Source: Desulfovibrionales bacterium
Lineage (GTDB): Bacteria; Desulfobacterota; Desulfovibrionia; Desulfovibrionales; Desulfonatronaceae
NCBI GenBank assembly: GCA_007693505.1
Contig: REDL01000064.1
Location: 186,001-250,000 of the forward strand
DNA length: 64,000 nt
Direction of reading: 5' to 3'
Part shown: positions 1 through 64,000 of the stretch, piece by piece
Position numbering within the stretch: the stretch's first letter is position 1
How the letters are laid out: each line of letters opens with the position of its first letter
Program-made: the position numbers and the translations under genes
Notes under the pieces: generated by a model
The model's database searches: none
What the model saw: the letters and a program-made list of their open reading frames with translations, nothing else
What the model was told of the DNA's origin: nothing

Positions 1-404
1 AAAAAGGCCGAGAACAGGAGCGATTTTCCCCGAAACTCGCGAAGAAACAGAACGGCGAGACCAAGTCCCAGGGAAAATTCCAACACCAGGCAGATGCCGG
101 AAATCAACAATGTCCGGACAACAGCATGGACAAAGCGGTTGTCCCAGAACAACAGCTCGCTGTAATTCTCAAAGCCGATCAGATTGGCCTCCAGCAAGGT
201 CCCGCGTGTCGGGGTCCAATTGGTGAAGCTCATGTACAGCGCGACCAGCAAGGGGATGACGAGGACGAATAGCGAGACCAGCAGTCCAGGCACGGTCATG
301 TACCGGGAAATGCCCCGCCCGCTTTTTTTCCCGCGCGCCTCGGGCGTGGGGACAGCGTTTTGCTGGTCGATTGTGGTGGTCTTTGAACTCGCTTCAGTCT
401 TCAT
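1..404 (-). CDS. ABC sugar-type transporter permease (partial)
   Basis: Reading leftward from the ATG at 404 gives 134 codons open to the window edge, so the C-terminal half is missing. A short cytoplasmic N-terminus is followed by a membrane helix ending in the ALYMSFTNW segment typical of MalF/UgpA-type permeases, then a second hydrophobic stretch (roughly residues 93-118). An AGAGGAAG ribosome-binding site precedes the ATG. It lies 138 bases downstream of a solute-binding protein gene on the same strand, the usual order for a CUT1-type importer. The substrate is not readable from this fragment. The conserved EAA loop that contacts the ATPase would lie outside the window. Confidence 0.8.
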   Translation of the reverse strand, partial: MKTEASSKTTTIDQQNAVPTPEARGKKSGRGISRYMTVPGLLVSLFVLVIPLLVALYMSFTNWTPTRGTLLEANLIGFENYSELLFWDNRFVHAVVRTLLISGICLVLEFSLGLGLAVLFLREFRGKSLLFSAF

Positions 405-484
405 TCTCACGCTTCCTCTGTTCTATTCGGCACGGGAGCGAACCATTTTCGGAAATATCGGGTTTTCCAGGATCGGGTTTTCCG

Positions 485-524
485 GGCATGCCGGTCGCGC
501 TTTTCACAGGGCGACCAGCATGCC
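485..524 (-). repeat. intercistronic hairpin
   Basis: Inverted repeat with 14-base arms at 485-498 and 511-524 (one mismatch, 12-base loop) between the binding-protein gene and the permease gene. No U-run follows it, so it is more likely an mRNA-stabilising or processing hairpin that lets the binding protein be made in excess, as is common in ABC operons, than a terminator. Confidence 0.5.
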
Positions 525-542
525 TTGAGGGTATCTACCGAT

Positions 543-2111
543 TTACCACTTGTCCGCGCCGCTGGCCTTGCGAATGGGTTCAGCCAGGTTTTTGGCCAGA
601 GCCAGCCAGGACTTGAGCACTTTTTCCCTCCCGGTCCGCCGTGTGATCCGTTCAAAGGCTCTGGCCGCGTCGTCCAGGGCTTGCTTGGGGCTCTTTGAAC
701 CGGTCATGCAGGCATTGACCTCTCTGTCCAGAGCGTCCTGGTACTCAAATCCGCCTGGAAGGCAGAAGTCCGGAACGGTGTTGACCATGTTGTCGTAAAG
801 GATCTGGAGGTACTCGAGGGAGTAGGTGTCGATGAGCCGCTGGGTAGGAGCGAGCATGTGATTTCTCCGGTAAGGGTCCGAGTATCCGCCAAGGTAGGGG
901 ATGGCGTCTGCGGAGATAGTCGGGGAAGTCATCCACTGGGCGTAGGCATAGGCCAACTCGGGGTTGGCCGAATACCTGGAGACCGCATATCCATATCCCC
1001 AGCAGAACAGACCCGCGTACAGCAGCGTTCCGTCGGCCAGAGTGTCCGCAGGCATGACCGTGGCCCTGATGTTTCCAGTTGTGGCCGGACCAGTGGACGG
1101 GGCCTTGGAGTATTTGTACCCGGACGGCCAAACAATGTTCATGAATCCTTCACCCCGGCCAAAGGCGTTGTAGTTCGAGGACCAGGTGAAGCTGAAGGCG
1201 TCGGGGTGCAGGAACTCATTCATGGCCAGCATGTCTTCCAGAGCAGCGACGCCTTCATCGGAATTGAAGGTCGGATTCAGCTCGTTGTCGAAATAGAGCC
1301 GACCCTTGGAAATGAGCCGCTGCATGAACATCCATTTGACGTAGTACGGGGATCTGTACTCCAGGCTGCCGTAGAAGCCTTCCGATGGGTTGTGCATGAA
1401 TTTTGCCAGGTTATAGTACTCCTTCCAGGTGTGCGGCACGTCCAGCTTGTATCCGTGGGCGTCCTCGAAGGCCTTGGCCTTGTTGGGATCGTCGAGATGA
1501 TCGGAGCGGCAGAGCAGTGTGATCTGATCTCCGTCGTTCAGCAGTCCGGCGACACGACCGTTGTAGAGCTGGGCATGGTGGCTGGCGGGAAAGACGACCC
1601 CCCACTCCGGATGGAACAGTTCCGGGTCATATTGTTCGGTCCATTCGGTCAGATCGTAGATTACGCCAGCGTCGATCCAATCGGGGTAGGACATGGCGGT
1701 GGGCATCATCACATCGTAGGTTCCGGTCCTTGCGACCGCTTCCTGCATGCCCTTGGTATGCACAACTTCATCCGGTTCCTCGATAAACTGTAACGTAATG
1801 CCCAGTTCGTCTCTCCACTTGTCCACATAGGGAGTCATGTTGCCGATGGAGCCCGTGGGGATGAGCAGGGTCAAGGTTTTCTTTTCGGCCTTGGCCGCGG
1901 CGGCCTTGGCCAGTTCCCAGGCCCGCTCCTCGGCGGCGTGGATTGCGGCGAACGCCTTGGTAGCGCCCAGGGGGGACAAACTGACGGCATTGGCCACGAA
2001 TGCAGACACCCCAAGGATGGACATGTTGCGTAGAAACTTGCGACGGCTGAGTTTGCCTTCATCATAATGTCGCAATGTTGTGTGGACCTTTTCCTGATTT
2101 TGCTGTCGCAT
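543..2111 (-). CDS. family 1 extracellular solute-binding protein, Tat signal
   Basis: 522-residue protein resembling family 1 (sugar-type) binding proteins of ABC importers. Residues 22-28 read SRRKFLR, followed by a hydrophobic stretch and an AKAFA-like cleavage site, so export by the Tat pathway is likely; this is less common than Sec for this family. The mature part has the usual two-lobe pattern with many aromatic residues that could line a ligand pocket. A GGAGGT site sits just upstream of the ATG. The gene lies between a C45 hydrolase and the permease on the same strand, so the ligand is probably something the neighbouring ligase and hydrolase act on (inference). Family 1 also contains binding proteins for amines and other non-sugar solutes. 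Confidence 0.8.
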   Translation of the reverse strand: MRQQNQEKVHTTLRHYDEGKLSRRKFLRNMSILGVSAFVANAVSLSPLGATKAFAAIHAAEERAWELAKAAAAKAEKKTLTLLIPTGSIGNMTPYVDKWRDELGITLQFIEEPDEVVHTKGMQEAVARTGTYDVMMPTAMSYPDWIDAGVIYDLTEWTEQYDPELFHPEWGVVFPASHHAQLYNGRVAGLLNDGDQITLLCRSDHLDDPNKAKAFEDAHGYKLDVPHTWKEYYNLAKFMHNPSEGFYGSLEYRSPYYVKWMFMQRLISKGRLYFDNELNPTFNSDEGVAALEDMLAMNEFLHPDAFSFTWSSNYNAFGRGEGFMNIVWPSGYKYSKAPSTGPATTGNIRATVMPADTLADGTLLYAGLFCWGYGYAVSRYSANPELAYAYAQWMTSPTISADAIPYLGGYSDPYRRNHMLAPTQRLIDTYSLEYLQILYDNMVNTVPDFCLPGGFEYQDALDREVNACMTGSKSPKQALDDAARAFERITRRTGREKVLKSWLALAKNLAEPIRKASGADKW

Positions 2112-2157
2112 TTTTAAACCTCCGGTTGACTGGTTGGTGTCTTGGAATGGTTAAATA

Positions 2158-3288
2158 TTACCCTGCCATGTCTGAAGCGTTGGCTTGAAGCGTATGGCGG
2201 ACATAGGAGTTTTGACATGGGTTTCCGACGCAGAATTCCATGTTTCGTCCTGTCGGATCCATGATCGTTGCAAAGATGGTCTCAAATGCGACCTCGGACG
2301 ATTCGTCTTGAAAGCCGTGGGCGCAGATACACCGTGGATAATTGGTGTGATCGCGGGTCAGTTCCTTCAATTGCTCTGGTCCCAGCTTCCCTCGCTCACG
2401 GCGCAGATAGTTGTCCGCGACCTGCTTGCGGACCATACTGCCGCCGTGGCTGAGCCAGTTCGGCGTCTCAAATCGCCGCATGGTCGAGCCCACATAGTGG
2501 TTCGTATGAGCCAGAGGGCCATCCATGGGCAGGATTTCATACCGGGTGGCCGAGGTCTCCACGCAAAATGCCGCTTCCGGAGAGGCGAGTTGATAGTTCA
2601 GGCCGCTGGCCCGGGACGTGAAAATGACCTTGCCCAGGGCATCGCCGATCCGTTCGGAACCCAGCACCGCGCGCATGGCAAAGGGGTAAATCACCCCCGG
2701 TCGCGCGTCCGTGGCCACGATCTTGTTGATCACGGCGCAAATCCCGACGCTGTTCAGTCCGACAAGCCCGAGGATTCCCGCCAGGGTGACGATCAGCATT
2801 TCCGGTCCCGAGGCCGGCTTGACCCGAAGCAGGCATAGAAAGTCGCGGTAGTACCGCTCCATGTCGTAGGTCTGGCCCAGGAAGGGCCTGCCTTCCAGCC
2901 CATCATGCCCTGACACGTTGAAGGTCGTGCAGCCCCAGAGTCGATTGGGGAGGAGGATTCCTCCCAGGCCGGGCGCCCGCAAGTCCTCCAGTTCCAGGAA
3001 GGTGTTCAGCAGGACCACGGCCTCGAAGTCGATGCCCGCGCCATCGGCGATTCCTCGCATTTCCTGAACAAGGTCCGGTGAGAACCGCTCCAGAAAGCCG
3101 ATATTCTGCATGGCAAAGCTCGAAAGCCGTTCGTGTTCGATGTTGAACCATGGATTGTTGACGTCGTGGACATTGGTGATTGTCCCCGCGAAGGCCCGGA
3201 TTTCAGTTTTCATACCGGATCCGTGCGCGAGGCCGATTTCGTATGGAGATCCGGATAGCTCCAAAACAGGAATGTGCGGCGTACTCAT
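2158..3288 (-). CDS. C45-family autoproteolytic acyltransferase/hydrolase
   Basis: 376 residues resembling the C45 Ntn-hydrolases (isopenicillin-N acyltransferase-like). The candidate nucleophile is Cys120 in LWGCTTF; in this family self-cleavage before this Cys exposes it as the N-terminal nucleophile. The following LGQTYDMERYY segment fits the family's conserved GRNYD-type region. These enzymes hydrolyse or transfer amide-linked acyl groups. It lies 48 bases from the ligase gene start region and 46 from the binding-protein gene, all on one strand, so an operon is likely. Its amide-cleaving chemistry next to a glutamine-synthetase-like ligase suggests a pathway for amide or amine compounds; the substrate is unknown. 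Confidence 0.75.
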   Translation of the reverse strand: MSTPHIPVLELSGSPYEIGLAHGSGMKTEIRAFAGTITNVHDVNNPWFNIEHERLSSFAMQNIGFLERFSPDLVQEMRGIADGAGIDFEAVVLLNTFLELEDLRAPGLGGILLPNRLWGCTTFNVSGHDGLEGRPFLGQTYDMERYYRDFLCLLRVKPASGPEMLIVTLAGILGLVGLNSVGICAVINKIVATDARPGVIYPFAMRAVLGSERIGDALGKVIFTSRASGLNYQLASPEAAFCVETSATRYEILPMDGPLAHTNHYVGSTMRRFETPNWLSHGGSMVRKQVADNYLRRERGKLGPEQLKELTRDHTNYPRCICAHGFQDESSEVAFETIFATIMDPTGRNMEFCVGNPCQNSYVRHTLQANASDMAG

Positions 3289-3336
3289 TGTTGTTCCGTT
3301 TTTCGAGGTAAGGGAAGGGAGTTCTGTCCCGTTCGC

Positions 3337-4719
3337 CTAGATGAATTCCATGAAGTAATCCCATTCCCAGGGATCGACGCGGTTGTTGAAGCTCGGCGTC
3401 CCGTAGTCCTCGAACTGGGCCTTGGCGGTTTCGACCTCGAACTTTTTGACCGCCAGGACGAGTTTGATGAATTCCGGATCAAGAACGGCGTGGAGATCCG
3501 TGTCGGCTTCGAAAGCCTGGATCGATTCGTCCAGACTGAAAGGCAGCTTGGGCACGTCGTCCCGGGTGTAGGCGATGTCCATGACCGGCTCGGGAAGGTC
3601 CGCGACGGACATGATGCCTTCCAGTCCGGCGGCAAGGGTGCAGAGGGCCAGAAGGTAGGGGTTGGTTCCGCCACAGGCGAGGCGGTTTTCGAGGTGGGTG
3701 CTCTGTCCGCGGCATCCCTTGACGCGAATGCCCACGGTTCGGTTCTCCATGCCCCATGTCGCGCTGTGCGGTGCGAAGGAATTGATCCGATAACGCTTGT
3801 AGCAGTTGATGGTCGGTGCCGTGAAAATTGAATTCGCCTTGGCGTGCTTGAGGAGGCCGGCGATAAACTTTCTGGCCAGATCGGACAGCCCAAATGCTTC
3901 CTCCGGGGCGTCAAAGGCATTTTTGCCGGTCCGCTTGTCAATGAGACTGACGTGGAAGTGCGAGCCCGAGGCGCTGGAGTCGATGAAAGGCTTGGTCATG
4001 TAGGTCGCGATGTAGCCGTGCTGAAGCGAAATCTCCTTCAAACCCGTCTTGAAAAGAAAAGCCGTATCCGCAGCCTGCAGGCCGTCCTTGTAGTAAAGGT
4101 TAATTTCCTGCTGCCCAGGGCCGTGTTCGGAATTTTGAGTAATGATCCGTACCCCGGCCATGTCCATCTTGCGCATCAGGTCATAGGTGTATTCAAGGTC
4201 GAAATTGTTTTTCAACGTCACGAATATCGGTTGGCCCTGATACACCGGGGTCCTTGTTTCCGCATGTAACACGTAGAACTCGAATTCATAGCCGAGTCGG
4301 CAGATGTAGCCCATCTCATCAAAGGTGTTAATGATTTTTTTGAGCAGCAGTCGTGGGGAGGACATGGAAGGAGAGCCGTCGTACCAGAACGGATCAACGG
4401 TGATGTTGGCTGTGTTCGGAACCCAGGGCAAGATGGTGAATGTCGACAGGTCCGGGACCGTGAGATGGTCAGCGAAGCAAACCTCTTCCGCGCAACCTGT
4501 TCCGCTGGGAACGAGCGACTGCACATCCAGGCCCAGTAGCCCACCGTAAAAATTCAAGCCGTCCTCCAGATAGTTCAGAAAATTACCGATGGGTACGGTT
4601 TTGCTTCTAGAGATGCCGTGGAGGTCGGCCTGTTCAAAACGTATGAAATGGATATCATGGTCCCGAATGGTTTTCATGATTCGTTCAATCGAGCTTGGAT
4701 TCGTGGAAATGCTGGACAT
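3337..4719 (-). CDS. glutamine synthetase-family ligase (gamma-glutamyl-amine synthetase-like)
   Basis: 460 residues, the size of GSI-type enzymes. Visible landmarks include a GSHFHVSL metal/ATP motif, NCYKRY with FAPHSATWG, and ENRLACGGTNPYLLAL near the C-terminus. The overall pattern is closer to PuuA/GlnA3-type ligases, which attach glutamate to amines, than to housekeeping glutamine synthetase; a separate type III glutamine synthetase is present at 27282. First gene of a leftward cluster with a C45 hydrolase, a binding protein and a permease, and divergent from a histidine kinase/sigma-54 activator pair. The inferred role is activation of an imported amine by glutamylation. Substrate specificity cannot be read from the sequence. 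Confidence 0.8.
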   Translation of the reverse strand: MSSISTNPSSIERIMKTIRDHDIHFIRFEQADLHGISRSKTVPIGNFLNYLEDGLNFYGGLLGLDVQSLVPSGTGCAEEVCFADHLTVPDLSTFTILPWVPNTANITVDPFWYDGSPSMSSPRLLLKKIINTFDEMGYICRLGYEFEFYVLHAETRTPVYQGQPIFVTLKNNFDLEYTYDLMRKMDMAGVRIITQNSEHGPGQQEINLYYKDGLQAADTAFLFKTGLKEISLQHGYIATYMTKPFIDSSASGSHFHVSLIDKRTGKNAFDAPEEAFGLSDLARKFIAGLLKHAKANSIFTAPTINCYKRYRINSFAPHSATWGMENRTVGIRVKGCRGQSTHLENRLACGGTNPYLLALCTLAAGLEGIMSVADLPEPVMDIAYTRDDVPKLPFSLDESIQAFEADTDLHAVLDPEFIKLVLAVKKFEVETAKAQFEDYGTPSFNNRVDPWEWDYFMEFI

Positions 4720-5069
4720 TGTTTTTCCTCTTTTGGAATATTTTAGGGAGTGTGTCTGATTTATTCCTCAACTTTTCAATTTTCTACCTATCAATTCGCG
4801 TGCCGATGATGCTTGTTTTTGTTTATTATTTTGTAATTATTGATTTAATTTTTTTTTATTTACGTTTCTGTTTTTGGAAGTGCCTGAAGGTCCCTGCCCA
4901 GAGAGCGAGGGCGGGCGCTTTAATTCTTAAAGATAATAATTTTTTTTGTTTTTTTAAAATAATTAATTGATTTAAAAGTATATTTTAAAATTATTTTATT
5001 ATTGATTTGCATGTCTTTATTTGGCATGTATGTATATATTACAAATTTGACTATTAGGAGATATAGTTC
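4720..5069. other. AT-rich divergent intergenic region
   Basis: 350 bases between two divergently transcribed genes, much richer in A and T than the flanking genes, especially 4770-5060. It must carry the promoters for both the ligase cluster (leftward) and the kinase (rightward). I looked on both strands for a GG-N10-GC sigma-54 core and found none convincing. No ORF here looks real. Confidence 0.6.
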
Positions 5070-7007
5070 ATGAGGCGTCAGTTGGACGAACAGGCCCTGT
5101 CTCTGCTGTGTGGTTATGCGGAGCAGTGCGACCAGGGCATCGTGGTCATCGATCCTGAGGGTTGTGTCGTTTACGCGAATAAAAGCCGCCAGCCGATTTT
5201 GTGCACCATTGACGGTGTGTGGAGACTGGAGCTTTCGTGTGTTCTTCGAGATCAGGATGGGCGTACAACATCCTTGGGGACTGCCCTCGACTTGGTTCGG
5301 AGTGGCGAGGGCAAGCAGGAATTGGAATTTGAGTGCAACTGCGGGAAGGAAACAGAAGTCATGGGTGTGCGGCTTCTGCCTCTGGGCGGCTACTCCGGGT
5401 TTGTCCTTCTAGAAACCCGCATCATCCCAATAACTTCTCGGCTTCGTCAGGCGCTGCTAGCCGAAAGGACCACCAGGCGGCGGATAGAGCACTTGTCTCG
5501 ACGCGGACGCGCCCTGTTCTATCAGGTCATCGAGAATCTGCCATTGTTTGTCTACATGCAGCGTCCGGACTACAGCGTTGCCTATGCCAATAAAAAAACG
5601 CGGATTTTTTATGGTGAAACCACTGGACGGCTCTGTTACGAGGTCTTTGCCGGACGGAGTTCTCCCTGCCTTCAGTGTCCGACTTTTCGTGTCTTTGAGA
5701 CGGGAAAGCCAGAGGAGTGGGAATTCAAGGACCGGCTCGGAAGGACATTTCGAATCTATGATTACCCGTTCGAGGATGAAAATGGCCAGCCTCTGGTCAT
5801 GGAACTTGGGGTGGACCTCACCGAACTAAAGCGTGTCGAGCGTGAACTGTATCAGGCACAGAAAATGCGCGCTGTTGGTGTCTTGGCCGGGGGCATCGCC
5901 CACGACTTGAACAACAACCTGGTGCCGATCATCTTCAATGTCGACTATGCGCTGGGCAAGTCTGTCGACCCGATGATCAACGAGCCGCTGAGCGAGGCCT
6001 TACGTGCGGCGTACCGTGCCGCGGACCTGGTGGAGCAGGTTCTCGATTACAGTCGCCAACAGAACTTAAGGCGATTTCCCCTGCGCTTGGTTACCTTGGT
6101 CCAGGAAAGCCTGGATTTGCTGCAAGCCTCGCTCCCGGCCAGTGTTCACTTATATGCCGACTTTCAGACTGAGCGGGACTGGATTTCGGCGAATCCGTCA
6201 CAGATTCAGCAACTCCTGCTGAATCTGTGTCGAAACGCCGTACAGGCCATGCCGGGTGGGGGCGAACTCTCCGTTCGGGTGAGTGGCGTGCACACGGACG
6301 GTTTTGTGGAGCGCATCCAGGAGCGACTGCCCCAGGGCGAGTACGTTGTGCTGGAAGTGGTGGATACCGGGGTCGGCATCGACCTCGAAAATGTGGACAG
6401 GGTATTCGAGCCTTTTTACACCACCAAAAGGGATCGTGGAGGAACCGGGATGGGATTGGCCGTCGTACATGCCATCGTGGCCAGCAATGGTGGGGATATT
6501 CGGGTTCACAGCTCACCGGGTGAGGGGGCGCGGTTTGTCGTCCGGTTGCCGTTCGTCGATCCTTCCACAATGCAGCCCCAGGATATGGGACAGGAACGGA
6601 AACATGGTCGGTATGAAGGTTCGGCAGAGCATCGCTCTATGCGACTGCTTCTGGTGGATGACGACATGGGAGCCTTGAACGCGATGCAACGCGTACTGCG
6701 CGAGGCCGGGTTAGATGTTGTGACCGCGGAGAACGGAGAGCATGGGTTGAAACAGTTTATCATGGCAGACGAGCCGTTCGACCTGATCCTGGCCGACCAT
6801 TCCATGCCCGGCATGTCAGGAATGGAAATGGCCGAAAACATCCTTGAGCAGGAGCCGAAAGCCACCATCGTCATTTGCACCGGACACGTGGAAGCGCAAC
6901 TAGAGAAGCAGGCCAGAACTGTCGGTATAGCGGGTTTCCTGATGAAGCCCATGACCCCGGGCATGCTGCTGGAAAGTGTCCGCCGCTACCGGAGAAGAGA
7001 TGGATGA
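5070..7007 (+). CDS. hybrid sensor histidine kinase (PAS-HisKA-HATPase-REC)
   Basis: 645 residues with no membrane segment, so cytoplasmic. An N-terminal PAS-like region (about 15-120) is followed by a second PAS domain (about 150-255) holding a CLQC pair at 200-203 that might bind a metal or respond to redox. The H-box GGIAHDLNNN has His278 as phosphorylation site. The ATPase G-box reads GGTGMGLAVVHA, and a C-terminal receiver domain begins LLLVDDD with phospho-acceptor in LILADHSMPG. An AGGAG site precedes the ATG. The next gene, 111 bases on, is a sigma-54 activator, so they form a signalling pair. The divergent ligase/transport cluster is the likely target (inference). Confidence 0.9.
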   Translation: MRRQLDEQALSLLCGYAEQCDQGIVVIDPEGCVVYANKSRQPILCTIDGVWRLELSCVLRDQDGRTTSLGTALDLVRSGEGKQELEFECNCGKETEVMGVRLLPLGGYSGFVLLETRIIPITSRLRQALLAERTTRRRIEHLSRRGRALFYQVIENLPLFVYMQRPDYSVAYANKKTRIFYGETTGRLCYEVFAGRSSPCLQCPTFRVFETGKPEEWEFKDRLGRTFRIYDYPFEDENGQPLVMELGVDLTELKRVERELYQAQKMRAVGVLAGGIAHDLNNNLVPIIFNVDYALGKSVDPMINEPLSEALRAAYRAADLVEQVLDYSRQQNLRRFPLRLVTLVQESLDLLQASLPASVHLYADFQTERDWISANPSQIQQLLLNLCRNAVQAMPGGGELSVRVSGVHTDGFVERIQERLPQGEYVVLEVVDTGVGIDLENVDRVFEPFYTTKRDRGGTGMGLAVVHAIVASNGGDIRVHSSPGEGARFVVRLPFVDPSTMQPQDMGQERKHGRYEGSAEHRSMRLLLVDDDMGALNAMQRVLREAGLDVVTAENGEHGLKQFIMADEPFDLILADHSMPGMSGMEMAENILEQEPKATIVICTGHVEAQLEKQARTVGIAGFLMKPMTPGMLLESVRRYRRRDG

Positions 7008-7118
7008 GCTTGCTTACTGCCACCTTTTGCGGCGACATGGTCGCGAGAATACGCTGCAACCTGTTTTCATTTTCGGACGGCGCTCAGGAGTTGGCCTCCG
7101 GCGCATGGCGGTACAGGT

Positions 7119-8534
7119 ATGGCTAGAGTATTGATCATTGATGATGAAGTGATGGTCCGTCGGACATTGCAACGCTGCCTTGAGGACATGGGCCATGAAG
7201 CCTTCGTGGCCGGGAGCCTGGAGCAGGGAGCGGCCCTGGCATCGCGGGATATGGACGTGATTTTCCTGGATCTCGGGCTTCCGGACGGCAAGGGGCAAAA
7301 GGCCATAGACACGCTTCGGGCAAGCTCTTCCAGACCGGAGATTATCGTCATTACCGGCCTTGGAGACAACTACGGAGCGGAGGAGGCTTTGCGCCGGGGA
7401 GCCTGGGACTACATCCGCAAGCCAGCCTCACCCATGGTTGTTCGTTCGGCCTTGTTTGGAGCCCTGGAGTATCGGGCAAAGCACAAGGGAGAGCAAATCA
7501 GTGCCAAGGTTTTTGATGATTGCGGCATGATCGCTCAAGGGGCCGTGATGCGGCACGTCCTGGAGGCGCTTGCAAAGACGGCCGACAGCGATGCTAATGT
7601 CCTGATTCTCGGCGAGACCGGGGTTGGCAAGGAGTTGGCCGCCAGGGCAATTCATGCCAACAGTGCGCGTAAAGACGGGCCGTTTGTCGTCGTCGATTGC
7701 TCAAACCTCTCCGAAACGCTTTTGGAGAGCACGCTTTACGGTCACACCAAGGGGTCATTTACCGGGGCCGTCTCGGATCGCGGAGGTCTTGTTGTTGAGG
7801 CCGACAAGGGGACACTGTTTCTGGATGAAGTCGGGGAACTGCCCATCGCCATGCAGAAGTCCTTTCTGCGGGTTCTTCAGGAAAAACGATTCCGGCCTGT
7901 AGGTGCTTCCAGGGAGTATCGGAGCGACTTCAGGCTACTAGCTGCGACAAACAGAAACCTGGAAGCGATGTCCACGGAGGGATTGTTCCGGAGCGACCTG
8001 CTGTTCAGACTGCGGACCCAGGAGGTACAGCTCCCACCGTTACGGGAACGGGAGGGAGATCTGGAAAGACTGGCGGACTACTTTGTCTCGATGACCTGCG
8101 ATCGATACGGGATAGCCGAGAAGCGTCTTTCCAAGCAGCTTCTCAAGGTTTTTCAGAGCTATCAGTGGCCGGGCAACATCCGGGAAATGCGAAATGTTAT
8201 CGAATCCACTATCATAGAGGCCGGCAAGGACAGTGTAGTTTACCCAAAGCACTTACCGGCGGCTGTTCGTCTGTCTCTTCTGGTGAATGGAGAAAAAGAC
8301 CGGGGATGCGTCGACATGCACCCTCCTCGCGAATTGGCTGAGCCAAAGCCCTTCATTATTCCACCTTATGAAGAATACAAGGCGATATGCAACCGAAAGT
8401 ATTTCAAGGAACTCCTGCTTGCCAGCGAAAACGATCTCGCCAGGGCGAGCGTCATCTCCGGGCTGAGTATTCCCAGTATTTATCGACATCTTGGCTTGGC
8501 AAGAATCCCGACACCTCGAAAAAAAAGAAGTTGA
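7119..8534 (+). CDS. sigma-54-dependent response regulator (NtrC family)
   Basis: 471 residues. The receiver domain has acidic pair DD at 8-9, phospho-Asp51 in IFLDLGLPDG and Lys101. The AAA+ domain has Walker A GETGVGKE (165-172), the sigma-54-contacting loop as GSFTGA (212-217) and Walker B GTLFLDEVGE (231-240). The C-terminus has a short Fis-like helix-turn-helix (LARASVISGLSIPSIYRHL) with a basic tail. It activates transcription from sigma-54 promoters once phosphorylated, presumably by the preceding kinase. The glnN promoter at 27086 is sigma-54-type, but nothing in the sequence links it to this regulator specifically. Confidence 0.93.
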   Translation: MARVLIIDDEVMVRRTLQRCLEDMGHEAFVAGSLEQGAALASRDMDVIFLDLGLPDGKGQKAIDTLRASSSRPEIIVITGLGDNYGAEEALRRGAWDYIRKPASPMVVRSALFGALEYRAKHKGEQISAKVFDDCGMIAQGAVMRHVLEALAKTADSDANVLILGETGVGKELAARAIHANSARKDGPFVVVDCSNLSETLLESTLYGHTKGSFTGAVSDRGGLVVEADKGTLFLDEVGELPIAMQKSFLRVLQEKRFRPVGASREYRSDFRLLAATNRNLEAMSTEGLFRSDLLFRLRTQEVQLPPLREREGDLERLADYFVSMTCDRYGIAEKRLSKQLLKVFQSYQWPGNIREMRNVIESTIIEAGKDSVVYPKHLPAAVRLSLLVNGEKDRGCVDMHPPRELAEPKPFIIPPYEEYKAICNRKYFKELLLASENDLARASVISGLSIPSIYRHLGLARIPTPRKKRS

Positions 8535-8572
8535 GTGAGAGTGTGGCGGCTCATGAAATAGTCAATCGACCC

Positions 8573-8780
8573 TAACAGTGAAAAAACTCCCAATTGCTTC
8601 GCCGCTGTCCGGCACCCACATGGACTGTCAAACTTTGCAAACCTCAAAGTACCCCACACATTCGGTGGGTGCCGGATTCAAACTCTCACGTATGAATAAC
8701 CATCTATCGACATTGAACTTTTTTTGCTCCTTGCCCTTGGGATTTTTGAACGGACTGCCGGATAGGGACTTTTTCAACAC
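8573..8780. mobile_element. MITE-like repeat, copy 1
   Basis: About 208 bases that recur, closely similar over the whole length, at 22911-23117. Both copies begin after TAACAG with a GTTGAAAAA-like end and finish with TTTTTCAAC, giving short terminal inverted repeats; this copy has GTGAAAAAA at the left end. Inside is a perfect 12-base inverted repeat, TCCGGCACCCAC at 8608-8619 and its complement at 8665-8676. No coding capacity. The structure is that of a small non-autonomous element, probably mobilised by a transposase elsewhere; none is in the window. Confidence 0.7.
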
Positions 8781-8799
8781 TCAGCAAAAGGCAGTGTGT

Positions 8800-10194
8800 C
8801 TAAGATTGATCTATGGTAGCTCTTTTCTTCCACTTCACCCACTCTTCCCGGGCCCGTTGGGCCCGGAGGGCCTTGCGTTGGGCCTTTTTGCCGCGGGCTT
8901 TGAGTTCGGGCATCAGGCCGAAGTTGACGTTGGAAGGCTGGAAGTTTTTTGCCGGGGTGCGCAGGTGCAACAGGAGCGCGCCCAGGGCGGTTTCCGGGGG
9001 AGGTGGGGGCAGGTGCCGGCCTTGGAGTCGGGCTGCCAGGGCGTGGCCCAGCCAGAGACCGCAGGCCGCTGATTCCACGTAGCCTTCCACGCCGGTGATC
9101 TGGCCGGCCAGGAAGACGCCGGGCTGGGTGCGCAGTTCCAGGTCCGGAGTCAGGGCCGCAGGGGCGTCGACGTAGGTGTTGCGGTGCATGCTGCCCAAGC
9201 GCAGAAATTCCGCTTGTTCAAGGCCGGGAATCAGGCGGAAGACGCGTTCCTGTTCCGGGTAGGCCAGCTTGGTCTGGAACCCAACCAGGTTGAAGGCGTT
9301 CTTGTCCCGGTTTTCGGCCCGGAGTTGGACCACGGCAAAGGGTTGGGTTCCGGTGCGTGGGTCCACCAGTCCCACGGGCTTGAGCGGACCAAAGGCCATG
9401 GTCATCTCCCCGCGCTCCGCCAGGGTTTCGATGGGCAGACAGGCCTCGAAATGCAGAGCCTTTTCGAAGTCCCGAGCTGGAACCTTGCGCGCGGCCAACA
9501 GTTCGGCATGAAGCTGGCGGTAGGTCTGCTCATCCATTGGACAGTTCAGGTAGTCATGCTCCTCGGGATTGTAGCGTGACCCCCAGAACGCGACGTTCAT
9601 ATCGATGGAATCCGCATTCACAATGGGGGCGATGGCGTCATAAAAATAAAGATGGTCCGTCCCCACTTTCCGGCACAGGTCGTCCGCCAGTTCCTCTCCG
9701 GTCAACGGGCCGGCGGCAACCACCACGACATCCGTTTTCCGTAACTTCGGGTCATCCAGGGTCCGGATTTCCTCCCGAACCAGCGTGATCAACGATTCGT
9801 CCCGAATGCAGCGGGTGATCCACTGCGCGAACAGCTCCCGGTCCACGGCCAGGGCCTTGCCCGCGGGCACCCGGGTGGCTCGGGCAGCGGCCATGACCAG
9901 ACTCTCCAGGTCGGTCATTTCCAGCTTGAGTAGCCCCACCGCGGATTCCGGCTCGTCGGAGCGCAAGGAGTTGGAGCAGACCAGTTCGGCCAGGCTCGGG
10001 CTGGAGTGGGCCGGCGAAAAGCGGCCTGGTTTCATTTCGAACAGGCGCACGGCAATCCCGGAGCGGGCCAGCCGCCAGGCGCACTCGCATCCGGCCAGCC
10101 CGCCGCCGATCACGGCCACGGTTCGCGGTCTGTTTTCCAGGTCCCTCTCGGTCATGGAGGCACTCATTTGATTCGCTGCGTCAAGATTACTCAT
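8800..10194 (-). CDS. trmFO: methylenetetrahydrofolate-tRNA (uracil-5-)-methyltransferase TrmFO
   Basis: FAD-dependent enzyme that makes 5-methyluridine at position 54 of tRNA using methylenetetrahydrofolate. The dinucleotide-binding motif VIGGGLAGCE is followed by the family-specific FEMKPGRFSPAHSS and ELVCSNSLRSD segments; LVGFQTKLAYPEQ and GQITGVEGYVESAA lie further on. The open frame extends upstream to 10293, but that would overlap the preceding gene by over 100 bases. The ATG at 10194 overlaps the stop of that gene by 8 bases and has a GGAGCG site, so it is preferred (464 residues). Starts at 10167 or 10155 are also possible. Confidence 0.92.
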   Translation of the reverse strand: MSNLDAANQMSASMTERDLENRPRTVAVIGGGLAGCECAWRLARSGIAVRLFEMKPGRFSPAHSSPSLAELVCSNSLRSDEPESAVGLLKLEMTDLESLVMAAARATRVPAGKALAVDRELFAQWITRCIRDESLITLVREEIRTLDDPKLRKTDVVVVAAGPLTGEELADDLCRKVGTDHLYFYDAIAPIVNADSIDMNVAFWGSRYNPEEHDYLNCPMDEQTYRQLHAELLAARKVPARDFEKALHFEACLPIETLAERGEMTMAFGPLKPVGLVDPRTGTQPFAVVQLRAENRDKNAFNLVGFQTKLAYPEQERVFRLIPGLEQAEFLRLGSMHRNTYVDAPAALTPDLELRTQPGVFLAGQITGVEGYVESAACGLWLGHALAARLQGRHLPPPPPETALGALLLHLRTPAKNFQPSNVNFGLMPELKARGKKAQRKALRAQRAREEWVKWKKRATIDQS

Positions 10195-10507
10195 GGTGAT
10201 AGCGCTCCAGCGCGCCGTCCGGATCCACTTCCTTGCAGGTCCAGGAGCCGGGCTGGAGGCTGTAGCGTCGAAGAGTCCAATTTTCGTGGTCAATAGCGTC
10301 TATATAGCCATGTCCGTTTGGTGAGAGAACATCAACAACAAGATCCAGTTCCGGCTCCAGATCCAGATACTTTCCTTCATATTCCACATCCAACGCGTTG
10401 TTTTGATGCGGCGTAAATATCTGCGGATTCAGCTGGTGTTGAATCTGGGACAGCCTGTTGGGGTCTATCCCACTGATGCGGCCAAAAATGCGCAGGGAAA
10501 ATTTCAC
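10187..10507 (-). CDS. conserved-looking small protein of unknown function
   Basis: 106 residues, no signal peptide or membrane segment, acidic in the middle (ELDLVVDVLSPNGHGY). I do not recognise a family. That it is real is supported by its 8-base overlap with trmFO, its codon use and its isolation from competing frames. The C-terminal half (IDAIDHENWTLRRYSLQPG) looks like a small beta-rich domain. It is probably co-transcribed with trmFO, but no functional link can be stated. Confidence 0.6.
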   Translation of the reverse strand: MKFSLRIFGRISGIDPNRLSQIQHQLNPQIFTPHQNNALDVEYEGKYLDLEPELDLVVDVLSPNGHGYIDAIDHENWTLRRYSLQPGSWTCKEVDPDGALERYHHE

Positions 10508-10754
10508 GTTGACCTCCAGGTATCATGTGGTGGGACAAGCCGCGGCGAAAATGCATGCTTCCGAAGCCAGGGTGTTCTAGGTCGAATCATTCTTGACGGC
10601 AAGGTTCGGGATTGTCTTAGACATCAGAGGGAACGTCCTCCCTGCTCGGGATGGTTTTTTCTGGCGTTTGGCCTTGTAATTATGGTAAAAGAACAATAGC
10701 AGAAAAACTGTTTCCAAAATTCACCGATGGACCTGAATCCGTCATGAGGTGATT

Positions 10755-11894
10755 ATGCGTGCATGGGCATTGCGACTTTTCGCTGTCCTGATGGCAGCTT
10801 TTCTCCTGGTAACGGCCTGTGGACAAAGGCCAGTACGCATCGGGTTCGCCGGGCCGTTGACCGGCCCGTATTCCGACTTGGGAGTCCATGGGCGCAACGG
10901 AGCGCAGCTGGCCTTGGAAGAGATCAATGCTTTGGGCGGTGTCGCCGGTCGCCGCCTTGAATTGGTTGTCCAGGACGACGGAGGTACCGAGGACGGTGCT
11001 GTGGAGGCTATCGCGAAGCTGATCCAGGCCCGTGTCGTGTCGATTATCGGCCACATGACCAGCGCCCAGTCCATAGCCGCATTGCCCGTGGCCCAGGAGG
11101 CGGGCATGATCCTGCTCAGCCCGACCACCTCCACACCAGAATTGAGCGGGATCAAGGATGTCTTTTTTCGTATTCAACCGTCGACGGACACAGCTGCGAT
11201 GGTTCTTGCGGAATATGCGGCCCTGGATATGGGACTGGATCGGATTGCCTCGGTGCGGGACGAGGCCAACCAAGGCTACTCTGCGCCTTTTCACCATGCC
11301 TTTGCCCAGGAATTCCAGGTTCATGGAGGTGACATTGTTCTGGAGCTGACTGTGAAATCGAGGGATTATCCGGATTGGCTCAAGGTGGCCGAAGCGTTGA
11401 ATAAAATCGACCCTCAGGCTGTTTTGTTTATTCTTTCGGCTCGGGATGCCGCGGCCCTGGCCCAGGCAATGCATTTAAAGGGCCAGTTTCTTCCAGTGAT
11501 CAGCTCTGGTTGGGCCATGACTGATGAACTCTTTACCGCTGGTGGGCGCACTGTGGAAAAGATCATTTTTGCCGGCCATACCTTCCGTCAAAAACCCAGC
11601 GAGGCGTATTCTCGATTTGAGCAGCACTACCGGGAGCGATTTGGCCACTGGCCCTCTTTTGCGGCCCGATATGCCTACGATGCCTTGCACGTCATGGCTC
11701 TGGGCCTGGAGAGGACCCAAGGTAGCCGCAACGGCTTGGCCGAGGCCTTGAGTAAAATCCGTGACTACCCCGGACTGGATTGGCCGATTACCATTGACGC
11801 TTATGGCGATACCTTTGGTCCCATCTTTGTTACCATGGTTCGCGACGGACAGTTCACGACCTTGAAAAAGATTCCCAAAAGGCAGGGGCAATGA
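10755..11894 (+). CDS. branched-chain-type ABC binding lipoprotein
   Basis: About 379 residues of the periplasmic-binding type I fold (LivJ/Periplasmic_binding_6). The signal ends in the lipobox LVTAC, so it is a lipoprotein; the mature start (VRIGFAGPLTGPYSDLGVHG) is typical. The ATG at 10755 has a perfect GAGG five bases upstream and is preferred over the GTG at 10749. No permease or ATPase gene follows. Instead the stop overlaps the start of a membrane histidine kinase by 4 bases (ATGA), so this protein probably senses rather than imports: a ligand-loaded lipoprotein presenting its signal to the kinase's periplasmic domain (inference). Confidence 0.88.
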   Translation: MRAWALRLFAVLMAAFLLVTACGQRPVRIGFAGPLTGPYSDLGVHGRNGAQLALEEINALGGVAGRRLELVVQDDGGTEDGAVEAIAKLIQARVVSIIGHMTSAQSIAALPVAQEAGMILLSPTTSTPELSGIKDVFFRIQPSTDTAAMVLAEYAALDMGLDRIASVRDEANQGYSAPFHHAFAQEFQVHGGDIVLELTVKSRDYPDWLKVAEALNKIDPQAVLFILSARDAAALAQAMHLKGQFLPVISSGWAMTDELFTAGGRTVEKIIFAGHTFRQKPSEAYSRFEQHYRERFGHWPSFAARYAYDALHVMALGLERTQGSRNGLAEALSKIRDYPGLDWPITIDAYGDTFGPIFVTMVRDGQFTTLKKIPKRQGQ

Positions 11895-14503
11895 CGCCCC
11901 TCTCGCTGAGTACATTGCTGCGACGCTATCTGGCGTTGCGCATGTTACTGCCGGGTGTGCTGCTGGTTCTGGTTGTGGCTGCATTACTGGGATGGCATCG
12001 GTGGCTGGAAGTCCAGCGGGCCCAAAATCAGCAAGCGTTGCTGGTATCCGAATATGTTGCAATTTACCTCAGATTTTCTTCCGAAGTGGTGAACATGCTG
12101 GTTGCAGTTGATCCGGAACTGGGGTTTTCCCAGGTAACGGCATCGTATCGAGAACATTCCCAGGCCTTCGAACGGATCATTCTTCTTTCGGATCACGGGG
12201 CAGTTCTGCAGGCTTATCCACCGGTTGGCACATTGCTCGACTATTCGCGTCTGCTTCCGGACAGGCAGACCGAGAGTCATCGGGCATCGAAGATTTCCTC
12301 GCCCTATATGGCTCCCCTCAGTAACAATCTCACCGTGAGTCTGTTCAGCCACAGGTTGGACGGACGTCTCGTGGTTGGTGAGCTGAATCTGCTGACTCTG
12401 CAGAATTTCATTGCCGGACTGGGGTATGACACCCAGGGAAAACTTGTTTTCATCACCGACCGGTTTGGGAATGTTTTGGCCCACCCCGACCGCACCGTGG
12501 TCGACCAGCAGGCCAACCTGGGGGATCTGGTCCCGGTTAGCCGGGCACTGCGGGGAGCAACCGGCTTTCTCGGCGTTCATGCCATGCAGGATTCACGATA
12601 TCTATTCAGCGCCTCCCCGGTGCGCGGTGGGGAGTGGTTTGTTTTTACCGCCTGGAATGCCCAAAAGCAGTTTTTTGGCGTTCTGGTCATGCTGGCCCTT
12701 TTCGTGATCACCTTGCATGTTCTCCTCCTCATTGCGGTCCGGCTTTTGCGGCGCAAGCTGGAATTGGAAGTTTCCGGGCCGCTGCAGTTGTTCGCCCAGG
12801 CCATGGATCGTTTGGAGCACGGCGAGGAGCGGAATGGGAAAAAGTCGTTGCCGTTGTCGGCACCATTTCGTGAATTGGATTTGCTGCAATCCCGTTTTCT
12901 GGACATGACCACGGCTATTGAGCAACGAGAGCGGGAATTGCGACAGAGTGAGGAGCGTTTTCGTGATCTGGCAGGTGCATTGCCGGAGAGCGTTTTCGAG
13001 ATGAATCTGTACTGTGTGTTGACCTATGTGAATCAAAAAATCCTGTCACGGTTTGGCTACACCCGGAAGGATGTCTCGTCCGGGCTGAACCTGATGGACC
13101 TGGCTGTTGTCAAAGAACGCAAGATGCTTTTCAAGCATGCAGAAAAGGTGGTGCGGGACGAGCAGATGGGGCCGCTGGAGTTTACCGCGCTGACCAAAGA
13201 CGGAAGGACGTTTCCAGCCCAGCTGCACTGCGCAGCAATCCTGGTACAAGGCCTGCCTTACGGTGTTCGCGGGTTTATTATCGACATGACGCATACCATA
13301 GAGGAGCAAGGGCAACGTTTGGCCATGGAACGACAAATGCTGCACACCCAGAAGCTGGAGAGCCTTGGGGTGCTGGCCGGAGGCATCGCCCACGACTTCA
13401 ACAACCTGCTGGCCGCGATCCAGGGGAACCTGGATCTGGCTTTAATGACCGTCCCGAAGGATTCCACAGGGTATGCCCGAATCCGTCAAGCTGACAGCGC
13501 GGTTCGTCGAGCCTCGGAGTTGACCCGCCAGATGCTGGCCTATTCCGGAAAAGGACGGCTACAGGTCCAGCATGTCGATCTGAGTGAGTTCGTGCGTGAG
13601 AATCTCGCCATGCTCCAAGCCGTGATTTCGAAGACGGTCACCCTGGACTTGCGACTGGAAGAGGGTTTGCCGTTGATTTCGGCGGATTTCGGCCAACTGC
13701 AGCAGGTGGTGATGAACCTGATCACCAACGCATCAGAAGCCATGAATACGCAACCAGGGACCATGACCGTCTCCACCTTGGCCCGGGAATGCGACGCGCT
13801 GTTCCTGAGTCGGAGTCGGATACTGGAAAAGCCGGACCCGGGGCGGTACGTGATGCTGGAAGTGCGCGATACGGGAACAGGTATTGATGAACGAACCATG
13901 GAGCGTCTGTTCGACCCGTTTTACACCACAAAATTTACGGGGCGAGGTTTGGGACTGGCTGCTGTGCAAGGCATCGTCCAGGGTCATGGCGGGGCGATCA
14001 TTGTGGAGAGCGAGCCGGGACGAGGAACCCTGTTTCAGGTGCTCTTTCCTGTGACTCGTGACATCGTTGCAACCTTCGAACACAGTTCTGCTGAGGAAGA
14101 ACTTCCAGAGGCCTTTCAAGTGTCTGATCAACCCCAGGGCATGGTGCTGGTGGTGGACGATGAGGTGATGGTTCGTGAGTTGTGCGTGGAGGCGCTGGAG
14201 TTCCTGGGCTACCAGTCCATGACTGCTGTGGATGGCGAGGATGGAGTACGGGTGTTTCGCGAATACCAGGAACATATCAGTTGCGTCATTCTGGATCTGA
14301 CCATGCCCAAGATGAATGGGGTTGCCGCGTTGCAAGCCATGCGCTCAATCCGCCCCGACGTCAAAATCATCCTGTGCAGCGGCTATAACGAGCAGGAGGC
14401 CACCCGGAATTTCCTCAACGATGCTCCCACAGCCTTCCTGAAGAAACCGTTTGCCGTGAAGGAACTCAGCACTCTTCTGAAACGGATGATGGGCAAAGAC
14501 TGA
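11891..14503 (+). CDS. membrane hybrid histidine kinase (sensor-PAS-HisKA-HATPase-REC)
   Basis: 870 residues. One membrane helix (about 15-33), a periplasmic sensory domain of roughly 225 residues (Cache-like), a second helix (about 260-285), then a linker and PAS domain. The H-box is GGIAHDFNNLL, the ATPase G-box is GRGLGLAAVQGI, and the C-terminal receiver has phospho-acceptor in VILDLTMPKMNG. It is translationally coupled to the preceding binding lipoprotein. There is no DNA-binding partner next to it; the receiver must signal internally or to an unlinked regulator. Its 3' end overlaps by 38 bases with the convergent helicase gene. Confidence 0.92.
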   Translation: MTPLSLSTLLRRYLALRMLLPGVLLVLVVAALLGWHRWLEVQRAQNQQALLVSEYVAIYLRFSSEVVNMLVAVDPELGFSQVTASYREHSQAFERIILLSDHGAVLQAYPPVGTLLDYSRLLPDRQTESHRASKISSPYMAPLSNNLTVSLFSHRLDGRLVVGELNLLTLQNFIAGLGYDTQGKLVFITDRFGNVLAHPDRTVVDQQANLGDLVPVSRALRGATGFLGVHAMQDSRYLFSASPVRGGEWFVFTAWNAQKQFFGVLVMLALFVITLHVLLLIAVRLLRRKLELEVSGPLQLFAQAMDRLEHGEERNGKKSLPLSAPFRELDLLQSRFLDMTTAIEQRERELRQSEERFRDLAGALPESVFEMNLYCVLTYVNQKILSRFGYTRKDVSSGLNLMDLAVVKERKMLFKHAEKVVRDEQMGPLEFTALTKDGRTFPAQLHCAAILVQGLPYGVRGFIIDMTHTIEEQGQRLAMERQMLHTQKLESLGVLAGGIAHDFNNLLAAIQGNLDLALMTVPKDSTGYARIRQADSAVRRASELTRQMLAYSGKGRLQVQHVDLSEFVRENLAMLQAVISKTVTLDLRLEEGLPLISADFGQLQQVVMNLITNASEAMNTQPGTMTVSTLARECDALFLSRSRILEKPDPGRYVMLEVRDTGTGIDERTMERLFDPFYTTKFTGRGLGLAAVQGIVQGHGGAIIVESEPGRGTLFQVLFPVTRDIVATFEHSSAEEELPEAFQVSDQPQGMVLVVDDEVMVRELCVEALEFLGYQSMTAVDGEDGVRVFREYQEHISCVILDLTMPKMNGVAALQAMRSIRPDVKIILCSGYNEQEATRNFLNDAPTAFLKKPFAVKELSTLLKRMMGKD

Positions 14504-17500
14504 AGGCTGTAGCCGACCAACTCACCGGCAGCCGGACCAACTTGCGGGCTTTGTTTTGGAACAGAACGAAGCCCTTGTCCCGGCCGTGCAGGTAGAGGTC
14601 CCGGGTGATGGCCACGTCGTGGCGGCAGTAGGTGATGATTTTGTCGATTTTTCCCTGTTTCCACCACTTCAGGGCGTCCAGTCCATTGCCTGATTTTGGA
14701 GCGTTCAGGGTATGCCGGGCCAGGTGGTCCAGGGAGAGGCGGTAGCCCAGGCGCTCATGAACCACCTGGAGCATGTCCAGGGAGGGCAGGGAACAAAAGT
14801 CGAAATCCAGGACGCCACGAAGCACTTTGTAGTCGAAATTCAGGATATTGAAACCCACCACCAATTCGAATTCCCGCAGCTTTTCAACCAACCGGGGAAT
14901 GTCTTCCTGGAGATAGTCCAGAAAAGCGTCCCCCTTGGAGTCGTACAGCACGGCACAGCTCACGCCCATCAGGTCCGTATGGTTCCAGCCGCCGACTTCC
15001 TGGGCTGAGTAGCGGGTTTCCACGTCCAGCACGGCGAAGCGAGGGAGTGCGGCGGTGCGGGAGGATTGCCCAGAAGCGCAAAGAGTATTTTGCGTGTCCG
15101 CCCCGTATTCCACCGATGTTTCAGCTACCAAGGAAAGTACCGGGCTTGCGATGGGCACCGGACCAGGGGGGGCATGTGACACTATGTCCGGGCTCGCCAT
15201 TTGAACGGATCGTGGTCTGTCGGCCTTGACCCATCCCTGCCGCCCGGTCCCTCCACCCAGGGCCTCCAGCACGGCCAGGGCGGCCTGTTTGTCGATGGGG
15301 CGATTGCCGGAGCCGCATTTCGGGGAGTGGACGCAGCCCGGGCAGCCGGTTTCACAGGAACAGCCGTGCACGGCCTCCAGGGTGCGCTGGAGCATGGTTT
15401 CGGCCCCGGCGTAGGCCTGGCGGGTCAGGCCGATGCCGCCGGGAATGCCGTCGTAGACGAACACTGCGGCCCGGTCCAGGTCTTCGTGCAGGGGCGTGGA
15501 GATACCGCCCAGATCGTTCCGGTCCGTGAGGATCAGCAGGGGCAGAATTCCGATACAGGCATGCTCCAGGGCGTGGATACCGCCCATGAAGTGCATCTGG
15601 CGGTTTTCCAGGGAGTGGCGCACGGTCTCCGGGATGATCAGCCAGAGGCCCTCAGTCTCGAAAACTTGCTCCGGCAGGTCCAGTTCGACCACTTCCAACA
15701 ATTTATGGCCGCGCAGGGCCCGACGTTCGAAGGCCGGGTAGCGCTGGGTGATTTCCAGCCGTCCCAGGTGGACGGTGGTGTTCCAGAGCGACCGGGAGAC
15801 CTGGGTGCCCAGGATGCGGGTGCGCTTTTCACCGCGGACCCGGGTGAAGTAGTTCACCTTGGCCGGGAGAACGAAGACCGAGCCGGTCTCCAAGTCCAGG
15901 CGTTCCACCAGGTATGTCTTGCCCTGATGCAGGTAGACCGCGCCGGGGTGGGTGTCGGTGCAGGCCCGGTGCCAGTCCATCAGCCCGATCTGCTCACCGG
16001 TCTCGCCGTGAAAAATCAGCAGGCTCCGGCCGCTGCCCCGCAGGCCGACTTCCCGGTGCGGGTTCTCGTCCGGGCAGATCAGCCTGCGCCCGTCCGCGCT
16101 ACGCATCAGCCCGCCCCGGTTGAGCAGGGCCTCGGCCAGTGTGCGGACATGTTCCTCCCGCATCAGGGGCTCGTCCTGATCCAGGGGCAGATCTGCGGCG
16201 GCGCAAAGCAGATGCTGCTCCATGATCGCCGGATTGGCCGGATTGAGCACCGCGGCCTCGGGCGGGCTGGAGAAGAAGACGTCCGGATGGCGGATGAAGA
16301 ACTTGTCCAGGGGATTCTCGTAGGCCAACAGGGCCACGGCGGATTCCTGACCGCCACGCCCCACCCGTCCGGCCCGCTGCCAGGTGGCCATGATCGAGCC
16401 GGGGTAGCCCACCAGCAGGCACAGATCCAGATCCCCGATGTCAATGCCCAGCTCCAGGGCGCTGGTGGAAATCACCGCCAACAGCCGACCCGAAGTCAGG
16501 TCCGCCTCGATCCTCCGGCGCTCCCTGGGCAGGAACCCGGCCCGGTACACGCCGATCCGATCCCGGAACTCCTTCAGCCGCTGGGCGGACCAGATGCCCA
16601 GCAGTTCGGTCATTTTCCGCGATCCCGTATAGATGATTGTCCGCAGCCCTTGAAGCAGGGCCTGCTCCAAAAGCGTCAGGGCGGTTTGGGACGGCCCCTG
16701 GGCCGCGTCCAGGAACAGCATGTGCTTGCGACCCTGGGGCGCGGTGTTTTCGGTGATCAGTTCCGCGTCCCGTCCGGTCAGCTCCCGGCTCAGCTCTACG
16801 GGGTTGTGGATGGTGGCGGAACAACAGACATAGGCCGGCCTAGTTCCGTAGTGGGCGCAGATCCGTTCCAAACGGCGGAAGACCCAGGCCATGTGCGAGC
16901 CCATCACTCCGCGGTAGACGTGGACTTCGTCGATGACCACGAAGCGCAGGTTCCGAAACAGATCCCGCCAAAGATGATGGTGGGCCAGCAGGCCCAGGTG
17001 GAGCATGTCCGGATTGGTGATCAGGATCCGGGGCGGCTCCCGGCGGATTCGGGCCCGGTCCTGGTTGTCCGTGTCCCCGTCGTACACGGCCAGGGTCGGT
17101 CGGCGCTCCCGGGGCCAGCCGCCGACCATCTCCCGCAGCCCGGCAAGCTGATCCTGGGCCAGGGCCTTGAGCGGGAAGAGATACAAGGCCCGGGCCGCAG
17201 GATCGCGGTACAGGGCCTCCAGCACCGGCAGGTTGTAGATCAGACTCTTGCCGCTGGCCGTGGGCGTGGCCGCCACCACATCCTGTCCGGCCCGGATTCG
17301 GCCCACGGCCTCGGCCTGATGGGCGTACAATCGGGTCACGTCCAGCCCGGCCAGACAGTCCGCAAAGCCCTCCGGCAGATCCGCCGGCAAGGGCGCGAAC
17401 CGCCCGGGTCGCGCCGGCAGCACCTCATGGTGAACCAGACAGTTGGCGGGTAGCCGCTGGGAGTGTTCGATACCCTTGATGAAGGTGGCAATGGGCGAGG

Positions 17501-17510
17501 GGGAGGTCAC
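14466..17510 (-). CDS. MrfA-type DEAD/DEAH helicase fused to an MrfB-type exonuclease
   Basis: 1014 residues. The N-terminal part is a superfamily 2 helicase: Walker A ATPTASGKS (81-89), DEVH box in VVIDEVHVYRG, and motif VI with QRAGRVGRGG. Then comes a DUF1998-like region with a Cys cluster CSCETGCPGCVHSPKC, as in Bacillus YprA/MrfA. The last ~190 residues form an RNase H-like DEDD exonuclease: DVE in VLDVETR, Asp in VGFNILNFD, and YxxxD in YCRHD. In Bacillus the helicase MrfA and exonuclease MrfB are separate proteins that repair mitomycin adducts; here both are in one chain. The start overlaps the stop of the MBL gene by 4 bases. Confidence 0.88.
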   Translation of the reverse strand: MTSPSPIATFIKGIEHSQRLPANCLVHHEVLPARPGRFAPLPADLPEGFADCLAGLDVTRLYAHQAEAVGRIRAGQDVVAATPTASGKSLIYNLPVLEALYRDPAARALYLFPLKALAQDQLAGLREMVGGWPRERRPTLAVYDGDTDNQDRARIRREPPRILITNPDMLHLGLLAHHHLWRDLFRNLRFVVIDEVHVYRGVMGSHMAWVFRRLERICAHYGTRPAYVCCSATIHNPVELSRELTGRDAELITENTAPQGRKHMLFLDAAQGPSQTALTLLEQALLQGLRTIIYTGSRKMTELLGIWSAQRLKEFRDRIGVYRAGFLPRERRRIEADLTSGRLLAVISTSALELGIDIGDLDLCLLVGYPGSIMATWQRAGRVGRGGQESAVALLAYENPLDKFFIRHPDVFFSSPPEAAVLNPANPAIMEQHLLCAAADLPLDQDEPLMREEHVRTLAEALLNRGGLMRSADGRRLICPDENPHREVGLRGSGRSLLIFHGETGEQIGLMDWHRACTDTHPGAVYLHQGKTYLVERLDLETGSVFVLPAKVNYFTRVRGEKRTRILGTQVSRSLWNTTVHLGRLEITQRYPAFERRALRGHKLLEVVELDLPEQVFETEGLWLIIPETVRHSLENRQMHFMGGIHALEHACIGILPLLILTDRNDLGGISTPLHEDLDRAAVFVYDGIPGGIGLTRQAYAGAETMLQRTLEAVHGCSCETGCPGCVHSPKCGSGNRPIDKQAALAVLEALGGGTGRQGWVKADRPRSVQMASPDIVSHAPPGPVPIASPVLSLVAETSVEYGADTQNTLCASGQSSRTAALPRFAVLDVETRYSAQEVGGWNHTDLMGVSCAVLYDSKGDAFLDYLQEDIPRLVEKLREFELVVGFNILNFDYKVLRGVLDFDFCSLPSLDMLQVVHERLGYRLSLDHLARHTLNAPKSGNGLDALKWWKQGKIDKIITYCRHDVAITRDLYLHGRDKGFVLFQNKARKLVRLPVSWSATAFSLCPSSVSEEC

Positions 17511-18274
17511 GGAATCGTGGACATCGTGGCGAATCTAGGTTCGTGCAGAGGCAGGAGGATGTCGGCCAGGCCCTTGACCCGGACCATCTGGTCGTAGGCC
17601 AGGCACGGGTTGATGTTCGTGCCGGGGGGGATGACTTCCATTTCCATGGCCTGCACGGATTGTGGCGGGTTCAGGTTTTCATCGATGACGCAAAATCCGG
17701 TGATGGCCGCCCGTCCGGAGGGGGTGTCCACCAGCACGGTCAGGCCGCCTTCAGTGTGGGCCGGGGTGTGGACCACGGAGATGCCGGGCAGGATTTCCCG
17801 GTCCTCGGTGACGACCCGGAACCTGTCGGCATCCTCCACGTCCTCGATGAACTCCTCGTTATAGCGAAAATCCAGGGGGTGCGGGTCGTGGATGCGCTCC
17901 AGTTCCTTGGCGTGGGCGTAGAAAATGGCGTTCGCGCACTTGAAGTCGTTTTCACAATGGTCATTGTGCAGATGGGTGTGGATGACCACGTCCACGTCCT
18001 CGGGCTTCAGCCCGTACAAGGCCAGCCCTTCATCAAACGTGTGAATTTTGCCGCCGATGGCCTGCTCCCGGTCCTCGGACTGGACCGGACTCATTTCACC
18101 GGTGTCCACAATGACCGTGGGTTGGGAGGGAGCACCCACCGGCTCCAGGTACCAGACGTAGATCGGGATGGTGTAGGGTTTGCCGTGGGCGTGCTGATAG
18201 GTCATCATGCCCTGATCGAAAACCTTGCTGCCCACGACGATGGGGTGAATACGCCATTTTTTTTGGTCCGTCAT
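17507..18274 (-). CDS. MBL-fold hydrolase, N-acyl homoserine lactonase-like
   Basis: 255 residues. The metallo-beta-lactamase metal motif reads HTHLHNDHCEND, with further ligands likely in VVHTPAHTEGG and the DTG/Asp region. The pattern (VWYLEPVGAP, then VIVDTGEMSP) resembles the AhlD/AttM-like lactonase branch, but lactonase activity cannot be claimed from this. The ATG at 18274 has a CAGGAG site and is preferred over the upstream ATG at 18331. The stop overlaps the helicase start (ATGA), so the two are co-translated. Whether a quorum-quenching or housekeeping ester substrate is involved is unknown. Confidence 0.8.
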   Translation of the reverse strand: MTDQKKWRIHPIVVGSKVFDQGMMTYQHAHGKPYTIPIYVWYLEPVGAPSQPTVIVDTGEMSPVQSEDREQAIGGKIHTFDEGLALYGLKPEDVDVVIHTHLHNDHCENDFKCANAIFYAHAKELERIHDPHPLDFRYNEEFIEDVEDADRFRVVTEDREILPGISVVHTPAHTEGGLTVLVDTPSGRAAITGFCVIDENLNPPQSVQAMEMEVIPPGTNINPCLAYDQMVRVKGLADILLPLHEPRFATMSTIP

Positions 18275-18413
18275 AGTTGAATCTCCTGGAAGATACGTGC
18301 GGTGATTTTCACTTTGACACACGGTTGTCATGCAACCGGAGCAGATATACCGTAGTTCCTGCCACCAGAATTGTCGAGAGAACTTGCCTTCTTTGCCTTG
18401 GGAGACCGCACGT

Positions 18414-20078
18414 ATGCTGACATTTCAGACGCTGGAGGACAGCCACAAGTTTCTGCTTTTGGAGACCGTTGTTCAGGTGGACGCAACCATCGATTTTTTT
18501 TCCGGTCCAAAAGCGGAAATTGGTGAGGAAATTCTGGCCCGCAGCGAGTCCATTCATCAGCTCAAAAATGCCCTGGAAAATGCTTGCTTCACCCGCACCA
18601 ACGTGCAATCCAGTCTGTCCAACCAGGAAACCCATTCCATTCGCGCCATCCACCGGATGGCGTTGTGTTTTCGACGCATCGCCCAGTACTGCGCAAACAT
18701 GGTCAGGCAGGCAGAGCATTTAGGATCCGACGCTTTTCTCCGCCGATTCGACTGCAAAGCACTGTTTAGCGTTGTTCGTCTGCACCTGAAGATCATCCCG
18801 GCGGATCTGCGGGAACTTGACGAGTCGGATGCCTTGGCCTTGTGCCGGTGCGAAGCTCGACTGGATGAACTGTTTGCCCAACGGATGGGTGAGGTCACCG
18901 CGGCAATCAAAGCAGACCTCGCCATGATGGAGGATGGGGTGACGACCATCTTCATCCTGCGCTATCTGGAACGGATTGGCGACGAACTGTTGCGCATCGG
19001 CGAGGCCCTGCTGTCCGTGGTGGTGGGGGAGCGGATCAAGGTTCAAGAATTCACGGCTCTCCGTCAGGGGCTTTCCCGGCTGGAGCCTGATGATTCGCTT
19101 GGAAATCTCAGCTTTCGCGCCATCTGGGGATCTCGATCCGGATGCGTGATCGGCCGGGTCACCAGCCATTCCGGAGAGCGTATTTTCAAGGAATGCGGGC
19201 TGAAAAAAGGACGCAAGGAACGGGAGCATTTGGAGTACTGGAACGCGGTCATGCCTGGCTTGGCTCCGAAAATATATAATTATGAAGAAAATGCGGAAAC
19301 CTCTTCGCTGCTGGTGGAGTTTTTGAGGGGTGTGCCCCTGGACGAGGCCTTGCTGGCCCAGGATGATCTGACCCGGCAACGGGCCAATGCGGTGCTTTTG
19401 CCCACGCTGCAAAGGGTTTGGGATACGACTCTGCGTCGGGAAACGATTCGACCGGACTTCATGGAGCAGTTGTTGCGGCGTCTGGAACGGGTGCGCCAGG
19501 TCCATCCTGATTTTTGTTCTTCAGGTCTGGAACGTTCAAATCTCCTGGAGTTGGTCGAGGAATGCCGGAAGGTGGAATCCCGGCTGGTTACGGATTGGAC
19601 GATCATGATCCATGGAGACTTCAACCTGAACAATATTTTTTATGACCAGTCCAGCGAGACCATTCACTATGTGGATCTTTACCGGTCCCGCCGGGCTGAT
19701 GCGTTGCAGGATGTTTCGGTTTACCTGGTATCCAACTTCCGGATACCGGTGTTTGAAAAAGAGATTCGGCGGCGAATCTGGGACAACATGTCCATGATGC
19801 ACGATTTTGCACGGAAGTACGCGCATGAGCATGGAGATGCCTCGTTTCATGTCCGGCTCGGACTGGCTCTGGCCCGCTCCCTGTTTACCTCCACCCGTTT
19901 TGAATTGGATGAGTCCTTTGCACGGGTCATGTTCCAGCGGGCCCATGAGCTGTTGCGGGAAATTGCCGAATTGGACCAGGTTGATATCGCGGAATATCGG
20001 CCGAATCTGTCCCGGCTCGACTATGATCCGCGAATGGAAATTGGTCAGGACGCCTTGGTGCATGTGACCGCTCTTTGA
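18414..20078 (+). CDS. PhoU-like domain fused to aminoglycoside-phosphotransferase-type kinase
   Basis: About 554 residues. The N-terminal ~220 residues are helical and PhoU-like (repeated helices such as IFILRYLERIGDELLRIGEAL). The C-terminal half has the kinase pattern of the APH/choline-kinase fold: IMIHGDFNLNNIF with catalytic Asp and Asn, then IHYVDLYRSRRAD with the metal-binding Asp. Thus a phosphate-signalling type domain is joined to a small-molecule kinase. The ATG at 18414 has TTGGGAG upstream; the longer frame from 18330 would begin inside the divergent promoter region. Substrate unknown; a sugar, lipid head group or nucleoside are options. Confidence 0.8.
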   Translation: MLTFQTLEDSHKFLLLETVVQVDATIDFFSGPKAEIGEEILARSESIHQLKNALENACFTRTNVQSSLSNQETHSIRAIHRMALCFRRIAQYCANMVRQAEHLGSDAFLRRFDCKALFSVVRLHLKIIPADLRELDESDALALCRCEARLDELFAQRMGEVTAAIKADLAMMEDGVTTIFILRYLERIGDELLRIGEALLSVVVGERIKVQEFTALRQGLSRLEPDDSLGNLSFRAIWGSRSGCVIGRVTSHSGERIFKECGLKKGRKEREHLEYWNAVMPGLAPKIYNYEENAETSSLLVEFLRGVPLDEALLAQDDLTRQRANAVLLPTLQRVWDTTLRRETIRPDFMEQLLRRLERVRQVHPDFCSSGLERSNLLELVEECRKVESRLVTDWTIMIHGDFNLNNIFYDQSSETIHYVDLYRSRRADALQDVSVYLVSNFRIPVFEKEIRRRIWDNMSMMHDFARKYAHEHGDASFHVRLGLALARSLFTSTRFELDESFARVMFQRAHELLREIAELDQVDIAEYRPNLSRLDYDPRMEIGQDALVHVTAL

Positions 20079-20206
20079 TCCCGAAAAAATGGGACGCGGC
20101 CGAAGAAAGTCCCTGAAGGCTTTTTGCCCGTGGTGCTTTTCCTGGACGTTCAGCACGTTTTTTGGAATTTTGCGATTTGGATCGGTTTTGCGTAAACTTC
20201 GATTTC

Positions 20207-21469
20207 ATGACCACGCAAAACACCAAATCGAAGCCCGAATGTGTTGATCGCCTGGAACGCAATCAGGAGCTGTTTCGCCATGAAGAACTGGAGCGGTATG
20301 CCGACGTGCTGCTTTGGGCCGTGGAACGCTCCCGGGGCAGACCGCTGAAGACTTCCGAGACCGTGCTCATCGAATATGACGGCCTAGCCAGAACGCTGGC
20401 CGAGGTGCTGTATGCCCGCATCCTGGAGCGCGGACTGGTCCCGGTGCAGCACCAGCGTGCATCGCCGACAATGGAGCAAAATTATCTGGTTTGGGCGAAC
20501 AACAAACGGCTGAATATGGTCGCACCTGGGGACTGGGAACGGCAGGGCGGGGTGAACGGCTTGATCCGGATCCTGGCTCCGGAAACCCTGACGCATCTGG
20601 AGAAGATCACGCCGGAAATCCAGACACGCCGGGATGCGGCCCGGGATCCACTCCGGGAGATGCTCTATTTCCGAGAACTCAGCGGGCAGGTCGGGCGGAC
20701 CGTAGCGGTTTATCCCACATTGGCCCTGGCCGAGGCCACGGGTGTCAGCTTGTCGGAATACGCAGCCCGGGTGCGCAAGGCCTGTATGCTGGGCAGCGAC
20801 GACCCGGTGCGCGATTGGAAGCGCTTTGCAACGGAACAGGCTCCTGTGTTGGAGTGGCTGAATGCAATGCCCATCCAGGGGCTGCATATTCAATCCGGTC
20901 GGGTGGATTTACGGCTGCGTCTGGGGGAACGGAGAGTCTGGCTGGGTATGACCGGACGCAACATGCCCAGCTATGAAATCTATACATCCCCGGACTGCCG
21001 GTTTACCGAGGGAGTATTCCAGGCCGATCAAGTGGTCTATGTCGGTGGGGTTCCGGTGGAAGGCGTCCGCCTGGCGTTTCAGCAAGGCCGGGTGATCAGC
21101 GTCAAGGCCCGGCAGGGGGCCGAACGGCTGCGTCGTTTTTTAGCATTGGACGAGGGGGCTTGGCGTATTGGCGAGTTTTCCTTGACCAGCCGGACGCATT
21201 CCCGGATCGCCGGGTATATGGCCAATACACTATTCGATGAAAATATCGGCGGCACCGAAGGCAACTGCCACATTGCCCTGGGTTCCTGCCATCCGGATGC
21301 GTTTGCCGGAAATCCGGCGGATTTTGTCCACGCCTTGCGACGGGAACTGGGCTTCAACGAATCCACACAGCACTGGGACCTGGTGAATACCGAACAGAGG
21401 CAAGTTACCGCGATCCTCACCGACGGCAGTCGCCGCGTCATTTACGAAGATGGTGACTTCACGGCCTGA
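20207..21469 (+). CDS. M29-family metallo-aminopeptidase
   Basis: 420 residues matching the thermophilic-type aminopeptidase family M29 (AmpS/PepS). The C-terminal block holds the expected metal ligands: IGEFSL with Glu, SRTHSRI, then NTLFDENIGGTEGNCHIALG with Glu and His, and a late Asp. The family normally binds two divalent cations (Co or Zn) and removes N-terminal residues from short peptides in the cytoplasm. The frame is open from 20162, but the ATG at 20207 gives the normal N-terminus. Its 3' end overlaps by 28 bases the convergent small gene. Confidence 0.85.
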   Translation: MTTQNTKSKPECVDRLERNQELFRHEELERYADVLLWAVERSRGRPLKTSETVLIEYDGLARTLAEVLYARILERGLVPVQHQRASPTMEQNYLVWANNKRLNMVAPGDWERQGGVNGLIRILAPETLTHLEKITPEIQTRRDAARDPLREMLYFRELSGQVGRTVAVYPTLALAEATGVSLSEYAARVRKACMLGSDDPVRDWKRFATEQAPVLEWLNAMPIQGLHIQSGRVDLRLRLGERRVWLGMTGRNMPSYEIYTSPDCRFTEGVFQADQVVYVGGVPVEGVRLAFQQGRVISVKARQGAERLRRFLALDEGAWRIGEFSLTSRTHSRIAGYMANTLFDENIGGTEGNCHIALGSCHPDAFAGNPADFVHALRRELGFNESTQHWDLVNTEQRQVTAILTDGSRRVIYEDGDFTA

Positions 21470-21732
21470 GCCTTTTTCAGGCGCTGCTCGCGAATCAGGG
21501 TCAGGGCGATATCCAGGTCATAAAGCTTCAACGGGGATGACCCAGCCCCGGAATACTTGGCAGCGGCCTGCTCGATCACGTCGTAGGGCAGCCAGTCGTG
21601 TTGTTCCCAGACCTGGGGCTTCTCCAGGTTCCACAATCGAAATTCCACATTTCCAGCCCGTTCCCGGACATACATGCGTTCTTTTGTGTTGCTGGGAACC
21701 GGGTAATAATACAGTCCTCGCGCATCTTCCAT
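21442..21732 (-). CDS. small protein of unknown function
   Basis: 96 residues from the ATG at 21732, which has a perfect AAGGAGC site; the frame stays open to 21936, but that extension is low-complexity and lacks a good start. Aromatic and basic residues are frequent near the N-terminus (GLYYYPVPSNTKERMYV). No membrane segment. I do not recognise a family; it might be a small DNA- or RNA-associated protein. It overlaps the 3' end of the aminopeptidase gene on the other strand. Confidence 0.6.
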   Translation of the reverse strand: MEDARGLYYYPVPSNTKERMYVRERAGNVEFRLWNLEKPQVWEQHDWLPYDVIEQAAAKYSGAGSSPLKLYDLDIALTLIREQRLKKAQAVKSPSS

Positions 21733-21926
21733 GCGTCTGCTCCTTGGCGTGTTTTTCAAGGGATGGCGCTTTGAGCGGTTGCAACCCTTCTTTATGACAA
21801 CATGTTCGGCATTGGTCGTGGAGTTTTCAAGGGCATCAGTGGCGGAGGGTTTTCGCGAAGGCGAAGTCATTTGACCCTCTATCTCACCGGTGGAGCTCTC
21901 ATCCCCTTGAATAATCCGGTTTGTTT

Positions 21927-21964
21927 CTGCAGACACGACAGTCTCAAGGCTGTCGTGTCTGCAG
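21927..21964. repeat. perfect 15-bp hairpin
   Basis: Arms CTGCAGACACGACAG (21927-21941) and its exact complement (21950-21964) with an 8-base loop. It sits just past the stop of the CsgG-like gene and could end that transcript, but no U-run follows on either strand. It might instead be a processing signal or protein-binding palindrome. Confidence 0.6.
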
Positions 21965-21978
21965 GATGGTGAAGTGGG

Positions 21979-22821
21979 TTAGTTGATCGGCAACGTACCG
22001 CCCATGCCCATTCCACCCTCGACATCCTGGGCCCTGTAGGCCCGCAAGGCTCGGACCATCTTATTGTAGGAATCGACAAATGCGGCAGTGATGACCTTGC
22101 CTTCAGGCGTGTTACTGAACCCGGCGGCCCCTCCGGAAAGGCTGGAAAAAATGCCTCCACCGAGTCCAAAGTCCCAGTTTCTGGCGTTGCCCACTGCCGC
22201 TGCAAGCTGCAAGCTGGATCGATTGTCGACGAGCAGCAGGGTTGTCGCGGCCTCATTGCTTCGCAACCCTCCAGCCGCTCCGGCAACGGCACTTCCAGCC
22301 CCGGGAGCAACACGGCGCAGCAACCCGCCAGCGAATGCGCCGACGCCGCCTGTCCCTTGTTCCGAAAACTGGATGGACGGGCTAATGGTATAATCAGCGG
22401 CAACCATTTGGCCTTTGCCAAAATCGCTGCCATCCCGCAATTCTCCAGATTGCATGAGCCGGCGTTCATCAGCCAAGGCATCCATCGACCGCCCTCGTTC
22501 CACCAGGACAAAGCAGTTGGATTGCTGAATCATCGTCCGAATGACCGGAATGGTGCTCCCAAGGTGGGAATATCGTGTGGAATAGTAGCGCCACCAGGAT
22601 TGATTCCTGTCTTCAAAAACAGAAGCGGTGCCAAGAGGTTGAGGGCAACGTTCCAATTCGCCGCTCTGGCCATCGGCTGTTTCTCCTCCGGCGGCTCCGG
22701 TGACGGTGTGTCCTCCGGCCCCGCCAGGGGTAGGCGTTGTGACGCACCCGGATGTGCTCAAAAGGATGCCGATTGCAAGGGCCATGAGGACCAGCCAGTA
22801 GCGTGAAAGTCGATGAGCCAT
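21979..22821 (-). CDS. CsgG-like outer-membrane lipoprotein
   Basis: 280 residues. A signal peptide ends in the lipobox LSTSGC. A Gly-rich linker is followed by a CsgG-like core: NCFVLVERGRSMDALADER and ADYTISPSIQFSE, with a Gly/Ala-rich stretch that could cross the outer membrane. The ATG at 22821 has GAGGAGGAAT upstream and is preferred to the earlier ATG at 22851. CsgG proteins form curli-secretion pores; no curli genes are nearby, so this is probably one of the broader CsgG/HfaB-like assembly or penicillin-binding-activator proteins. Confidence 0.75.
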   Translation of the reverse strand: MAHRLSRYWLVLMALAIGILLSTSGCVTTPTPGGAGGHTVTGAAGGETADGQSGELERCPQPLGTASVFEDRNQSWWRYYSTRYSHLGSTIPVIRTMIQQSNCFVLVERGRSMDALADERRLMQSGELRDGSDFGKGQMVAADYTISPSIQFSEQGTGGVGAFAGGLLRRVAPGAGSAVAGAAGGLRSNEAATTLLLVDNRSSLQLAAAVGNARNWDFGLGGGIFSSLSGGAAGFSNTPEGKVITAAFVDSYNKMVRALRAYRAQDVEGGMGMGGTLPIN

Positions 22822-22910
22822 AGATTCCTCCTCGGTCTGCATGGTGACCATGTGTTGATTGTGGTGATGAATAGGACTGTGCCCAGCAGTACTTCAAGGC
22901 ATCAGTGGTA

Positions 22911-23117
22911 TAACAGTTGAAAAACTCCCAATTGCTGCGTCGCTCTCCGGCACCCACATGGACTGTCAAATTTAGCAAACCTCAAAGTATCCCACACCTT
23001 CGGTGGGTGCCGGATTAAAATTCACACGTATGAATAACTACGCTTCGACCTTGAACTTTTTTAGCTCGTTGCACTTGGTTTTTTTGAACGGACTGTGGAC
23101 AAGAATTTTTTCAACAC
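22911..23117. mobile_element. MITE-like repeat, copy 2
   Basis: About 207 bases matching 8573-8780 in the same orientation, with scattered substitutions. The end begins TAACAG then GTTGAAAAA and the other end reads TTTTTTCAAC. The internal perfect inverted repeat is at 22946-22957 and 23003-23014. It occupies much of the 442-base gap between the CsgG-like gene and the NicO-type gene. Apart from this element I see no gene in the gap. Confidence 0.7.
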
Positions 23118-23263
23118 GCAGATAACGTTTTTCTGCCTGTGTTTCGCCCTCTGAAGGGGTGTTATTCCGTGGCAAGTCTCCGTGTCATGGTCATGGGCCG
23201 TTTGCGGCAAGCATTTTTTTGGGGCAATTGCCTTCCGGCGGCTTTACCGGAATCCCGCAGAGG

Positions 23264-24274
23264 TTAAAGAAAGCCCGCGGTCAAAAGCAGGCTTGTGCCG
23301 AGAAGAATGATCAGCAGCGCACCCAGGCAGGCCAGAATGCGGTGCATTGCCACAAGGAGGCGCTTGGAACGGCTGCTGAGGTTGAGAACGGTGTTCGTGG
23401 ACCCGACAGTGAGCAGACCCAGGGCCGAAGCGGTCAGGCCCATGCCCAGGGCCAGAGGTATCATGGCGGTCAGGCCGGCCCAGAATACATTCAGGCTGAG
23501 GGTGAACAGTAAAATCAGGGCGGCTCCCGGGCAGGGCATCAGTCCCGTGGCCAGGGACAGGGAGATGATGTCCCTGGGATTGGCCCGGGGACACTCCGCG
23601 GCTTCCACGCTCGGTGTCCGCCACCAGTCGAACAGCGTCTTGGCAAGAAGGAACAGGCCGATGAGGATGATCAAACCGTAGCTGATGGATTGCAACCGGC
23701 CTTCCACGGCGTGGAAAGCGGCGATGTTCGCCCGGCCCAAGGTCCAGGAAAGGCCGGTGATGATGACTACTGCCGAGAAAATATGAATTGTTGTGATCAG
23801 GTTGCCGAAAAGCAATGCTTGTCTCCAGGTACCCCGCCGGGAGACAAAGTACGAGCAGACAATGGATTTACCGTGTCCCGGCCCCAGGGCGTGAATAACG
23901 CCGTAGAGAAATGAAAGCAGCATCAACTGCCATGTAGCCGCCCCGAATGGCTGCTCCTGGATCTGGCGGGCATAGGTCGTCATGCGTTGGCGCAGCTCAC
24001 GCTGCATGGCGACCATCTCGGCGAAAAACGGCGGGGTAAAGCGCGGAGCCGCTCCTGGAGGACGCTCCGACGGCTCACGAGAAGGCTGGGTGGTTCGCTC
24101 TTCCCCTGCTGACCTGTCTTGCTCCGTGGGGGCGGTCAACGGCTCTTTCGAGGGTTGCTCGATGGCTCGTTCCCGAGTTGGAGGCGTCAGGAACGGATTT
24201 TGAGCCATGGCTTGTCCTATGCAGAGAAGCACAAGCATGGCCGCAGTCAGGGCGGCTAAAGGTGTGCGGGTCAC
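23264..24274 (-). CDS. NicO/RcnA-type nickel-cobalt transporter
   Basis: About 336 residues. A signal-like first helix is followed by a Pro/Glu/Arg-rich, hydrophilic periplasmic segment and then five or six membrane helices. The first of these carries HALGPGHGKS, the metal-pathway motif of the NicO family, and a later LMPCPGAALILL repeats the pattern. The GTG at 24274 overlaps the stop of buk (GTGA), giving translational coupling; an upstream GTG at 24298 would also work. Family members move Ni or Co ions. Nickel supply would matter for the hydrogenase at 30-33 kb, but the gene sits in the buk-ptb cluster, not with the hydrogenase. Confidence 0.82.
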   Translation of the reverse strand: MTRTPLAALTAAMLVLLCIGQAMAQNPFLTPPTRERAIEQPSKEPLTAPTEQDRSAGEERTTQPSREPSERPPGAAPRFTPPFFAEMVAMQRELRQRMTTYARQIQEQPFGAATWQLMLLSFLYGVIHALGPGHGKSIVCSYFVSRRGTWRQALLFGNLITTIHIFSAVVIITGLSWTLGRANIAAFHAVEGRLQSISYGLIILIGLFLLAKTLFDWWRTPSVEAAECPRANPRDIISLSLATGLMPCPGAALILLFTLSLNVFWAGLTAMIPLALGMGLTASALGLLTVGSTNTVLNLSSRSKRLLVAMHRILACLGALLIILLGTSLLLTAGFL

Positions 24275-25488
24275 GCCAAAGGCTCGTTTCCAGAGCACGT
24301 TTCGGGAGCAATGCTGGATGTCTGATTTGGGATTGTTTTTGGCAAGCTGTACTCCTGGACAACGACTTTGCCTTGCAAGGCCGCCAAGGCACTTTCAGCC
24401 ATAACCCTTGCCTCGGTCAACCCCTGAACCACTTCGATGCTGCTCAAAGGCGCAAGCCGGTTGCCCAGGTCGCGCATCAGCATTTCACTTTGGGCCAGTC
24501 CGCCGGTGAGCACGATGGCGTCCAAGGGGCGAGGGTCCCTGAGTGTCACCAGGACAGGCAGCAGGGATGCGATGTGCTTGGCAATCGCATAGACGAATGC
24601 GGCAACCACGGCCACGGCCGTGGTATTTTTTTGGCGGATCATTGCTTCGATTTCACGGAAGTCGTTGGTCCCCAGGTGCGCGTGCAACCCACCTTCCCGG
24701 AGTATGGCGCGGCGCAGCTTCGGAAGGTCCATGGCCCCATCTTCCAGAAGCTGGAGTAACGGCAGGAGAGGCAACGCACCGCTCCGTTCCGGACTCATCG
24801 GTCCTTCTCCGTCCAGGGCATTGGTCACATCCATCACCCTACCGCGGCAATGGGCACCAATGCTGATGCCTCCTCCGAGATGGGCAACGATGAATTTGCC
24901 GTTTTCGTAATTTATTCCCAAGCGCCGGCCTGCCTCCCGGGCCGCACCGCGTTGCGACAGGGCATGGAACGTGCTTCGGCGGCGTACCTGCGGCAGACCG
25001 GTCAGCCTGGCCTCTGGGCAAAGTTCGTCCGTAACCACCGGGTCCACGATCAGGGCTGATCCGTCGAAGCGCTTTGCTATCTCCAAGGCCAGCGGCGCAC
25101 CCAGATTGCATGGATGCTCTCCGAAGCGTTGCAAGCGCAAATCCTCAAGCATCCGCTCACCAATCCGGTAAACCCCGCCGGGGAGGGGAGCCAGCAGCCC
25201 CCCCCGGCCCACAACGGCGTCCAACCGATTTGCGCCCGCCTGGTCAAGAGCAGCCAGAATCGGCTTCAATCGCAAAGCAAACTGGCTCCAGACATCGGGA
25301 AACCGGGCCAACTCCGGTTTCGGGTGCTGGACTTCATGGGAAACCACCGGCTCCAGGTCGTGGAACAGAACAATCTTCGTCGAGGTGGAACCGGGGTTGA
25401 TGGTCAAGATGGATTTCATGGAAGACTCGGGAAGTTTGGGCAACGTGTTTTGGGTGGTCGCGTCGGGAGTGCAGATTCGGCGGATCAT
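24271..25488 (-). CDS. buk: butyrate kinase family protein
   Basis: 405 residues of the acetokinase family; motifs include ILTINPGSTSTK (nucleotide/substrate loop), VAHLGGGISIGAH and DAIVLTGGLAQSE. These and the length match butyrate (branched-chain acid) kinase rather than acetate kinase. The ATG at 25488 overlaps the ptb stop (ATGA); the family-typical start would be Met24 at 25419, so the true start is uncertain. With Ptb it would interconvert an acyl-CoA and the free acid with ATP. In sulfate reducers the physiological substrate may be a branched-chain acyl-CoA or another acid. Confidence 0.88.
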   Translation of the reverse strand: MIRRICTPDATTQNTLPKLPESSMKSILTINPGSTSTKIVLFHDLEPVVSHEVQHPKPELARFPDVWSQFALRLKPILAALDQAGANRLDAVVGRGGLLAPLPGGVYRIGERMLEDLRLQRFGEHPCNLGAPLALEIAKRFDGSALIVDPVVTDELCPEARLTGLPQVRRRSTFHALSQRGAAREAGRRLGINYENGKFIVAHLGGGISIGAHCRGRVMDVTNALDGEGPMSPERSGALPLLPLLQLLEDGAMDLPKLRRAILREGGLHAHLGTNDFREIEAMIRQKNTTAVAVVAAFVYAIAKHIASLLPVLVTLRDPRPLDAIVLTGGLAQSEMLMRDLGNRLAPLSSIEVVQGLTEARVMAESALAALQGKVVVQEYSLPKTIPNQTSSIAPETCSGNEPLA

Positions 25489-26432
25489 GACGTGGTGTTC
25501 AGGTGGACCGCGAGGGCCATGGAAAGCAGCTTGGAACGGGCACTGTCGCCGCGGGAGGGGACGACGATGGGAACGGAACTGCCCACCACAACCCCGGCTA
25601 CATCCAGGCCGAGCAAGGTGTTCAGGGATTTAAACAGCACATTGCCGCTTTCGATGTCCGGCGCGATGAGAATGTCGGCCTGGCCGGCGACAGGGCTGTG
25701 AAACCCCTTGCTGGTCGCGGCCTGGGCCGAGAGAGCCAGGTCCAAAGCCATGGGGCCGCCCACAAGAGCGTCCCCGAAAGTTCCTTCCTGACCCATGCGC
25801 GCGATCAGGTCCGCGTCCAAGGTGGCGGGCATGGCCGGGTAGTTGACCTTTTCCGTGGCCGCAAGCATGGCCGCTCGGGGGGCGGTGATGCCCAAGGCCC
25901 GGGCCACGATCAGGGCGTTGCGCAGTATCTCCACCTTGCGTTGCAGGTTGGGGCGAATGTTCACCGCGGCGTCGCTGAGCAGCGTCAGCTTGCTGAGGGC
26001 AGGATTCTCGAACACCGTGACATGGCTGAGAATACCCTGGGGAGGAACGCCGGAAGTTTTGTCCAGCACGGCCTTGAGCAGCGTGCTGGTGGAGACGGCC
26101 CCTTTCATGATCAGCGCGGCCTCTCCCTCCCGGTACATCCGAACGGCTTCCCGGACAGCTGCTTCGTCATCCGGCAGGTGGATCCCGGCCAGGGAGGAGA
26201 TATCCGCACCCAGTTCTTCGGCAATTCGCCTTGTGACGTTCTGATCGCCGATGAGCACCGGCTCCACCAGGCCGGCTGCATAGGCCTGCATCGCCGCCTC
26301 CAGGACAAATGCGTCCCCGGAGCGGGCAATGGCCAGCTTCGGGTTGCCTGGGGCCGCAACCGCGGAGCGAATCAGGTCGTCGAGGGAGGTTATGGTCATT
26401 GTCGCGACGGAAGAAACCCCTTGGTTTCTCAT
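25485..26432 (-). CDS. ptb: phosphate butyryltransferase family protein
   Basis: 315 residues of the phosphotransacylase family: DAALVGGPMALDLALS-like region and IAPDIESGNVLFKSL are characteristic of phosphate butyryl/acetyltransferases. It would convert acyl-CoA to acyl phosphate for the kinase encoded next. The ATG at 26432 overlaps the preceding stop by 4 bases and has a GGTGATG site; Met12 at 26399 is an alternative without a visible site. Genes for the ACT protein, ptb, buk and the NicO transporter all overlap end to start, an unusually tight four-gene operon. Confidence 0.88.
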   Translation of the reverse strand: MRNQGVSSVATMTITSLDDLIRSAVAAPGNPKLAIARSGDAFVLEAAMQAYAAGLVEPVLIGDQNVTRRIAEELGADISSLAGIHLPDDEAAVREAVRMYREGEAALIMKGAVSTSTLLKAVLDKTSGVPPQGILSHVTVFENPALSKLTLLSDAAVNIRPNLQRKVEILRNALIVARALGITAPRAAMLAATEKVNYPAMPATLDADLIARMGQEGTFGDALVGGPMALDLALSAQAATSKGFHSPVAGQADILIAPDIESGNVLFKSLNTLLGLDVAGVVVGSSVPIVVPSRGDSARSKLLSMALAVHLNTTS

Positions 26433-26908
26433 TCATCACCGCGTTTGAGAGCGATCATCCCGGAGCGGCACAGGCTTTTGATGCCGTGGGGCTTGAGCAT
26501 GTTGATCAGCCCGTCAACCCGTTCCCGGTCCCCACTCATCTCCACGGTGACGGTCGACCGGCCCATGCCGACCACATTCGCCCGAAATACCTCGAAGATT
26601 TGCATGATCTGCGTGGTATTGTCCGAGGTCATGGCCACCTTGGCCAAGACCAGCTCCCGATCCACGAACTCCTTGCGGCGCAGATCGTCTATCACGATGA
26701 TTACGTCCATTTGGGCCATGTCTTCGGTGATCCGCTGAATGTCCTCTTCGGTTCCATCCAGGCCGATGGTCAGGCGAGAAACTTCCGGATCTTCGGTCTC
26801 GCCCGCGGAGATGCTTCGGATGTTCACGTTGTACTTCCGGATGGCCTGGGCCATGTCGGCCAAGACGCCCGGCTTGTTTTTTGTCAGTGCGGAGATGGTC
26901 TGGCTCAT
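26429..26908 (-). CDS. acetolactate synthase small subunit-like ACT protein
   Basis: 159 residues, the length of IlvH/IlvN. The N-terminal ACT domain (ISALTKNKPGVLADMAQAI, then NIRSISAGETEDPEVSRL) and the C-terminal domain match the regulatory subunit of acetolactate synthase, which binds valine. No catalytic subunit is in the window; its partner may be unlinked, or this copy may regulate something else. It is the first gene of the ptb-buk operon, suggesting a branched-chain amino acid link to the acyl-CoA step (inference). Confidence 0.8.
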   Translation of the reverse strand: MSQTISALTKNKPGVLADMAQAIRKYNVNIRSISAGETEDPEVSRLTIGLDGTEEDIQRITEDMAQMDVIIVIDDLRRKEFVDRELVLAKVAMTSDNTTQIMQIFEVFRANVVGMGRSTVTVEMSGDRERVDGLINMLKPHGIKSLCRSGMIALKRGDE

Positions 26909-27281
26909 GGGAACATTATCCTTGAATCAGGGGAGAGGCTTGTCTCAGCCGTCTGTTTTACAATTATGTAATATTTAGCTTTGGCTTATCACAAAACAAG
27001 CTATAAGAGTACAAAAATGTAATATACTGGGTGAAGTTATTTTGAGGGCATCTTGTTTCCACCTGTCTTTCTTGAATTTTTTTGTTTGGAACACCTTTTG
27101 CTTGTGGTGCTGGCAACGATGGAGCTGGTCATTGGAAATCTTGGATGAGGGGCCAGGACCGACTGCATCATGATCATGGGCCGCTGATTGAACATATGTT
27201 CGCGATCATCAAGTTTAAAGGACCATTGTTTCTTCAGGTCCCCAGCGTTGTCAACATAAGAAAAGAGAAAGGAGAGTCTTC
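26909..27281. other. divergent intergenic region upstream of glnN
   Basis: 373 bases between the ACT gene and glnN. It holds the sigma-54 promoter described separately; the half nearer the ACT gene is AT-rich (26950-27030) and could hold activator sites or that gene's promoter. No credible ORF. Confidence 0.6.
27086..27102 (+). promoter_or_regulatory. sigma-54 (-24/-12) promoter of glnN
   Basis: TTGGAACACCTTTTGCT matches the sigma-54 consensus with GG and GC exactly ten bases apart. It lies 180 bases upstream of the glnN start. A nitrogen-controlled glutamine synthetase under sigma-54 is expected from biology. An activator is needed; the window encodes one at 7119, but others elsewhere are likely. 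Confidence 0.65.
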
Positions 27282-29465
27282 ATGAGTGGAATCCAGTCCC
27301 GTTTGAACGCCATTTCAGCCGTTACCAACTACACCCCAGCGACGGCTCCGCTGAATTTTGCGGAGACCAAGCCCACGGATCTGTTCGGGTGCAACGTTTT
27401 CAACGACAAGGTGATGAAGGAACGTCTGCCAAATGATGCTTACAAATCTCTTAAGAAAACAATTGAATACGGTGAAAAGCTGGATCCGGCTTTGGCCGAC
27501 ATCGTGGCCAATGCAATGAAGGACTGGGCCATCGAGAAGGGAGCCACCCATTTCACGCATGTGTTTTACCCCTTGACCGGACTGACGGCGGAAAAGCACG
27601 ATGCCTTTCTGGTTCCTGACGGCAGCGGCGGAGCACTGGCCCAGTTCAGCGGCAAGCTGCTGATCCAGGGTGAGCCCGATGCGTCCAGTTTTCCGTCCGG
27701 AGGCCTGCGCACGACGTTCGAAGCCCGTGGTTATACCGCCTGGGACGTCACCAGCCCGGCCTATATCCTGGAAAATCCCAATGGCACATTTTTGTGCATT
27801 CCCACGGCCTTTGTATCCTGGACCGGAGAGGCCCTGGACAAGAAGACGCCCCTGCTGCGCTCTCTGCAGGCCCTGAACAAGCAGGCCAAGCGACTGCTCA
27901 GCCTCTTTGGCGTGGAAACCAAGCTGCCAGTGACCTCGTATGCCGGGCCGGAACAGGAATATTTTCTCATTGACCGCAACTTCATTTTTACCCGGCCGGA
28001 CCTGCTCATTGCCGGACGCAGCCTTTTTGGCGCCAAGCCGGCCAAGGGGCAGGAATTTGAGGACCAGTACTTCGGGGCCATCCCCCGACGTGTCCTCTCA
28101 TTCATGATGGAAGTGGAGCGGGAGTTGTACAAGCTGGGTGTCCCGGTAAAGACACGGCATAACGAAGTTGCGCCTGGTCAGTATGAAATCGCCCCTATTT
28201 TTGAGCCCGGCAACCTGGCTACGGATCACAACCAGTTGGTGATGACCGTACTGCGCAACGTGGCCAAGCGGTATGGCATGGAATGCCTGCTGCACGAGAA
28301 GCCTTTTGCCGGGATCAACGGTTCGGGCAAGCACCTGAACTATTCCCTGGGCAACGCGGAACTGGGCAGCCTGTTCGATCCGGGTGAGACCCCCCATGAA
28401 AATGCCCAGTTCTTGATTTTCTGCGCCGCAGCCATCCGGGCGATGCACAAGTACGGTGCGTTATTACGGGCCACCGCAGCATCAGCTTCCAACGACCATC
28501 GTCTGGGAGCCAACGAGGCTCCGCCGGCAATCATGTCCGTTTACCTTGGTGAACAACTGACCGACGTGTTTGAGCAGATCAAGGCCGGTTCCGTGAAGGG
28601 ATCGAAGAAAAAAGACGTTCTGACAGTGGGTGTGGACACATTGCCTCCGTTGCCCATGGATCCAGGCGATCGCAACCGAACCAGCCCCTTTGCCTTTACC
28701 GGCAACCGCTTTGAATTCCGCGCCGTGGGCTCCTCGCAGTCCATTGCCGGGCCGCAGGTAGCCTTGAACACGATGATGGCCGAGTCCATGGACTTCATTG
28801 CCACGGAACTGGAAAAAGCCACCAAAGGTGATCCCGACAAACTGAACACCGCTGTTCAGGCCTTGCTGAAGAAAATCATCACGGAACACGAAGCCATCAT
28901 CTTCAACGGCGACGGCTATTCCGATGAATGGCACGAGGAAGCCGCGAAGCGGGGCTTGCCCAATCTGAAGACAACCCCGGAAGCCCTGCCCGTGATCACC
29001 AGTAAGCCGGTTGTTGACCTTTTCGCCACCTATGGCGTGCTTTCCGAGGCTGAACTGCACTCCCGCCAAGAGATCTATCTGGAGCAGTACAGCAAAAGCA
29101 TCAATACCGAAGCCAACCTGGCCATTCGCTTGGCCAAGACCGTGATTTTCCCAGCGGCCATGCGCTATCAGGGTGAACTGGCCGCCACCTGCGCCAACCT
29201 GAAGGCCATTGGACACGATGTGAAGATGATCACCCTGGAAGATGTCACTGCCAAGCTGCGCACCTTGCAGAAGGCTGTCGGCGATCTGGAAGATCTCTTG
29301 GAAAAGGTTCCGCACGGCGATACCCTCAAGGAAGCCGAGTACTTCTGCAACACGATCCTCCCGGCGATCAACATGGTCCGTGAGTGGGCCGACTTTCTGG
29401 AAACCGTAGTGGCCGACGATCTGTGGGCCCTGCCGAGTTACCAGGAGATGCTGTTTATTAAATAG
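27282..29465 (+). CDS. glnN: type III glutamine synthetase
   Basis: 727 residues, the length of GSIII, far longer than GSI or GSII. Landmarks: [35 protein letters not shown] (metal-binding Glu residues), [14 protein letters not shown], and [13 protein letters not shown] with LGANEAPPA. It makes glutamine from glutamate and ammonia with ATP, in the cytoplasm. An AGAAAGGAGAG site is upstream of the ATG. Preceded by a sigma-54 promoter and followed by two hairpins, so it is a single-gene transcript. Confidence 0.95.
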
Positions 29466-29532
29466 TCGACTTCCGGGATGGAGCAGAACTGGTTTACAAT
29501 CCGCAACCGCTGCTTTTTGGCATCCGTTCGGT

Positions 29533-29560
29533 GTCGGGGCGACCAGCCGGTCGCCCCGAC
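29533..29560. repeat. 12-bp perfect hairpin after glnN
   Basis: Arms GTCGGGGCGACC (29533-29544) and its exact complement (29549-29560), loop AGCC, about 70 bases past the glnN stop. Not followed by a U-run. It probably stabilises the 3' end ahead of the true terminator. Confidence 0.6.
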
Positions 29561-29576
29561 GTCCTTGCATCTCTTG

Positions 29577-29618
29577 GAAACAAGAAAGGCCGCCTTTTCA
29601 GGCGGCCTTTCTTGTTTC
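29577..29618. terminator. bidirectional intrinsic terminator
   Basis: A 19-bp perfect stem (29577-29595 with 29100-series complement at 29600-29618) and a 4-base loop. A/T-rich outer arms give an RNA that ends in a U-rich segment in both directions, so it can end glnN transcripts and those of the hydrogenase operon. Confidence 0.8.
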
Positions 29619-29815
29619 GAGGTAACCATTCAACACGGCTTGGTCAGAGCACCATCCCGAAGACGGATTCCCAAGGGCATGATTTTTCGTCCCACCTCCA
29701 GGTCATCCCCGCGAAGGCAGGTATCCAGTTCGTTTTGGAGATGAACACTAAGGCTCTGTTTCCCGAAAGGGAAAACCACGCCCTCTGTAGGAAATATCCT
29801 GGGGAAGCTGTTCAC

Positions 29816-30352
29816 TCAGCATGATTTCTCTGTATTCGAATCTCGAACGGTTTTTTCCGAAGCGGGGTGATATTCTCCGCCCTGCTCGGAGACTTCCTGA
29901 AGAACGAACCGGCAAAGTTCATCAAGGCGGGCTTGGCAGGGTGGGGTCAGCTCCGTGCCCCAGGGGTCGAACTCCTTGGGTTCCATGCCGATGACGACAG
30001 TTTCCGGACAGTTGCCCAGGACCTTGCATGTGGCCAGGGTTTCCAACAGGTCGGTTTGGTGCATGGAGTTCTTGAAGGCCACGCTCTTGCCCATTTCCAC
30101 GCCAACCAGGCGATACAGCGTTCCAGGCTCACCACCGTTGACGACCGCGTCAACGACGATCAGCCGGTCAAACTCCATGATCGGGTCCATCAAGGCCATC
30201 CCCAGGGTTCCGCCGTCCATGAGTTCGACATTGGGGGAAAATGCGTATTCAGCGCGGAGTTTTTCAACGGCTTTCACTCCAACGCCTTCATCTTTGAGCA
30301 AAATATTGCCCACGCCGAGGACCAGGATTTGTGGTTTGTTGTTTTCGTTCAT
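29816..30352 (-). CDS. hynC: hydrogenase maturation endopeptidase
   Basis: 178 residues of the HyaD/HybD/HynC protease family. The N-terminus reads ILVLGVGNILLKDEGVG with the nickel-sensing acidic residue; VVDAVV and SMHQTDLLE supply the other Ni-binding residues. It cleaves the C-terminal tail of the large subunit after the metal site is complete. The frame is open upstream to 30436, but the family start is the ATG at 30352. Third gene after the small and large subunits. Its substrate's tail (after CGVH) is intact in the large subunit. Confidence 0.9.
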   Translation of the reverse strand: MNENNKPQILVLGVGNILLKDEGVGVKAVEKLRAEYAFSPNVELMDGGTLGMALMDPIMEFDRLIVVDAVVNGGEPGTLYRLVGVEMGKSVAFKNSMHQTDLLETLATCKVLGNCPETVVIGMEPKEFDPWGTELTPPCQARLDELCRFVLQEVSEQGGEYHPASEKTVRDSNTEKSC

Positions 30353-30468
30353 GAGCTTTACCAAACAGAGAGCGAAGACCCCCGGGCTTTGGAGAATCTT
30401 CGCTCTCTTATCATGCATAGTGCCCGGTGTTGCCATGCACGGAAACGCCGGGGACGGGGGTTGCGAAC

Positions 30469-32172
30469 CTACAGGATCTTGAACTCGTGAACCTGGTTGG
30501 TCTTGGAGTCAATGACGTGCACGCCGCAGGCGATGCAGGGGTCAAAGGAGTGCACGGTGCGCAACAGTTCCACGGGACGCTTCGGGTCGGCGATGGGCGT
30601 GTTGATCAGCGCCTCTTCCATTGGACCCAACTTGCCATTGGCGCAACGTGGTCCGAGATTCCAGGTGGAGGGAACCACCAGCTGGAAGTTTTCGATCTTG
30701 CCGTCCTTGATTTTGATCCAGTGGCTCAGCGCACCGCGGGGCACGTCGGCAAAGCCGACGCCCTCGGCCACGTCGGGCATTTCATGATCCACCGCGAGCT
30801 GGCTGTTGCCGCTCTTCACGTTGTCCACCAATTCATCCAGCCAATCTTCCATTTTCTGAGCGATGGTCAGGGTATGGATACCGCGGGCCGCGGTCCGGCC
30901 AAGGGTTGAATGCAGGGCCTCGGGGCCGACGCCAAGATGGTTCAGCACCAAGTCCACTGCCGCGACGGTTTCCGGCTGTCCCTTGGCATAGGCTACCAGG
31001 ACCGCGGCAAGCGGACCGACCTCCATGGGCTGGTCCAAGTAGCGCGGGGCCTTTGACCAGGAATAACGGTCGGTGTCTTCCGGCCCCGTGTACTTGGGCT
31101 CGGTTACGCCCTGATAGGGATGTCGGGCTTCCGTGCCTTCATACCAGCTTGCGGCCACGTGCTCATAGATAGCGTTGGGGTCCACGTCCTGCACGTTGGA
31201 CAGGTCGCGGTTCATGATCACGCCGGGTGGTAGCCAGCGGCTGTTCAGATCCTTCTCGACCTTTGGGTACTCGCCGAAGGCCATATAGTTGGTGCATCCG
31301 CCGATTCCGGCCCAGTCCTTGTATTCTGCGGCAACGGCAAGAAGATCCGGGATGTAGACCTGCTCAACGAATTCACGGGTTTCTCGCAACAAGCCGCGAT
31401 ATTCCTCCAGTCGCTCAGGACGCAAGGACTCGTAGCAGGTCACTCCACCGCTGATGGTAAACTGGGTATGCGGCACCTTGCCGCCGAAAATGGCAATGGC
31501 CCGCGTTGACCGGATTTGCATACGCAGGGCTTCCAGGTAGTGGGCCGTGCCGATAAGGTTCAATTCAGGGGACAAATAATATGCCGGATGTCCGCCCAAG
31601 AACGGGGCGTTGTTGAAGATGCCGAGTTGGCCTTGGTTGACAAATGTGGACAATCGTTCCTGAACCGCCTTCAAGTCTTCGGCCTTGGTCGGACGCGGGG
31701 AGATGTTGTTGGCGAGCTTGGCAGCCTTGACCGGGTCGGCCTGCAGGGCGCTGGTCACATCAACCCAGTCCAGGGCGTGCAGGACGTAGAAGTGGATGAA
31801 ATGGTCAACGACGGTTTGCGAAGCCATGACCAGGTTGCGGATGATCCGAGCATTATCGGGAATGTCGACGCCCACGGCGTCGTCCAGGCATCGGGTGGAT
31901 GCCAGGGCATGAACGTAGTTTCAAACCCCGCAGGCGCGAGCCGTGAAGTGCTGCGCATCTCTGGGATCCCGGCCTTTCAGGATGGTTTCCAGGCCGCGGT
32001 AGAGCTGAGATATGGAGCGAGCATTGACGACCTTCCCATTATCAACTTCCACTTCCAGGCGAAGGTGGCCTTCGATCCGGGTAATGGGGTCGACGGTGAT
32101 TGGCCCAGTAAAATCGCTCTGGGGTGTTGCCATGACGGCCGCGGGAGCGGCCTGGGGCTTACAGCCTGACAT
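30469..32172 (-). CDS. hynB: [NiFe] hydrogenase large subunit with in-frame TGA at a metal-ligand codon
   Basis: One continuous frame of 567 residues if the TGA at 31921-31923 is read through; without that it is an 83-residue fragment. N-terminal [10 protein letters not shown] holds the proton-gate Glu. The first CxxC ligand motif reads Cys-Gly-Val-TGA, then Asn-Tyr-Val-His; the C-terminal one is normal (DPCIACGVH) followed by a 15-residue tail for the maturation protease. In the family, the second Cys of the first motif bridges Ni and Fe. The frame is undamaged either side. Strong AAGGAGGAG site at the ATG. It could be selenocysteine, a nonsense mutation or a sequencing error; see the finding. 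Confidence 0.85.
31921..31923 (-). other. in-frame TGA codon in hynB (candidate selenocysteine)
   Basis: The codon replaces the expected Cys of the CxxC motif (Cys-Gly-Val-X-Asn-Tyr-Val-His). TGA differs from the Cys codons TGC and TGT by one base. No canonical SECIS is evident: the best stem, six bp (31898-31903 with 31887-31892), starts about 17 bases after the TGA, but its loop lacks the usual G near the apex. Confidence 0.5.
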
Positions 32173-32223
32173 AGTATCTCCTCCTTCAAAAGTTGCTTGC
32201 GTATGTTTTTGCTTGTTTTGTAA

Positions 32224-33183
32224 TTACAGAGGCTTATAAAACGGAGTCATCTGGTCCCAGAAGCGCGGTTCACTGCACCCGATGCAGGGGTGGCCGGCTT
32301 CCACGGGCCAGTTGGTTTCATTGAATTTTACCTCGGGACAGTTGTTGAAGGTGTCCGGTCCTTTGCAGCCAACTTCCAGCAGGCACCAGCCCTTCTTGGC
32401 CTCCTCTGAGTCAAAGGTGGCCGCAAACTCGAAGTTGAAATAGTGGTCCAGCCGTTCACACAGTTCATGCACCGTCTCGCTGTAGAACATTCTGGGACGA
32501 TGGAGTCGATCCAGTGCCGGCATGCCTTTGGTCAGTAAATGGACCACGGTACCCACGAAATTGTAGGGACTCGGTGGGCATCCGGCGACGTTGATGGCCC
32601 GTGTCTCCAGCCCAAGGTGCTCCATCAATTCGTTGACGCCCATCGCCCCGGTGGGGTTGGGTGCGGCCGCCTGGATACCGCCGAAGTTGGCGCAGGCACC
32701 GATGGCGATCACGGCTTCGGCCTTGGGCAGGTATTTCTCGGCTATTTCCAGCATTGTATTCCCGCCTGTCATGCCGTAAATTCCGTTGTCCTTGGTGGGA
32801 ATGCCGCCTTCAACAACGGCGATATAGCCGTAAGGTGATGTAACAGCCTGTTCCAATGCTGCCTTGAAATTGTCACCGGCGGCGGCCATCAATGTTTTTT
32901 GATAATCCAGGGAAATGGTGTCGAAAAGCAGTTCGTCGATGTAGGGGTTGACCGCACGAACCACGGACATGGTGCAACCGGTGCATTCGGCGAGGTGAAA
33001 ATACACCACTGAGGGCCTGCGCGGATCCGTGAGCGCCGCCGCGACCTGCTTGGCAAATGAGGCCTCCATGCCCATGACCGCCGCAACACCGGCACAAAAT
33101 TTCATGAAGTCGCGACGGTTGACGCCACGACTTTGAAGCCGTTTTTCGGCTCCTTCCTTAGCCAGACCAACACTGAGTTTCAT
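32224..33183 (-). CDS. hynA: [NiFe] hydrogenase small subunit
   Basis: 319 residues. Tat signal NRRDFMKFC with hydrophobic stretch targets the folded enzyme to the periplasm. Iron-sulfur ligands: AECTGC for the proximal cluster and IGACANFGG plus GCPPSP; for the others a late His plus [22 protein letters not shown] and HPCIGCSEP. Unusually, the residue after CTGCT is Met, where standard enzymes of this group have Glu (CTGCSE). A 51-base gap separates it from hynB; first gene of the operon. It takes electrons from H2 and probably passes them to periplasmic cytochrome c3. Confidence 0.93.
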
Positions 33184-33638
33184 AACCCACCTCCGTCTAA
33201 ACGGTTGAACAGAATGAAATCGCCTTTGGTGCTTGCTAAAACAAAAAGAATAAATTTTTAGAAGGTTGGAGTTGAGAGGTTCGATGCCTCCACGCCAGAT
33301 AGAAAAAAAAAGTCTGTGAAAAAAAAAACTTATTCACAAAGCTTTATCCAAAGTTTGATTAATTTCTTAGCTCTGAGGCATCAAGATGTCAACCAACCTG
33401 CATTGAGTACAAATTTTGATTTCATCTTACTAGAAGGTCAACAGTATTTAAGGAGTAACATTCATCCAGTTGACTCGAATTGGCTTTTCCCAGCGACTGG
33501 GACGCATGCATGCCTGCGGAAGGTGGTTGGGGGTACGTATAAAGAAAAGGGCGCCCTTGTGAGCGCCCTTTGTGACCACAACACCTACGCAGACAAGCAC
33601 ACAAAGCCGTGAACACGGACATTGAAGCCGATGGTGGG
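33184..33638. other. intergenic region upstream of the hydrogenase operon
   Basis: 455 bases between hynA and the flavodiiron gene; both genes read leftward, so it holds the hynA promoter and the terminator at 33546-33571. It is AT-rich in 33230-33470. The 98-codon frame at 33316-33612 runs through the terminator and has no recognisable features, so I do not call it a gene. A short T-arm-like segment near 33274-33300 is probably chance. Confidence 0.5.
33546..33571 (-). terminator. intrinsic terminator after the flavodiiron gene
   Basis: Nine-bp stem AAAGGGCGC (33546-33554) and its complement (33563-33571) with an 8-base loop; on the minus strand it is followed by UUUUCUUUAU. It lies about 70 bases past the stop of the flavodiiron gene. 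Confidence 0.7.
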
Positions 33639-34850
33639 TTACCCTTGTTCGGCAGGAACTCGTGCGTTGACTTCCCGGCCAATCTTGCTGCCGAACTCCT
33701 GGCAAGCTGCCAAGTCCGCGTCCGTGGGGACATTCTTGATGCGTAAGGGATCCGCGACGATTTCCACCTTGGCGGATTGCAGAAACTCGGAAATCTGTTT
33801 TGGAGCTTCTCCGCTCCATCCGTAGGAGCCAAAAGCGGCCCCGATCTTGCTCTGGGGTTTGAGGCCTTTCATGTAGGTCAACATATCCGCAAGCAGCGGG
33901 AGCATACCGTTGTTGTGAGTGGGCGATCCGGCGACAATCGCCTGGGCATCCATGATGAACGGCATGACGTCGCTGTGATGGGCCGCTTTCAAGGACATCA
34001 ACTGGACGCTGACGCCTTCGGCAATCAGGCCGTCGGTGACGGCCCGAGCCATCCGTTCAGTACTTTTCCACATCGTATCATAGAACACCACGGCCTTGCG
34101 CTGGGGTTTTTGCGCACTCCATTCAGCGTACTTGCCGAGGATTTCGGGTATTTGTGAGCGCCAGATCACGCCGTGGTCAGGGGCTATCATGTCGATGTCC
34201 CAGCCCACTTCGCCAACCTTGTCCAGCAGTTTTTGAACCAATGGGGAAAAGGGCAGAAGGATGTTTGCGAAGTAGTTGGCGGCTAGGCTGAAGAGCAGTG
34301 TCTTGTCCACTTGGTCATCGAAGCGTTCGCTGGAAGCCAGATTCTGCCCGAAAGCATCACTGGATATGAGCAGCTTGTCCTCAGGAATGAAGGAAAACAT
34401 GCTGTCCGGCCAGTGCAGCATCTTGGTTTCCAAAAACGTCACCGTGCGTTTGCCCAGGCTGATACTCTGCCCGGTTGAAACGACTTCATAGGGCCAGTCT
34501 TCCCGGTGGTAATGGCTGATCAGGGCCTGTTTAGCGATAGGGGAGCAAAAAACTTTTTCCGGCTTGACGAGTTCCATCAGTCGAGGCAAGGCCCCGGAGT
34601 GGTCCGGCTCAACATGATTGACGATGAGGTAGTCGATCTGTTCCGGATCAATGGTGGCCTTGAGGCAACGTAGCAGCTCATCCACATGATTGGCCGGGAC
34701 GAGATCAAAGAGGGCTATTTTCTCGTCTTTGACCAGGTAGGCGTTGTAGGTCGTGCCCCGACGGGCCAGGGAGTATCCATGAAAATCCCTCAAGTTCCAA
34801 TCCACGGAACCGACCCAGAAAATGTCCTTCTTGATTTCAACTGGCAGCAT
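33639..34850 (-). CDS. roo: flavodiiron protein (rubredoxin:oxygen oxidoreductase)
   Basis: 403 residues. The N-terminal lactamase-like diiron domain has NHVEPDHSG (HxExDH), then His in MLHWPDS and Asp in SSDAFG. The C-terminal flavodoxin domain begins AVVFYDTMWKSTERMA. The diiron site reduces O2 (or NO) to water, taking electrons from rubredoxin through FMN, so protecting the cell. The ATG at 34850 has a GGAG site 7 bases away; the frame begins at 34868. A rubredoxin gene directly precedes it, but a terminator sits between, so part of the transcription may be independent. Confidence 0.93.
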   Translation of the reverse strand: MLPVEIKKDIFWVGSVDWNLRDFHGYSLARRGTTYNAYLVKDEKIALFDLVPANHVDELLRCLKATIDPEQIDYLIVNHVEPDHSGALPRLMELVKPEKVFCSPIAKQALISHYHREDWPYEVVSTGQSISLGKRTVTFLETKMLHWPDSMFSFIPEDKLLISSDAFGQNLASSERFDDQVDKTLLFSLAANYFANILLPFSPLVQKLLDKVGEVGWDIDMIAPDHGVIWRSQIPEILGKYAEWSAQKPQRKAVVFYDTMWKSTERMARAVTDGLIAEGVSVQLMSLKAAHHSDVMPFIMDAQAIVAGSPTHNNGMLPLLADMLTYMKGLKPQSKIGAAFGSYGWSGEAPKQISEFLQSAKVEIVADPLRIKNVPTDADLAACQEFGSKIGREVNARVPAEQG

Positions 34851-34869
34851 GGTTGTTCTCCAAAACAAA

Positions 34870-34904
34870 AAAAGCCCTCTCCCGGTGGCCAGGAGAGGGC
34901 TTTT
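34870..34904 (-). terminator. terminator between rubredoxin and roo
   Basis: Thirteen-bp stem AAAAGCCCTCTCC (34870-34882) with its complement at 34892-34904, followed on the minus strand by UUUGUUUUG. It would end most rubredoxin transcripts just before roo, so roo expression would depend on read-through or its own promoter. Confidence 0.7.
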
Positions 34905-34918
34905 GTATGGTTTACGGT

Positions 34919-35077
34919 TCAGCCTTCCGGCTCAAAATTGTCCTTGGAGGCTCCACAGACGGGGCACACCCAGTCCGCGGGAACATCATCAAAACTGGTG
35001 CCGGCCGCGATATTGTTTTCCGGGTCGCCTTCGGCCGGGTCGTAAACATATCCACAAATACTGCAAACATACCGCAT
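34919..35077 (-). CDS. rub: rubredoxin
   Basis: 52 residues, standard rubredoxin length. Iron ligands CSICG and CPVCG with the usual [15 protein letters not shown]. The ATG at 35077 has an AAGGAGAG site; the longer frame to 35200 has no support. One-electron carrier, the expected donor to the flavodiiron protein encoded next and probably to desulfoferrodoxin. It is the third gene of a leftward cluster with the second rubredoxin and desulfoferrodoxin. Confidence 0.95.
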
Positions 35078-35109
35078 AATGCTCTCCTTGTAAATGCTGG
35101 GTGTACAGG

Positions 35110-35325
35110 TCAACCTTCTGAGGACTCTTCCGCAACCGAACCAGGTCCGGCCAGGGGGCGAAAGGCCTTGGTCCCGGCTCCGCAGACCGGACACTTCCAT
35201 TGCTCAGGCAGGTCCTGGAACGCTGTGCCGCCAGGAACCTTTCCGCGTTTGTCGCCGCGGTCAGGGTTGTAGATGCAGCCGCAGTTGGTGGTCTGGCACT
35301 GGTACATGTCTTCCGGGTTCGCCAT
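35110..35325 (-). CDS. rubredoxin-like protein with expanded first loop
   Basis: 71 residues. Second iron motif CPVCG is normal, but the first reads CQTTNC, with four instead of two residues between the cysteines, as in the atypical Rd-2-type rubredoxins of sulfate reducers. C-terminal tail of about 20 residues beyond the domain. AAGGAG site at the ATG. Expanded loops shift the redox potential and the partner surface. It sits between dfx and rub, so it is likely an electron carrier in oxygen or superoxide reduction. Confidence 0.9.
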
Positions 35326-35393
35326 AATAACTCCTTGGAATACTGGTCAACAGGGGCTGGATCAGGTGATGTCTGAAGCGCTGTTTTTGATCC

Positions 35394-35768
35394 CTAGGCT
35401 TTCCAGAGACCGTGCAGATTACAGTATTCACGAGCCGTAACCTGCTGGGCCTGGACGCAGAACTCAGCAACAGGCTCCTGGCCGGGGTTCAAAAACTGCC
35501 GATAGGACTTACCGTCAGCAAGGATTTCGATCCATTCGATATAGTGCTTGGATTCCATGGGGTGCAGGGTGCTGCCCACGGTGACCTTGAAGCCGTTGGC
35601 CGTTTTTTCCACGACGGGCACGTGCTTTTCCTTGGCAGCATCTACGGTATTTTCGGTCATGATCTTCATTGGTTCACCGCAGCAGACGAGTTCTCCGCCG
35701 CCTCCGTGCAGTACGTCAATGATGTTGCCGCACATATCGCATTTGTAAACTTCATGTTGTTGGGCCAT
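35394..35768 (-). CDS. dfx: desulfoferrodoxin (superoxide reductase, 2Fe type)
   Basis: 124 residues. Centre I ligands CDMCG and VCCGEP bind the rubredoxin-like iron. Centre II has the active-site [20 protein letters not shown] and CNLHGLW, giving four His and one Cys. It reduces superoxide to peroxide without releasing oxygen, in the cytoplasm, using rubredoxin as donor. Both rubredoxin genes follow on the same strand. An AAGGAG site is upstream. Confidence 0.95.
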
Positions 35769-36002
35769 TGTGTACTCCTTGTCTAGTTCGTGAGATAATT
35801 AAATACAGGTTTCACTCTATTCGGATCAGCGTTGCCCGTCAAACGCCAATCCGAACGCTGTCGGCAACTCTAAGTGAGCCATGTTGACGTTTGCGTGGGC
35901 ATGTAAACTGTTTTCCGACATATAACGGTATAGAATCGGTGCGCGTTTCCATTAGGAAATGTTGGCATGTTTGCGAAATTGGCAAGAAACCGGACTGTGA
36001 GT

Positions 36003-36578
36003 CTACCAGTTTTCCTTTAGGGTTTCGAAATGGGCCTGAGGGTGGTCGCAGGCCGGACACAATGTCGGGGCCTTGGTGCCCTTGCCGATGTAACCACAGT
36101 TGCGACAGCGCCAAGTTACGGCGAGATCCTTGAGAAAGACCTTCCCGGACTCGATATTCGCGGCCAAATCGCGATACTGCTTTTCATGCTGTCGTTCGGC
36201 AATGGCAATGGCCTCCATGGCCGCGGCAATTTCTGGAAAACCTTCTTCCTTGGCAACTTTGGCAAAATTCGGGTACATTTCGGTTTGTTCGTAATGTTCA
36301 CCGGCAGCGGCAGCCAGCAGGTTTTCATGGGTTGTACCAATGACCCCGGCGGGAAATGCCGCGGTGATCTCAACATCACCGCCTTCCATGAACTTGAAGA
36401 GCCGTTTGGCATGCTCTTTTTCCTGGTTGGCGGTTTCCTCGAAAATGAAGGAGATCTGCTCGTATCCATCCTTTTTTGCCTGCTTCGCAAAGTAGGTGTA
36501 CTTGTTTCGGGCTTGAGATTCACCTGCGAAAGCGGTGAGCAAGTTTTTCTCTGTCTGGGTTCCTTTTAATGTGCTCAT
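36003..36578 (-). CDS. rbr: rubrerythrin
   Basis: 191 residues. The diiron four-helix domain has FAGESQARNKY, EETANQEKEH and later EHYEQTEMY and AIAERQHEKQY. The C-terminal rubredoxin domain has CRNCG and CPACDH. NADH-peroxidase type enzyme that reduces hydrogen peroxide in the cytoplasm. GAGG site upstream. It lies 59 bases after a PerR-like gene on the same strand, so it is probably in that regulator's operon. Confidence 0.95.
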   Translation of the reverse strand: MSTLKGTQTEKNLLTAFAGESQARNKYTYFAKQAKKDGYEQISFIFEETANQEKEHAKRLFKFMEGGDVEITAAFPAGVIGTTHENLLAAAAGEHYEQTEMYPNFAKVAKEEGFPEIAAAMEAIAIAERQHEKQYRDLAANIESGKVFLKDLAVTWRCRNCGYIGKGTKAPTLCPACDHPQAHFETLKENW

Positions 36579-36637
36579 GGGGTGTCCTCGCTGTGTATTT
36601 GGGTTTCAAGGCCAGATGGGCATTGTCCGATAGACTG

Positions 36638-37051
36638 TCAACCAATTTTTCCTTTTGTTCGACAATCCGAGCAGACACCATGGAATTCCAGCCAATGGCC
36701 GGTAATTTGGAACGTCTTTTCAGCGTCAAGCATTGCCTCTTGCCGCACGGAAACCGAGGCAGCGTCTTCGGGGAGATCTCCCACCTTACCGCACTCCATG
36801 CAGCAAATATGCAGGTGTGGATCCATAGACGCATCGAAACGCATTTGGGAACCGATCTTGTCCAACTTGCGGATCAGTCCCTGTGCATGCAAATAGTCCA
36901 GATTGCGGTAGATGGTTCCGAGGCTGATGTGGGGCAATCGTCTGCGGACCATGTCGTACACTTCATCCGCGGTGGGGTGCGAGCGGGTTCCACGTAATTC
37001 TTCAAGGATAATATTACGCTGAGGCGTCAAGCGGAGACAGGTTGTCGGCAT
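36638..37051 (-). CDS. perR: Fur-family regulator, PerR-like
   Basis: 137 residues. Winged helix with SLGTIYRNLDYL recognition segment; metal-binding HLHICCMECG and CSDC for the structural zinc. Its position just before rubrerythrin and near desulfoferrodoxin fits a peroxide-sensing PerR rather than an iron-sensing Fur. A PerR box could be expected upstream of this gene or dfx, but I could not pick one out with confidence. The start codon has only a distant GGAG. Confidence 0.85.
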   Translation of the reverse strand: MPTTCLRLTPQRNIILEELRGTRSHPTADEVYDMVRRRLPHISLGTIYRNLDYLHAQGLIRKLDKIGSQMRFDASMDPHLHICCMECGKVGDLPEDAASVSVRQEAMLDAEKTFQITGHWLEFHGVCSDCRTKGKIG

Positions 37052-37386
37052 GGAAGGTTGGCACTCCGTTGTTAAGAACAGGAACTATTCCTATTTTCTG
37101 TATTGCCCTTTGTCAAGTATTTCCGACGACGTTATCAGGACAGCGTTATTTTTTCACAAATATTTAATAATTTTAATATTTTAAATTGTAGCGTATTGCG
37201 GGTGTCATCGGTAGCGGGGAATCGTTGAAATCGGTCCAGAGCACCCGTGGCTCGAGAATATGCCTGTCCTGGCAACGCTATCGAGGCAGCTTTTTGCACC
37301 GATCTCGTCATAAAAAATCCGTGATCGAACCATGCTGAATTCGATCACGGATGGATTACGCAAACTGCCGTATGACGCTGGATGGA
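37052..37386. other. intergenic region downstream of the chemoreceptor gene
   Basis: 335 bases. The part near the PerR gene (37080-37200) is AT-rich and probably holds its promoter. The other end has the chemoreceptor terminator at 37317-37352. No gene visible. Confidence 0.6.
37317..37352 (-). terminator. terminator of the chemoreceptor transcript
   Basis: Thirteen-bp perfect stem ATCCGTGATCGAA (37317-37329) and its complement (37340-37352), loop of ten bases. On the minus strand it is followed by UUUUUUAUG. Confidence 0.8.
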
Positions 37387-39399
37387 TCAACTTGCCTGGA
37401 AGCGTTTGACCAGTTCGTTCAACCGATCCGACATCCCGGCGATTTCCTGGATGCCGCGGTCTGCCTCCCGAATATCCTCGCTGTTGGCCGTGGAAAGCTG
37501 GTTGACCTGACTGATGCTTTCGTTGATTTCATCGCTGGTTACGGACTGTTGTTCCGCAGCGGTGGCGATGTTGCGGACCATGTCGGCGATGCTCTCGGAC
37601 TGCTGGACAATGGCTTGCAAGGCCTCTCCGGTGGTCAAAGCCTTCTGGGCTGTTTTTTCTACGACGGTCCTGGTTTGCTCCATTTTCCGGACCGCCTCGT
37701 GGGTGCTGGACTGGATGGTGCTGATCACGCCCTCCACCTGCTTGGTGGCCTGCATGGTCCGCTCCGCCAGCTTACGAACCTCGTCGGCGACAACAGCAAA
37801 CCCCCGTCCGGCGTCTCCGGCCCTGGCCGCCTCGATGGCCGCATTGAGGGCGAGCAGGTTGGTTTGATCGGCAATGTCGTTGATCACCCCCAGCACCTGC
37901 CCGATGTCCTCCGCCCTCTGGGCCAGGTCGTTCAAAGATTTCGCCAGTTCTTCCGTATCCTGAGCCACTTGCTTGACATCCTCCACGGTTTCCTGAACCC
38001 CTTGGCCGCCTTTTTGGGCGCTCCGAGTGGCCTGGGCCGCGGATTCGGCGGTGGAGGCTGAATTTCGGGCAATCTCGACGACAGTGGCGGTCATTTCATT
38101 CATGGCCGTGGCCGCCTGGGTGGTCTGCTCTTCCGTGTTGGCAATCCGGTCGCTGACCGTGATCATTTGGTCGGAAAGCCGGTGGGCCACGCCCCGCAAT
38201 GAACCGGCCATGTCGGTCACCTCACAGGCTACGCCCAGCAGATTCTCCTGTTGGGCTTCAATGCGGCGTTTGGCCTCTTCTTCCTGGGTCAGGTCGATCA
38301 GGACGCCAATGGCTCCGATGACCTGGCCAGTGGTGTCTCTCAGCGGAGACGTCTCCCGATAGATGGGCACTGTCCGGCCTTCCGGGTGCGTGTACTCCCG
38401 TTTGCCCTGGACCAGTTTGCCCGTACGCAGAACCTGGCCAGCTGAACCGCTACCTTGGCTCAGCCCCATCATTTCCGTGGCGGTCCGCCCCAGGACACTC
38501 TCCCTGGACTTGCCGAGAAGCTGAACAGCCTGATCGTTGATGAACTGAACATGTTCCTGATGGTCGGTCACGTACAAGGGAACGGCAATGCCCTCCAGGA
38601 CGCTTCTGTTGTACTCCAACTGATTCTGGATGCCCTGCACCATCACGCCCAAATTGTCGGCCAGCCTGGCCAACTCGTCGGAGCCGGATACCTGGAACTT
38701 GACCGAGTAGTCTCCATGGCTGATCTGCTGGCTGGCGTGGCTCAAGGCCGCGATCTTGCCGACCACGACTCTGCGCATGAACAACAGCAGGCTGCCCAGC
38801 AGGATGCCGAATCCGCCAATGGACAGGGCCGCCCCTTTGATCTGATGGTCGCGCAGTATGGCCATTTCCGCACCGACATCCTGGAACACCAGCAACGCTC
38901 CAAGTATCGGTTGCGATCTGCCGTGGCAGTGGTAACAAGAGGGATCGTTGGGGATGGACCGTAGTCGCACGTAGAGAGATGTGTCCAGGGTTTGCAGTAA
39001 CACGGCCCGGTCCGCCTGATGCAGCAATCCTTCGTCAAGCATTTCCTGGATCTGGGGGGCCTGATGCACTGAGGTCAGATCCTGGCGGATGGTATCTTGT
39101 CGCGTGGAGTAGGTGATGTTGCCCCGGAAGTCCGTTAAATAGACGTTGACGTCGGCATAGAGTTGTTCAATCTTGGCAAACTGCTCCCGGGTGGCCGTGT
39201 CGTCACCGATGAGCATCGGTTCTTCAATGGCCATTTGCAGCAAATCGGAAACTCGTGTGCCCAGGGTGTCGATCTGCCGCATGGTGTCGGTGCGTTGCCA
39301 GAAGGAATTGACAAGCAGCAGGATCAGAAAGACGGATGCGGTCAGTACGGTGACCAGCACCAGAATTTTGGCCCCCAGGGAATTGCGCAACAGGTTCAT
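37387..39399 (-). CDS. methyl-accepting chemotaxis protein with heme-type CxxCH sensor domain
   Basis: 670 residues. One membrane helix (about 11-31), a periplasmic domain, and a second helix near 188-208. The periplasmic domain ends with CYHCH (155-159), a c-type heme-binding motif, as in DcrA-like redox/oxygen chemoreceptors of sulfate reducers. Then a HAMP region, a PAS domain ([19 protein letters not shown]) and the signalling domain with [20 protein letters not shown]. No C-terminal pentapeptide for CheR. Its start lies 17 bases after a tetraheme cytochrome gene. The heme motif is intact; that heme is bound is inference. Confidence 0.9.
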
Positions 39400-39416
39400 A
39401 TGCGGCTTCCTCGTCT

Positions 39417-39893
39417 TCAGTGGGCACCGCTATAGATCAGCGGCTTGAAGTTAATGACCTGGACCCGCTCGTCCTCATGGCAGGGACGGCAGGTGTCCAG
39501 AGTCAGGCTGCCGATGATGTCGTCCGGGTGGCCGGTTACGACATGCACCGAACCTGGTCCATGGCACCCCTCGCAGCCTACGTGACCCAGTTCCGGGGTT
39601 TCCTCAAAACTGCGAAATCCGCCAGGCCGGCCATATCCGGTGGTGTGGCACTCGAAGCATTCCCGGAGTTCCTCCGGTGTCAGCTTGGGGGCCATTAATC
39701 GGACGCTATGGTCGGACTTGGCCTTGTTGGCGTGTTCCGTGAACCGTTCGTACTCGCCTGGATGACAGTCCGCGCATTCCGCGGAGCCGACGTATCTCGC
39801 CTCACTGGGAACCTGGGCGCCGATGATCAGCGGGGCAAGAAAGGCCAGTGCGAACCAGAGGACAATGGTGATCCCCAACGCTGTTCGTCGCAT
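39417..39893 (-). CDS. periplasmic tetraheme cytochrome c
   Basis: 158 residues with a signal peptide (hydrophobic 8-26) and four CxxCH motifs: CADCH, CFECH, CEGCH and CRPCH, spaced like cytochrome c554/multiheme c-type families rather than cytochrome c3. Extra His residues available as distal ligands. First gene of a two-gene operon with the heme-bearing chemoreceptor, so it may supply electrons or a redox signal to it; it could also be a simple electron carrier. Confidence 0.9.
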
Positions 39894-40074
39894 TGTCGCC
39901 TCCCATTTCGATGTTGCGTTGTTACCGGGCAGGAGGTCAGTCGGTCTGACGACTGTCTATCCGTAAACCCAACATACAAAAATGTATGACACAAGTGTTC
40001 AACAACCAAGATTTCCTTGACATTATTGTATCTATTCTAGCCACTCTTTGTGAAAAAAGCAACGTAGGAGGAAA

Positions 40075-40851
40075 TTATTGGGAACTGATCCAGGGAGCCA
40101 GGAAATCACCAACCGTTCCGGTGGAATCAATATGTCGAATCAACGCACTGCCCATCACGACGCCGTCCACGACGGATTCCACTCCTTGAAGCTGACTTGG
40201 CGCGTGCAGACCAAAGCCAAGAGCCAGGGGGATGGGAAAGATCTGTTTGGCCTGGGTCAGGGCGTCTTGGAGTTGTTCCGGTAATGTTTCCCGGACGCCG
40301 GTGGTGCCCATGACCGAGACAAAATAGACGAATCCAGTGGCCTTCTCGGCATGGGCCCGCAATCGTTCCGGGCTGCTGTTCAAGCCGACCAACGGAATCA
40401 GGTCGACTCCATGCTCCTGGAGCAGTTTGCGCGGCCCGTCACTTTCCTCCAAAGGCAGGTCGGCGATGATCAGGCCGTTAGCTCCAGCCCGGGCCGCGTC
40501 ACGGGCCAGCTTGTCCATGCCGTACTGCAGAAAGGGGTTCATATAACCCATAAGCACGATTCCCGCCTGGATTGTCGGACGCCGTCGGGTCAGTTCCTCC
40601 AGAATCCAGGCCAGGGTGACGTTCTGTTTCAGGCAGCACAACGCCGCCTGTTCCACAACCGGCCCGTCAGCCACGGGATCGGAAAAAGGGATGCCGATCT
40701 CAATGATATCCGCCCCTGCGGCGTCCAGGTCAGCAATGTGCTTCCAGAAGGCCTCTTTGGTCGGGTAACCGGCGGGCAAATAGGGCATCACGGCCTTGCG
40801 GCCCTGGGCCAGGGCGTTGGTGATTTTATCGGTCAAATGGCTTGTAGACAT
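40075..40851 (-). CDS. trpA: tryptophan synthase alpha chain
   Basis: 258 residues. IEIGIPFSDPVADGP holds the catalytic Glu and Asp; GFVYFVSVMGTTG and ALGFGLHAPSQ form the phosphate end of the barrel. It cleaves indole-3-glycerol phosphate to indole, which tunnels to TrpB. The ATG at 40851 has a GGAG site; the frame extends to 40947 without support. Last gene of the supraoperon. Confidence 0.95.
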   Translation of the reverse strand: MSTSHLTDKITNALAQGRKAVMPYLPAGYPTKEAFWKHIADLDAAGADIIEIGIPFSDPVADGPVVEQAALCCLKQNVTLAWILEELTRRRPTIQAGIVLMGYMNPFLQYGMDKLARDAARAGANGLIIADLPLEESDGPRKLLQEHGVDLIPLVGLNSSPERLRAHAEKATGFVYFVSVMGTTGVRETLPEQLQDALTQAKQIFPIPLALGFGLHAPSQLQGVESVVDGVVMGSALIRHIDSTGTVGDFLAPWISSQ

Positions 40852-40976
40852 TAGGGTTCTCCGGGAAGGTAAGATGAGTGGGTATTCAGAAGTCAGGATG
40901 GCAGAAATCAGAGAGAAGAAAGCTGTTGGGGTTAACTCGTAAGCCAAGTTGCCCTTCAGGTCTCACGTCTCAGCCT

Positions 40977-42155
40977 TCAGCCCTCTCTTTTCAACAGCGC
41001 TTGCCGGACGATCTCCAGATCCTTGTCACCGCGACCGGAGAGACAGACGACCACATTGGCGTTCCGCGGCAGGGTCCCGGCGAGTTTCAGGGCATAGGCC
41101 AGGGCGTGGGAGCTTTCCAGGGCCGGGAGGATGCCTTCGGTGCGGGCCAGGCGCATGAATCCGGCCAGGGCCTGATCGTCGGTCACGCAAACGTATTGGG
41201 CACGGCCCAGAGCCTGGAGATGGGCGTGTTCCGGGCCAACGCCCGGGTAGTCCAGGCCTGGTGCCAGGGAGTGGGAGGCCAGGATCTGGCCTTCGACGGT
41301 TTGGAGCAATTTGGTCATGGTTCCGTGCAGCACCCCGGTCGTTCCGGTGGACAACGTGGCGGAATGGCAACAGCCCGGCGAGCCGTCTCCGGCAGCCTCA
41401 ACGCCGATCAAGGTCACCTGCGCATGGGGCACGAAGGCATGGAACATGCCGATGGCGTTGGAGCCGCCGCCCACGCAAGCCACGACCTGTTCCGGCAGTC
41501 GTCCGACTCGCCTTTGGAATTGATCAAGAGCCTCCCGGCCGATCACGGCCTGCAGTTCGCGGACGAGCAATGGGAAGGGATGCGGTCCTACGGCCGACCC
41601 CAGGCAATAGTGGGTATTGCCTTGTTCGGCGATCCAATGGCGCATGGCCGCGTTGATGGCGTCTTTCAGGGTCCGGCTGCCGGAGTCCACAGGGCGGACC
41701 GTCGCGCCCAAAAGCTCCATGCGCTGGACATTATGCGCCTGGCGAACCACATCCTCGGCGCCCATGTAGACGATGCACTCCAGTCCCAGCAGGGCCGCGG
41801 CCGTGGCCGTGGCCACCCCATGCTGCCCGGCCCCGGTCTCGGCCACCAGCCTGGTCTTGCCCATGTGCTTGGCCAGCAGGGCCTGGCCCACGGTGTTGTT
41901 GATCTTGTGCGCACCGGTATGGGCCAGATCTTCCCGTTTCAGCCAGAGCCCGAAGCCAAGCTCCCGGGAAAGATTGGCGCAGTGATACAGAGCCGTGGGC
42001 CGACCCACGAAATGCGTCAGCAGGTCAGTCAGCTCCCGCTGAAATGGCTCACCGGCCATGATCCGTTCCATGGCTTCCTCCAGTTCCAGCAGCGGCGGCA
42101 TGAGCAGTTCCGGGGCAAAGCGCCCCCCGAAATCGCCGAAATATCCTTTTTGCAT
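40977..42155 (-). CDS. trpB: tryptophan synthase beta chain
   Basis: 392 residues. The PLP lysine is in [12 protein letters not shown], and the phosphate-binding loop is [10 protein letters not shown]. It joins indole and serine to make tryptophan. The ATG at 42155 has a GAGG site and gives the standard [13 protein letters not shown] start; the frame extends to 42242. The TrpB1 (not TrpB2) signature is consistent with an adjacent TrpA. Confidence 0.95.
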
Positions 42156-42317
42156 ATGATGTTCCTCAGTGTTTCTGGTGTTGGGGTTCCTGAATGAGCC
42201 GTAAGTCGTTCCGCTGGTTGTCGTGATCTCCCCGGCCCGCAATCCTCATCGCAATCCGAGGTAAAAGCAGTCATGTTCACATACCCGCCGGTTTTGCATA
42301 AATGCTTTCGATATCGA

Positions 42318-43013
42318 TCAGGATTGCGATTTCGATAGCAATTTGGACAACCGGCTGGGAGTGGCCATGATACGGTCCATGACCGTACGCAGCTTTTCGG
42401 GACTTTTTTGTCCCGGAGCTTCTTCCACCCCGGAATTGAGATCCACGCCCCAGGGGCGGCAGGCGTGCAGGGCTCCCTGGATGTTGTCCGGTCCCAGGCC
42501 CCCGGCCAGGAGCCAGGGCCGGGGAAAGTTCAACCGGGCCAGGGCCGGGAACTCCAGGCTGACCCCGTGACCGCCCACCGAGGTTCCGGCGTCCAAAAGC
42601 AGGGCCCGGCAGGATGATGCAAAGGCGGCCAATTCCTTTTGCAGGGCAGTGAGGTCTGGATAGCGCCGGGGCCAGAAGACCCGGATCACGCGCTCCGGGC
42701 CGACCTGTTCGCAGAAGCGTTGGTCCTGATCGCCGTGAAGCTGGGCCAAGTCCAGTCCGGCCTGGTTCATGATCTCCCGGACCTCTTCCGCTGACTGGAG
42801 CACGAAAACACCGACCCGCACGGCCCGGCCCCGGGGCAGGGACGCGACCTGATCCGGGGTCACGTTCCTGGAACTGGGCGGATAGAAGATGAAGCCGGTC
42901 CAGTGCACCCCCAGTTTTTCGCAAAGCAGGGTATCTTCTGGGCGGCGCAGGCCGCAGACCTTGACCAGGGGGGCGTTGCCGCGCGCATCGTTTTGGGGGA
43001 GCGGCTCAGCCAT
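42318..43013 (-). CDS. trpF: phosphoribosylanthranilate isomerase
   Basis: 231 residues. VKVCGLRRPED at the start and LLDAGTSVGGHG, LAGGLGPDNI and VDLNSGVEEAPG are standard. Its start overlaps the trpC stop by 8 bases. A 162-base spacer separates it from trpB, larger than other joints here; it contains an ATCGAAAT-type micro-repeat. Confidence 0.93.
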   Translation of the reverse strand: MAEPLPQNDARGNAPLVKVCGLRRPEDTLLCEKLGVHWTGFIFYPPSSRNVTPDQVASLPRGRAVRVGVFVLQSAEEVREIMNQAGLDLAQLHGDQDQRFCEQVGPERVIRVFWPRRYPDLTALQKELAAFASSCRALLLDAGTSVGGHGVSLEFPALARLNFPRPWLLAGGLGPDNIQGALHACRPWGVDLNSGVEEAPGQKSPEKLRTVMDRIMATPSRLSKLLSKSQS

Positions 43014-43794
43014 GGATTGGTTCCTTGGGCATGGCCCGGAGCAGTTCGGCCAGGGCCTGGCCTGGGTCAGGCTCCTGCATCAGCCGGGAGCCGATGAGCA
43101 GTCCGTGATAGCCTGCATCCCGCATCCGGACCATGTCCTCAGCCGAATGCATGCCGCTGGCACTGATCCATACTTCTCCTTTGTTCCGGAAGCGAATCAG
43201 ATCCAGGGAGATGCGCAGGTCTGTGGTCAATCGGTCCAGGTCCCGGTTGTTGACCTGAATCAAGGATGAGCCCCCGGCCTGGGCTTTGTCCAGGTCGGCG
43301 CGGTCAAAGACTTCCACCACGGCTTCCAAGGCATATTCCCGGCATGTGGCGAGCATGGACTCCAGCTCGCTATTGGAGAGCATCCGGGCGATGAGCAGCA
43401 GGGCTGCGGCCGGGGTGGCCGCGGTCCGGCGGACCTGCACGGGGTGCAGGAGGAAGTCCTTGCGCAGCAGGGGCAGACCGGGGTTGGCCATTACCTGGAG
43501 AAAATCCAGGCTGCCATGGAAATAGGTTTCCTCGGTGAGCACGGACAGGGCAGTTGCCCCGGCCCGGGCATACCCGGCGGCGGCCTGGCTGGGGGGCCAG
43601 TGTGCATTGATCAGTCCACGACTGGGCGACGCCCGTTTGTATTCCGCGATCACCGCTCCCGGGGCCTGGTGCCGCAGGGCCTGGATCAGGGACGGACGCG
43701 GTCCAGAGAAGGGGGGCGGCAACTGCCCCGTCCTTTCCTGATCCAGCAGGGCTTGGATTTCGGCCTGTTTAGCCTGGCGAAATCGTTCAAGCAT
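43006..43794 (-). CDS. trpC: indole-3-glycerol phosphate synthase
   Basis: 262 residues. VIAEYKRASPSRG, LRKDFLLHPVQV, LLIARML and EVFDRADLDKA are all family landmarks with catalytic Lys and Glu residues. The ATG at 43794 lies inside the last codons of trpD (8-base overlap); longer starts to 43914 would run far into trpD. It makes indole-glycerol phosphate from CdRP. Confidence 0.95.
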   Translation of the reverse strand: MLERFRQAKQAEIQALLDQERTGQLPPPFSGPRPSLIQALRHQAPGAVIAEYKRASPSRGLINAHWPPSQAAAGYARAGATALSVLTEETYFHGSLDFLQVMANPGLPLLRKDFLLHPVQVRRTAATPAAALLLIARMLSNSELESMLATCREYALEAVVEVFDRADLDKAQAGGSSLIQVNNRDLDRLTTDLRISLDLIRFRNKGEVWISASGMHSAEDMVRMRDAGYHGLLIGSRLMQEPDPGQALAELLRAMPKEPIHG

Positions 43795-44848
43795 GAGGGC
43801 CACCTTCCAGGCCGTCTTGAAAGCCGCCCTGAAAGCTGCTTCGGGCGTTTCCGTGGAGCACGTGGCTGCTGACGCCCTGCCGGACCGCGCTTCGGGCCGA
43901 TTCCGCGCATTCAATGAGTCGCCTGCCCGGTTCCAGGAGATAGAGGCAGGCCGCCAGGTTCAGGGCCACCATCTGGACCATGGCCTCCGGTCCCTTGCCG
44001 GCCAGGATCTCCTGCAGCACACCCACGGCATGGGCCTTGTCCCGGACCGCGACGTCTTCCGGGTTGTGGCGGGTGAAGCCCAGTTTCTCGGGGTTCACGG
44101 CCGTCTTTTCCATGATGCCGTCCGCGACCAGATAGCAGCGGGCCGGGCCGAATGTGGTCAGCTCGTCGAACCCCCCGGCACCGTGCACCACCAAGGCCCG
44201 TTCCACACCGGTGAGCAGCAGGGCTTCGGCCATGATGAACAGGGTATCCGGATGGCCGACGCCGATGAGCTGATGGGTGGGCCGGGCCGGGTTGAGCAAC
44301 GGCCCCATCAGGTTGAACAGGGTGCGGATGCCCAGTTCGCGGCGTACGGGCATGATGTGCCGGAAGGCCGGGTGGTAGGCCGGGGCAAAGAGAAAGACGA
44401 ACTTGCGGGCGGCCAGTTTGGCAGCCACCTCCCCAGGGTTCGTTTCCAGGGGAACGCCCAGGGCCTCCAGCACGTCCGCACTGCCGCAGGAGGAGGATAC
44501 GGCCCGGTTGCCGTGCTTGACCACCTGGTAGCCCATTTCGGCCAGAAACAGGGCCACGGCCGTGGAGCAGTTGAAGCTGTTGGCGTTGTCCCCGCCCGTG
44601 CCGCAGGTGTCGATGCGCACCCCGGAAAGCCCGGGTATGTCCAGGGCATGGGCCAGACCGGCTCGCACCCCGGCGGCCAGGTCCGTGGAGTCCTCGCCCT
44701 TGACCCGCAGGCCCATCAGAAAGGCTCCGGCCTGGGCTGGGGCCAATTCTCCATTGAGCAGGGCATGAAACATGTGATCGGCCTGAATGTCGCTCAGGGA
44801 GCGTCTTTGGGCCAACTGCTCGAGAATATCGCTGGTACGCGGGGTCAT
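43787..44848 (-). CDS. trpD: anthranilate phosphoribosyltransferase
   Basis: 353 residues. Glycine-rich DTCGTGGDNANSFNCST binds PRPP, KHGNRAVSSSCGSADVLE binds substrate, and NLMGPLLNPA follows. The ATG at 44848 overlaps the trpG stop by 4 bases and has an AAAGGAG site. Not fused to TrpG here, unlike in enteric bacteria. Confidence 0.95.
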   Translation of the reverse strand: MTPRTSDILEQLAQRRSLSDIQADHMFHALLNGELAPAQAGAFLMGLRVKGEDSTDLAAGVRAGLAHALDIPGLSGVRIDTCGTGGDNANSFNCSTAVALFLAEMGYQVVKHGNRAVSSSCGSADVLEALGVPLETNPGEVAAKLAARKFVFLFAPAYHPAFRHIMPVRRELGIRTLFNLMGPLLNPARPTHQLIGVGHPDTLFIMAEALLLTGVERALVVHGAGGFDELTTFGPARCYLVADGIMEKTAVNPEKLGFTRHNPEDVAVRDKAHAVGVLQEILAGKGPEAMVQMVALNLAACLYLLEPGRRLIECAESARSAVRQGVSSHVLHGNARSSFQGGFQDGLEGGPHA

Positions 44849-45447
44849 TGTCCGCTCCTTTGCGGCATGTCTGGGGTGACATGCATCTGGAGAAAGTTCC
44901 GCAGCAAGGCCGGACCGTCCGGGGTCAAAATGGACTCCGGGTGGAACTGGACCCCGGCCCAGGGTCGATCCTTGTAGCAAAGCCCCATGACTTCGCCTTC
45001 GTCGGTCCAGGCCGTGCGCTCCAGCAGATTTGGTGCCTCTTCCACCCGGACCAGCAGGGAGTGGTAGCGCCCACATTCCATGGGTTGCGGCATGCCGGTA
45101 AACAGCCCTTCGCCGGTATGTCGGACCTGGGAGGTCTTGCCGTGCATGATGCGCTCACCAACGACCACCGAGGCCCCGGCATGGCTCCCAAGGATCTGGT
45201 GGCCCAGGCAGATGCCCAGCACCGGGGTTGTGGTCGGCAACCGTTTCAGGAACTCCAGGCAGTGTCCGGCCAGCTCGGGGCGGCTCGGCCCCGGGGAGAT
45301 CACTACGGCCCGCAGGCCGGAACCGGCAGCCAGTTCCAGCAATTCCGGCTGGTCGTTGCGCACGACGTGCGGAAATTCACCCAGGACCTGAAAAGCCTGG
45401 ACCAGGTTGAAGGTGAACGAGTCGTAGTTATCGATAAGTAAAAACAT
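44845..45447 (-). CDS. trpG: anthranilate synthase component II (glutamine amidotransferase)
   Basis: 200 residues. Class I amidotransferase: LLIDNYDSFTFN, VVISPGPSRP, catalytic Cys in GICLGHQ, and GVQFHPESI with His and Glu. It supplies ammonia to TrpE. The ATG at 45447 lies within trpE (20-base overlap) and has a GGGAGG site. Confidence 0.95.
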   Translation of the reverse strand: MFLLIDNYDSFTFNLVQAFQVLGEFPHVVRNDQPELLELAAGSGLRAVVISPGPSRPELAGHCLEFLKRLPTTTPVLGICLGHQILGSHAGASVVVGERIMHGKTSQVRHTGEGLFTGMPQPMECGRYHSLLVRVEEAPNLLERTAWTDEGEVMGLCYKDRPWAGVQFHPESILTPDGPALLRNFLQMHVTPDMPQRSGQ

Positions 45448-46858
45448 CGCTGCCTCCCTGCCGGCTGAAAGCCTCGAAGAGCACCCGGGCCTTGTTGTGG
45501 CATTCCTGCCATTCCTTGTGCGGATCGGAGTCGTGGACAATCCCGGCCCCGGCCTGAAAATGCACCTGCCCGTCGCGGACCCAGAGGCTGCGGATGGTAA
45601 TGCCCGTATCCAAATTGACAGCGTCGCGCTCCGGACCCTCGGCCGGATTCAGGCCCAGCCAGCCCACGGCTCCGGCATACGGCCCCCGGGGCAGCCCTTC
45701 TTCCTCGGCGATGATTTCCATGGCCCGGATCTTGGGAGCGCCGCTGACCGTCCCGGCGGGGAAGGTGGCCTGGAGCACGTCCAGGGCGTCCTTGCCCTGG
45801 GCCAGTTGCGCCTGGACATAGGACGTCATGTGCATCACGTGCGAGAACCGCTCCACCTGCATGTACTTTTCCACGCTCACCGAGCCCGGAGCGGCGATCC
45901 GCCCCAGGTCGTTGCGGCCCAGATCCACGAGCATCACGTGCTCGGCCCGTTCCTTGGGATCAGCCAGGAGTTCCTCAGCCAGCTCCCGGTCCCGGCTTTC
46001 GGTTTCCCCCCGGAGGCGGGTGCCGGCAATGGGCCGTGATTGGAGTTCGCCGCCCTGGCAGCGGACCAGCAGTTCCGGTGAGGAGCCCAGCAGGGTCAAT
46101 CGGGGCAAGCGCATGAAGAACATGTAGGGCGAGGGGTTGATTTGGCGTAAGCGGCGGTAAAGCACAAAGGGCTCACCAGAGAACGGGGCTTCGAACCGGG
46201 TGGAGAGCACGGTCTGGATGACCTCTCCGGTGCGGATCAGCTCCTTGGTCCGGCGGACCCGCTCCATGAACTCCTCGGCTTCGGGTATGTGGCGGACTTG
46301 GCCCATCACTGGTGGCTCATCCGGAGCGCTTTGCTGCAGTTCATCCACGCCGTTGCGTTCCGGGTCCAGGCTGAGCACGCAGCAGCGATGGTGCAAATGG
46401 TCGAACAGAGCCACCCGTCCGGGCAGGACCAGGCAGGCGTCGGACTGACTCAGGGGGAGGTGATCGGCCAGCTTGGGTTCGAGAAGTCCGGCCATGCCAT
46501 AGCCAAAATACCCGTAAAGACCCCGAGCCAGGGCCGGCAGTTCAGCGAATTCATCCTGGGGAGTGATTCGCAGGGTGTCCAGGACTTTGCGCAGGGCCGG
46601 GACAAATGGTTCGCTGTTCAGTTTTTCCAGGGGAGTGAGGCGCGGATCCTGGCACTGGACATCCATGCATCCTTCCCGGCAGCTGAGTCGCAACCGGAAA
46701 TCCCAGGCAATCAGGCTGTAGCGGCCCAGGCGCCCGTCCACTTCCGCGCTTTCCAGCAGGATGCCTTGTCGTTTGCCCACCAGTCCCAGGAACAGGCTGA
46801 TGGGGGTCTGCACGTCCGCTGCCAGCCATTGGCCGGTTTGGGACAGGTTGATTGACAT
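45428..46858 (-). CDS. trpE: anthranilate synthase component I
   Basis: 476 residues. N-terminal LLESAEVDGRLGRYS contains the LLES-type tryptophan feedback site. The chorismate-binding core has PIAGTRLRGET, DLGRNDLGRI and GAVGWLG. The ATG at 46858 has AAAGGAG, and the frame continues upstream only through the attenuator region. First of the seven trp genes and preceded by a terminator hairpin at 46899-46931, so its expression is probably attenuated. Confidence 0.95.
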   Translation of the reverse strand: MSINLSQTGQWLAADVQTPISLFLGLVGKRQGILLESAEVDGRLGRYSLIAWDFRLRLSCREGCMDVQCQDPRLTPLEKLNSEPFVPALRKVLDTLRITPQDEFAELPALARGLYGYFGYGMAGLLEPKLADHLPLSQSDACLVLPGRVALFDHLHHRCCVLSLDPERNGVDELQQSAPDEPPVMGQVRHIPEAEEFMERVRRTKELIRTGEVIQTVLSTRFEAPFSGEPFVLYRRLRQINPSPYMFFMRLPRLTLLGSSPELLVRCQGGELQSRPIAGTRLRGETESRDRELAEELLADPKERAEHVMLVDLGRNDLGRIAAPGSVSVEKYMQVERFSHVMHMTSYVQAQLAQGKDALDVLQATFPAGTVSGAPKIRAMEIIAEEEGLPRGPYAGAVGWLGLNPAEGPERDAVNLDTGITIRSLWVRDGQVHFQAGAGIVHDSDPHKEWQECHNKARVLFEAFSRQGGSDVFTYR

Positions 46859-46898
46859 GGTGACTCCTTTGCAGTGTCTGCGTTCGTGGTTCACGAAA

Positions 46899-46931
46899 AA
46901 AAGCCGCCTTCCTGGAGGGGAGGCGGCTTTT
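46899..46931 (-). terminator. intrinsic terminator in the tyrA-trpE spacer (candidate trp attenuator)
   Basis: Eleven-bp stem AAAAGCCGCCT (46899-46909) and its complement (46921-46931), then seven U on the minus strand. It lies in the 109-base spacer before trpE. The loop contains TCCTGGAG's complement (46910-46917), which can pair with 46958-46965 just after the tyrA stop; that region can alternatively form a 7-bp hairpin (46935-46941 with 46955-46961). Confidence 0.8.
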
Positions 46932-46967
46932 CGGGGAGCGCGGCATAGTGACTTGCGCTCCAGGATT

Positions 46968-47765
46968 CTATGGGCCGGTTTCTCCCCCCTGTTCCGTGTT
47001 TCGCCACCACCAGCCGGCCCGCTGGGCCAGGACGTCAACGTCTCCGCCCGCTGCGAGGTTGAGGTGGGAGCGAAACAGCCGCACCGCGTCCTGGCTGAAG
47101 GGGTTGGCCTCGAAAAGGTCCGCGAAGAGTCCGGCATCTTCGGTGATCATCTTGCGGGCCGCTTCCAGGCGGCGGCGAAAGGAGGGGGTCACGAAGTCCC
47201 GGATGGCCTCGTCTCCGGCCAGGGCGGCCAGGTACGCACAGCTGGTGACGAAATTCAGCCCCTGGACAGCAGCCATGGCCCGGTCATGGATTTCCGGGGT
47301 GGTCCGGAAGGGGGTGAAGCCCAGCCGGTGCATCAGGACGCTCACGGCTTGGGCCGCCGCCTCGTCCCGACCCAAGGTCACGGCCACCCGAGGTTCCTCG
47401 CCGGGATCCTGGCCGAATAAGGGGTGGGTGCCCACAACCGGACCGGGATGGTGGCGGAGCATCAGGCCCAAGGGCTGGACCTTTACGGAGCAGACGTCCA
47501 TGAGGATGCTTTGCGGACCGCAGTGGGGGCAGCACCTGGCCAGGACGTCGGCCATGGCCGGTGCTGGAACGGCCAAAAGCAGCAGGTCCTGCTCCGGCAG
47601 CACGTCGGCCAGTCGATTGTCCTCCAGTGGCTGGTCCAACCCGGTTGTCACGATTCCGGCGTCCCGCATGCGGGAGAGGAACAAGCCGCCCATCCGCCCG
47701 CGCGAGCCGATCACGCAGCATCGGGAAAGGTGACGGGGCTGGTCGGCCATGTCCGGGGTGTTCAC
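46968..47765 (-). CDS. tyrA: prephenate dehydrogenase (TyrA-type)
   Basis: 265 residues. NAD-binding CCVIGSRGRMGG, and GTHPLFGQDPGEE typical of TyrA. It makes 4-hydroxyphenylpyruvate for tyrosine. Its C-terminus reads AGWWWRNTEQ, with three Trp codons at 47004-47012, 36 bases before the stop. That placement, just upstream of a terminator and trpE, suggests the tail is also a leader peptide. Starts overlapping aroA by 4 bases. Confidence 0.88.
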   Translation of the reverse strand: MNTPDMADQPRHLSRCCVIGSRGRMGGLFLSRMRDAGIVTTGLDQPLEDNRLADVLPEQDLLLLAVPAPAMADVLARCCPHCGPQSILMDVCSVKVQPLGLMLRHHPGPVVGTHPLFGQDPGEEPRVAVTLGRDEAAAQAVSVLMHRLGFTPFRTTPEIHDRAMAAVQGLNFVTSCAYLAALAGDEAIRDFVTPSFRRRLEAARKMITEDAGLFADLFEANPFSQDAVRLFRSHLNLAAGGDVDVLAQRAGWWWRNTEQGGETGP

Positions 47766-49147
47766 CTGGACTCCTGCTGCGACTGGGCCTGCCGCGACTG
47801 GGCAAGTCCGGCCTTGAGTTCATTCCAGCGCGTCCAAAACTCCGGGAAGGACTTGGCCACGCAACCGGGCTGGTCCAGATCCACGCCAATGCCGCCCAAT
47901 TCCAGCAGGGACAGGCTCATGGCCAGACGATGGTCCCCGTAGGTCCGGAAGGCAACCTGGCTTTCCGAAGGCAACGGGGCTGGCTCGATCCGCAGGCCGT
48001 CGTCCAGGGCGGTGGTCGTGGCTCCGATCCGGGCCAATTCCGTAACCACGGCGTCCAGCCGGTCGCTTTCCTTGATCCGCAGGTGGGCCACGTTGCGGAT
48101 CGTGGTTGTGCCTCTGGCCTGGGCGGCCACCGCGGCCACGGTGGGCACCAGGTCCGGACAAGGGCCCATATCCAGGTCCACGCCGCGCAACGCACCGCCG
48201 ACCACGGTGACCTGATCCGGAGTGTCGCGACTCCAGGCCACCGTGGCGCCCATCCGGGCCAGAATATCCACGATGGCCCGGTCGCCCTGCAGAGATTGGG
48301 GATTCAGGCCGCGCAGTCCCACGGGAGCGGTGCTCAGGGCGCCGGCAGCCAGGAAGTAGGAGGCATTGCTCCAGTCCCCTTCCACGGCCATGCTTTGGGC
48401 CTGATACGCTCCGGGTTGAATCCGGATGCGCAGGCGGCCGGGGGCGACATCACCGGGTGTGCGCCAGTCCACGTCCATCCAGCGGGCATGGTGCAGGGTC
48501 TGTACCTGGAAGTGCACGCCGAACCGTTCCATCACGTCCAGGGTCAATCCGACATAGGGCCAGGAAACCACCTTGTGTCCGCCCACCAGGATGGTCAACG
48601 GTGCACGGGCCAGTGGCGCGGCCAGAAGCAGGCCGGAGATGTACTGGCTGGACTCGTCCAGGTCGATGCTCGTTTCGCCTCCGGGCAGACCGGAGGCATG
48701 CAGAAGCAGAGGCGGGCAACCGGGCTGCTCCAGGTATTCCACCTCGGTCCCTTGGGAGGTCAGGGCCGCGACCAGGCTGGCAATGGGCCGGGAGTGCATC
48801 TTGCCCAGGCCCTCAATCCGAAACGATCCATGCCCGGCGGCCAGCACCGCGGTCAGCAGCCGGCAAGTGGTTCCGGATTCGCCCACGTTCATGACCAGAG
48901 GCTCCAGGTCATGCCGGCGCTCGCGGCCCAGAGGACCGCGAGGCATGCCGGAGACAACGTATCGTCCCGGGCCGTCGCGCTGGATCAGGGCCGAGGCCCG
49001 GGCCAGAATATCCCTGGTCCGTTCCAGGTCCTCGCTTTCCAGGACGTTCGTCAGCAGAGACCGGCCCGGGGCCAAGGCCGCGGCGATCAGGGCGCGGTGA
49101 GACAGGGATTTGGAGGCCGGAGCCTCAAGGATAACGGGATTTGGCAT
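47762..49147 (-). CDS. aroA: EPSP synthase
   Basis: 461 residues. The N-terminal substrate motif is PASKSLSHRALI; NVGESGTTCRLL and LGRFRTYGDHRLAMSL-like regions with KESDRLDAV also match. It joins PEP to shikimate 3-phosphate. The ATG at 49147 with AGGA is preferred; 49192 would overlap pheA. In the middle of the supraoperon, between pheA and tyrA. Confidence 0.93.
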   Translation of the reverse strand: MPNPVILEAPASKSLSHRALIAAALAPGRSLLTNVLESEDLERTRDILARASALIQRDGPGRYVVSGMPRGPLGRERRHDLEPLVMNVGESGTTCRLLTAVLAAGHGSFRIEGLGKMHSRPIASLVAALTSQGTEVEYLEQPGCPPLLLHASGLPGGETSIDLDESSQYISGLLLAAPLARAPLTILVGGHKVVSWPYVGLTLDVMERFGVHFQVQTLHHARWMDVDWRTPGDVAPGRLRIRIQPGAYQAQSMAVEGDWSNASYFLAAGALSTAPVGLRGLNPQSLQGDRAIVDILARMGATVAWSRDTPDQVTVVGGALRGVDLDMGPCPDLVPTVAAVAAQARGTTTIRNVAHLRIKESDRLDAVVTELARIGATTTALDDGLRIEPAPLPSESQVAFRTYGDHRLAMSLSLLELGGIGVDLDQPGCVAKSFPEFWTRWNELKAGLAQSRQAQSQQESR

Positions 49148-49181
49148 GGATGATTCCTGGAATAGAGATTGAAAAAAGCGA

Positions 49182-50333
49182 TTACCCTTCACTAACGTCC
49201 AGGTACGGCCCTGACGGGTAACTGCCCAGGATGCGCAGGGTGTGGCAGTTGTCGCGCAGGTCGTTCAGAACCTGCTGGTATTCCTGGCGGCTGACGTCGC
49301 ATTCCAGGTCAACGAAGAACACATATTTCCACTTTTCACCCCGAAAAGGCCGGGATTCCAATTTTTTCATGTTGATGCCCTCCCGGGCCAGCAGATTCAG
49401 GACCGCGGCCAGGGCGCCGGGCTTGTCCGGCAGCGTAAACAGGAGGGAGGTCTTGTCCTGGTTGCCGGCGCCGGCCGGTATCGAACCAATGACCAGAAAG
49501 CGGGTCCAGTTGTCCGGCTGGTCCTCGATGCGTCGGGCCAGGGCAGTCAGGCCGAGCATGCGGCCCAGGCGGACGTGGCCGATGGCCGCGCTGTCCGGCT
49601 CTTCCAGCACCCGCCTGGCCGCGGCCGCGGTGCTTTCCGCGGGCACGATTCGGGCCGTGGGCAGATGCGAGCGCAGCCAGGTGGAGCATTGCTCCAGGGC
49701 CTGGGGGTGGGAGTACACCTTGGTCACCTCGGCCAGTTGGCGGGCCGTGGACAGCAGGGCATGGCTGATTTTGCAGTAGATTTCCGCCTGCACGTGGACC
49801 TCAAATTGCAGAAACAAATCCAGGCTCTGGCCCACGGTGCCCTGCAGGGAATTTTCCAGGGGAATCACGCCCAGTTCGGCTTCCCGGGCCACCACGGCCT
49901 GAAAAACCTCGTACAGGGTGGGTTTTGGCTGGAACTCAGCGCTGTGGCCCAGGTATTCCACCCCGGCAAAATAGGAAAAGGTGCCTTCCGGTCCAAGGTA
50001 GACAATGTTCTGGGGGCGTTGCAGCCTTCGGGAGGAGGAGAGGATTTCCCGGTAGATGGAGCGCAGGTGCTCCTCCGGCAGCGGGCCGGGGTTGGCTGTT
50101 GTCAAGCTGGTCAGGAGTTCCTTTTCCCGAAACGGTTTGAAGATGATGTCCCGCTGGTCCTGCTTGAGTCGGCCCACTTCCAGGCTCAGGGCTGCCCGGC
50201 GGTTGAGAATGGTCAGCAATTGTTGGTCAATGGCGTCGATGTCCCGGCGTAGTGCAGCCATGCGGGCCTGGCTTTCCGGGGACAGCTCGGATGGGGTGGA
50301 TTGGTGGCCGGGGGGTGAGGGGTTCGGGCTCAT
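49182..50333 (-). CDS. pheA: bifunctional chorismate mutase/prephenate dehydratase
   Basis: 383 residues. An AroQ-type mutase helix domain at the N-terminus (LRRDIDAIDQQLLTILNRR) is followed by the dehydratase domain (YLGPEGTFSYFA, VIPLENSLQGTV, SHPQALEQC) and an ACT domain (LFTLPDKPGALAAVLN, with ESRPFRG binding Phe). It makes phenylpyruvate and is feedback inhibited. It overlaps the preceding gene by 4 bases. Confidence 0.95.
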   Translation of the reverse strand: MSPNPSPPGHQSTPSELSPESQARMAALRRDIDAIDQQLLTILNRRAALSLEVGRLKQDQRDIIFKPFREKELLTSLTTANPGPLPEEHLRSIYREILSSSRRLQRPQNIVYLGPEGTFSYFAGVEYLGHSAEFQPKPTLYEVFQAVVAREAELGVIPLENSLQGTVGQSLDLFLQFEVHVQAEIYCKISHALLSTARQLAEVTKVYSHPQALEQCSTWLRSHLPTARIVPAESTAAAARRVLEEPDSAAIGHVRLGRMLGLTALARRIEDQPDNWTRFLVIGSIPAGAGNQDKTSLLFTLPDKPGALAAVLNLLAREGINMKKLESRPFRGEKWKYVFFVDLECDVSRQEYQQVLNDLRDNCHTLRILGSYPSGPYLDVSEG

Positions 50334-51307
50334 GCTTCGCTGATCTCCTCGCTGATGGCCATGCCGAAATGCCGCCCGGCCGTGTCCAGGCGACAGAGGA
50401 TTTCATCCCCTGGCGCCAGGGCGACCACGCTCACCGGTGAGCCGTCGAGGCGGACCAGACGGATGGTTTCCGCGTTTTGCAGAAAAATCGTGCCGGTTCG
50501 ATCACCGCAGGAGGCGGAAATCAGGATCAATGGGCGGATTTCCACCTTGGAGCGGCCGACCACGGCCAGGGATGTCCGGCCGGTTGCGTCGACGATGAGT
50601 ACTTCTCGTCCGGAAGCAATTTCTCCAAGATAGGCGGTTCGGTCCCGGGGCAACAGGGTGTAGGCATGCACGGCTCCGGCGTTGATCCGGAACGGGCGGG
50701 CCGCGACATATGGGTTTTCCTCGGTTTCAGCGTGAACCAGGAAGGTGAAGGCACTGGAATTGCCCACGAGCATGCCCTGCCCGGTGCGCAGCAGCGAACA
50801 GGTGTCCACGCAAACCCGGTGGCCCAGGCCCACGGGGGTGATGGCATCAATCCGGGCGGTACTCAGTTCCAACCGGCCCTCGGAAAGCTTGAGTGCGGCA
50901 ACGATGGCCTTCAGCTCCGCCCCGGCCTCGGGCAGGACCACCACGAAGTCCACCCCGCGCTCCAGGATGCCCGCGGCCAGTCGGGCCTGATCCAGGGAGG
51001 CGACCTCCACGCCCAGCCCATCGCCCTGGGCCAGAATGTTCTCCACGGGAATGATTTCCCAGCCCAGCCGAAGCAGCACCTTGCCCTGGGTGCGCAGGCA
51101 GTGCACCGCGCTGTCTTCGTCGGCCTTGGACTCCAGGCAGACCGTGGAGAGCTCTTCCTCGGGCAGGACGGTGATCCGCCCCAGGGCCTGGATTTCCTCC
51201 ACCCGGTTCGCCGGGGCGATGATGGCGTCCACCCCGGACTCCAAAGCCAAGGTGACGGTGGCCTTGTCGAAGGGTACAGCCTTGAACCAAACTTGGGTCA
51301 TGATCAT
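50330..51307 (-). CDS. 3-dehydroquinate synthase II (archaeal type)
   Basis: 325 residues matching the AroB'-like NAD-dependent enzyme that converts 2-amino-3,7-dideoxyheptulosonate to dehydroquinate: GHRVCVDTCSLLRTGQGML and GRTSLAVVGRSKVEIRPL are typical. This replaces the usual DAHP-dependent AroB. The start has a good spacing to the preceding aldolase (8-base gap). The pair indicates an aspartate-semialdehyde entry into the aromatic pathway. Confidence 0.92.
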   Translation of the reverse strand: MIMTQVWFKAVPFDKATVTLALESGVDAIIAPANRVEEIQALGRITVLPEEELSTVCLESKADEDSAVHCLRTQGKVLLRLGWEIIPVENILAQGDGLGVEVASLDQARLAAGILERGVDFVVVLPEAGAELKAIVAALKLSEGRLELSTARIDAITPVGLGHRVCVDTCSLLRTGQGMLVGNSSAFTFLVHAETEENPYVAARPFRINAGAVHAYTLLPRDRTAYLGEIASGREVLIVDATGRTSLAVVGRSKVEIRPLILISASCGDRTGTIFLQNAETIRLVRLDGSPVSVVALAPGDEILCRLDTAGRHFGMAISEEISEA

Positions 51308-51315
51308 GTCCTCGT

Positions 51316-52119
51316 TTATTGCAAAAGTTCCATGGCCTGCGCCACTTCCCAGTCGTCATGGACGATGCCGTGCAGGGCCTGGACCAGTCGGGCAGGTTGC
51401 TGGGCCTGGAAGATGTTCCGCCCGATGGACAGCCCCGCGCCTCCGGCCTGGAGGCTGTCGGAGACCATGCGCACCAGGTCCTCGCTGCTGTCCAGTTTCG
51501 GCCCGCCGGCAATCACCACAGGCACGCAGCAGCCGTCCACCACCCTGCGGAAGGATTCGATGGTGCCGGTATAGGGTACCTTGACCACATCAGCGCCCAG
51601 TTCCACGCCCACCCGGGCACACTGGGCCACCACGTCCGGGTCGTATTCATCGGCAATTTTCGGTCCGCGGGCATAAACCATGGCCAGCACCGGCATGCCC
51701 CAGTCCATGGCAGCGGTGGTGACCCGGCCCATCTGCTCCAGCATGTAGCGTTCGGTTTCGTCGCCCAGGTTGATATGCAGGCTGACCGCGTCCGCACCCA
51801 GCTTGATGGCGTCCTCCACCGTGCCCACCAGGGTTTTGGCATTGGGGAACGGGGAGAGAGACGTGCTGGCCGAAAGGTGGACGATCAATCCGATGTCCGC
51901 GCCCTTGCCCCGGTGGGAGCAGCGTACCAGCCCCTTGTGCAGGATGATGGCATTCGCTCCGCCCTCGGCCACGCTGTTGATGGATTCGCGCATGTCCACC
52001 AGCCCGTCAATGGGGCCGACGCTGACGCCGTGGTCCATGGGCACGACGATGGTCCGGCCCGTATTGCGGTTGAAAATCCGCTCCAGGCGGACGGCTTTGC
52101 CCAAGTGCATGTTCTGCAT
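51316..52119 (-). CDS. ADTH synthase (class I aldolase, archaeal-type shikimate entry)
   Basis: 267 residues. [27 protein letters not shown], and [14 protein letters not shown]-like end with the Schiff-base Lys in VVKVPYTG are features of the DhnA-type aldolase, which condenses 6-deoxy-5-ketofructose phosphate with aspartate semialdehyde. The ATG at 52119 has a GGGGAG site. First structural gene of the supraoperon, behind a leader ORF and terminator. Fructose-bisphosphate aldolase is an alternative name, but the neighbour decides the role. Confidence 0.9.
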
Positions 52120-52193
52120 GATCTGTCTCCCCGGGCCCTGTTCCCGGATTTGTCTCAAGCAGACCGTCAAGAGCTACCGCCGCGGCCAAAAAA

Positions 52194-52224
52194 AAGGGCC
52201 GCCGGCGGTTTGCCTGCGGCCCTT
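52194..52224 (-). terminator. intrinsic terminator upstream of the aromatic supraoperon
   Basis: Nine-bp stem AAGGGCCGC (52194-52202) and its complement (52216-52224), 13-base loop, followed by eight U on the minus strand. It sits 75 bases upstream of the first structural gene and 22 bases past the leader stop. Together with the leader it forms a likely attenuator. Confidence 0.85.
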
Positions 52225-52246
52225 GAGAGCGGTTTGCTATGGTATC

Positions 52247-52354
52247 CTAGACTGTTGAATGCACCGCTGCCCTCTGACCACAGGTCAATCCACGCCAAAA
52301 ATAAAAAAAACCAAAATAAAAATTCGTGGTGTGGAAGAGGGGCAAGGAGTGCAT
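52247..52354 (-). CDS. aromatic leader peptide ORF
   Basis: 35 codons from ATG (52354) to TAG. Residues 12-20 read FYFGFFYFW, eight aromatic residues of nine, with codons at 52295-52321. It resembles the pheA and pheST leader peptides in concept. The ORF ends just before an intrinsic terminator. It is found by eye; the start lacks a clear ribosome-binding site, and T-rich DNA favours Phe and Tyr codons, so translation is not proven. See the finding. Confidence 0.65.
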   Translation of the reverse strand: MHSLPLFHTTNFYFGFFYFWRGLTCGQRAAVHSTV

Positions 52355-52361
52355 GGATCGG

Positions 52362-52391
52362 TCAATACAGAAAGCCGGCAAGACATGTCAA
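52362..52391 (-). promoter_or_regulatory. putative sigma-70 promoter of the aromatic supraoperon
   Basis: On the minus strand TTGACA (52386-52391) and TATTGA (52362-52367) are 18 bases apart. If right, transcription would begin within a base or two of the leader ATG, leaving almost no 5' UTR. The -10 is weak; a promoter slightly upstream is also possible. Confidence 0.4.
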
Positions 52392-52673
52392 GCATTTTTT
52401 TTCTTCATTTGCAGGAGTCAGGGTTAACTGTATTCTTAGCAAAAACTTCATAATTTCAGAATATAGGCTGCAGTGTATCTGAGAGTATCCCCCAGGGTGG
52501 TCTTGTCATCATCGAAATTGAAACCGATTTCGATATTGATCCAGATCTCCTTTGGCTTGAGACCAGATCTGCCCTGCTGCAGGAGTACTTGCAACTTGGG
52601 AGGTTTTTTGAAACGATGTCACCTCAAAGCCATCAATTTAGGGGATGACCACATTAAAGGGGATGACCACATT

Positions 52674-53360
52674 ATGGATAAAAAAAGCTGGTTGCAGAAA
52701 TTGGAGTCCATGGAGCAGGAGCGCCAGGACGTCGACACTCCGGAGGAGGACGAGCGCGGAACATGGCGCGACGCTCTCGAGGGCCGGGGAAAATATGTGA
52801 TTTTCGGCGGCGTGGGGCTTTTCGTCTTTATTTTGCTCCTGATTATTGTCTCTTCGGGTGGGGGGGGCAACGTGGATCGGGATCTTCAGGACATTCTGAC
52901 CCGGTTGGAGGTCATCGAGACGCGAATCGTTGGGCTGGAAAACCAGGAGAGCGGACGGCAGCAGGCTCTGGTGCGTATGCAGGGTGATTTCAGCATCCTG
53001 ACCATGCGGGTGGACAAACTTTCCCGAGAGATGAAGGAGGCTGTCGCCGAGGAAACGCCTCGCCCCGCACAACGCCAGGCCGCAACGCAACAACCGCGGC
53101 AGGAGCAGCCCGCCCAACAACCGGCGCGTCCACAGCAGCAGGCCGCAGCCAGCCCACCGGCCGCGCCGACTCCAGCGCCATCTCCGCCCCAGCAGGAGCG
53201 TCCGGCCGCGTCCAGACCGGTGACTCACGAAGTTCAGCCCGGCGAGACGTTGTTCCGCATCAGCCGTACCTACGGAGTTTCCGTGGATGACCTGCGTCGC
53301 CTGAACAATATTTCCGGAGATCGGATCAATCCCGGCCAGGTGCTCACCGTTCGTCCCTAA
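52674..53360 (+). CDS. membrane-anchored LysM-domain protein
   Basis: 228 residues. A short acidic N-terminus, a membrane helix at about 40-61, a coiled coil (about 67-125), a long Pro/Gln/Ala linker, and a C-terminal LysM domain (VQPGETLFRISRTYGVSVDDL). It would bind peptidoglycan, anchored in the inner membrane. The ATG at 52674 ends the second of two 16-base direct repeats, each containing GGGGATGACC, so the start site may have been duplicated. Upstream ATGs are unlikely. Confidence 0.8.
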   Translation: MDKKSWLQKLESMEQERQDVDTPEEDERGTWRDALEGRGKYVIFGGVGLFVFILLLIIVSSGGGGNVDRDLQDILTRLEVIETRIVGLENQESGRQQALVRMQGDFSILTMRVDKLSREMKEAVAEETPRPAQRQAATQQPRQEQPAQQPARPQQQAAASPPAAPTPAPSPPQQERPAASRPVTHEVQPGETLFRISRTYGVSVDDLRRLNNISGDRINPGQVLTVRP

Positions 53361-53420
53361 CAGACACGCGGCGAGTTAACCGAAACGTCTCGAGGCGCGG
53401 TGCGCCTATAGGTTTTTACC

Positions 53421-53459
53421 CAGCCACCGAATCCGGTCTTCGGCCGTGATCGGTGGCTG
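53421..53459. terminator. hairpin between convergent genes
   Basis: Arms CAGCCACCGA (53421-53430) and its exact complement (53450-53459), about 60 bases past the LysM gene and 77 bases from the convergent U32 stop. No U-run follows on the plus strand. It may act on both transcripts. Confidence 0.45.
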
Positions 53460-53536
53460 TTGCATTCTGTACCGACTGTCCTCCGTCGCGTAGTGCGGAG
53501 GGAACAAACCGTAACCTCAGAAATGTCCCTTGCCCG

Positions 53537-55666
53537 CTACACCAGTCGCAGGTTCCAGTTGAAAGAAGATGTTCGGGGGCGCTGGGTCAGCCCTGCGGGG
53601 AACTTTTCTTCCAGTTCCACGAATAGCCGGTAGCCCGCGGATTCCAGACGGGGCAGATGGTGTCGCAGGTCCAGAGACCAGTCCGGGTAAGCCCAGAGAT
53701 CGGCGCCGTATTTCCGGACCCAGGCGACCTCCTCTTTGGGGCTGACCACTGGGGTGTCCACCTCGAGCTCCTCGGCCTGCCAACGGGATACGCATAATGG
53801 CCAGAAACCGGCTGTGACAATGCCCAGGGGCAATGGGGCGTTTTGCGGTAAGTCCAAAAATGCCTCATCATCCAGCTCCGGGCTGACCACCGCCCCGGCA
53901 AAGCCGAGCAAGGCCAGTTGTTCCAGGGCCAGGGCATTGGCCGTGTTGCAGAAAGGCCCGGCCCAGAGGCGGATCGCCGGTGTAGCTTTCCGGAGATGAG
54001 TGGATTGCATGGTGGGTAGCGCTTCGAACAGCCCTGCCTGCCAGGGGGCATTGCAGACGAACAATGTCGCCCCGGCACCGCGCACCCGGCACAGGGCATC
54101 GATCCAGAGCTGCTCCTCCTCCGGCCAGATGACCGGCGGCAACCACCAGCAGAGCTCACGGCACGTGGCCTCGGTCATATGCTCCAGAAATTTGGGGTCC
54201 AACCACATGGCCCGGGTCGTGCTTTTTTCGCGACGCAGTGGCCGCCGGGAGACACGCATCACCAAGGAGCGGATGGGCGGAGCAATGGTGTCGGACGAGA
54301 CCGGATGGAACGCTGAGGCGGGGATGGGAGACGATCCCCGGCCTGAGGCGATTTCCGTGGCCTCCTGTTCAAGTTGCCGCAATAGTCGCTGCAATTCCGG
54401 CTCCCGACGATCAATCAACCAGACAGGAGTTCCGGGTGGAGGCAGGGCTGCACGGGGCTTCATGCCCTGCCTGGCCCCGTGATGCTTGTCCGGATTATTT
54501 TGAGTGTCTTTTTTTAAAGATGTGCTGGTGTTTTTCCCAAAGGTTTTGCCAGGACCTTGCGCTAGGTCGAATCGGCCGCCTTTGGGCAGCGGGCGGGTGA
54601 CACGGATGATCCGGTGCCAGGGCTGATCCTCGGTTCCCAGGCGGAGCAGATCTCCGGGAAGCAGAGGAACTCGGGGGCGGATGAATGGGGTTTTGGCGTC
54701 CTTGGGCACATGGCCGGCGAGCATCCCGGAACCAAGATGGCTGTCCGGAGCCAGGGGGATGTAGCGGCGCTGGGGCAGGAACCCGGCATGGGAGCCGGGA
54801 CGTCCGAGGGCCATTTCCAGCAAGGCCGCGGCTTCCCTTCTGGACCGCGTCGACGCCGCCTCGTCGCGCAGCAGGCGGTATGCGGTGACGGTGTAAAAGA
54901 CATAGTGGGCGCTTTTCTTGCGGCCCTCGATTTTCCAGGTCCGGACCTGGGGGATGTCCAGAAGGGTTTTGACCAGCACATCCAGACTCAAGTCTTGACA
55001 GGAAAAGAAGCCTCCCCTGCGGCCTTCCTGAACGTAGCGCCGGCGGCAGGGCTGCACGCAGCGTCCACGCAGCCCACTCTTGCCCCCCATGTAGCTGCTC
55101 CAGTAGCAACGTCCAGATACGGCGTAGCACAGTGCGCCGTGCACAAACACCTCCAGATGCATCTCGGGCGGGCAGGCAGCGGCCATCTGTTTGATTTCAT
55201 CCAGGTGCAGCTCCCGAGGCAGAACCACCTGCCGGACCCCCAGGCGGGCGGCGGTATTCAGCCCGATTGGGGGAGTGACACAGGCCAGGGTGGACAGATG
55301 CAGCTCTCCGGAAAACCCGCATTGCCCCGCCAGGGTCAGCAGGCCGAGATCCTGGACAATCAGCCCGTCTGGTTGAACATGGCGCTGCAGCTGATCCACC
55401 AATCGCCCCGCGGCCGCAAGGTCTCCGGGCTTGACCAGCGTGTTCATGGCCACCAGAACCCGTCGGCCCTTGGAATGAGCCAGCCGGGTCAGATCAGCCA
55501 TCTCTGCCAAAGAAAAGTTCTCCGCCTCCATCCGGGCCGAAAAATGCTTCAATCCGCAATATACGGCATCCGCACCAGCGGCCAAGGCCGCCAGAAAAGC
55601 CTGCCGGTCGCCGGCCGGGGCCAGGATCTCCGGGACGTGTTTTTCGGAAGGGGGTGTGCCTGGCAT
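53537..55666 (-). CDS. U32-family protein (RNA-modifying type)
   Basis: 709 residues from the ATG at 55666, which has a GAGG site; upstream ATGs at 55690-55717 lack one, and the frame beyond runs into the tRNA gene. LAPAGDRQAFLAALAAGADAVY, FVHGALCYAVSGRCYWSS and GRCVQPCRRRY hold the four-Cys iron-sulfur site of U32 proteins. Members (RlhA, TrhP) hydroxylate rRNA or tRNA using prephenate. Prephenate is produced in this neighbourhood's aromatic operon, but the link is not specific. The C-terminal part is an extra accessory domain. Confidence 0.8.
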   Translation of the reverse strand: MPGTPPSEKHVPEILAPAGDRQAFLAALAAGADAVYCGLKHFSARMEAENFSLAEMADLTRLAHSKGRRVLVAMNTLVKPGDLAAAGRLVDQLQRHVQPDGLIVQDLGLLTLAGQCGFSGELHLSTLACVTPPIGLNTAARLGVRQVVLPRELHLDEIKQMAAACPPEMHLEVFVHGALCYAVSGRCYWSSYMGGKSGLRGRCVQPCRRRYVQEGRRGGFFSCQDLSLDVLVKTLLDIPQVRTWKIEGRKKSAHYVFYTVTAYRLLRDEAASTRSRREAAALLEMALGRPGSHAGFLPQRRYIPLAPDSHLGSGMLAGHVPKDAKTPFIRPRVPLLPGDLLRLGTEDQPWHRIIRVTRPLPKGGRFDLAQGPGKTFGKNTSTSLKKDTQNNPDKHHGARQGMKPRAALPPPGTPVWLIDRREPELQRLLRQLEQEATEIASGRGSSPIPASAFHPVSSDTIAPPIRSLVMRVSRRPLRREKSTTRAMWLDPKFLEHMTEATCRELCWWLPPVIWPEEEQLWIDALCRVRGAGATLFVCNAPWQAGLFEALPTMQSTHLRKATPAIRLWAGPFCNTANALALEQLALLGFAGAVVSPELDDEAFLDLPQNAPLPLGIVTAGFWPLCVSRWQAEELEVDTPVVSPKEEVAWVRKYGADLWAYPDWSLDLRHHLPRLESAGYRLFVELEEKFPAGLTQRPRTSSFNWNLRLV

Positions 55667-55763
55667 GGTCGTGCCTCTATCATGGTTCATGGTTGGATTG
55701 TCAGTTTTCATGGCCATGTTGCGCGAGAGACCATCTAGAAAATCAAATTTCAGCAAAAAAAAA

Positions 55764-55787
55764 GGTTTACGATTTTTATCGTAAACC
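55764..55787 (-). terminator. intrinsic terminator after initiator tRNA
   Basis: Ten-bp stem GGTTTACGAT (55764-55773) and its complement (55778-55787), loop TTTT, followed by nine U on the minus strand. It lies just past the tRNA end and between it and the U32 gene. Confidence 0.9.
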
Positions 55788-55798
55788 CTTGAATTTGC

Positions 55799-55875
55799 TG
55801 GTAGCGGGGGGAGGATTTGAACCTCCGGCCTTCGGGTTATGAGCCCGACGAGCTGCCATACTGCTCCACCCCGCG
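55799..55875 (-). tRNA. initiator tRNA-fMet (CAT)
   Basis: 77 bases with encoded CCA end. The cloverleaf is complete; the anticodon CAT is at 55839-55841 in loop CTCATAA, flanked by three G-C pairs (GGG/CCC) in the anticodon stem. The first base C1 faces U72, unpaired. Both are hallmarks of the initiator tRNA rather than elongator Met. T-loop GTTCAAATC is normal. Confidence 0.97.
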
Positions 55876-56079
55876 CCAAAGAAATAGATATTTATAGATC
55901 CATCGGAAGGATGTCAACTGTTTTGAGTGCGCAAAGGAAGGTAACTTGTTTGCCATGGGTGAGCCCAAGGCATGTATCCCTTCAAAAAGCCAGGGCAATC
56001 CTGCTCTAGCTGAGATGCATGATGCAGTGCCTGTTTTTTTTCGGATGATGTATCTATTCAGCAAATCCGCCAAAAAGAT

Positions 56080-56160
56080 CTGGATACCGGCGTTCGCCGG
56101 TATGAGTGATGTAGATGCAGCTTGCCTCGATAAGTCATTCCGGCGAACGCCGGATTCCAG
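56080..56160. repeat. inverted pair of REP-like palindromes
   Basis: Two 26-base units, at 56080-56105 and 56135-56160, are complementary to each other with two mismatches. Each has its own palindromic core (CCGGCGTTCGCCGG or CCGGCGAACGCCGG). The outline TCATTCCGGCGAA... resembles common proteobacterial repeats; related fragments are at 29701-29732 and 63130-63139. Confidence 0.65.
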
Positions 56161-56221
56161 TGCAGGTGAATGACCATCCGCCGGATGAACTGAATAGTTA
56201 CCGGATGATAAAGAAACACAC

Positions 56222-56252
56222 TGGCAGGGCAGGCATCCTGCCTGCCCTGCCA
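56222..56252. repeat. 14-bp perfect hairpin
   Basis: Arms TGGCAGGGCAGGCA (56222-56235) and its complement (56239-56252) with a TCC loop. No U-run. Possibly another member of the local palindrome set. Confidence 0.55.
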
Positions 56253-56426
56253 AGAAAAGGGTTGCACGGGTTTTTGAGCAGTTACCAAGGTATGAAGACG
56301 GATGGACTCTGTAGAATTGCTGTTTTTCCAGGGGATCGCCTTGACTTCCGGGGCAGCTTACTTCAGATATTTGGATTGGTTTGGACCCAATTTTTTTCAC
56401 CACGATTTCGTCAATAAAGGCTTCCC

Positions 56427-59279
56427 ATGACCGAATATAAAAAAACCTTGAACCTGCCCCAAACTTCCTTTCCCATGCGCGCCAATTTGAACCAGAATGA
56501 ACCCAAGATGCTGGCTTTTTGGGAAGAGAATAATGCGTATGAGGCGATGATCGCCTCCAACGAAGGAGCATCGACCTTTGTCTTGCATGATGGACCGCCC
56601 TATGCCAACGGGCACATTCACCTGGGGACAGCCCTGAATAAGGTTCTCAAGGATATCATTGTCAAGTCCCGGAACATGCAGGGGGTGCGTGCAGAGTACG
56701 TGCCCGGCTGGGATTGTCATGGCCTGCCCATTGAATTGAAGGTGGAGCAGGAGTTTAAATTGAAGCAGAAGTCTGTTTCCACCCTGGATATTCGGGCTCG
56801 ATGCCGGGAGTACGCCCAGAAGTATCTGGACATTCAGCGTGAGGAGTTCAAGCGATTGGGCGTGCTGGGAACCTGGGACGATCCTTATCTGACCATGAAG
56901 CCGGCATACGAGGCCGCTACAGCCCGGGAACTGGCCCGCTTTATGGCCAAAGGGGCGGTAGTCCGCAACAAGAAGCCGGTGCACTGGTGCTGTTCCTGCG
57001 AAACGGCTCTGGCCGAAGCCGAGGTGGAGTATGGAGAGCACGGCTCACCGTCCATCTTCGTGGCCTTTCCAATGGATGGCAGTCGGTTGGACGAGGTGTT
57101 TCCAAGTCTTGGAGACGGGCCCATGTCCATCGTGATCTGGACAACCACGCCCTGGACCATTCCGGACAACATGGCCGTGGCCGTGCACCCGGAGTTCAGT
57201 TACTCCCTGGTGCTGGCCGATGGAGCGCATTTTATTCTGGCCGAGGAGCTGGTCCCGCGGTTGCGCGACATCTTTGGTTGGAGGGACGTCGACGTATTGG
57301 GCAGCGTGCCTGGACAGCGTCTGGAAGGGTTGCATGCGCAACATCCTTTTTATGATCGCCCCTCCCCCATTGTTCTCGCGGACTACGTTACCCTGGAAGC
57401 AGGGACCGGTTGCGTGCACACCGCTCCGGGACATGGTCGGGACGACTATGAAACCGGCTTGCGCTATGGCTTGGAAACCCTGTCCCCGCTGGATGATCGA
57501 GGATGCTTTTTCTCTCAAACCGAGCTGGTCGGCGGCCTGAGCGTCTTTCAGGCCAATCCGGAGGTCATTCGCATCCTTGAAGAAAATGGGCGCTTATTGG
57601 CCCAGGAGAAGATCACCCACTCCTACCCTCATTGTTGGCGATGCTCCAAGCCGGTTATTTTTCGGGCCACCATGCAGTGGTTCATATCCATGCAGGAGGA
57701 CGATTTGCGCGGCAAGGCGCTGCGTGAAATCAACGAGAAAGTGCGCTGGATTCCGGGCTGGGGCCGGGAGCGGATCCACAACATGATCGCCAACCGACCG
57801 GACTGGTGCATCTCTCGGCAACGCAACTGGGGAGTGCCCATCGTGGCCTTGATCTGCAAAGAGTGCGGCCATACCTATACGGATTCGGAATGGGTCTTTT
57901 CCATTGTGGATCGGTTCGCTGGTCATGAACGGGGCGCGGACTATTGGTTTGAAGCCGCCCTTCACGAGGTGGTTCCGGCCGGATTAACCTGCCCGGAATG
58001 TGCATCGACTTCCTGGGAGAAGGAGGACGACATCCTGGATGTCTGGTTCGACTCCGGAACCAGTTTTGCCGCGGTCCTGGAGCAACGGGCTGAATGCGCC
58101 TTCCCGGCGGATCTCTACCTGGAGGGCTCGGATCAGCATCGTGGCTGGTTCCACAGCTCCCTCCTGGCCGCGGTGGGCACCCGGGGCACGGCTCCGTACA
58201 AGGCGGTCCTGACCCATGGCTACGTGGTGGACGCCAATGGCCGCAAGATGTCCAAATCCGTGGGTAATGTCGTCGCTCCCCAGGAGATCATCAAGCAGTA
58301 CGGCGCAGAAATCCTGCGGCTTTGGGTGGCTTCCGAGGACTACCAGGACGATGTACGCATCTCCACGGAAACCCTGAACCGTCTTGTGGACGCGTATCGC
58401 CGGATCCGGAACACCTGTCGTTTCCTGCTGGGCAACCTGTACGACTTCCATCCCGAAGAGCACGCTGTGCCTGTGGATAATCTGTTGCCCCTGGATCGGT
58501 TCGCCCTGGATCTGATCAATCGGCGGCATGCCAGAATGGTCAAGGCTTACGATCAGTACGAGTTCCATAAGGTCTTCCATACGCTGCATAACGTGTGCGT
58601 TACGGACCTTAGCTCCTTTTATCTGGATATTGTCAAAGATCGTTTGTACGTGTCCGCGACGGACGGGTTAGCCAGGCGTTCGGCCCAGACCGTGCTCTGG
58701 AAAACCCTGGAGACGTTACTGGCGGATATGGCCCCGATTCTGAGCTTCACCGCGGAGGAAATCTATCAGCATCTGCCTGAGAACGTCCGCGGAAAATCCC
58801 CCAGTGTTTTTGGACTGCGATTTCATTCCGCGGACAAGTCGGCTACCGCCGCGAACTTTGCACCTCTGGCTGAAGAACAACGCCAAACCTGGGAAACCGT
58901 GATTCGCGTCCGCGCGGAGGTCACCAAGGCCATCGAGCCGGTGCGCAAGTCCGGAGTGGTGGGGCATTCCCTGGATACGGAGGTGACCCTCTTCGCTCAC
59001 GACGATCTACTGGAAGTGCTCCAGCCTCTGGACTCGATGCTCAGGGAGGTGTTCATTGTCTCCAAGGTCTGTTTTCGTCCGGAAAAAGAGGCCCCTGCTG
59101 TCGCGGCCACCGACGGGACGGCCGGCATATACGTGAGTGAGGAGGTTAGCGGATTGACAATCACCGTGGCCCCGGCTCCGGGCCTGAAATGCCCTCGATG
59201 CTGGGTTTACAGCGAAGAACTGGACACAGCTGGTGATGCGGTCTGTCCACGTTGCCAGGACGCCCTGGAGGGTCGATGA
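56427..59279 (+). CDS. ileS: isoleucyl-tRNA synthetase
   Basis: 950 residues. HIGH-type motif in [16 protein letters not shown] in [12 protein letters not shown], and the editing domain in between; the C-terminal zinc site is CPRCWVY with CPRCQDAL. It attaches isoleucine to tRNA and edits misactivated valine. Followed by lspA with a 4-base overlap, a known ileS-lspA arrangement. Confidence 0.97.
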
Positions 59280-59779
59280 TGGCACCCCGTTACCGCCTTG
59301 TTTCCATTCTGGCTGTACTGGTGCTGGTCCTGGACCAGGCCACGAAGCTTTGGGTGGCCTCGGTGCTCCCTCTGTGGACTTCCAAGACGGTCATTCCCGG
59401 CTTTTTCAATCTGGTGCATGTTTTGAACAAAGGGGCGGCGTTCGGATTTCTGAGCGATATGGATGCCGCCTGGCGACCGTATTTTTTCCTTGGCGTGACT
59501 GCGCTGGCCGTGGTGCTTATCCTGCATTTGCTGCGCACGGTTCCCAGAGAGGATACGGTTTTGTTTACGGCCTTAGGCCTGATTCTGGGTGGAGCCATGG
59601 GCAACCTGGTGGACCGGATCCGGCTGGGTGAAGTCATCGATTTCCTGGATTTTCACATCGGCCAGCATCACTGGCCGGCATTCAATGTCGCGGATATCGC
59701 CATCAGTGTCGGTTCCGTTTTGTTGCTGGTCTCGGTCTACAGAACCCGGCGTTACGGGCTTACGCCCAAGGACGAATAG
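59276..59779 (+). CDS. lspA: lipoprotein signal peptidase (signal peptidase II)
   Basis: 167 residues, four membrane helices. Catalytic Asp residues are in [10 protein letters not shown] and FNVADIAIS; the N-terminal LVLDQATK is also typical. It removes lipoprotein signal peptides in the inner membrane. The ATG at 59276 overlaps the ileS stop and has a GGAGG site. Several lipoproteins in this window are its predicted substrates. Confidence 0.95.
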
Positions 59780-59824
59780 AAGTCTGGGAAGGACGAGACT
59801 GCCGCAAACCATGGAGAAGTGCGT

Positions 59825-60040
59825 ATGTTTGATCTGCCAACGTCACAACTGCTCTTGATTCTGGTGGCATTGACCTTGCCGATTCTGCCAAATTTATGGG
59901 CGATTTGGCATTCATTTCACGCCGATTTCGCCACCCATCAGGAAAAGATGGTCTGGATCGCGGTCAGTGTCTTCGTGCCCGTCCTGGGCGGTCTGGCCTA
60001 CGTGATCTGGGGACGAAAACGAGTCCGGAGGAAACAATGA
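59825..60040 (+). CDS. small PLDc_N-type membrane protein
   Basis: 71 residues, two membrane helices, the pattern of the PLDc_N (phospholipase D-nuclease N-terminal) family: LPNLWAIWHSF and VWIAVSVFVPVLGGLAYVIWG. Function unknown; often a small envelope protein. The ATG at 59825 has a GGAG site nine bases upstream; the GTG at 59819 is too close to it. Overlaps the next gene by 4 bases (ATGA). Confidence 0.75.
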   Translation: MFDLPTSQLLLILVALTLPILPNLWAIWHSFHADFATHQEKMVWIAVSVFVPVLGGLAYVIWGRKRVRRKQ

Positions 60041-60975
60041 GTTATCGATTGATTGTTTTATTGCTTTGTCTCTTCATGGTGTCCTGCGTGACGACCCGTA
60101 CCGAGATGGACACCCTCTCCGCACGGGTGTGGGACCAGGACCAGCAGCAGCGCCGGCTCCAGGGCCAGTTGGCCGCTCTGGATCAGGAGTTGACGCGGCT
60201 GCTCACGGAAATGGAAGGAGTGAGCACTCCGTTGCGGGCCACCCAGGCAAATCTCTGGGCCGAGGTTGAAGCCCTGCGCATTCAGACCGCGACCATGCAG
60301 GGACAGATGGAGGAATTGCAACGTCTGCTTCAGGGGGAGGGCTCCGGAGCGGCGGGTGGGCATATCGCCGATCTTGGTCGCCACGTGGCGTTTCTGGATC
60401 GTTCCGTGACCATGATCGCCAGTCAGCTCGCCCTGGATCTTGGACCCAGGCCGGGAGTCTCCACCGGTGCGATGGCATCCTTGCCGGACGGCGCATTCGA
60501 CGGACCAGGTCAACTTGTCATGGTCGACCCGGACGTGTTGATGCCGGGACGTCCCGAACCGCCCGCTACCCAGACCAGAACGGCCTCCGCGGATGATCCG
60601 GCTCAGGCTCTCTATGACTTGGCCCTGCAGGCGTTTCACGAACGCAACTATGTCCAGGCCCAGCGGATGTGGCAGGAATTCGCCACGACATTTCCCGAGC
60701 ACGACCTGGTCTCCAATGCCTTGTTTTGGCAAGGGGAAAGTTTTTTTCAGATGCAGGACTACGGGCAGGCCATTTTGGCGTACCAGGATGTGATCAGCAA
60801 ACACCCTGGTAGCAATAAATATGCTGCATCCATGCTCAAGCAGGGAGCGTCCTTTTTTCGCTTGGGCAAGGACAGGGCCGGCGCATTGGTTCTCGAGGAT
60901 CTAGCCGATCGTTTTCCGGATCAGCCAGAAGCCGCCCGGGCCAAGAACCTCTTGGATGAACATCGTGGACGCTAG
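60037..60975 (+). CDS. cpoB: CpoB/YbgF-like lipoprotein with TPR repeats
   Basis: 312 residues. The signal peptide ends in VSC, a lipobox-like MVSC. A coiled coil (about 25-130) is followed by a TPR region (AQALYDLALQAFHERNYVQA, then NALFWQGESFFQMQDYGQAI) as in the Tol-Pal accessory protein CpoB. No tol-pal genes are nearby. It probably acts in the periplasm on envelope constriction or peptidoglycan synthesis. Confidence 0.8.
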   Translation: MSYRLIVLLLCLFMVSCVTTRTEMDTLSARVWDQDQQQRRLQGQLAALDQELTRLLTEMEGVSTPLRATQANLWAEVEALRIQTATMQGQMEELQRLLQGEGSGAAGGHIADLGRHVAFLDRSVTMIASQLALDLGPRPGVSTGAMASLPDGAFDGPGQLVMVDPDVLMPGRPEPPATQTRTASADDPAQALYDLALQAFHERNYVQAQRMWQEFATTFPEHDLVSNALFWQGESFFQMQDYGQAILAYQDVISKHPGSNKYAASMLKQGASFFRLGKDRAGALVLEDLADRFPDQPEAARAKNLLDEHRGR

Positions 60976-61100
60976 ATGTGAACATCTGCGACGGGGAAGC
61001 GGCGAGTTCACCCCCAAGGAAATGGGTTTTTTCACATGTTTTGTTGCGCGCATTGAACCGTAAATCTCGATCACCTCTTTACCGATAAGTTGCCAAGATC

Positions 61101-61550
61101 ATGTCCAAAACCAAGGAAACGCTCTGTCTGACCTTCCCTCCGGAAGTCTCCGGTCAACCAGTGGTCTGTAATCTGGTCCGGATTAACGATCTGGATTTCA
61201 ACATTCTCAAGGCCCGAATATCCCCGAAGCAGGAGGGCCAGATGACATTGGAGATCATCGGTGATCGCAAACAATGTCGCGCGGGGATGCGTTATCTCAA
61301 GGAGTTGGGGGTGAAGATCACTCCCGTGGCCCAGAAGATTCAGCGGATCGAAGATTCCTGCGTCCATTGCGGTCTGTGCACGGCCCTGTGCCCGACCAAG
61401 GCGCTGCGGATGGATCTGAACAGCCGGGAAGTGCTGTTCTTACGCGAGAAATGCTCGGCTTGTGGTCTTTGCACCAGTTTGTGCCCTGTGCGGGCCATGG
61501 TTTTGGAAACCGAAAACGGTATTTGGGAGGCCATCGCGGAGGGTGCATGA
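61101..61550 (+). CDS. NIL-domain ferredoxin
   Basis: 149 residues. An N-terminal NIL domain (about 10-80) is followed by two 4Fe-4S motifs, CVHCGLCTALCP and CSACGLCTSLCP. In sulfate reducers and methanogens a NIL-ferredoxin pairs with a DUF39 protein to make homocysteine from aspartate semialdehyde and sulfide; no DUF39 gene is next to it here. Overlaps the following PilZ gene by 4 bases. Confidence 0.85.
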   Translation: MSKTKETLCLTFPPEVSGQPVVCNLVRINDLDFNILKARISPKQEGQMTLEIIGDRKQCRAGMRYLKELGVKITPVAQKIQRIEDSCVHCGLCTALCPTKALRMDLNSREVLFLREKCSACGLCTSLCPVRAMVLETENGIWEAIAEGA

Positions 61551-62080
61551 GCGAACAGAAGCGAACCTATTCCAGGGTGGAGACCTTTTTCCCCGGACGA
61601 CTTCGGATTCTCGCTCCCGGTGAGGAGAATCCTCTTTACCAGGGGTGCTCCGGGTGTGAGCCTGCCCAAGGAACGGCTTTGCGTCCCAAAGGAACGAATC
61701 TTCCGGAGTCGGTATTGGATTTTCTGGAAACCATCAACGCGAAACTGGATATGCTGTTGAGCCTGGCCAACCGGGGCCATCTGGAAAGCTCCTTTCCTGT
61801 TGCCGTGAACATCGTGGAGATCAGCGGAGCCGGCTTGATTTTTACCGCGGACCGGGAGTTCGCATTGGACGATCGGCTGGAGGTGGTTCTTTTCCTGAGC
61901 CAATTCCCGCTGCAAATGGCCGGCGCCTTGGGACGCATTCATCGTCGAGACGATCGGGCAGGAAGGTCAGCCTGGGCCGTCGACTTTACGTTCATTCGCG
62001 AGCAAGATCGAGAGGCCATCGTTCGTTTCGTATTCCAGCAACAACGGGAGCGCATCCGGGAGAGCAAACAATGGAACTGA
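61547..62080 (+). CDS. PilZ-domain protein
   Basis: 177 residues. The RTYSRVETFFPGR stretch has the RxxxR c-di-GMP motif, and VEISGAGLIF fits the second element ([D/N]xSxxG, with Glu here). A central, possibly helical segment (LDFLETINAKLDMLLSL) resembles the PilZN/DUF-type connectors. It would bind c-di-GMP in the cytoplasm. Located between the NIL-ferredoxin and the kinase-like gene with overlaps on both sides. Confidence 0.8.
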   Translation: MSEQKRTYSRVETFFPGRLRILAPGEENPLYQGCSGCEPAQGTALRPKGTNLPESVLDFLETINAKLDMLLSLANRGHLESSFPVAVNIVEISGAGLIFTADREFALDDRLEVVLFLSQFPLQMAGALGRIHRRDDRAGRSAWAVDFTFIREQDREAIVRFVFQQQRERIRESKQWN

Positions 62081-62763
62081 CCGCTTCCTTGTTGGATCTT
62101 GCCGCCGAGCGATGTCGCGCCAATGCAGGAGACATGCTCAACGGCATCGTGCACAACCTGAATAATCCCGTACACGCCATGGCCATGCAGACCGAACTGC
62201 TCCAAAACACTCTGAGAAAAGAAGGTTTGGATGCTCTGCGATCCAACCTTCAAGAGAAAAGCAGCCGTTTGCAACGGGTCGGCGAAGAGTTGAAGGCCCA
62301 ACTGGAAACGCTTGCCTGGCGGGACGCTTACGTTTCCCGGAATCGTCAACTGATCGATCCCATGCACTTCGGCTCGTGGCTGCTTCAGTTTTGGCAGGGG
62401 AACTTGTTGTTCAAGCATGGCGTTTCCACAACACTTGTAACGGAACCTGCTCCACCCCATTTGCAAGCCATCCCCTTGGCCTTGACCTGGTGTTTCGAGG
62501 AACCTTTGAGGGCGTTGTTGCAGTTCGCCCAGATCCAAGGCTCTCAGGACACAATCGATTTGGTCTTTGAGCTTGGACCTGCTTCGGATTCCGGACTTTT
62601 GGCGAGGATGACCGCGACGTGCTTAACAGAGCAGCCAATGGTCGAGCGCTGGGAAATTGATCACGCTCGAGAGCTCCAAGAATTGACGGGTTTTCTTGGC
62701 TGGGAGTGGGAAGCGGTGATGAAGCCCGTCGGCCTGACGGTACGGCTGGCCATACCTGGATAA
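62071..62763 (+). CDS. histidine-kinase-like protein with degenerate ATPase domain
   Basis: 230 residues, no membrane segment. The start has an H-box-like segment: GIVHNLNNPVHAMAMQTEL, with the candidate phospho-His followed by Asn-Leu-Asn-Asn-Pro as in HisKA proteins. No N-box or G-box is seen in the rest, so it may be a phosphotransfer protein rather than an active kinase. Overlaps the PilZ gene by 10 bases, so it probably works with it. Confidence 0.6.
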   Translation: MELTASLLDLAAERCRANAGDMLNGIVHNLNNPVHAMAMQTELLQNTLRKEGLDALRSNLQEKSSRLQRVGEELKAQLETLAWRDAYVSRNRQLIDPMHFGSWLLQFWQGNLLFKHGVSTTLVTEPAPPHLQAIPLALTWCFEEPLRALLQFAQIQGSQDTIDLVFELGPASDSGLLARMTATCLTEQPMVERWEIDHARELQELTGFLGWEWEAVMKPVGLTVRLAIPG

Positions 62764-62791
62764 CTCGTTGCAAACGATGGAAGGTTAACCG

Positions 62792-63115
62792 ATGAGCACA
62801 GAGTCCGAGTCAATGAATGTATTGGCGGAGTTGTCCATTTTTCCCATGGACAAGGGCGAAAGTCTGGCACCGTTTGTGGCCAGGGCCGTGGCGATTATCC
62901 AGCAAAGCGGGCTGGCGTACCGGTTTGGGCCCATGAGCACCGTTGTGGAGGGTCGTTGGGACCAGGTGATGGATGTGGTGACCAGCTGTCAGCAGGATCT
63001 GGCCGCGGACTGCGATAGGATTCTGGTTTACCTGCGCCTGGATTGCCGGAGGAACAGGGAGGACGCCATCCTGTCCAAGGTTCGTTCCGTGGAAACGATG
63101 CTTACATGTAAGTGA
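62792..63115 (+). CDS. thiamine-binding (MTH1187/YkoF-like) protein
   Basis: 107 residues of the MTH1187 family: LAELSIFPMDKGESLAPFVARAV, then GPMSTVVEGRWDQVMDVV. These small proteins bind thiamine in YqgV/YkoF-type systems; the exact role is unclear. GGAAGG site before the ATG. A start at Met8 is also possible. Confidence 0.75.
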   Translation: MSTESESMNVLAELSIFPMDKGESLAPFVARAVAIIQQSGLAYRFGPMSTVVEGRWDQVMDVVTSCQQDLAADCDRILVYLRLDCRRNREDAILSKVRSVETMLTCK

Positions 63116-63162
63116 CGAGATACTTGCTCATTCCGGCGAATTCCCGACATAATTTCTGGACG

Positions 63163-63207
63163 AGAGCCCGACCTTGAAGCGCTGCATGGCGTACGAGGTT
63201 GGGCTCT
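63163..63207 (+). terminator. intrinsic terminator
   Basis: Twelve-bp stem AGAGCCCGACCT (63163-63174) and its near-complement at 63196-63207 (one G-U pair), followed by UGUCUUG. It lies about 50 bases past the thiamine-binding gene. Confidence 0.6.
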
Positions 63208-63255
63208 TGTCTTGCATGATCAGCACCTCCGCTCACGGATAAAAAGGCATGCACC

Positions 63256-64000
63256 ATGACCCTGGATCAGTTGACGATTTTCTGTATTCTTTTGGCCACC
63301 ATGGCCATGTTCATCTGGGGCAAATGGCGGCATGACATGGTGGCCGCGGGGGGCCTGCTGGCCTGTGTTTTCACCGGGCTTGTGCCTGGTGCGGACGCCT
63401 TTACGGGGTTCGGACACCCCGCGGTGATCACCGTGGTCTGCGTTTTGGTTCTCAGCCATGGTCTGGAGGTTTCGGGAGCCGTGGATCAGTTGGCCCGTCG
63501 TGTTCTGCCCGCATCCGCCGGCCCGACCAGGACCATTGCCTCGTTGACCGGCCTCGGCGCACTGCTTTCCGGATTCATGAACAACGTGGGCGCGATGGCC
63601 TTGCTGATGCCGGTGGGCTTCAAGGCTTCGGCCAAGCTGGGGATAACTCCGGGTAAGGTTCTGATGCCCCTGGCTTTCGGGTCGATTCTTGGTGGAACGA
63701 TTACCTTGATCGGGACCCCGCCGAACCTGATTGTTTCCGGTTTTCGTGCGGAAGCCGGTCTGGGTGGGTTCAACATGTTTGATTTTGCTCCAGTGGGACT
63801 GGTGGTGACAGCGGTTGGTCTGTTGTTCATCTCTCTCATTGGCTGGCGGTTGGTTCCGTCCCGGAAACAGTCGGATGCCGATGATTTCGACACGGCGGTC
63901 TATACGACGGAAGTGCGCATTACCGAGGACAGCAAGGCCGCGGGCAAACGTCTGCGGGAGGTGGAGCGGGTTCTGAATGAGGCCGATGCCATGATTGTGG
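63256..64000 (+). CDS. SLC13-type permease with RCK/TrkA-C region (partial)
   Basis: 248 codons open to the right edge. Membrane helices with the SLC13 pattern: FMNNVGAMALLMPVGF and GTITLIGTPPNLIVSGF, where NNVG and TPPN are the two substrate/sodium loops. Beginning of a cytoplasmic RCK_C-like domain after residue 215. Family members carry di/tricarboxylates or sulfate. In a sulfate reducer sulfate uptake is one possibility; the substrate is not determinable. The ATG at 63256 has an AAAAAGG upstream. Confidence 0.85.
   Translation, partial: MTLDQLTIFCILLATMAMFIWGKWRHDMVAAGGLLACVFTGLVPGADAFTGFGHPAVITVVCVLVLSHGLEVSGAVDQLARRVLPASAGPTRTIASLTGLGALLSGFMNNVGAMALLMPVGFKASAKLGITPGKVLMPLAFGSILGGTITLIGTPPNLIVSGFRAEAGLGGFNMFDFAPVGLVVTAVGLLFISLIGWRLVPSRKQSDADDFDTAVYTTEVRITEDSKAAGKRLREVERVLNEADAMIV

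Follow-up and report, generated by a model that had tools for sequence, protein, structure and literature searches.

A chemoreceptor gene with a single periplasmic heme motif and the gene for a tetraheme cytochrome lie side by side in the 64,000-nucleotide stretch of Desulfovibrionales DNA analysed here (contig REDL01000064.1, positions 186,001 to 250,000; the whole stretch is called the window), and the same two genes are found together repeatedly in Desulfobacterota and Nitrospirota. That the cytochrome and the sensor are partners is strongly supported. We propose, with moderate confidence, that the two proteins form one periplasmic sensing unit, in which a dedicated tetraheme cytochrome either exchanges electrons with the receptor heme or brings an oxidant or gas to that heme; within this proposal, electron transfer between the cytochrome and the receptor heme is inferred. 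Heme-Cache receptors themselves are known, and what is new here is heme-Cache receptors with a dedicated cytochrome, in two phyla. No description of a sensor-cytochrome pair was found among the literature titles and abstract openings listed, which were mostly those of papers outside subscription journals.

The two genes are on the same strand with the cytochrome upstream (Table 1), and the spacer between them (39400-39416, 17 nt) contains the ribosome-site-like sequence GAGGAAG. The open reading frames and the sequence bear out the sequence-only reading of this DNA, in which the receptor was placed 17 bases downstream of a four-CxxCH cytochrome gene. The terminator-like hairpin after the receptor and the promoter-like site upstream of the cytochrome fit a two-gene transcript, the scans for such signals being weak (3 terminators versus 3.5 expected, 4 promoters versus 1.3 expected). 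A NiFe hydrogenase small subunit gene (32224-33183, minus strand) comes after the oxygen-defence cluster downstream, and is retained there in several genomes of the same genus.

Table 1. Features of the cytochrome-receptor locus and of the neighbouring genes in the window
Feature	Positions	Strand	Basis
Promoter-like site upstream of cytochrome	40025..40054	-	consensus match only
Tetraheme c554-like periplasmic cytochrome, 158 aa, N-terminal signal/anchor helix	39417..39893	-	four CxxCH, PF13435, homologues, model
Cytochrome heme motif 1, residues 40-44	39762..39776	-	sequence
Cytochrome heme motif 2, residues 79-83	39645..39659	-	sequence
Cytochrome heme motif 3, residues 107-111	39561..39575	-	sequence
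Cytochrome heme motif 4, residues 135-139	39477..39491	-	sequence
Cytochrome His158, last residue	39420..39422	-	C-terminal GxH in 79/80 named relatives (best 80 of at least 383)
Heme chemoreceptor ORF, 670 aa (periplasmic heme-Cache/PAS-like domain flanked by two membrane helices, followed by HAMP, PAS and MCP signalling domains)	37387..39399	-	sequence, Pfam, sensor model
Receptor Met62, candidate distal heme ligand	39214..39216	-	aligned with Met60 of GSU0935
Receptor CYHCH heme motif, residues 155-159	38923..38937	-	sequence; conserved in relatives
Terminator-like hairpin and T run after receptor	37317..37352	-	consensus match only
Fur/PerR-family regulator, downstream of receptor	36638..37051	-
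Rubrerythrin	36003..36578	-
Desulfoferrodoxin (rbo type)	35394..35768	-
Rubredoxin (ORF extends to 35200, likely start 35077)	34919..35077	-
Flavodiiron rubredoxin:oxygen oxidoreductase-like protein (Roo)	33639..34868	-

Pairing was searched for with the cytochrome alone as query, the receptor not being used. Among 61 relatives, 36 of the 38 strong cytochrome matches (E < 1e-37) immediately precede a sensor gene. The other two are G037, with no sensor adjoining, and G053, with the order reversed; three weaker matches are unpaired. In a 395-genome sample of the window's phylum, all 44 cytochrome matches below 1e-40 (41 genomes, nine of the pairs from the window's own order) are directly upstream on the same strand, and the match edges are at most 100 nt apart in 41 of them. 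Of the next 17 matches (1e-32 to 5e-27), 11 adjoin diverged sensors and 6 stand unpaired; this more distant c554-like group is often paired too, so the partnership may be older than the studied cytochrome family. In named genomes, the best 80 of at least 383 cytochrome relatives (the best-80 set) have the cytochrome paired with the sensor at 75 loci, with a gap of at most 100 nt in 67 pairs, at most 400 nt in 7, and reversed order in L170. The sensor is incomplete in four of the 75, being cut by the contig end in L116, L166 and L186 and interrupted by a frame break in L157, and the cytochrome frame is broken in L146; these five and the five sensor-less loci were left out of the modelling alignments, and L176 also out of the cytochrome alignment. 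In the phylum of L173, whose record is titled Nitrospirae, a cytochrome below 1e-55 is present in 22 of 245 genomes, and all 20 of the loci fetched have a CxHCHG sensor gene adjoining it downstream, most of these loci being too short to tell the output domain. The pair, whose conservation the sequence-only reading had named as a check on its idea, thus recurs in two phyla, more widely than that reading proposed. Other neighbours of the cytochrome are present at no more than 15 of the 80 loci by clustering, and the best of the oxygen-defence neighbours, rubredoxin, at 17 of 80 by BLAST (best-80 set). A fused cytochrome-receptor protein was not seen among 271 loci. Distances between sensors correlate with those between cytochromes (r 0.66 over 70 pairs), a value which we do not take as proof of co-evolution because shared descent alone can give it.

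The receptor contains CYHCH once in its periplasmic part, ahead of the second membrane helix, in agreement with the earlier description of the motif. HAMP, PAS_4 and MCPsignal were matched in Pfam, and the periplasmic segment had no Pfam match at E 0.1, PF11845 and PF21563 included; among 27 aligned relative sensors, 17 match PF21563 at E <= 0.1 (best 2.3e-5) and 12 match PF11845. CxHCH is kept in all 71 complete paired sensors of the best-80 set, with G following it in 70 and CHHCH as the commonest form (35 of 71); conservation of CxxCH in receptor orthologues, on which the sequence-only reading had staked its case, is complete in these sensors, and this rules out a chance CxxCH in the receptor. 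Met62, which aligns with Met60 of GSU0935 (numbered by offset from His144), stands in a column with Met in 58 and Leu in 18 of 76 sensors, so His/Met ligation would not be universal.

A profile of the 27 sensors finds the Geobacter structures 3B42 (E 0.0033) and 3B47 (E 0.14), both weakly and with CxxCH aligned. The AlphaFold2 sensor model (pLDDT 95.6) has a Cache/PAS fold with long membrane helices, in which the CYHCH helix (153-159) sits between strands 141-150 and 165-174. Foldseek with this model ranks 3b42_B second (E 1.3e-5, TM 0.31/0.46, rmsd 14.2) and 3b47 eighth (E 8.8e-5, rmsd likewise near 14), the high rmsd perhaps resulting from domain-swapped crystals; WalK sensor domains superpose better on the model, and the 50 matches listed by VIA contain other Cache/PAS sensors, 3B42 and 3B47 not among them. 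Taken together, the weak profile match, the Cache/PAS model and the PF21563 matches of relatives make it most likely that the receptor belongs to the sCache_heme class. GSU0582 and GSU0935 (PDB 3B47 and 3B42; PF21563) are like the window sensor in fold class, in the place of CxxCH, in the His and in the candidate Met ligand, but they have CxSCH where the window family has CxHCH, and the sequence match is weak. In the sCache_heme (DUF3365/Tll0287) family a Cache sensor domain with covalently bound heme is joined to an MCP or kinase output (PMC12889525, partial text), and the motif of the window receptor would likewise attach its heme. The same 2026 preprint also reports domains that occur alone and, in Flavobacteria, one joined to a cytochrome_c-like domain; in the available part of it no separately encoded partner cytochrome is seen and the terms operon, multiheme, DcrA and Desulfovibrio are absent.

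The partner cytochrome scores 66.9 bits against Cytochrome_C554 (PF13435; cut-off 20.8) and matches 1BVB, the Nitrosomonas cytochrome c554, at E 2.3e-12. It is like that protein in its four hemes and family match; it differs in being shorter, in having its own C-terminal GxH and in being linked to receptors. One heme of cytochrome c554 is five-coordinate. Identity as a NapC/NrfH-type quinol dehydrogenase was rejected, the score against PF03264 (NapC/NirT/NrfH) being 19.3 bits, under the cut-off of 24.1. The cytochrome model has a pLDDT of 89.8 (62 in the C-terminal block); Foldseek gave no match under 0.001, and a second fold search gave 6qvm_A as best match (Z 6.7, rmsd 4.2, 117 aligned). In the best-80 set the heme motifs are nearly invariant, as are six His (the four proximal ones, His117 and His158; 80 or 81 of 81). 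Since only two of these are non-proximal, at least two of the four hemes would need another distal ligand, or none, in some members. The mean p-distance over 70 pairs is 0.41 for the mature cytochrome versus 0.73 for the sensor, and this much higher conservation of the cytochrome hints at a second, common partner besides the sensor. Dde_2858 of D. alaskensis G20, likewise periplasmic and c554-like, is reported to show no phenotype in fitness tests (PMC4215793, partial text); it might be the same protein as the window cytochrome, which would suit a signalling role.

The outputs of the paired sensors are of two kinds. In the best-80 set, 63 of the 75 paired sensors have an MCP domain by BLAST and seven have a histidine kinase by Pfam (L117, L173, L177, L182, L183, L187, L192); of the others, three are cut at contig ends and two (L157 and L189) have broken frames. 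The cytochrome is kept with both outputs; it therefore follows the sensor and is not tied to swimming or chemotaxis as such. Eighteen of the 75 paired loci resemble the window in having, on the same strand and no more than 8 kb downstream, two or more of the genes for a PerR-like regulator, rubrerythrin, desulfoferrodoxin, rubredoxin and Roo, and che genes (cheW, cheR, cheB or cheD; one member per cluster checked by Pfam) are nearby in at least eight of the 80 loci.

Sensors and cytochromes also occur apart. In the phylum sample all 55 sensors below 1e-22 were counted as strong (weaker ones above about 1e-14 were mostly left out, two being kept for their adjoining cytochrome, and no rate is claimed for them), and the cytochrome is upstream of 41 of the 55. 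Two of the other 14, both in G101, are at contig edges; beside the 12 that could be judged, no multiheme gene was seen with 2.5-7.2 kb of upstream DNA inspected, three of them having a six-heme ORF 3.6-4.3 kb away. These unpaired sensors, of both MCP and kinase types, indicate that a cytochrome next to it is not indispensable for the sensor. On a sensor tree with 10 unpaired and 71 paired rows there are 7 label changes, 5 of them forced by supported branches, which points to repeated emergence of unpaired sensors or to repeated loss or gain of the cytochrome. Elsewhere in the genome from which the window comes, a histidine kinase whose heme sensor is of the same kind and 48% identical (G000:C111:77872-78489, L061) has no adjoining cytochrome, and heme-sensor kinases of this kind are found in same-genus genomes too. 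Five best-80 loci have the cytochrome without a sensor (L118, L137, L155, L165, L174). In L137 the contig is cut 253 nt past the cytochrome, with cheA upstream, and in L118 an aminotransferase gene follows. The cytochrome directly precedes a radical SAM gene and hemE in L155 (3598-7096) and L174 (9992-13146), with a ferrochelatase gene in L155; in L165 (7302-13894) it directly precedes cheA, with cheB before, cheR after and no heme sensor adjoining.

The sequence-only reading had compared the receptor with DcrA-like sensors, and the comparison is supported by the layout, which like that of DcrA comprises a periplasmic c-heme motif, HAMP, a cytoplasmic PAS and MCP. We take the DcrA motif to be CHHCH and the dcrA gene to adjoin rbo-rub in D. 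vulgaris; past the window receptor the order is regulator, rubrerythrin, then desulfoferrodoxin, rubredoxin and Roo. Nitratidesulfovibrio liaohensis, presumably placed in one genus with the DcrA organism by current nomenclature, has two sensors of the window kind. One precedes desulfoferrodoxin, rubredoxin and Roo and is DcrA-like by place and domains; unlike the window receptor, it has a hybrid kinase gene upstream and no cytochrome, the cytochrome sitting with the other sensor (L152). If D. vulgaris resembles N. liaohensis, studies of DcrA would have had no occasion to come across the cytochrome. DcrA of D. vulgaris Hildenborough is described with a periplasmic c-type heme domain, a heme-free cytoplasmic PAS and MCP (PMC8396549, partial text). 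In the TorC-TorS system of E. coli a multiheme cytochrome attaches to a sensor at its periplasmic domain (PMC11727998, partial text); TorC, unlike the window cytochrome, belongs to the NirT/NapC type of respiratory cytochromes and is encoded in the operon controlled by TorS, and TorS, unlike the window receptor, is not a heme sensor as described there.

In the mechanism that we propose, the receptor would hold a single c-type heme in its Cache/PAS-like domain, ligated by His159 and probably, in a reversible manner, by Met62; in GSU0935 and GSU0582 the spin state of the heme shifts with its redox state and the Met ligand leaves on oxidation (PMC8396549, partial text). The state of the receptor heme would follow periplasmic redox conditions, and in the simplest reading the cytochrome would equilibrate that heme with the periplasmic electron pool or with an oxidant. 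The resulting change in the sensor domain would pass through HAMP, PAS and MCP to the flagellar motor, while in some relatives cytochrome and heme sensor would drive a histidine kinase. From the recurrence of the gene pair we would expect the receptor to learn of oxygen or redox conditions through the cytochrome. The sequence-only reading, in which cells swim by periplasmic electron flow, is supported in part: the heme receptor, the adjoining cytochrome gene and the conserved CxxCH bear it out, and electron passage between the proteins and swimming guided by it would follow from the proposed mechanism. We count in favour of this mechanism the pairing itself, the invariant CxHCH, the likeness to GSU0935/GSU0582, the oxygen-defence and che neighbours, the two kinds of output and the TorC-TorS precedent, and against it the absence of fusions, the unpaired sensors, Leu at the Met62 position, and the sensor-less cytochromes by heme-biosynthesis genes or cheA.

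The chief alternative is that an enzyme acting on NO or peroxide accompanies an NO sensor: the cytochrome would be a small periplasmic reductase or scavenger (of NO, hydroxylamine or peroxide), the receptor would sense the same compound alone, and the genes would be paired because both answer one stress, with no contact between the proteins. We regard this as possible but unlikely. It accords with the c554-family match, with Roo downstream in the window (the D. gigas enzyme reduces NO as well; PMC4287179, partial text), and with a signalling sCache_heme protein that bound NO tightly and did not form a stable O2 complex (PMC12889525, partial text), properties which also favour gas sensing over a pure redox relay. 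However, the neighbours vary by clade (oxygen-defence, che and others) around a constant sensor, which an independent enzyme need not show, only two His beyond the proximal four are nearly invariant, and no catalytic site was recognised.

Less probable still is a ligand-binding co-receptor, in which an open-site heme of the cytochrome would bind a gas and the loaded cytochrome would dock on the receptor with no net electron transfer. The nearly invariant His would allow bis-His ligation for at most two of the four hemes, the shared C-terminal GxH (79 of 80, best-80 set) looks like a ligand or docking residue, and the affinity of TorC for TorS is similar whether or not heme is present (PMC11727998, partial text); such a mechanism would nevertheless make the receptor heme superfluous, yet its motif is in every complete paired sensor of the best-80 set. 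A part in loading or protecting the receptor heme, with no role in sensing, is very improbable: the L155 and L174 cytochromes beside radical SAM and hemE genes speak for it, but elsewhere such sensors mature without the cytochrome (12 strong ones judged to lack it), and two sCache_heme proteins were produced in E. coli with ccm genes only (PMC12889525, partial text). Ordinary operon inheritance with no functional link is just as hard to credit, for although shared descent raises pair conservation and could alone yield the observed distance correlation, other neighbours are far less conserved, the output switched between MCP and kinase while the cytochrome stayed, and the pair is common to a second phylum.

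We give about an even chance to the view that Desulfobacterota and Nitrospirota have a periplasmic redox receptor made of two proteins, a dedicated multiheme co-receptor and a heme-Cache sensor to which it passes electrons or a gas ligand, and that this unit is plugged into chemotaxis or gene regulation. If this is true, these receptors read the redox state of a cytochrome instead of, or besides, a free ligand, and they are wired by protein-to-protein electron transfer that serves both behaviour and transcription. If many DcrA-type receptors have a dedicated cytochrome, in vitro studies of the sensor domain by itself deal with only one half of the sensor, and the removal of one small gene could serve as a test of redox taxis.

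Follow-up and report, generated by a model that had tools for sequence, protein, structure and literature searches.

The window, i.e., the whole stretch of 64,000 nucleotides that was analyzed, carries an aromatic supraoperon of twelve genes in the order aroA'-aroB'-pheA-aroA-tyrA-trpEGDCFBA. The gene names are based on Pfam for aroB', pheA, aroA, tyrA, and trpE and on ORF translations for trpG to trpA, and the order was determined by tblastn. The pheA gene encodes a chorismate mutase-prephenate dehydratase, aroA an EPSP synthase, and tyrA a prephenate dehydrogenase; from the gene content of the operon, it follows that all three aromatic amino acids are made. The first gene, aroA', is also known from D. 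vulgaris (PMC1173090). The supraoperon is preceded by a leader element that lies on the minus strand throughout. The features are the following.

52386..52391, minus strand: -35 box TTGACA, found as TTGAC at a near-fixed distance 5' of the ATG in 60 of 60 related leaders
52362..52367, minus strand: candidate -10 box TATTGA, proposed from sequence and spacing (18-nt spacer, 7 nt 5' of the ATG)
52247..52354, minus strand: leader ORF MHSLPLFHTTNFYFGFFYFWRGLTCGQRAAVHSTV, 35 codons plus TAG; ORF and aromatic run are kept in orthologous loci
52330..52340, minus strand: region 1, CCUCU-U-CCACA, forms the 1:2 helix with region 2, in which it surpasses shuffled sequences and permuted partners
52295..52321, minus strand: sensor codons 12-20, FYFGFFYFW; their aromatic character is conserved and their composition tracks the downstream genes
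52271..52285, minus strand: region 2, ACCUGUGGUC-AGAGG, within the ORF, with the core CCUGUGGUC at 52284-52276; CUGUGGYC is conserved as RNA
52226..52271, minus strand: apical part of the antiterminator hairpin, including AGCGGT/ACCGCT and the stop codon, as folded with a ribosome stalled at Trp20
52212..52224, minus strand: region 3, AAGGGCCGCAGGC, terminator 5' arm and antiterminator 3' arm, near-invariant in the alignment
52194..52206, minus strand: region 4, GCCGGCGGCCCUU, terminator 3' arm
52188..52195, minus strand: U8 tract of the intrinsic terminator, seen in the sequence; a T-run is present in nearly all relatives
51316..52119, minus strand: aroA', DeoC/LacD-family aldolase (Pfam DeoC 9e-68), ADTH/DKFP-type first step, the first supraoperon gene
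40075..51307, minus strand: aroB' (dehydroquinate synthase II), pheA, aroA, tyrA, trpE, trpG, trpD, trpC, trpF, trpB, and trpA

The leader ORF starts with the ATG at 52354 and ends with the TAG at 52249-52247, and eight of its residues 12-20 are aromatic, just as an earlier note on this DNA had reported. The same holds for the hairpin and the U tract described there. The intrinsic terminator (52224-52188) begins 22 nt past the ORF stop and reads AAGGGCCGC A GGC / GCC G GCGGCCCTT, followed by eight T; its stem consists of the 9 bp of AAGGGCCGC/GCGGCCCTT with 3 more beyond the A.G mismatch. The promoter that was supposed to lie ahead of the ORF can be placed at the TTGACA of 52391-52386. Its candidate -10 box is a weak hexamer and was missed by a consensus promoter scan.

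Within the window, the leader ORF is the only one among 636 ATG ORFs of 20-60 amino acids with eight aromatic residues in ten, the runner-up having six. Nine aromatic codons are present vs. 4.7 in shuffled sequences (p 0.017 in this base-composition test of a single ORF), and the leader RNA has a folding z-score of -3.5. For a single ORF in the window, base composition is the weaker test, and it is conservation that settles the reality of the leader.

To assess conservation, loci were gathered by AroA' protein similarity and, hence, blind to the leader. This resulted in 60 loci with leaders, 57 before aroA'-aroB' type operons and three before extra aroA' copies. All 57 orthologous operons examined are preceded by this layout. 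None of the 60 leaders lacks any of its elements, which are the TTGAC box, the ATG, a short ORF containing a run of aromatic residues, region 2, and the terminator; the ORF of one of them (L012), in a metagenome assembly, contains a frameshift. The aromatic codons and the terminator are kept in the alignment of relatives; the N-terminal half of the peptide is poorly conserved. A covariance model of the leader matched in 315 of 348 genomes of Desulfovibrionales, including 236 of the 246 high-quality ones, and these matches cover 52 of 59 genera, with none of the six families of the order left out. No leader was found before the second aroA' gene of the window's own genus (L059-L061). The copy in the window's own genome (L059, G000:C65:124313-125104) is 70% identical and has neither a leader nor a terminator.

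The pairings of the leader RNA are conserved as well. The antiterminator is formed by CCUGUGGUC (52284-52276) and GGCCGCAGG (52221-52213), the latter belonging to the 5' arm of the terminator. All 60 loci allow this 2:3 pairing, at -17 to -25 kcal/mol. In an alignment of 38 sequences, 95.2% of the cells in the 2:3 helix are paired vs. 34-44% when the partners are slid by 1-3 columns, and for the 3:4 terminator helix the figure is 98.5%. Compensation is also seen: of the six cases where region 3 has GCGGG for GCAGG, five have CCCG for CCUG in region 2 (U-A to C-G), and a U.G pair results in the sixth. The 1:2 helix is stronger than helices with shuffled region 1 (mean z -2.2 over the 38 loci), with significance not reached in every single locus. 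None of 20,000 permutations with region 1 of other loci was as good, a test that is partly confounded by GC differences among the genomes, so that the within-locus shuffle gives the safer figure. The earlier note had offered two alternative pairings, and both exist. That of CCUCU-CCACA with UGUGG-AGAGG is the competing 1:2 helix. AGCGGT/ACCGCT was discarded as antiterminator, since it has no overlap with the terminator and is only an apical extension of the real antiterminator hairpin.

These features very probably constitute a ribosome-mediated transcription attenuator that senses charged tRNA-Phe, tRNA-Tyr, and tRNA-Trp together, and the comparative evidence, i.e., the pairings, their compensation, and the match between codons and genes discussed below, supports the joint response that had been proposed for this leader. 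From them, we infer the start site, the stalling, the kinetics, and the amino-acid response in the following scheme. Transcription would start at, or a few bases from, the leader AUG, and ribosome loading at the 5' end would require no Shine-Dalgarno (SD) sequence. When any aromatic tRNA is scarce, the ribosome would stall in FYFGFFYFW, which would keep region 1 from pairing; free region 2 (CCUGUGGUC) could then pair with region 3 (GGCCGCAGG), no terminator would form, and the twelve-gene supraoperon would be transcribed. When aromatics are sufficient, the ribosome would traverse region 2 up to the stop codon in the loop between regions 2 and 3 and thus block the 2:3 pairing. After its passage, the 1:2 helix would refold, the 3:4 helix would form, and transcription would stop at the U8 tract.

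Folding with and without a stalled ribosome had been suggested earlier as a check. In the fold model of the window, P(2:3) is 1.00 with a ribosome parked on any tested aromatic codon, and P(3:4) is 1.00 for the full transcript without a ribosome. On the other side, P(2:3) is 0.68 without a ribosome and 0.99 with a ribosome at the stop codon, in a model where base pairs may form across the ribosome; the same calculation gives 0.00 for three related leaders (L051, L054, and L065). The anti-antiterminator step is thus weaker in the window than in some relatives. There, it relies on steric reasoning: because the stop codon sits in the 2-3 loop, a ribosome at this position is expected to obstruct the 2:3 pairing.

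The ORF is probably translated from a leaderless transcript. The distance between the -35 box and the ATG is 29-34 nt in 51 of 60 loci; with this distance from TTGACA, the usual start site is expected within a few bases of the ATG. In the same loci, the mean SD strength is -2.4 kcal/mol before the leader ATG vs. -10.1 before aroA'. Thus, the earlier note was right that a clear ribosome-binding site is missing, as SD sequences are weak or absent in most relatives, but what was listed there as a weakness is explained by the probable leaderless start. Alternatively, a second promoter further upstream might generate a longer 5' end, in which case the ORF would not be leaderless. The spacing is longer indeed in several f5 genera (g10, g39, g22, g36, and g47), where 43-67 nt separate the -35 box from the ATG, and in g10, with 47-54 nt, a modest SD sequence is recognizable (-5.7). 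However, the 29-34 nt of the majority leave no room for a 5' UTR that includes an SD sequence, and the difference in SD strength with the aroA' start codon also argues for a leaderless start, which makes an upstream promoter unlikely as a general explanation. The leader exists in both designs, leaderless-type and SD-led, and the lineage allows for a comparison of the two versions of one sensor.

Leaderless sensor ORFs are known from mycobacteria, which have leaderless poly-Cys attenuators, although these respond to cysteine, belong to another phylum, and differ in the details of the mechanism. In Sinorhizobium (S.) meliloti, the 5' end of the attenuator RNA rnTrpL coincides with the trpL ATG (PMC7298713), as is probable for the leader in the window. 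Unlike the leaders of Desulfovibrionales, trpL senses only Trp, controls only trpE(G), is from an α-proteobacterium, and has no aromatic regulon. The resemblance in layout with rnTrpL raises the question whether, besides attenuation, the leader peptide or the short attenuated RNA also acts in trans in the style of peTrpL/rnTrpL, and a leaderless ORF would indeed be made whenever the promoter fires. The poor conservation of the N-terminal half of the peptide speaks against such an additional role, for which we see only a slight chance.

The codons in the sensor are not fixed. Their re-coding was surveyed in genomes with several matches to the covariance model, where the most aromatic ORF per match was taken as the leader, which biases the amount of aromatic codons but not which aromatic is found. 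The triplet WWW occurs in 13 of 16 leaders before trpE or TRAP genes vs. 0 of 118 elsewhere (p 1e-15), and the Phe share is higher in leaders before a symporter or phenylacetate-CoA ligase gene (p 1e-8); these p-values are generous, as related leaders are statistically dependent, and it was the TrpE protein, not the covariance model, that led to most of the trpE-type WWW leaders. WWW leaders precede trpE in L240 and L277 and a DctP-type TRAP binding protein gene in L200, L239, L262, and L267, with WW in L275. Two loci do not fit the codon rule, i.e., L272 (TRAP, where WWW was not found) and L285 (trpE). Four other weak model matches (L203, L242, L281, and L284) have no recognizable leader and were treated as chance.

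Leaders before extra aroA' copies are either Phe-only (L193, L205, L234, L247-L249, and L065) or Tyr-rich to Tyr-only (L063, L064, L198, L266, and L276). Such copies with their own leaders parallel AroF, AroG, and AroH of E. coli. Poly-Phe leaders are found before a sodium/solute symporter gene, e.g., MNTNQNRFSFFFFFSFRFFRSACGLGVCV in L180. Phe-rich attenuators before this gene were seen at L180, L182, L192, L194-L197, and L235 and likewise at L250, L251, L253, L255, L256, and L260. From its leader, the symporter is predicted to be an importer of phenylalanine (aromatic) substrates. Phe-rich leaders also precede a gene for a phenylacetate-CoA ligase (L237, L238, L241, and L278; NCBIfam PaaK 7e-190, just below its cut-off), suggesting aryl-acid salvage for Phe synthesis under Phe control. 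The TRAP binding protein with the WWW leader is close to PDB entries 4n6d, 4pgn/4pgp, and 4nap (E 1e-119 or better). As a lead, these structures come from Desulfovibrio species, and some were reportedly solved with tryptophan or indole acids bound. The WWW leader predicts uptake of tryptophan or indole acids by this TRAP system. At one further locus, L269, a Tyr/Phe-rich leader stands before a gene for a malate/lactate-type (Ldh_2-like) dehydrogenase, possibly a hydroxyphenyl-acid dehydrogenase.

The sensor also changes when genes of the operon move, split off, or are lost, which amounts to a natural codon-swap experiment. In g10, the trp genes are located outside the supraoperon, in a separate operon behind a WWW leader of its own with a different terminator. 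In L368-L372 of this genus, the WWW leader ends in a conserved RGGDVRA, and the terminator is unlike GGGCCGCAGGC: the same logic in another sequence. In genome G010, two WWW leaders are found in tandem ahead of trpE; two WWW leader-terminator units are positioned at -495 and -301 before trpE in L367. Leaders without any Trp codon occur in two species, represented by genomes G051 and G039, in which a trpE orthologue is missing; a chorismate-binding match was weak (30%) in G051 and absent in G039. The main leaders of nine g10 loci and of G010 kept one Trp codon though the operon lost trp, which counts against the scheme.

These swaps bear on the nature of the signal. The earlier note had cautioned that T-rich DNA favors Phe and Tyr codons by chance, and this objection does not hold: the aromatic fraction of the leaders is 0.27 in frame 0 vs. 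0.12 and 0.17 for the two alternative frames, and, taken one by one, 22 of 38 leaders exceed shuffled sequences at p<0.01. Moreover, in GC-rich relatives and paralogues the codons are exchanged for all-Phe, all-Tyr, or all-Trp sets, depending on which gene lies downstream. Together with the uniqueness among the 636 ORFs, frame enrichment and the codon-to-gene match rule out a chance ORF. A switch that works independently of translation, i.e., a T-box, a riboswitch, or a protein-bound leader with an incidental ORF, would suit the strong structure of the RNA and the poly-U stretches that favor Phe and Tyr codons, but is hardly credible given that ATG, frame, and stop are kept, that aromatic codons are enriched in frame only, and that they follow the downstream genes. 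Furthermore, neither the window nor any of eight related loci matched an Rfam family, T-box, Trp_leader, and Phe_leader included, apart from non-significant miRNA/sRNA noise, by which a T-box, a riboswitch, and a known Rfam leader were dismissed. The leader is almost certainly a real amino-acid sensor.

Sensing could, in principle, also occur through the peptide, in a TnaC/SecM-like manner, when a RACGLEG-like C-terminal end stalls the ribosome on free aromatic amino acids. The C-terminal part is indeed conserved as ACGLEG, ACGQ, or ACGPKG in many relatives. However, its residues vary (CGL, CGP, CGQ, ARG, ASGS), while the pairing RNA CUGUGGYC is kept, with compensatory change, and the wholesale swaps among Phe, Tyr, and Trp fit with codon sensing rather than with one arrest peptide. 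Nascent-peptide arrest is, therefore, very improbable compared with codon-based attenuation.

The mechanism proposed is classical. The trp and phe leaders of E. coli, of which Rfam contains such families, also have a short ORF that contains regulatory codons, antiterminator and terminator structures that exclude each other, and control by charged tRNA. In contrast to these, the leader in the window senses three amino acids, its ORF runs through region 2, its stop codon is placed differently, and it has no Rfam match. Multivalency is known from the ilvGMEDA leader of E. coli, which likewise responds to more than one end product of a single pathway set, but in that case the amino acids are branched-chain instead of aromatic and initiation is SD-dependent. 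A putative attenuator before the supraoperon aroA'>aroB'>aroQ-pheA>aroF>tyrA>[trp] of D. vulgaris was listed in 2005, based on Merino's terminator/antiterminator predictions (PMC1173090, Table 7). Since operon, position, and order are the same, it is almost certainly the same element as the leader in the window. The text reports it as a putative attenuator only and describes neither a leader peptide nor the amino acids that are sensed, the design of the start site, or any relatives, and aromatic attenuators are not mentioned in a study of regulation in delta-proteobacteria of 2004 (PMC545781). A search of the non-subscription literature for Desulfovibrio with leader peptide and attenuator yielded no account of this peptide or its regulon, and nothing useful on transcript 5' ends and leader peptides in Desulfovibrio. 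Within the literature searched, the sensing of three aromatics at once, the leaderless design, and the re-coding across a regulon thus appear to be undescribed.

Taken as a whole, it is likely that one attenuator scaffold, conserved and usually leaderless, spread across the Desulfovibrionales, that looser relatives of it exist in other parts of the phylum, and that its sensor codons have been re-coded for the whole aromatic regulon and predict the substrates of uncharacterized transporters. In the proposed regulon, Phe, Tyr, and Trp together would control the supraoperon, and Phe-only or Tyr-only leaders the extra first-step enzymes. Trp-only leaders would control split trp operons and the TRAP transporter, and Phe-only leaders the symporter and the phenylacetate-CoA ligase, sometimes in tandem. 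If true, sensor codons could be used to predict what transporters of uncharacterized specificity import, and sulfate reducers would have a complete, testable logic for the control of aromatic amino acids by RNA alone.

Outside the order, a sample of the phylum contained 29 further genomes with weak matches to the covariance model. Nine of the 13 inspected matches precede a first-step enzyme, as identified from translations, either aroA' (L163, L167, L170, and L172) or DAHP synthase (L165, L166, L168, L171, and L175). In these leaders, e.g., MNNFSGNYFGFYWYFYNTGLPEVR, the region-2 sequence is different, and they may be either homologous or convergent. In L169 and L174, tandem Tyr-rich leaders precede a gene for an apparent ADP-forming acyl-CoA synthetase. 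Tandem leader-terminator units ahead of one operon, Tyr-rich twice or Phe/Tyr twice, are seen in L169, L174, and L176. Another weak match, L164, lies before an EamA-type transporter gene and has two Trp codons in its leader. Finally, short aromatic-rich ORFs are located 5' of aroA' in a Sumerlaeota bin (L314), in Desulfofervidaceae (L329), and in a Deferribacteres bin (L335); the names of these records refer to other phyla or families, and either binning errors or a wider spread of the leader may be behind them.
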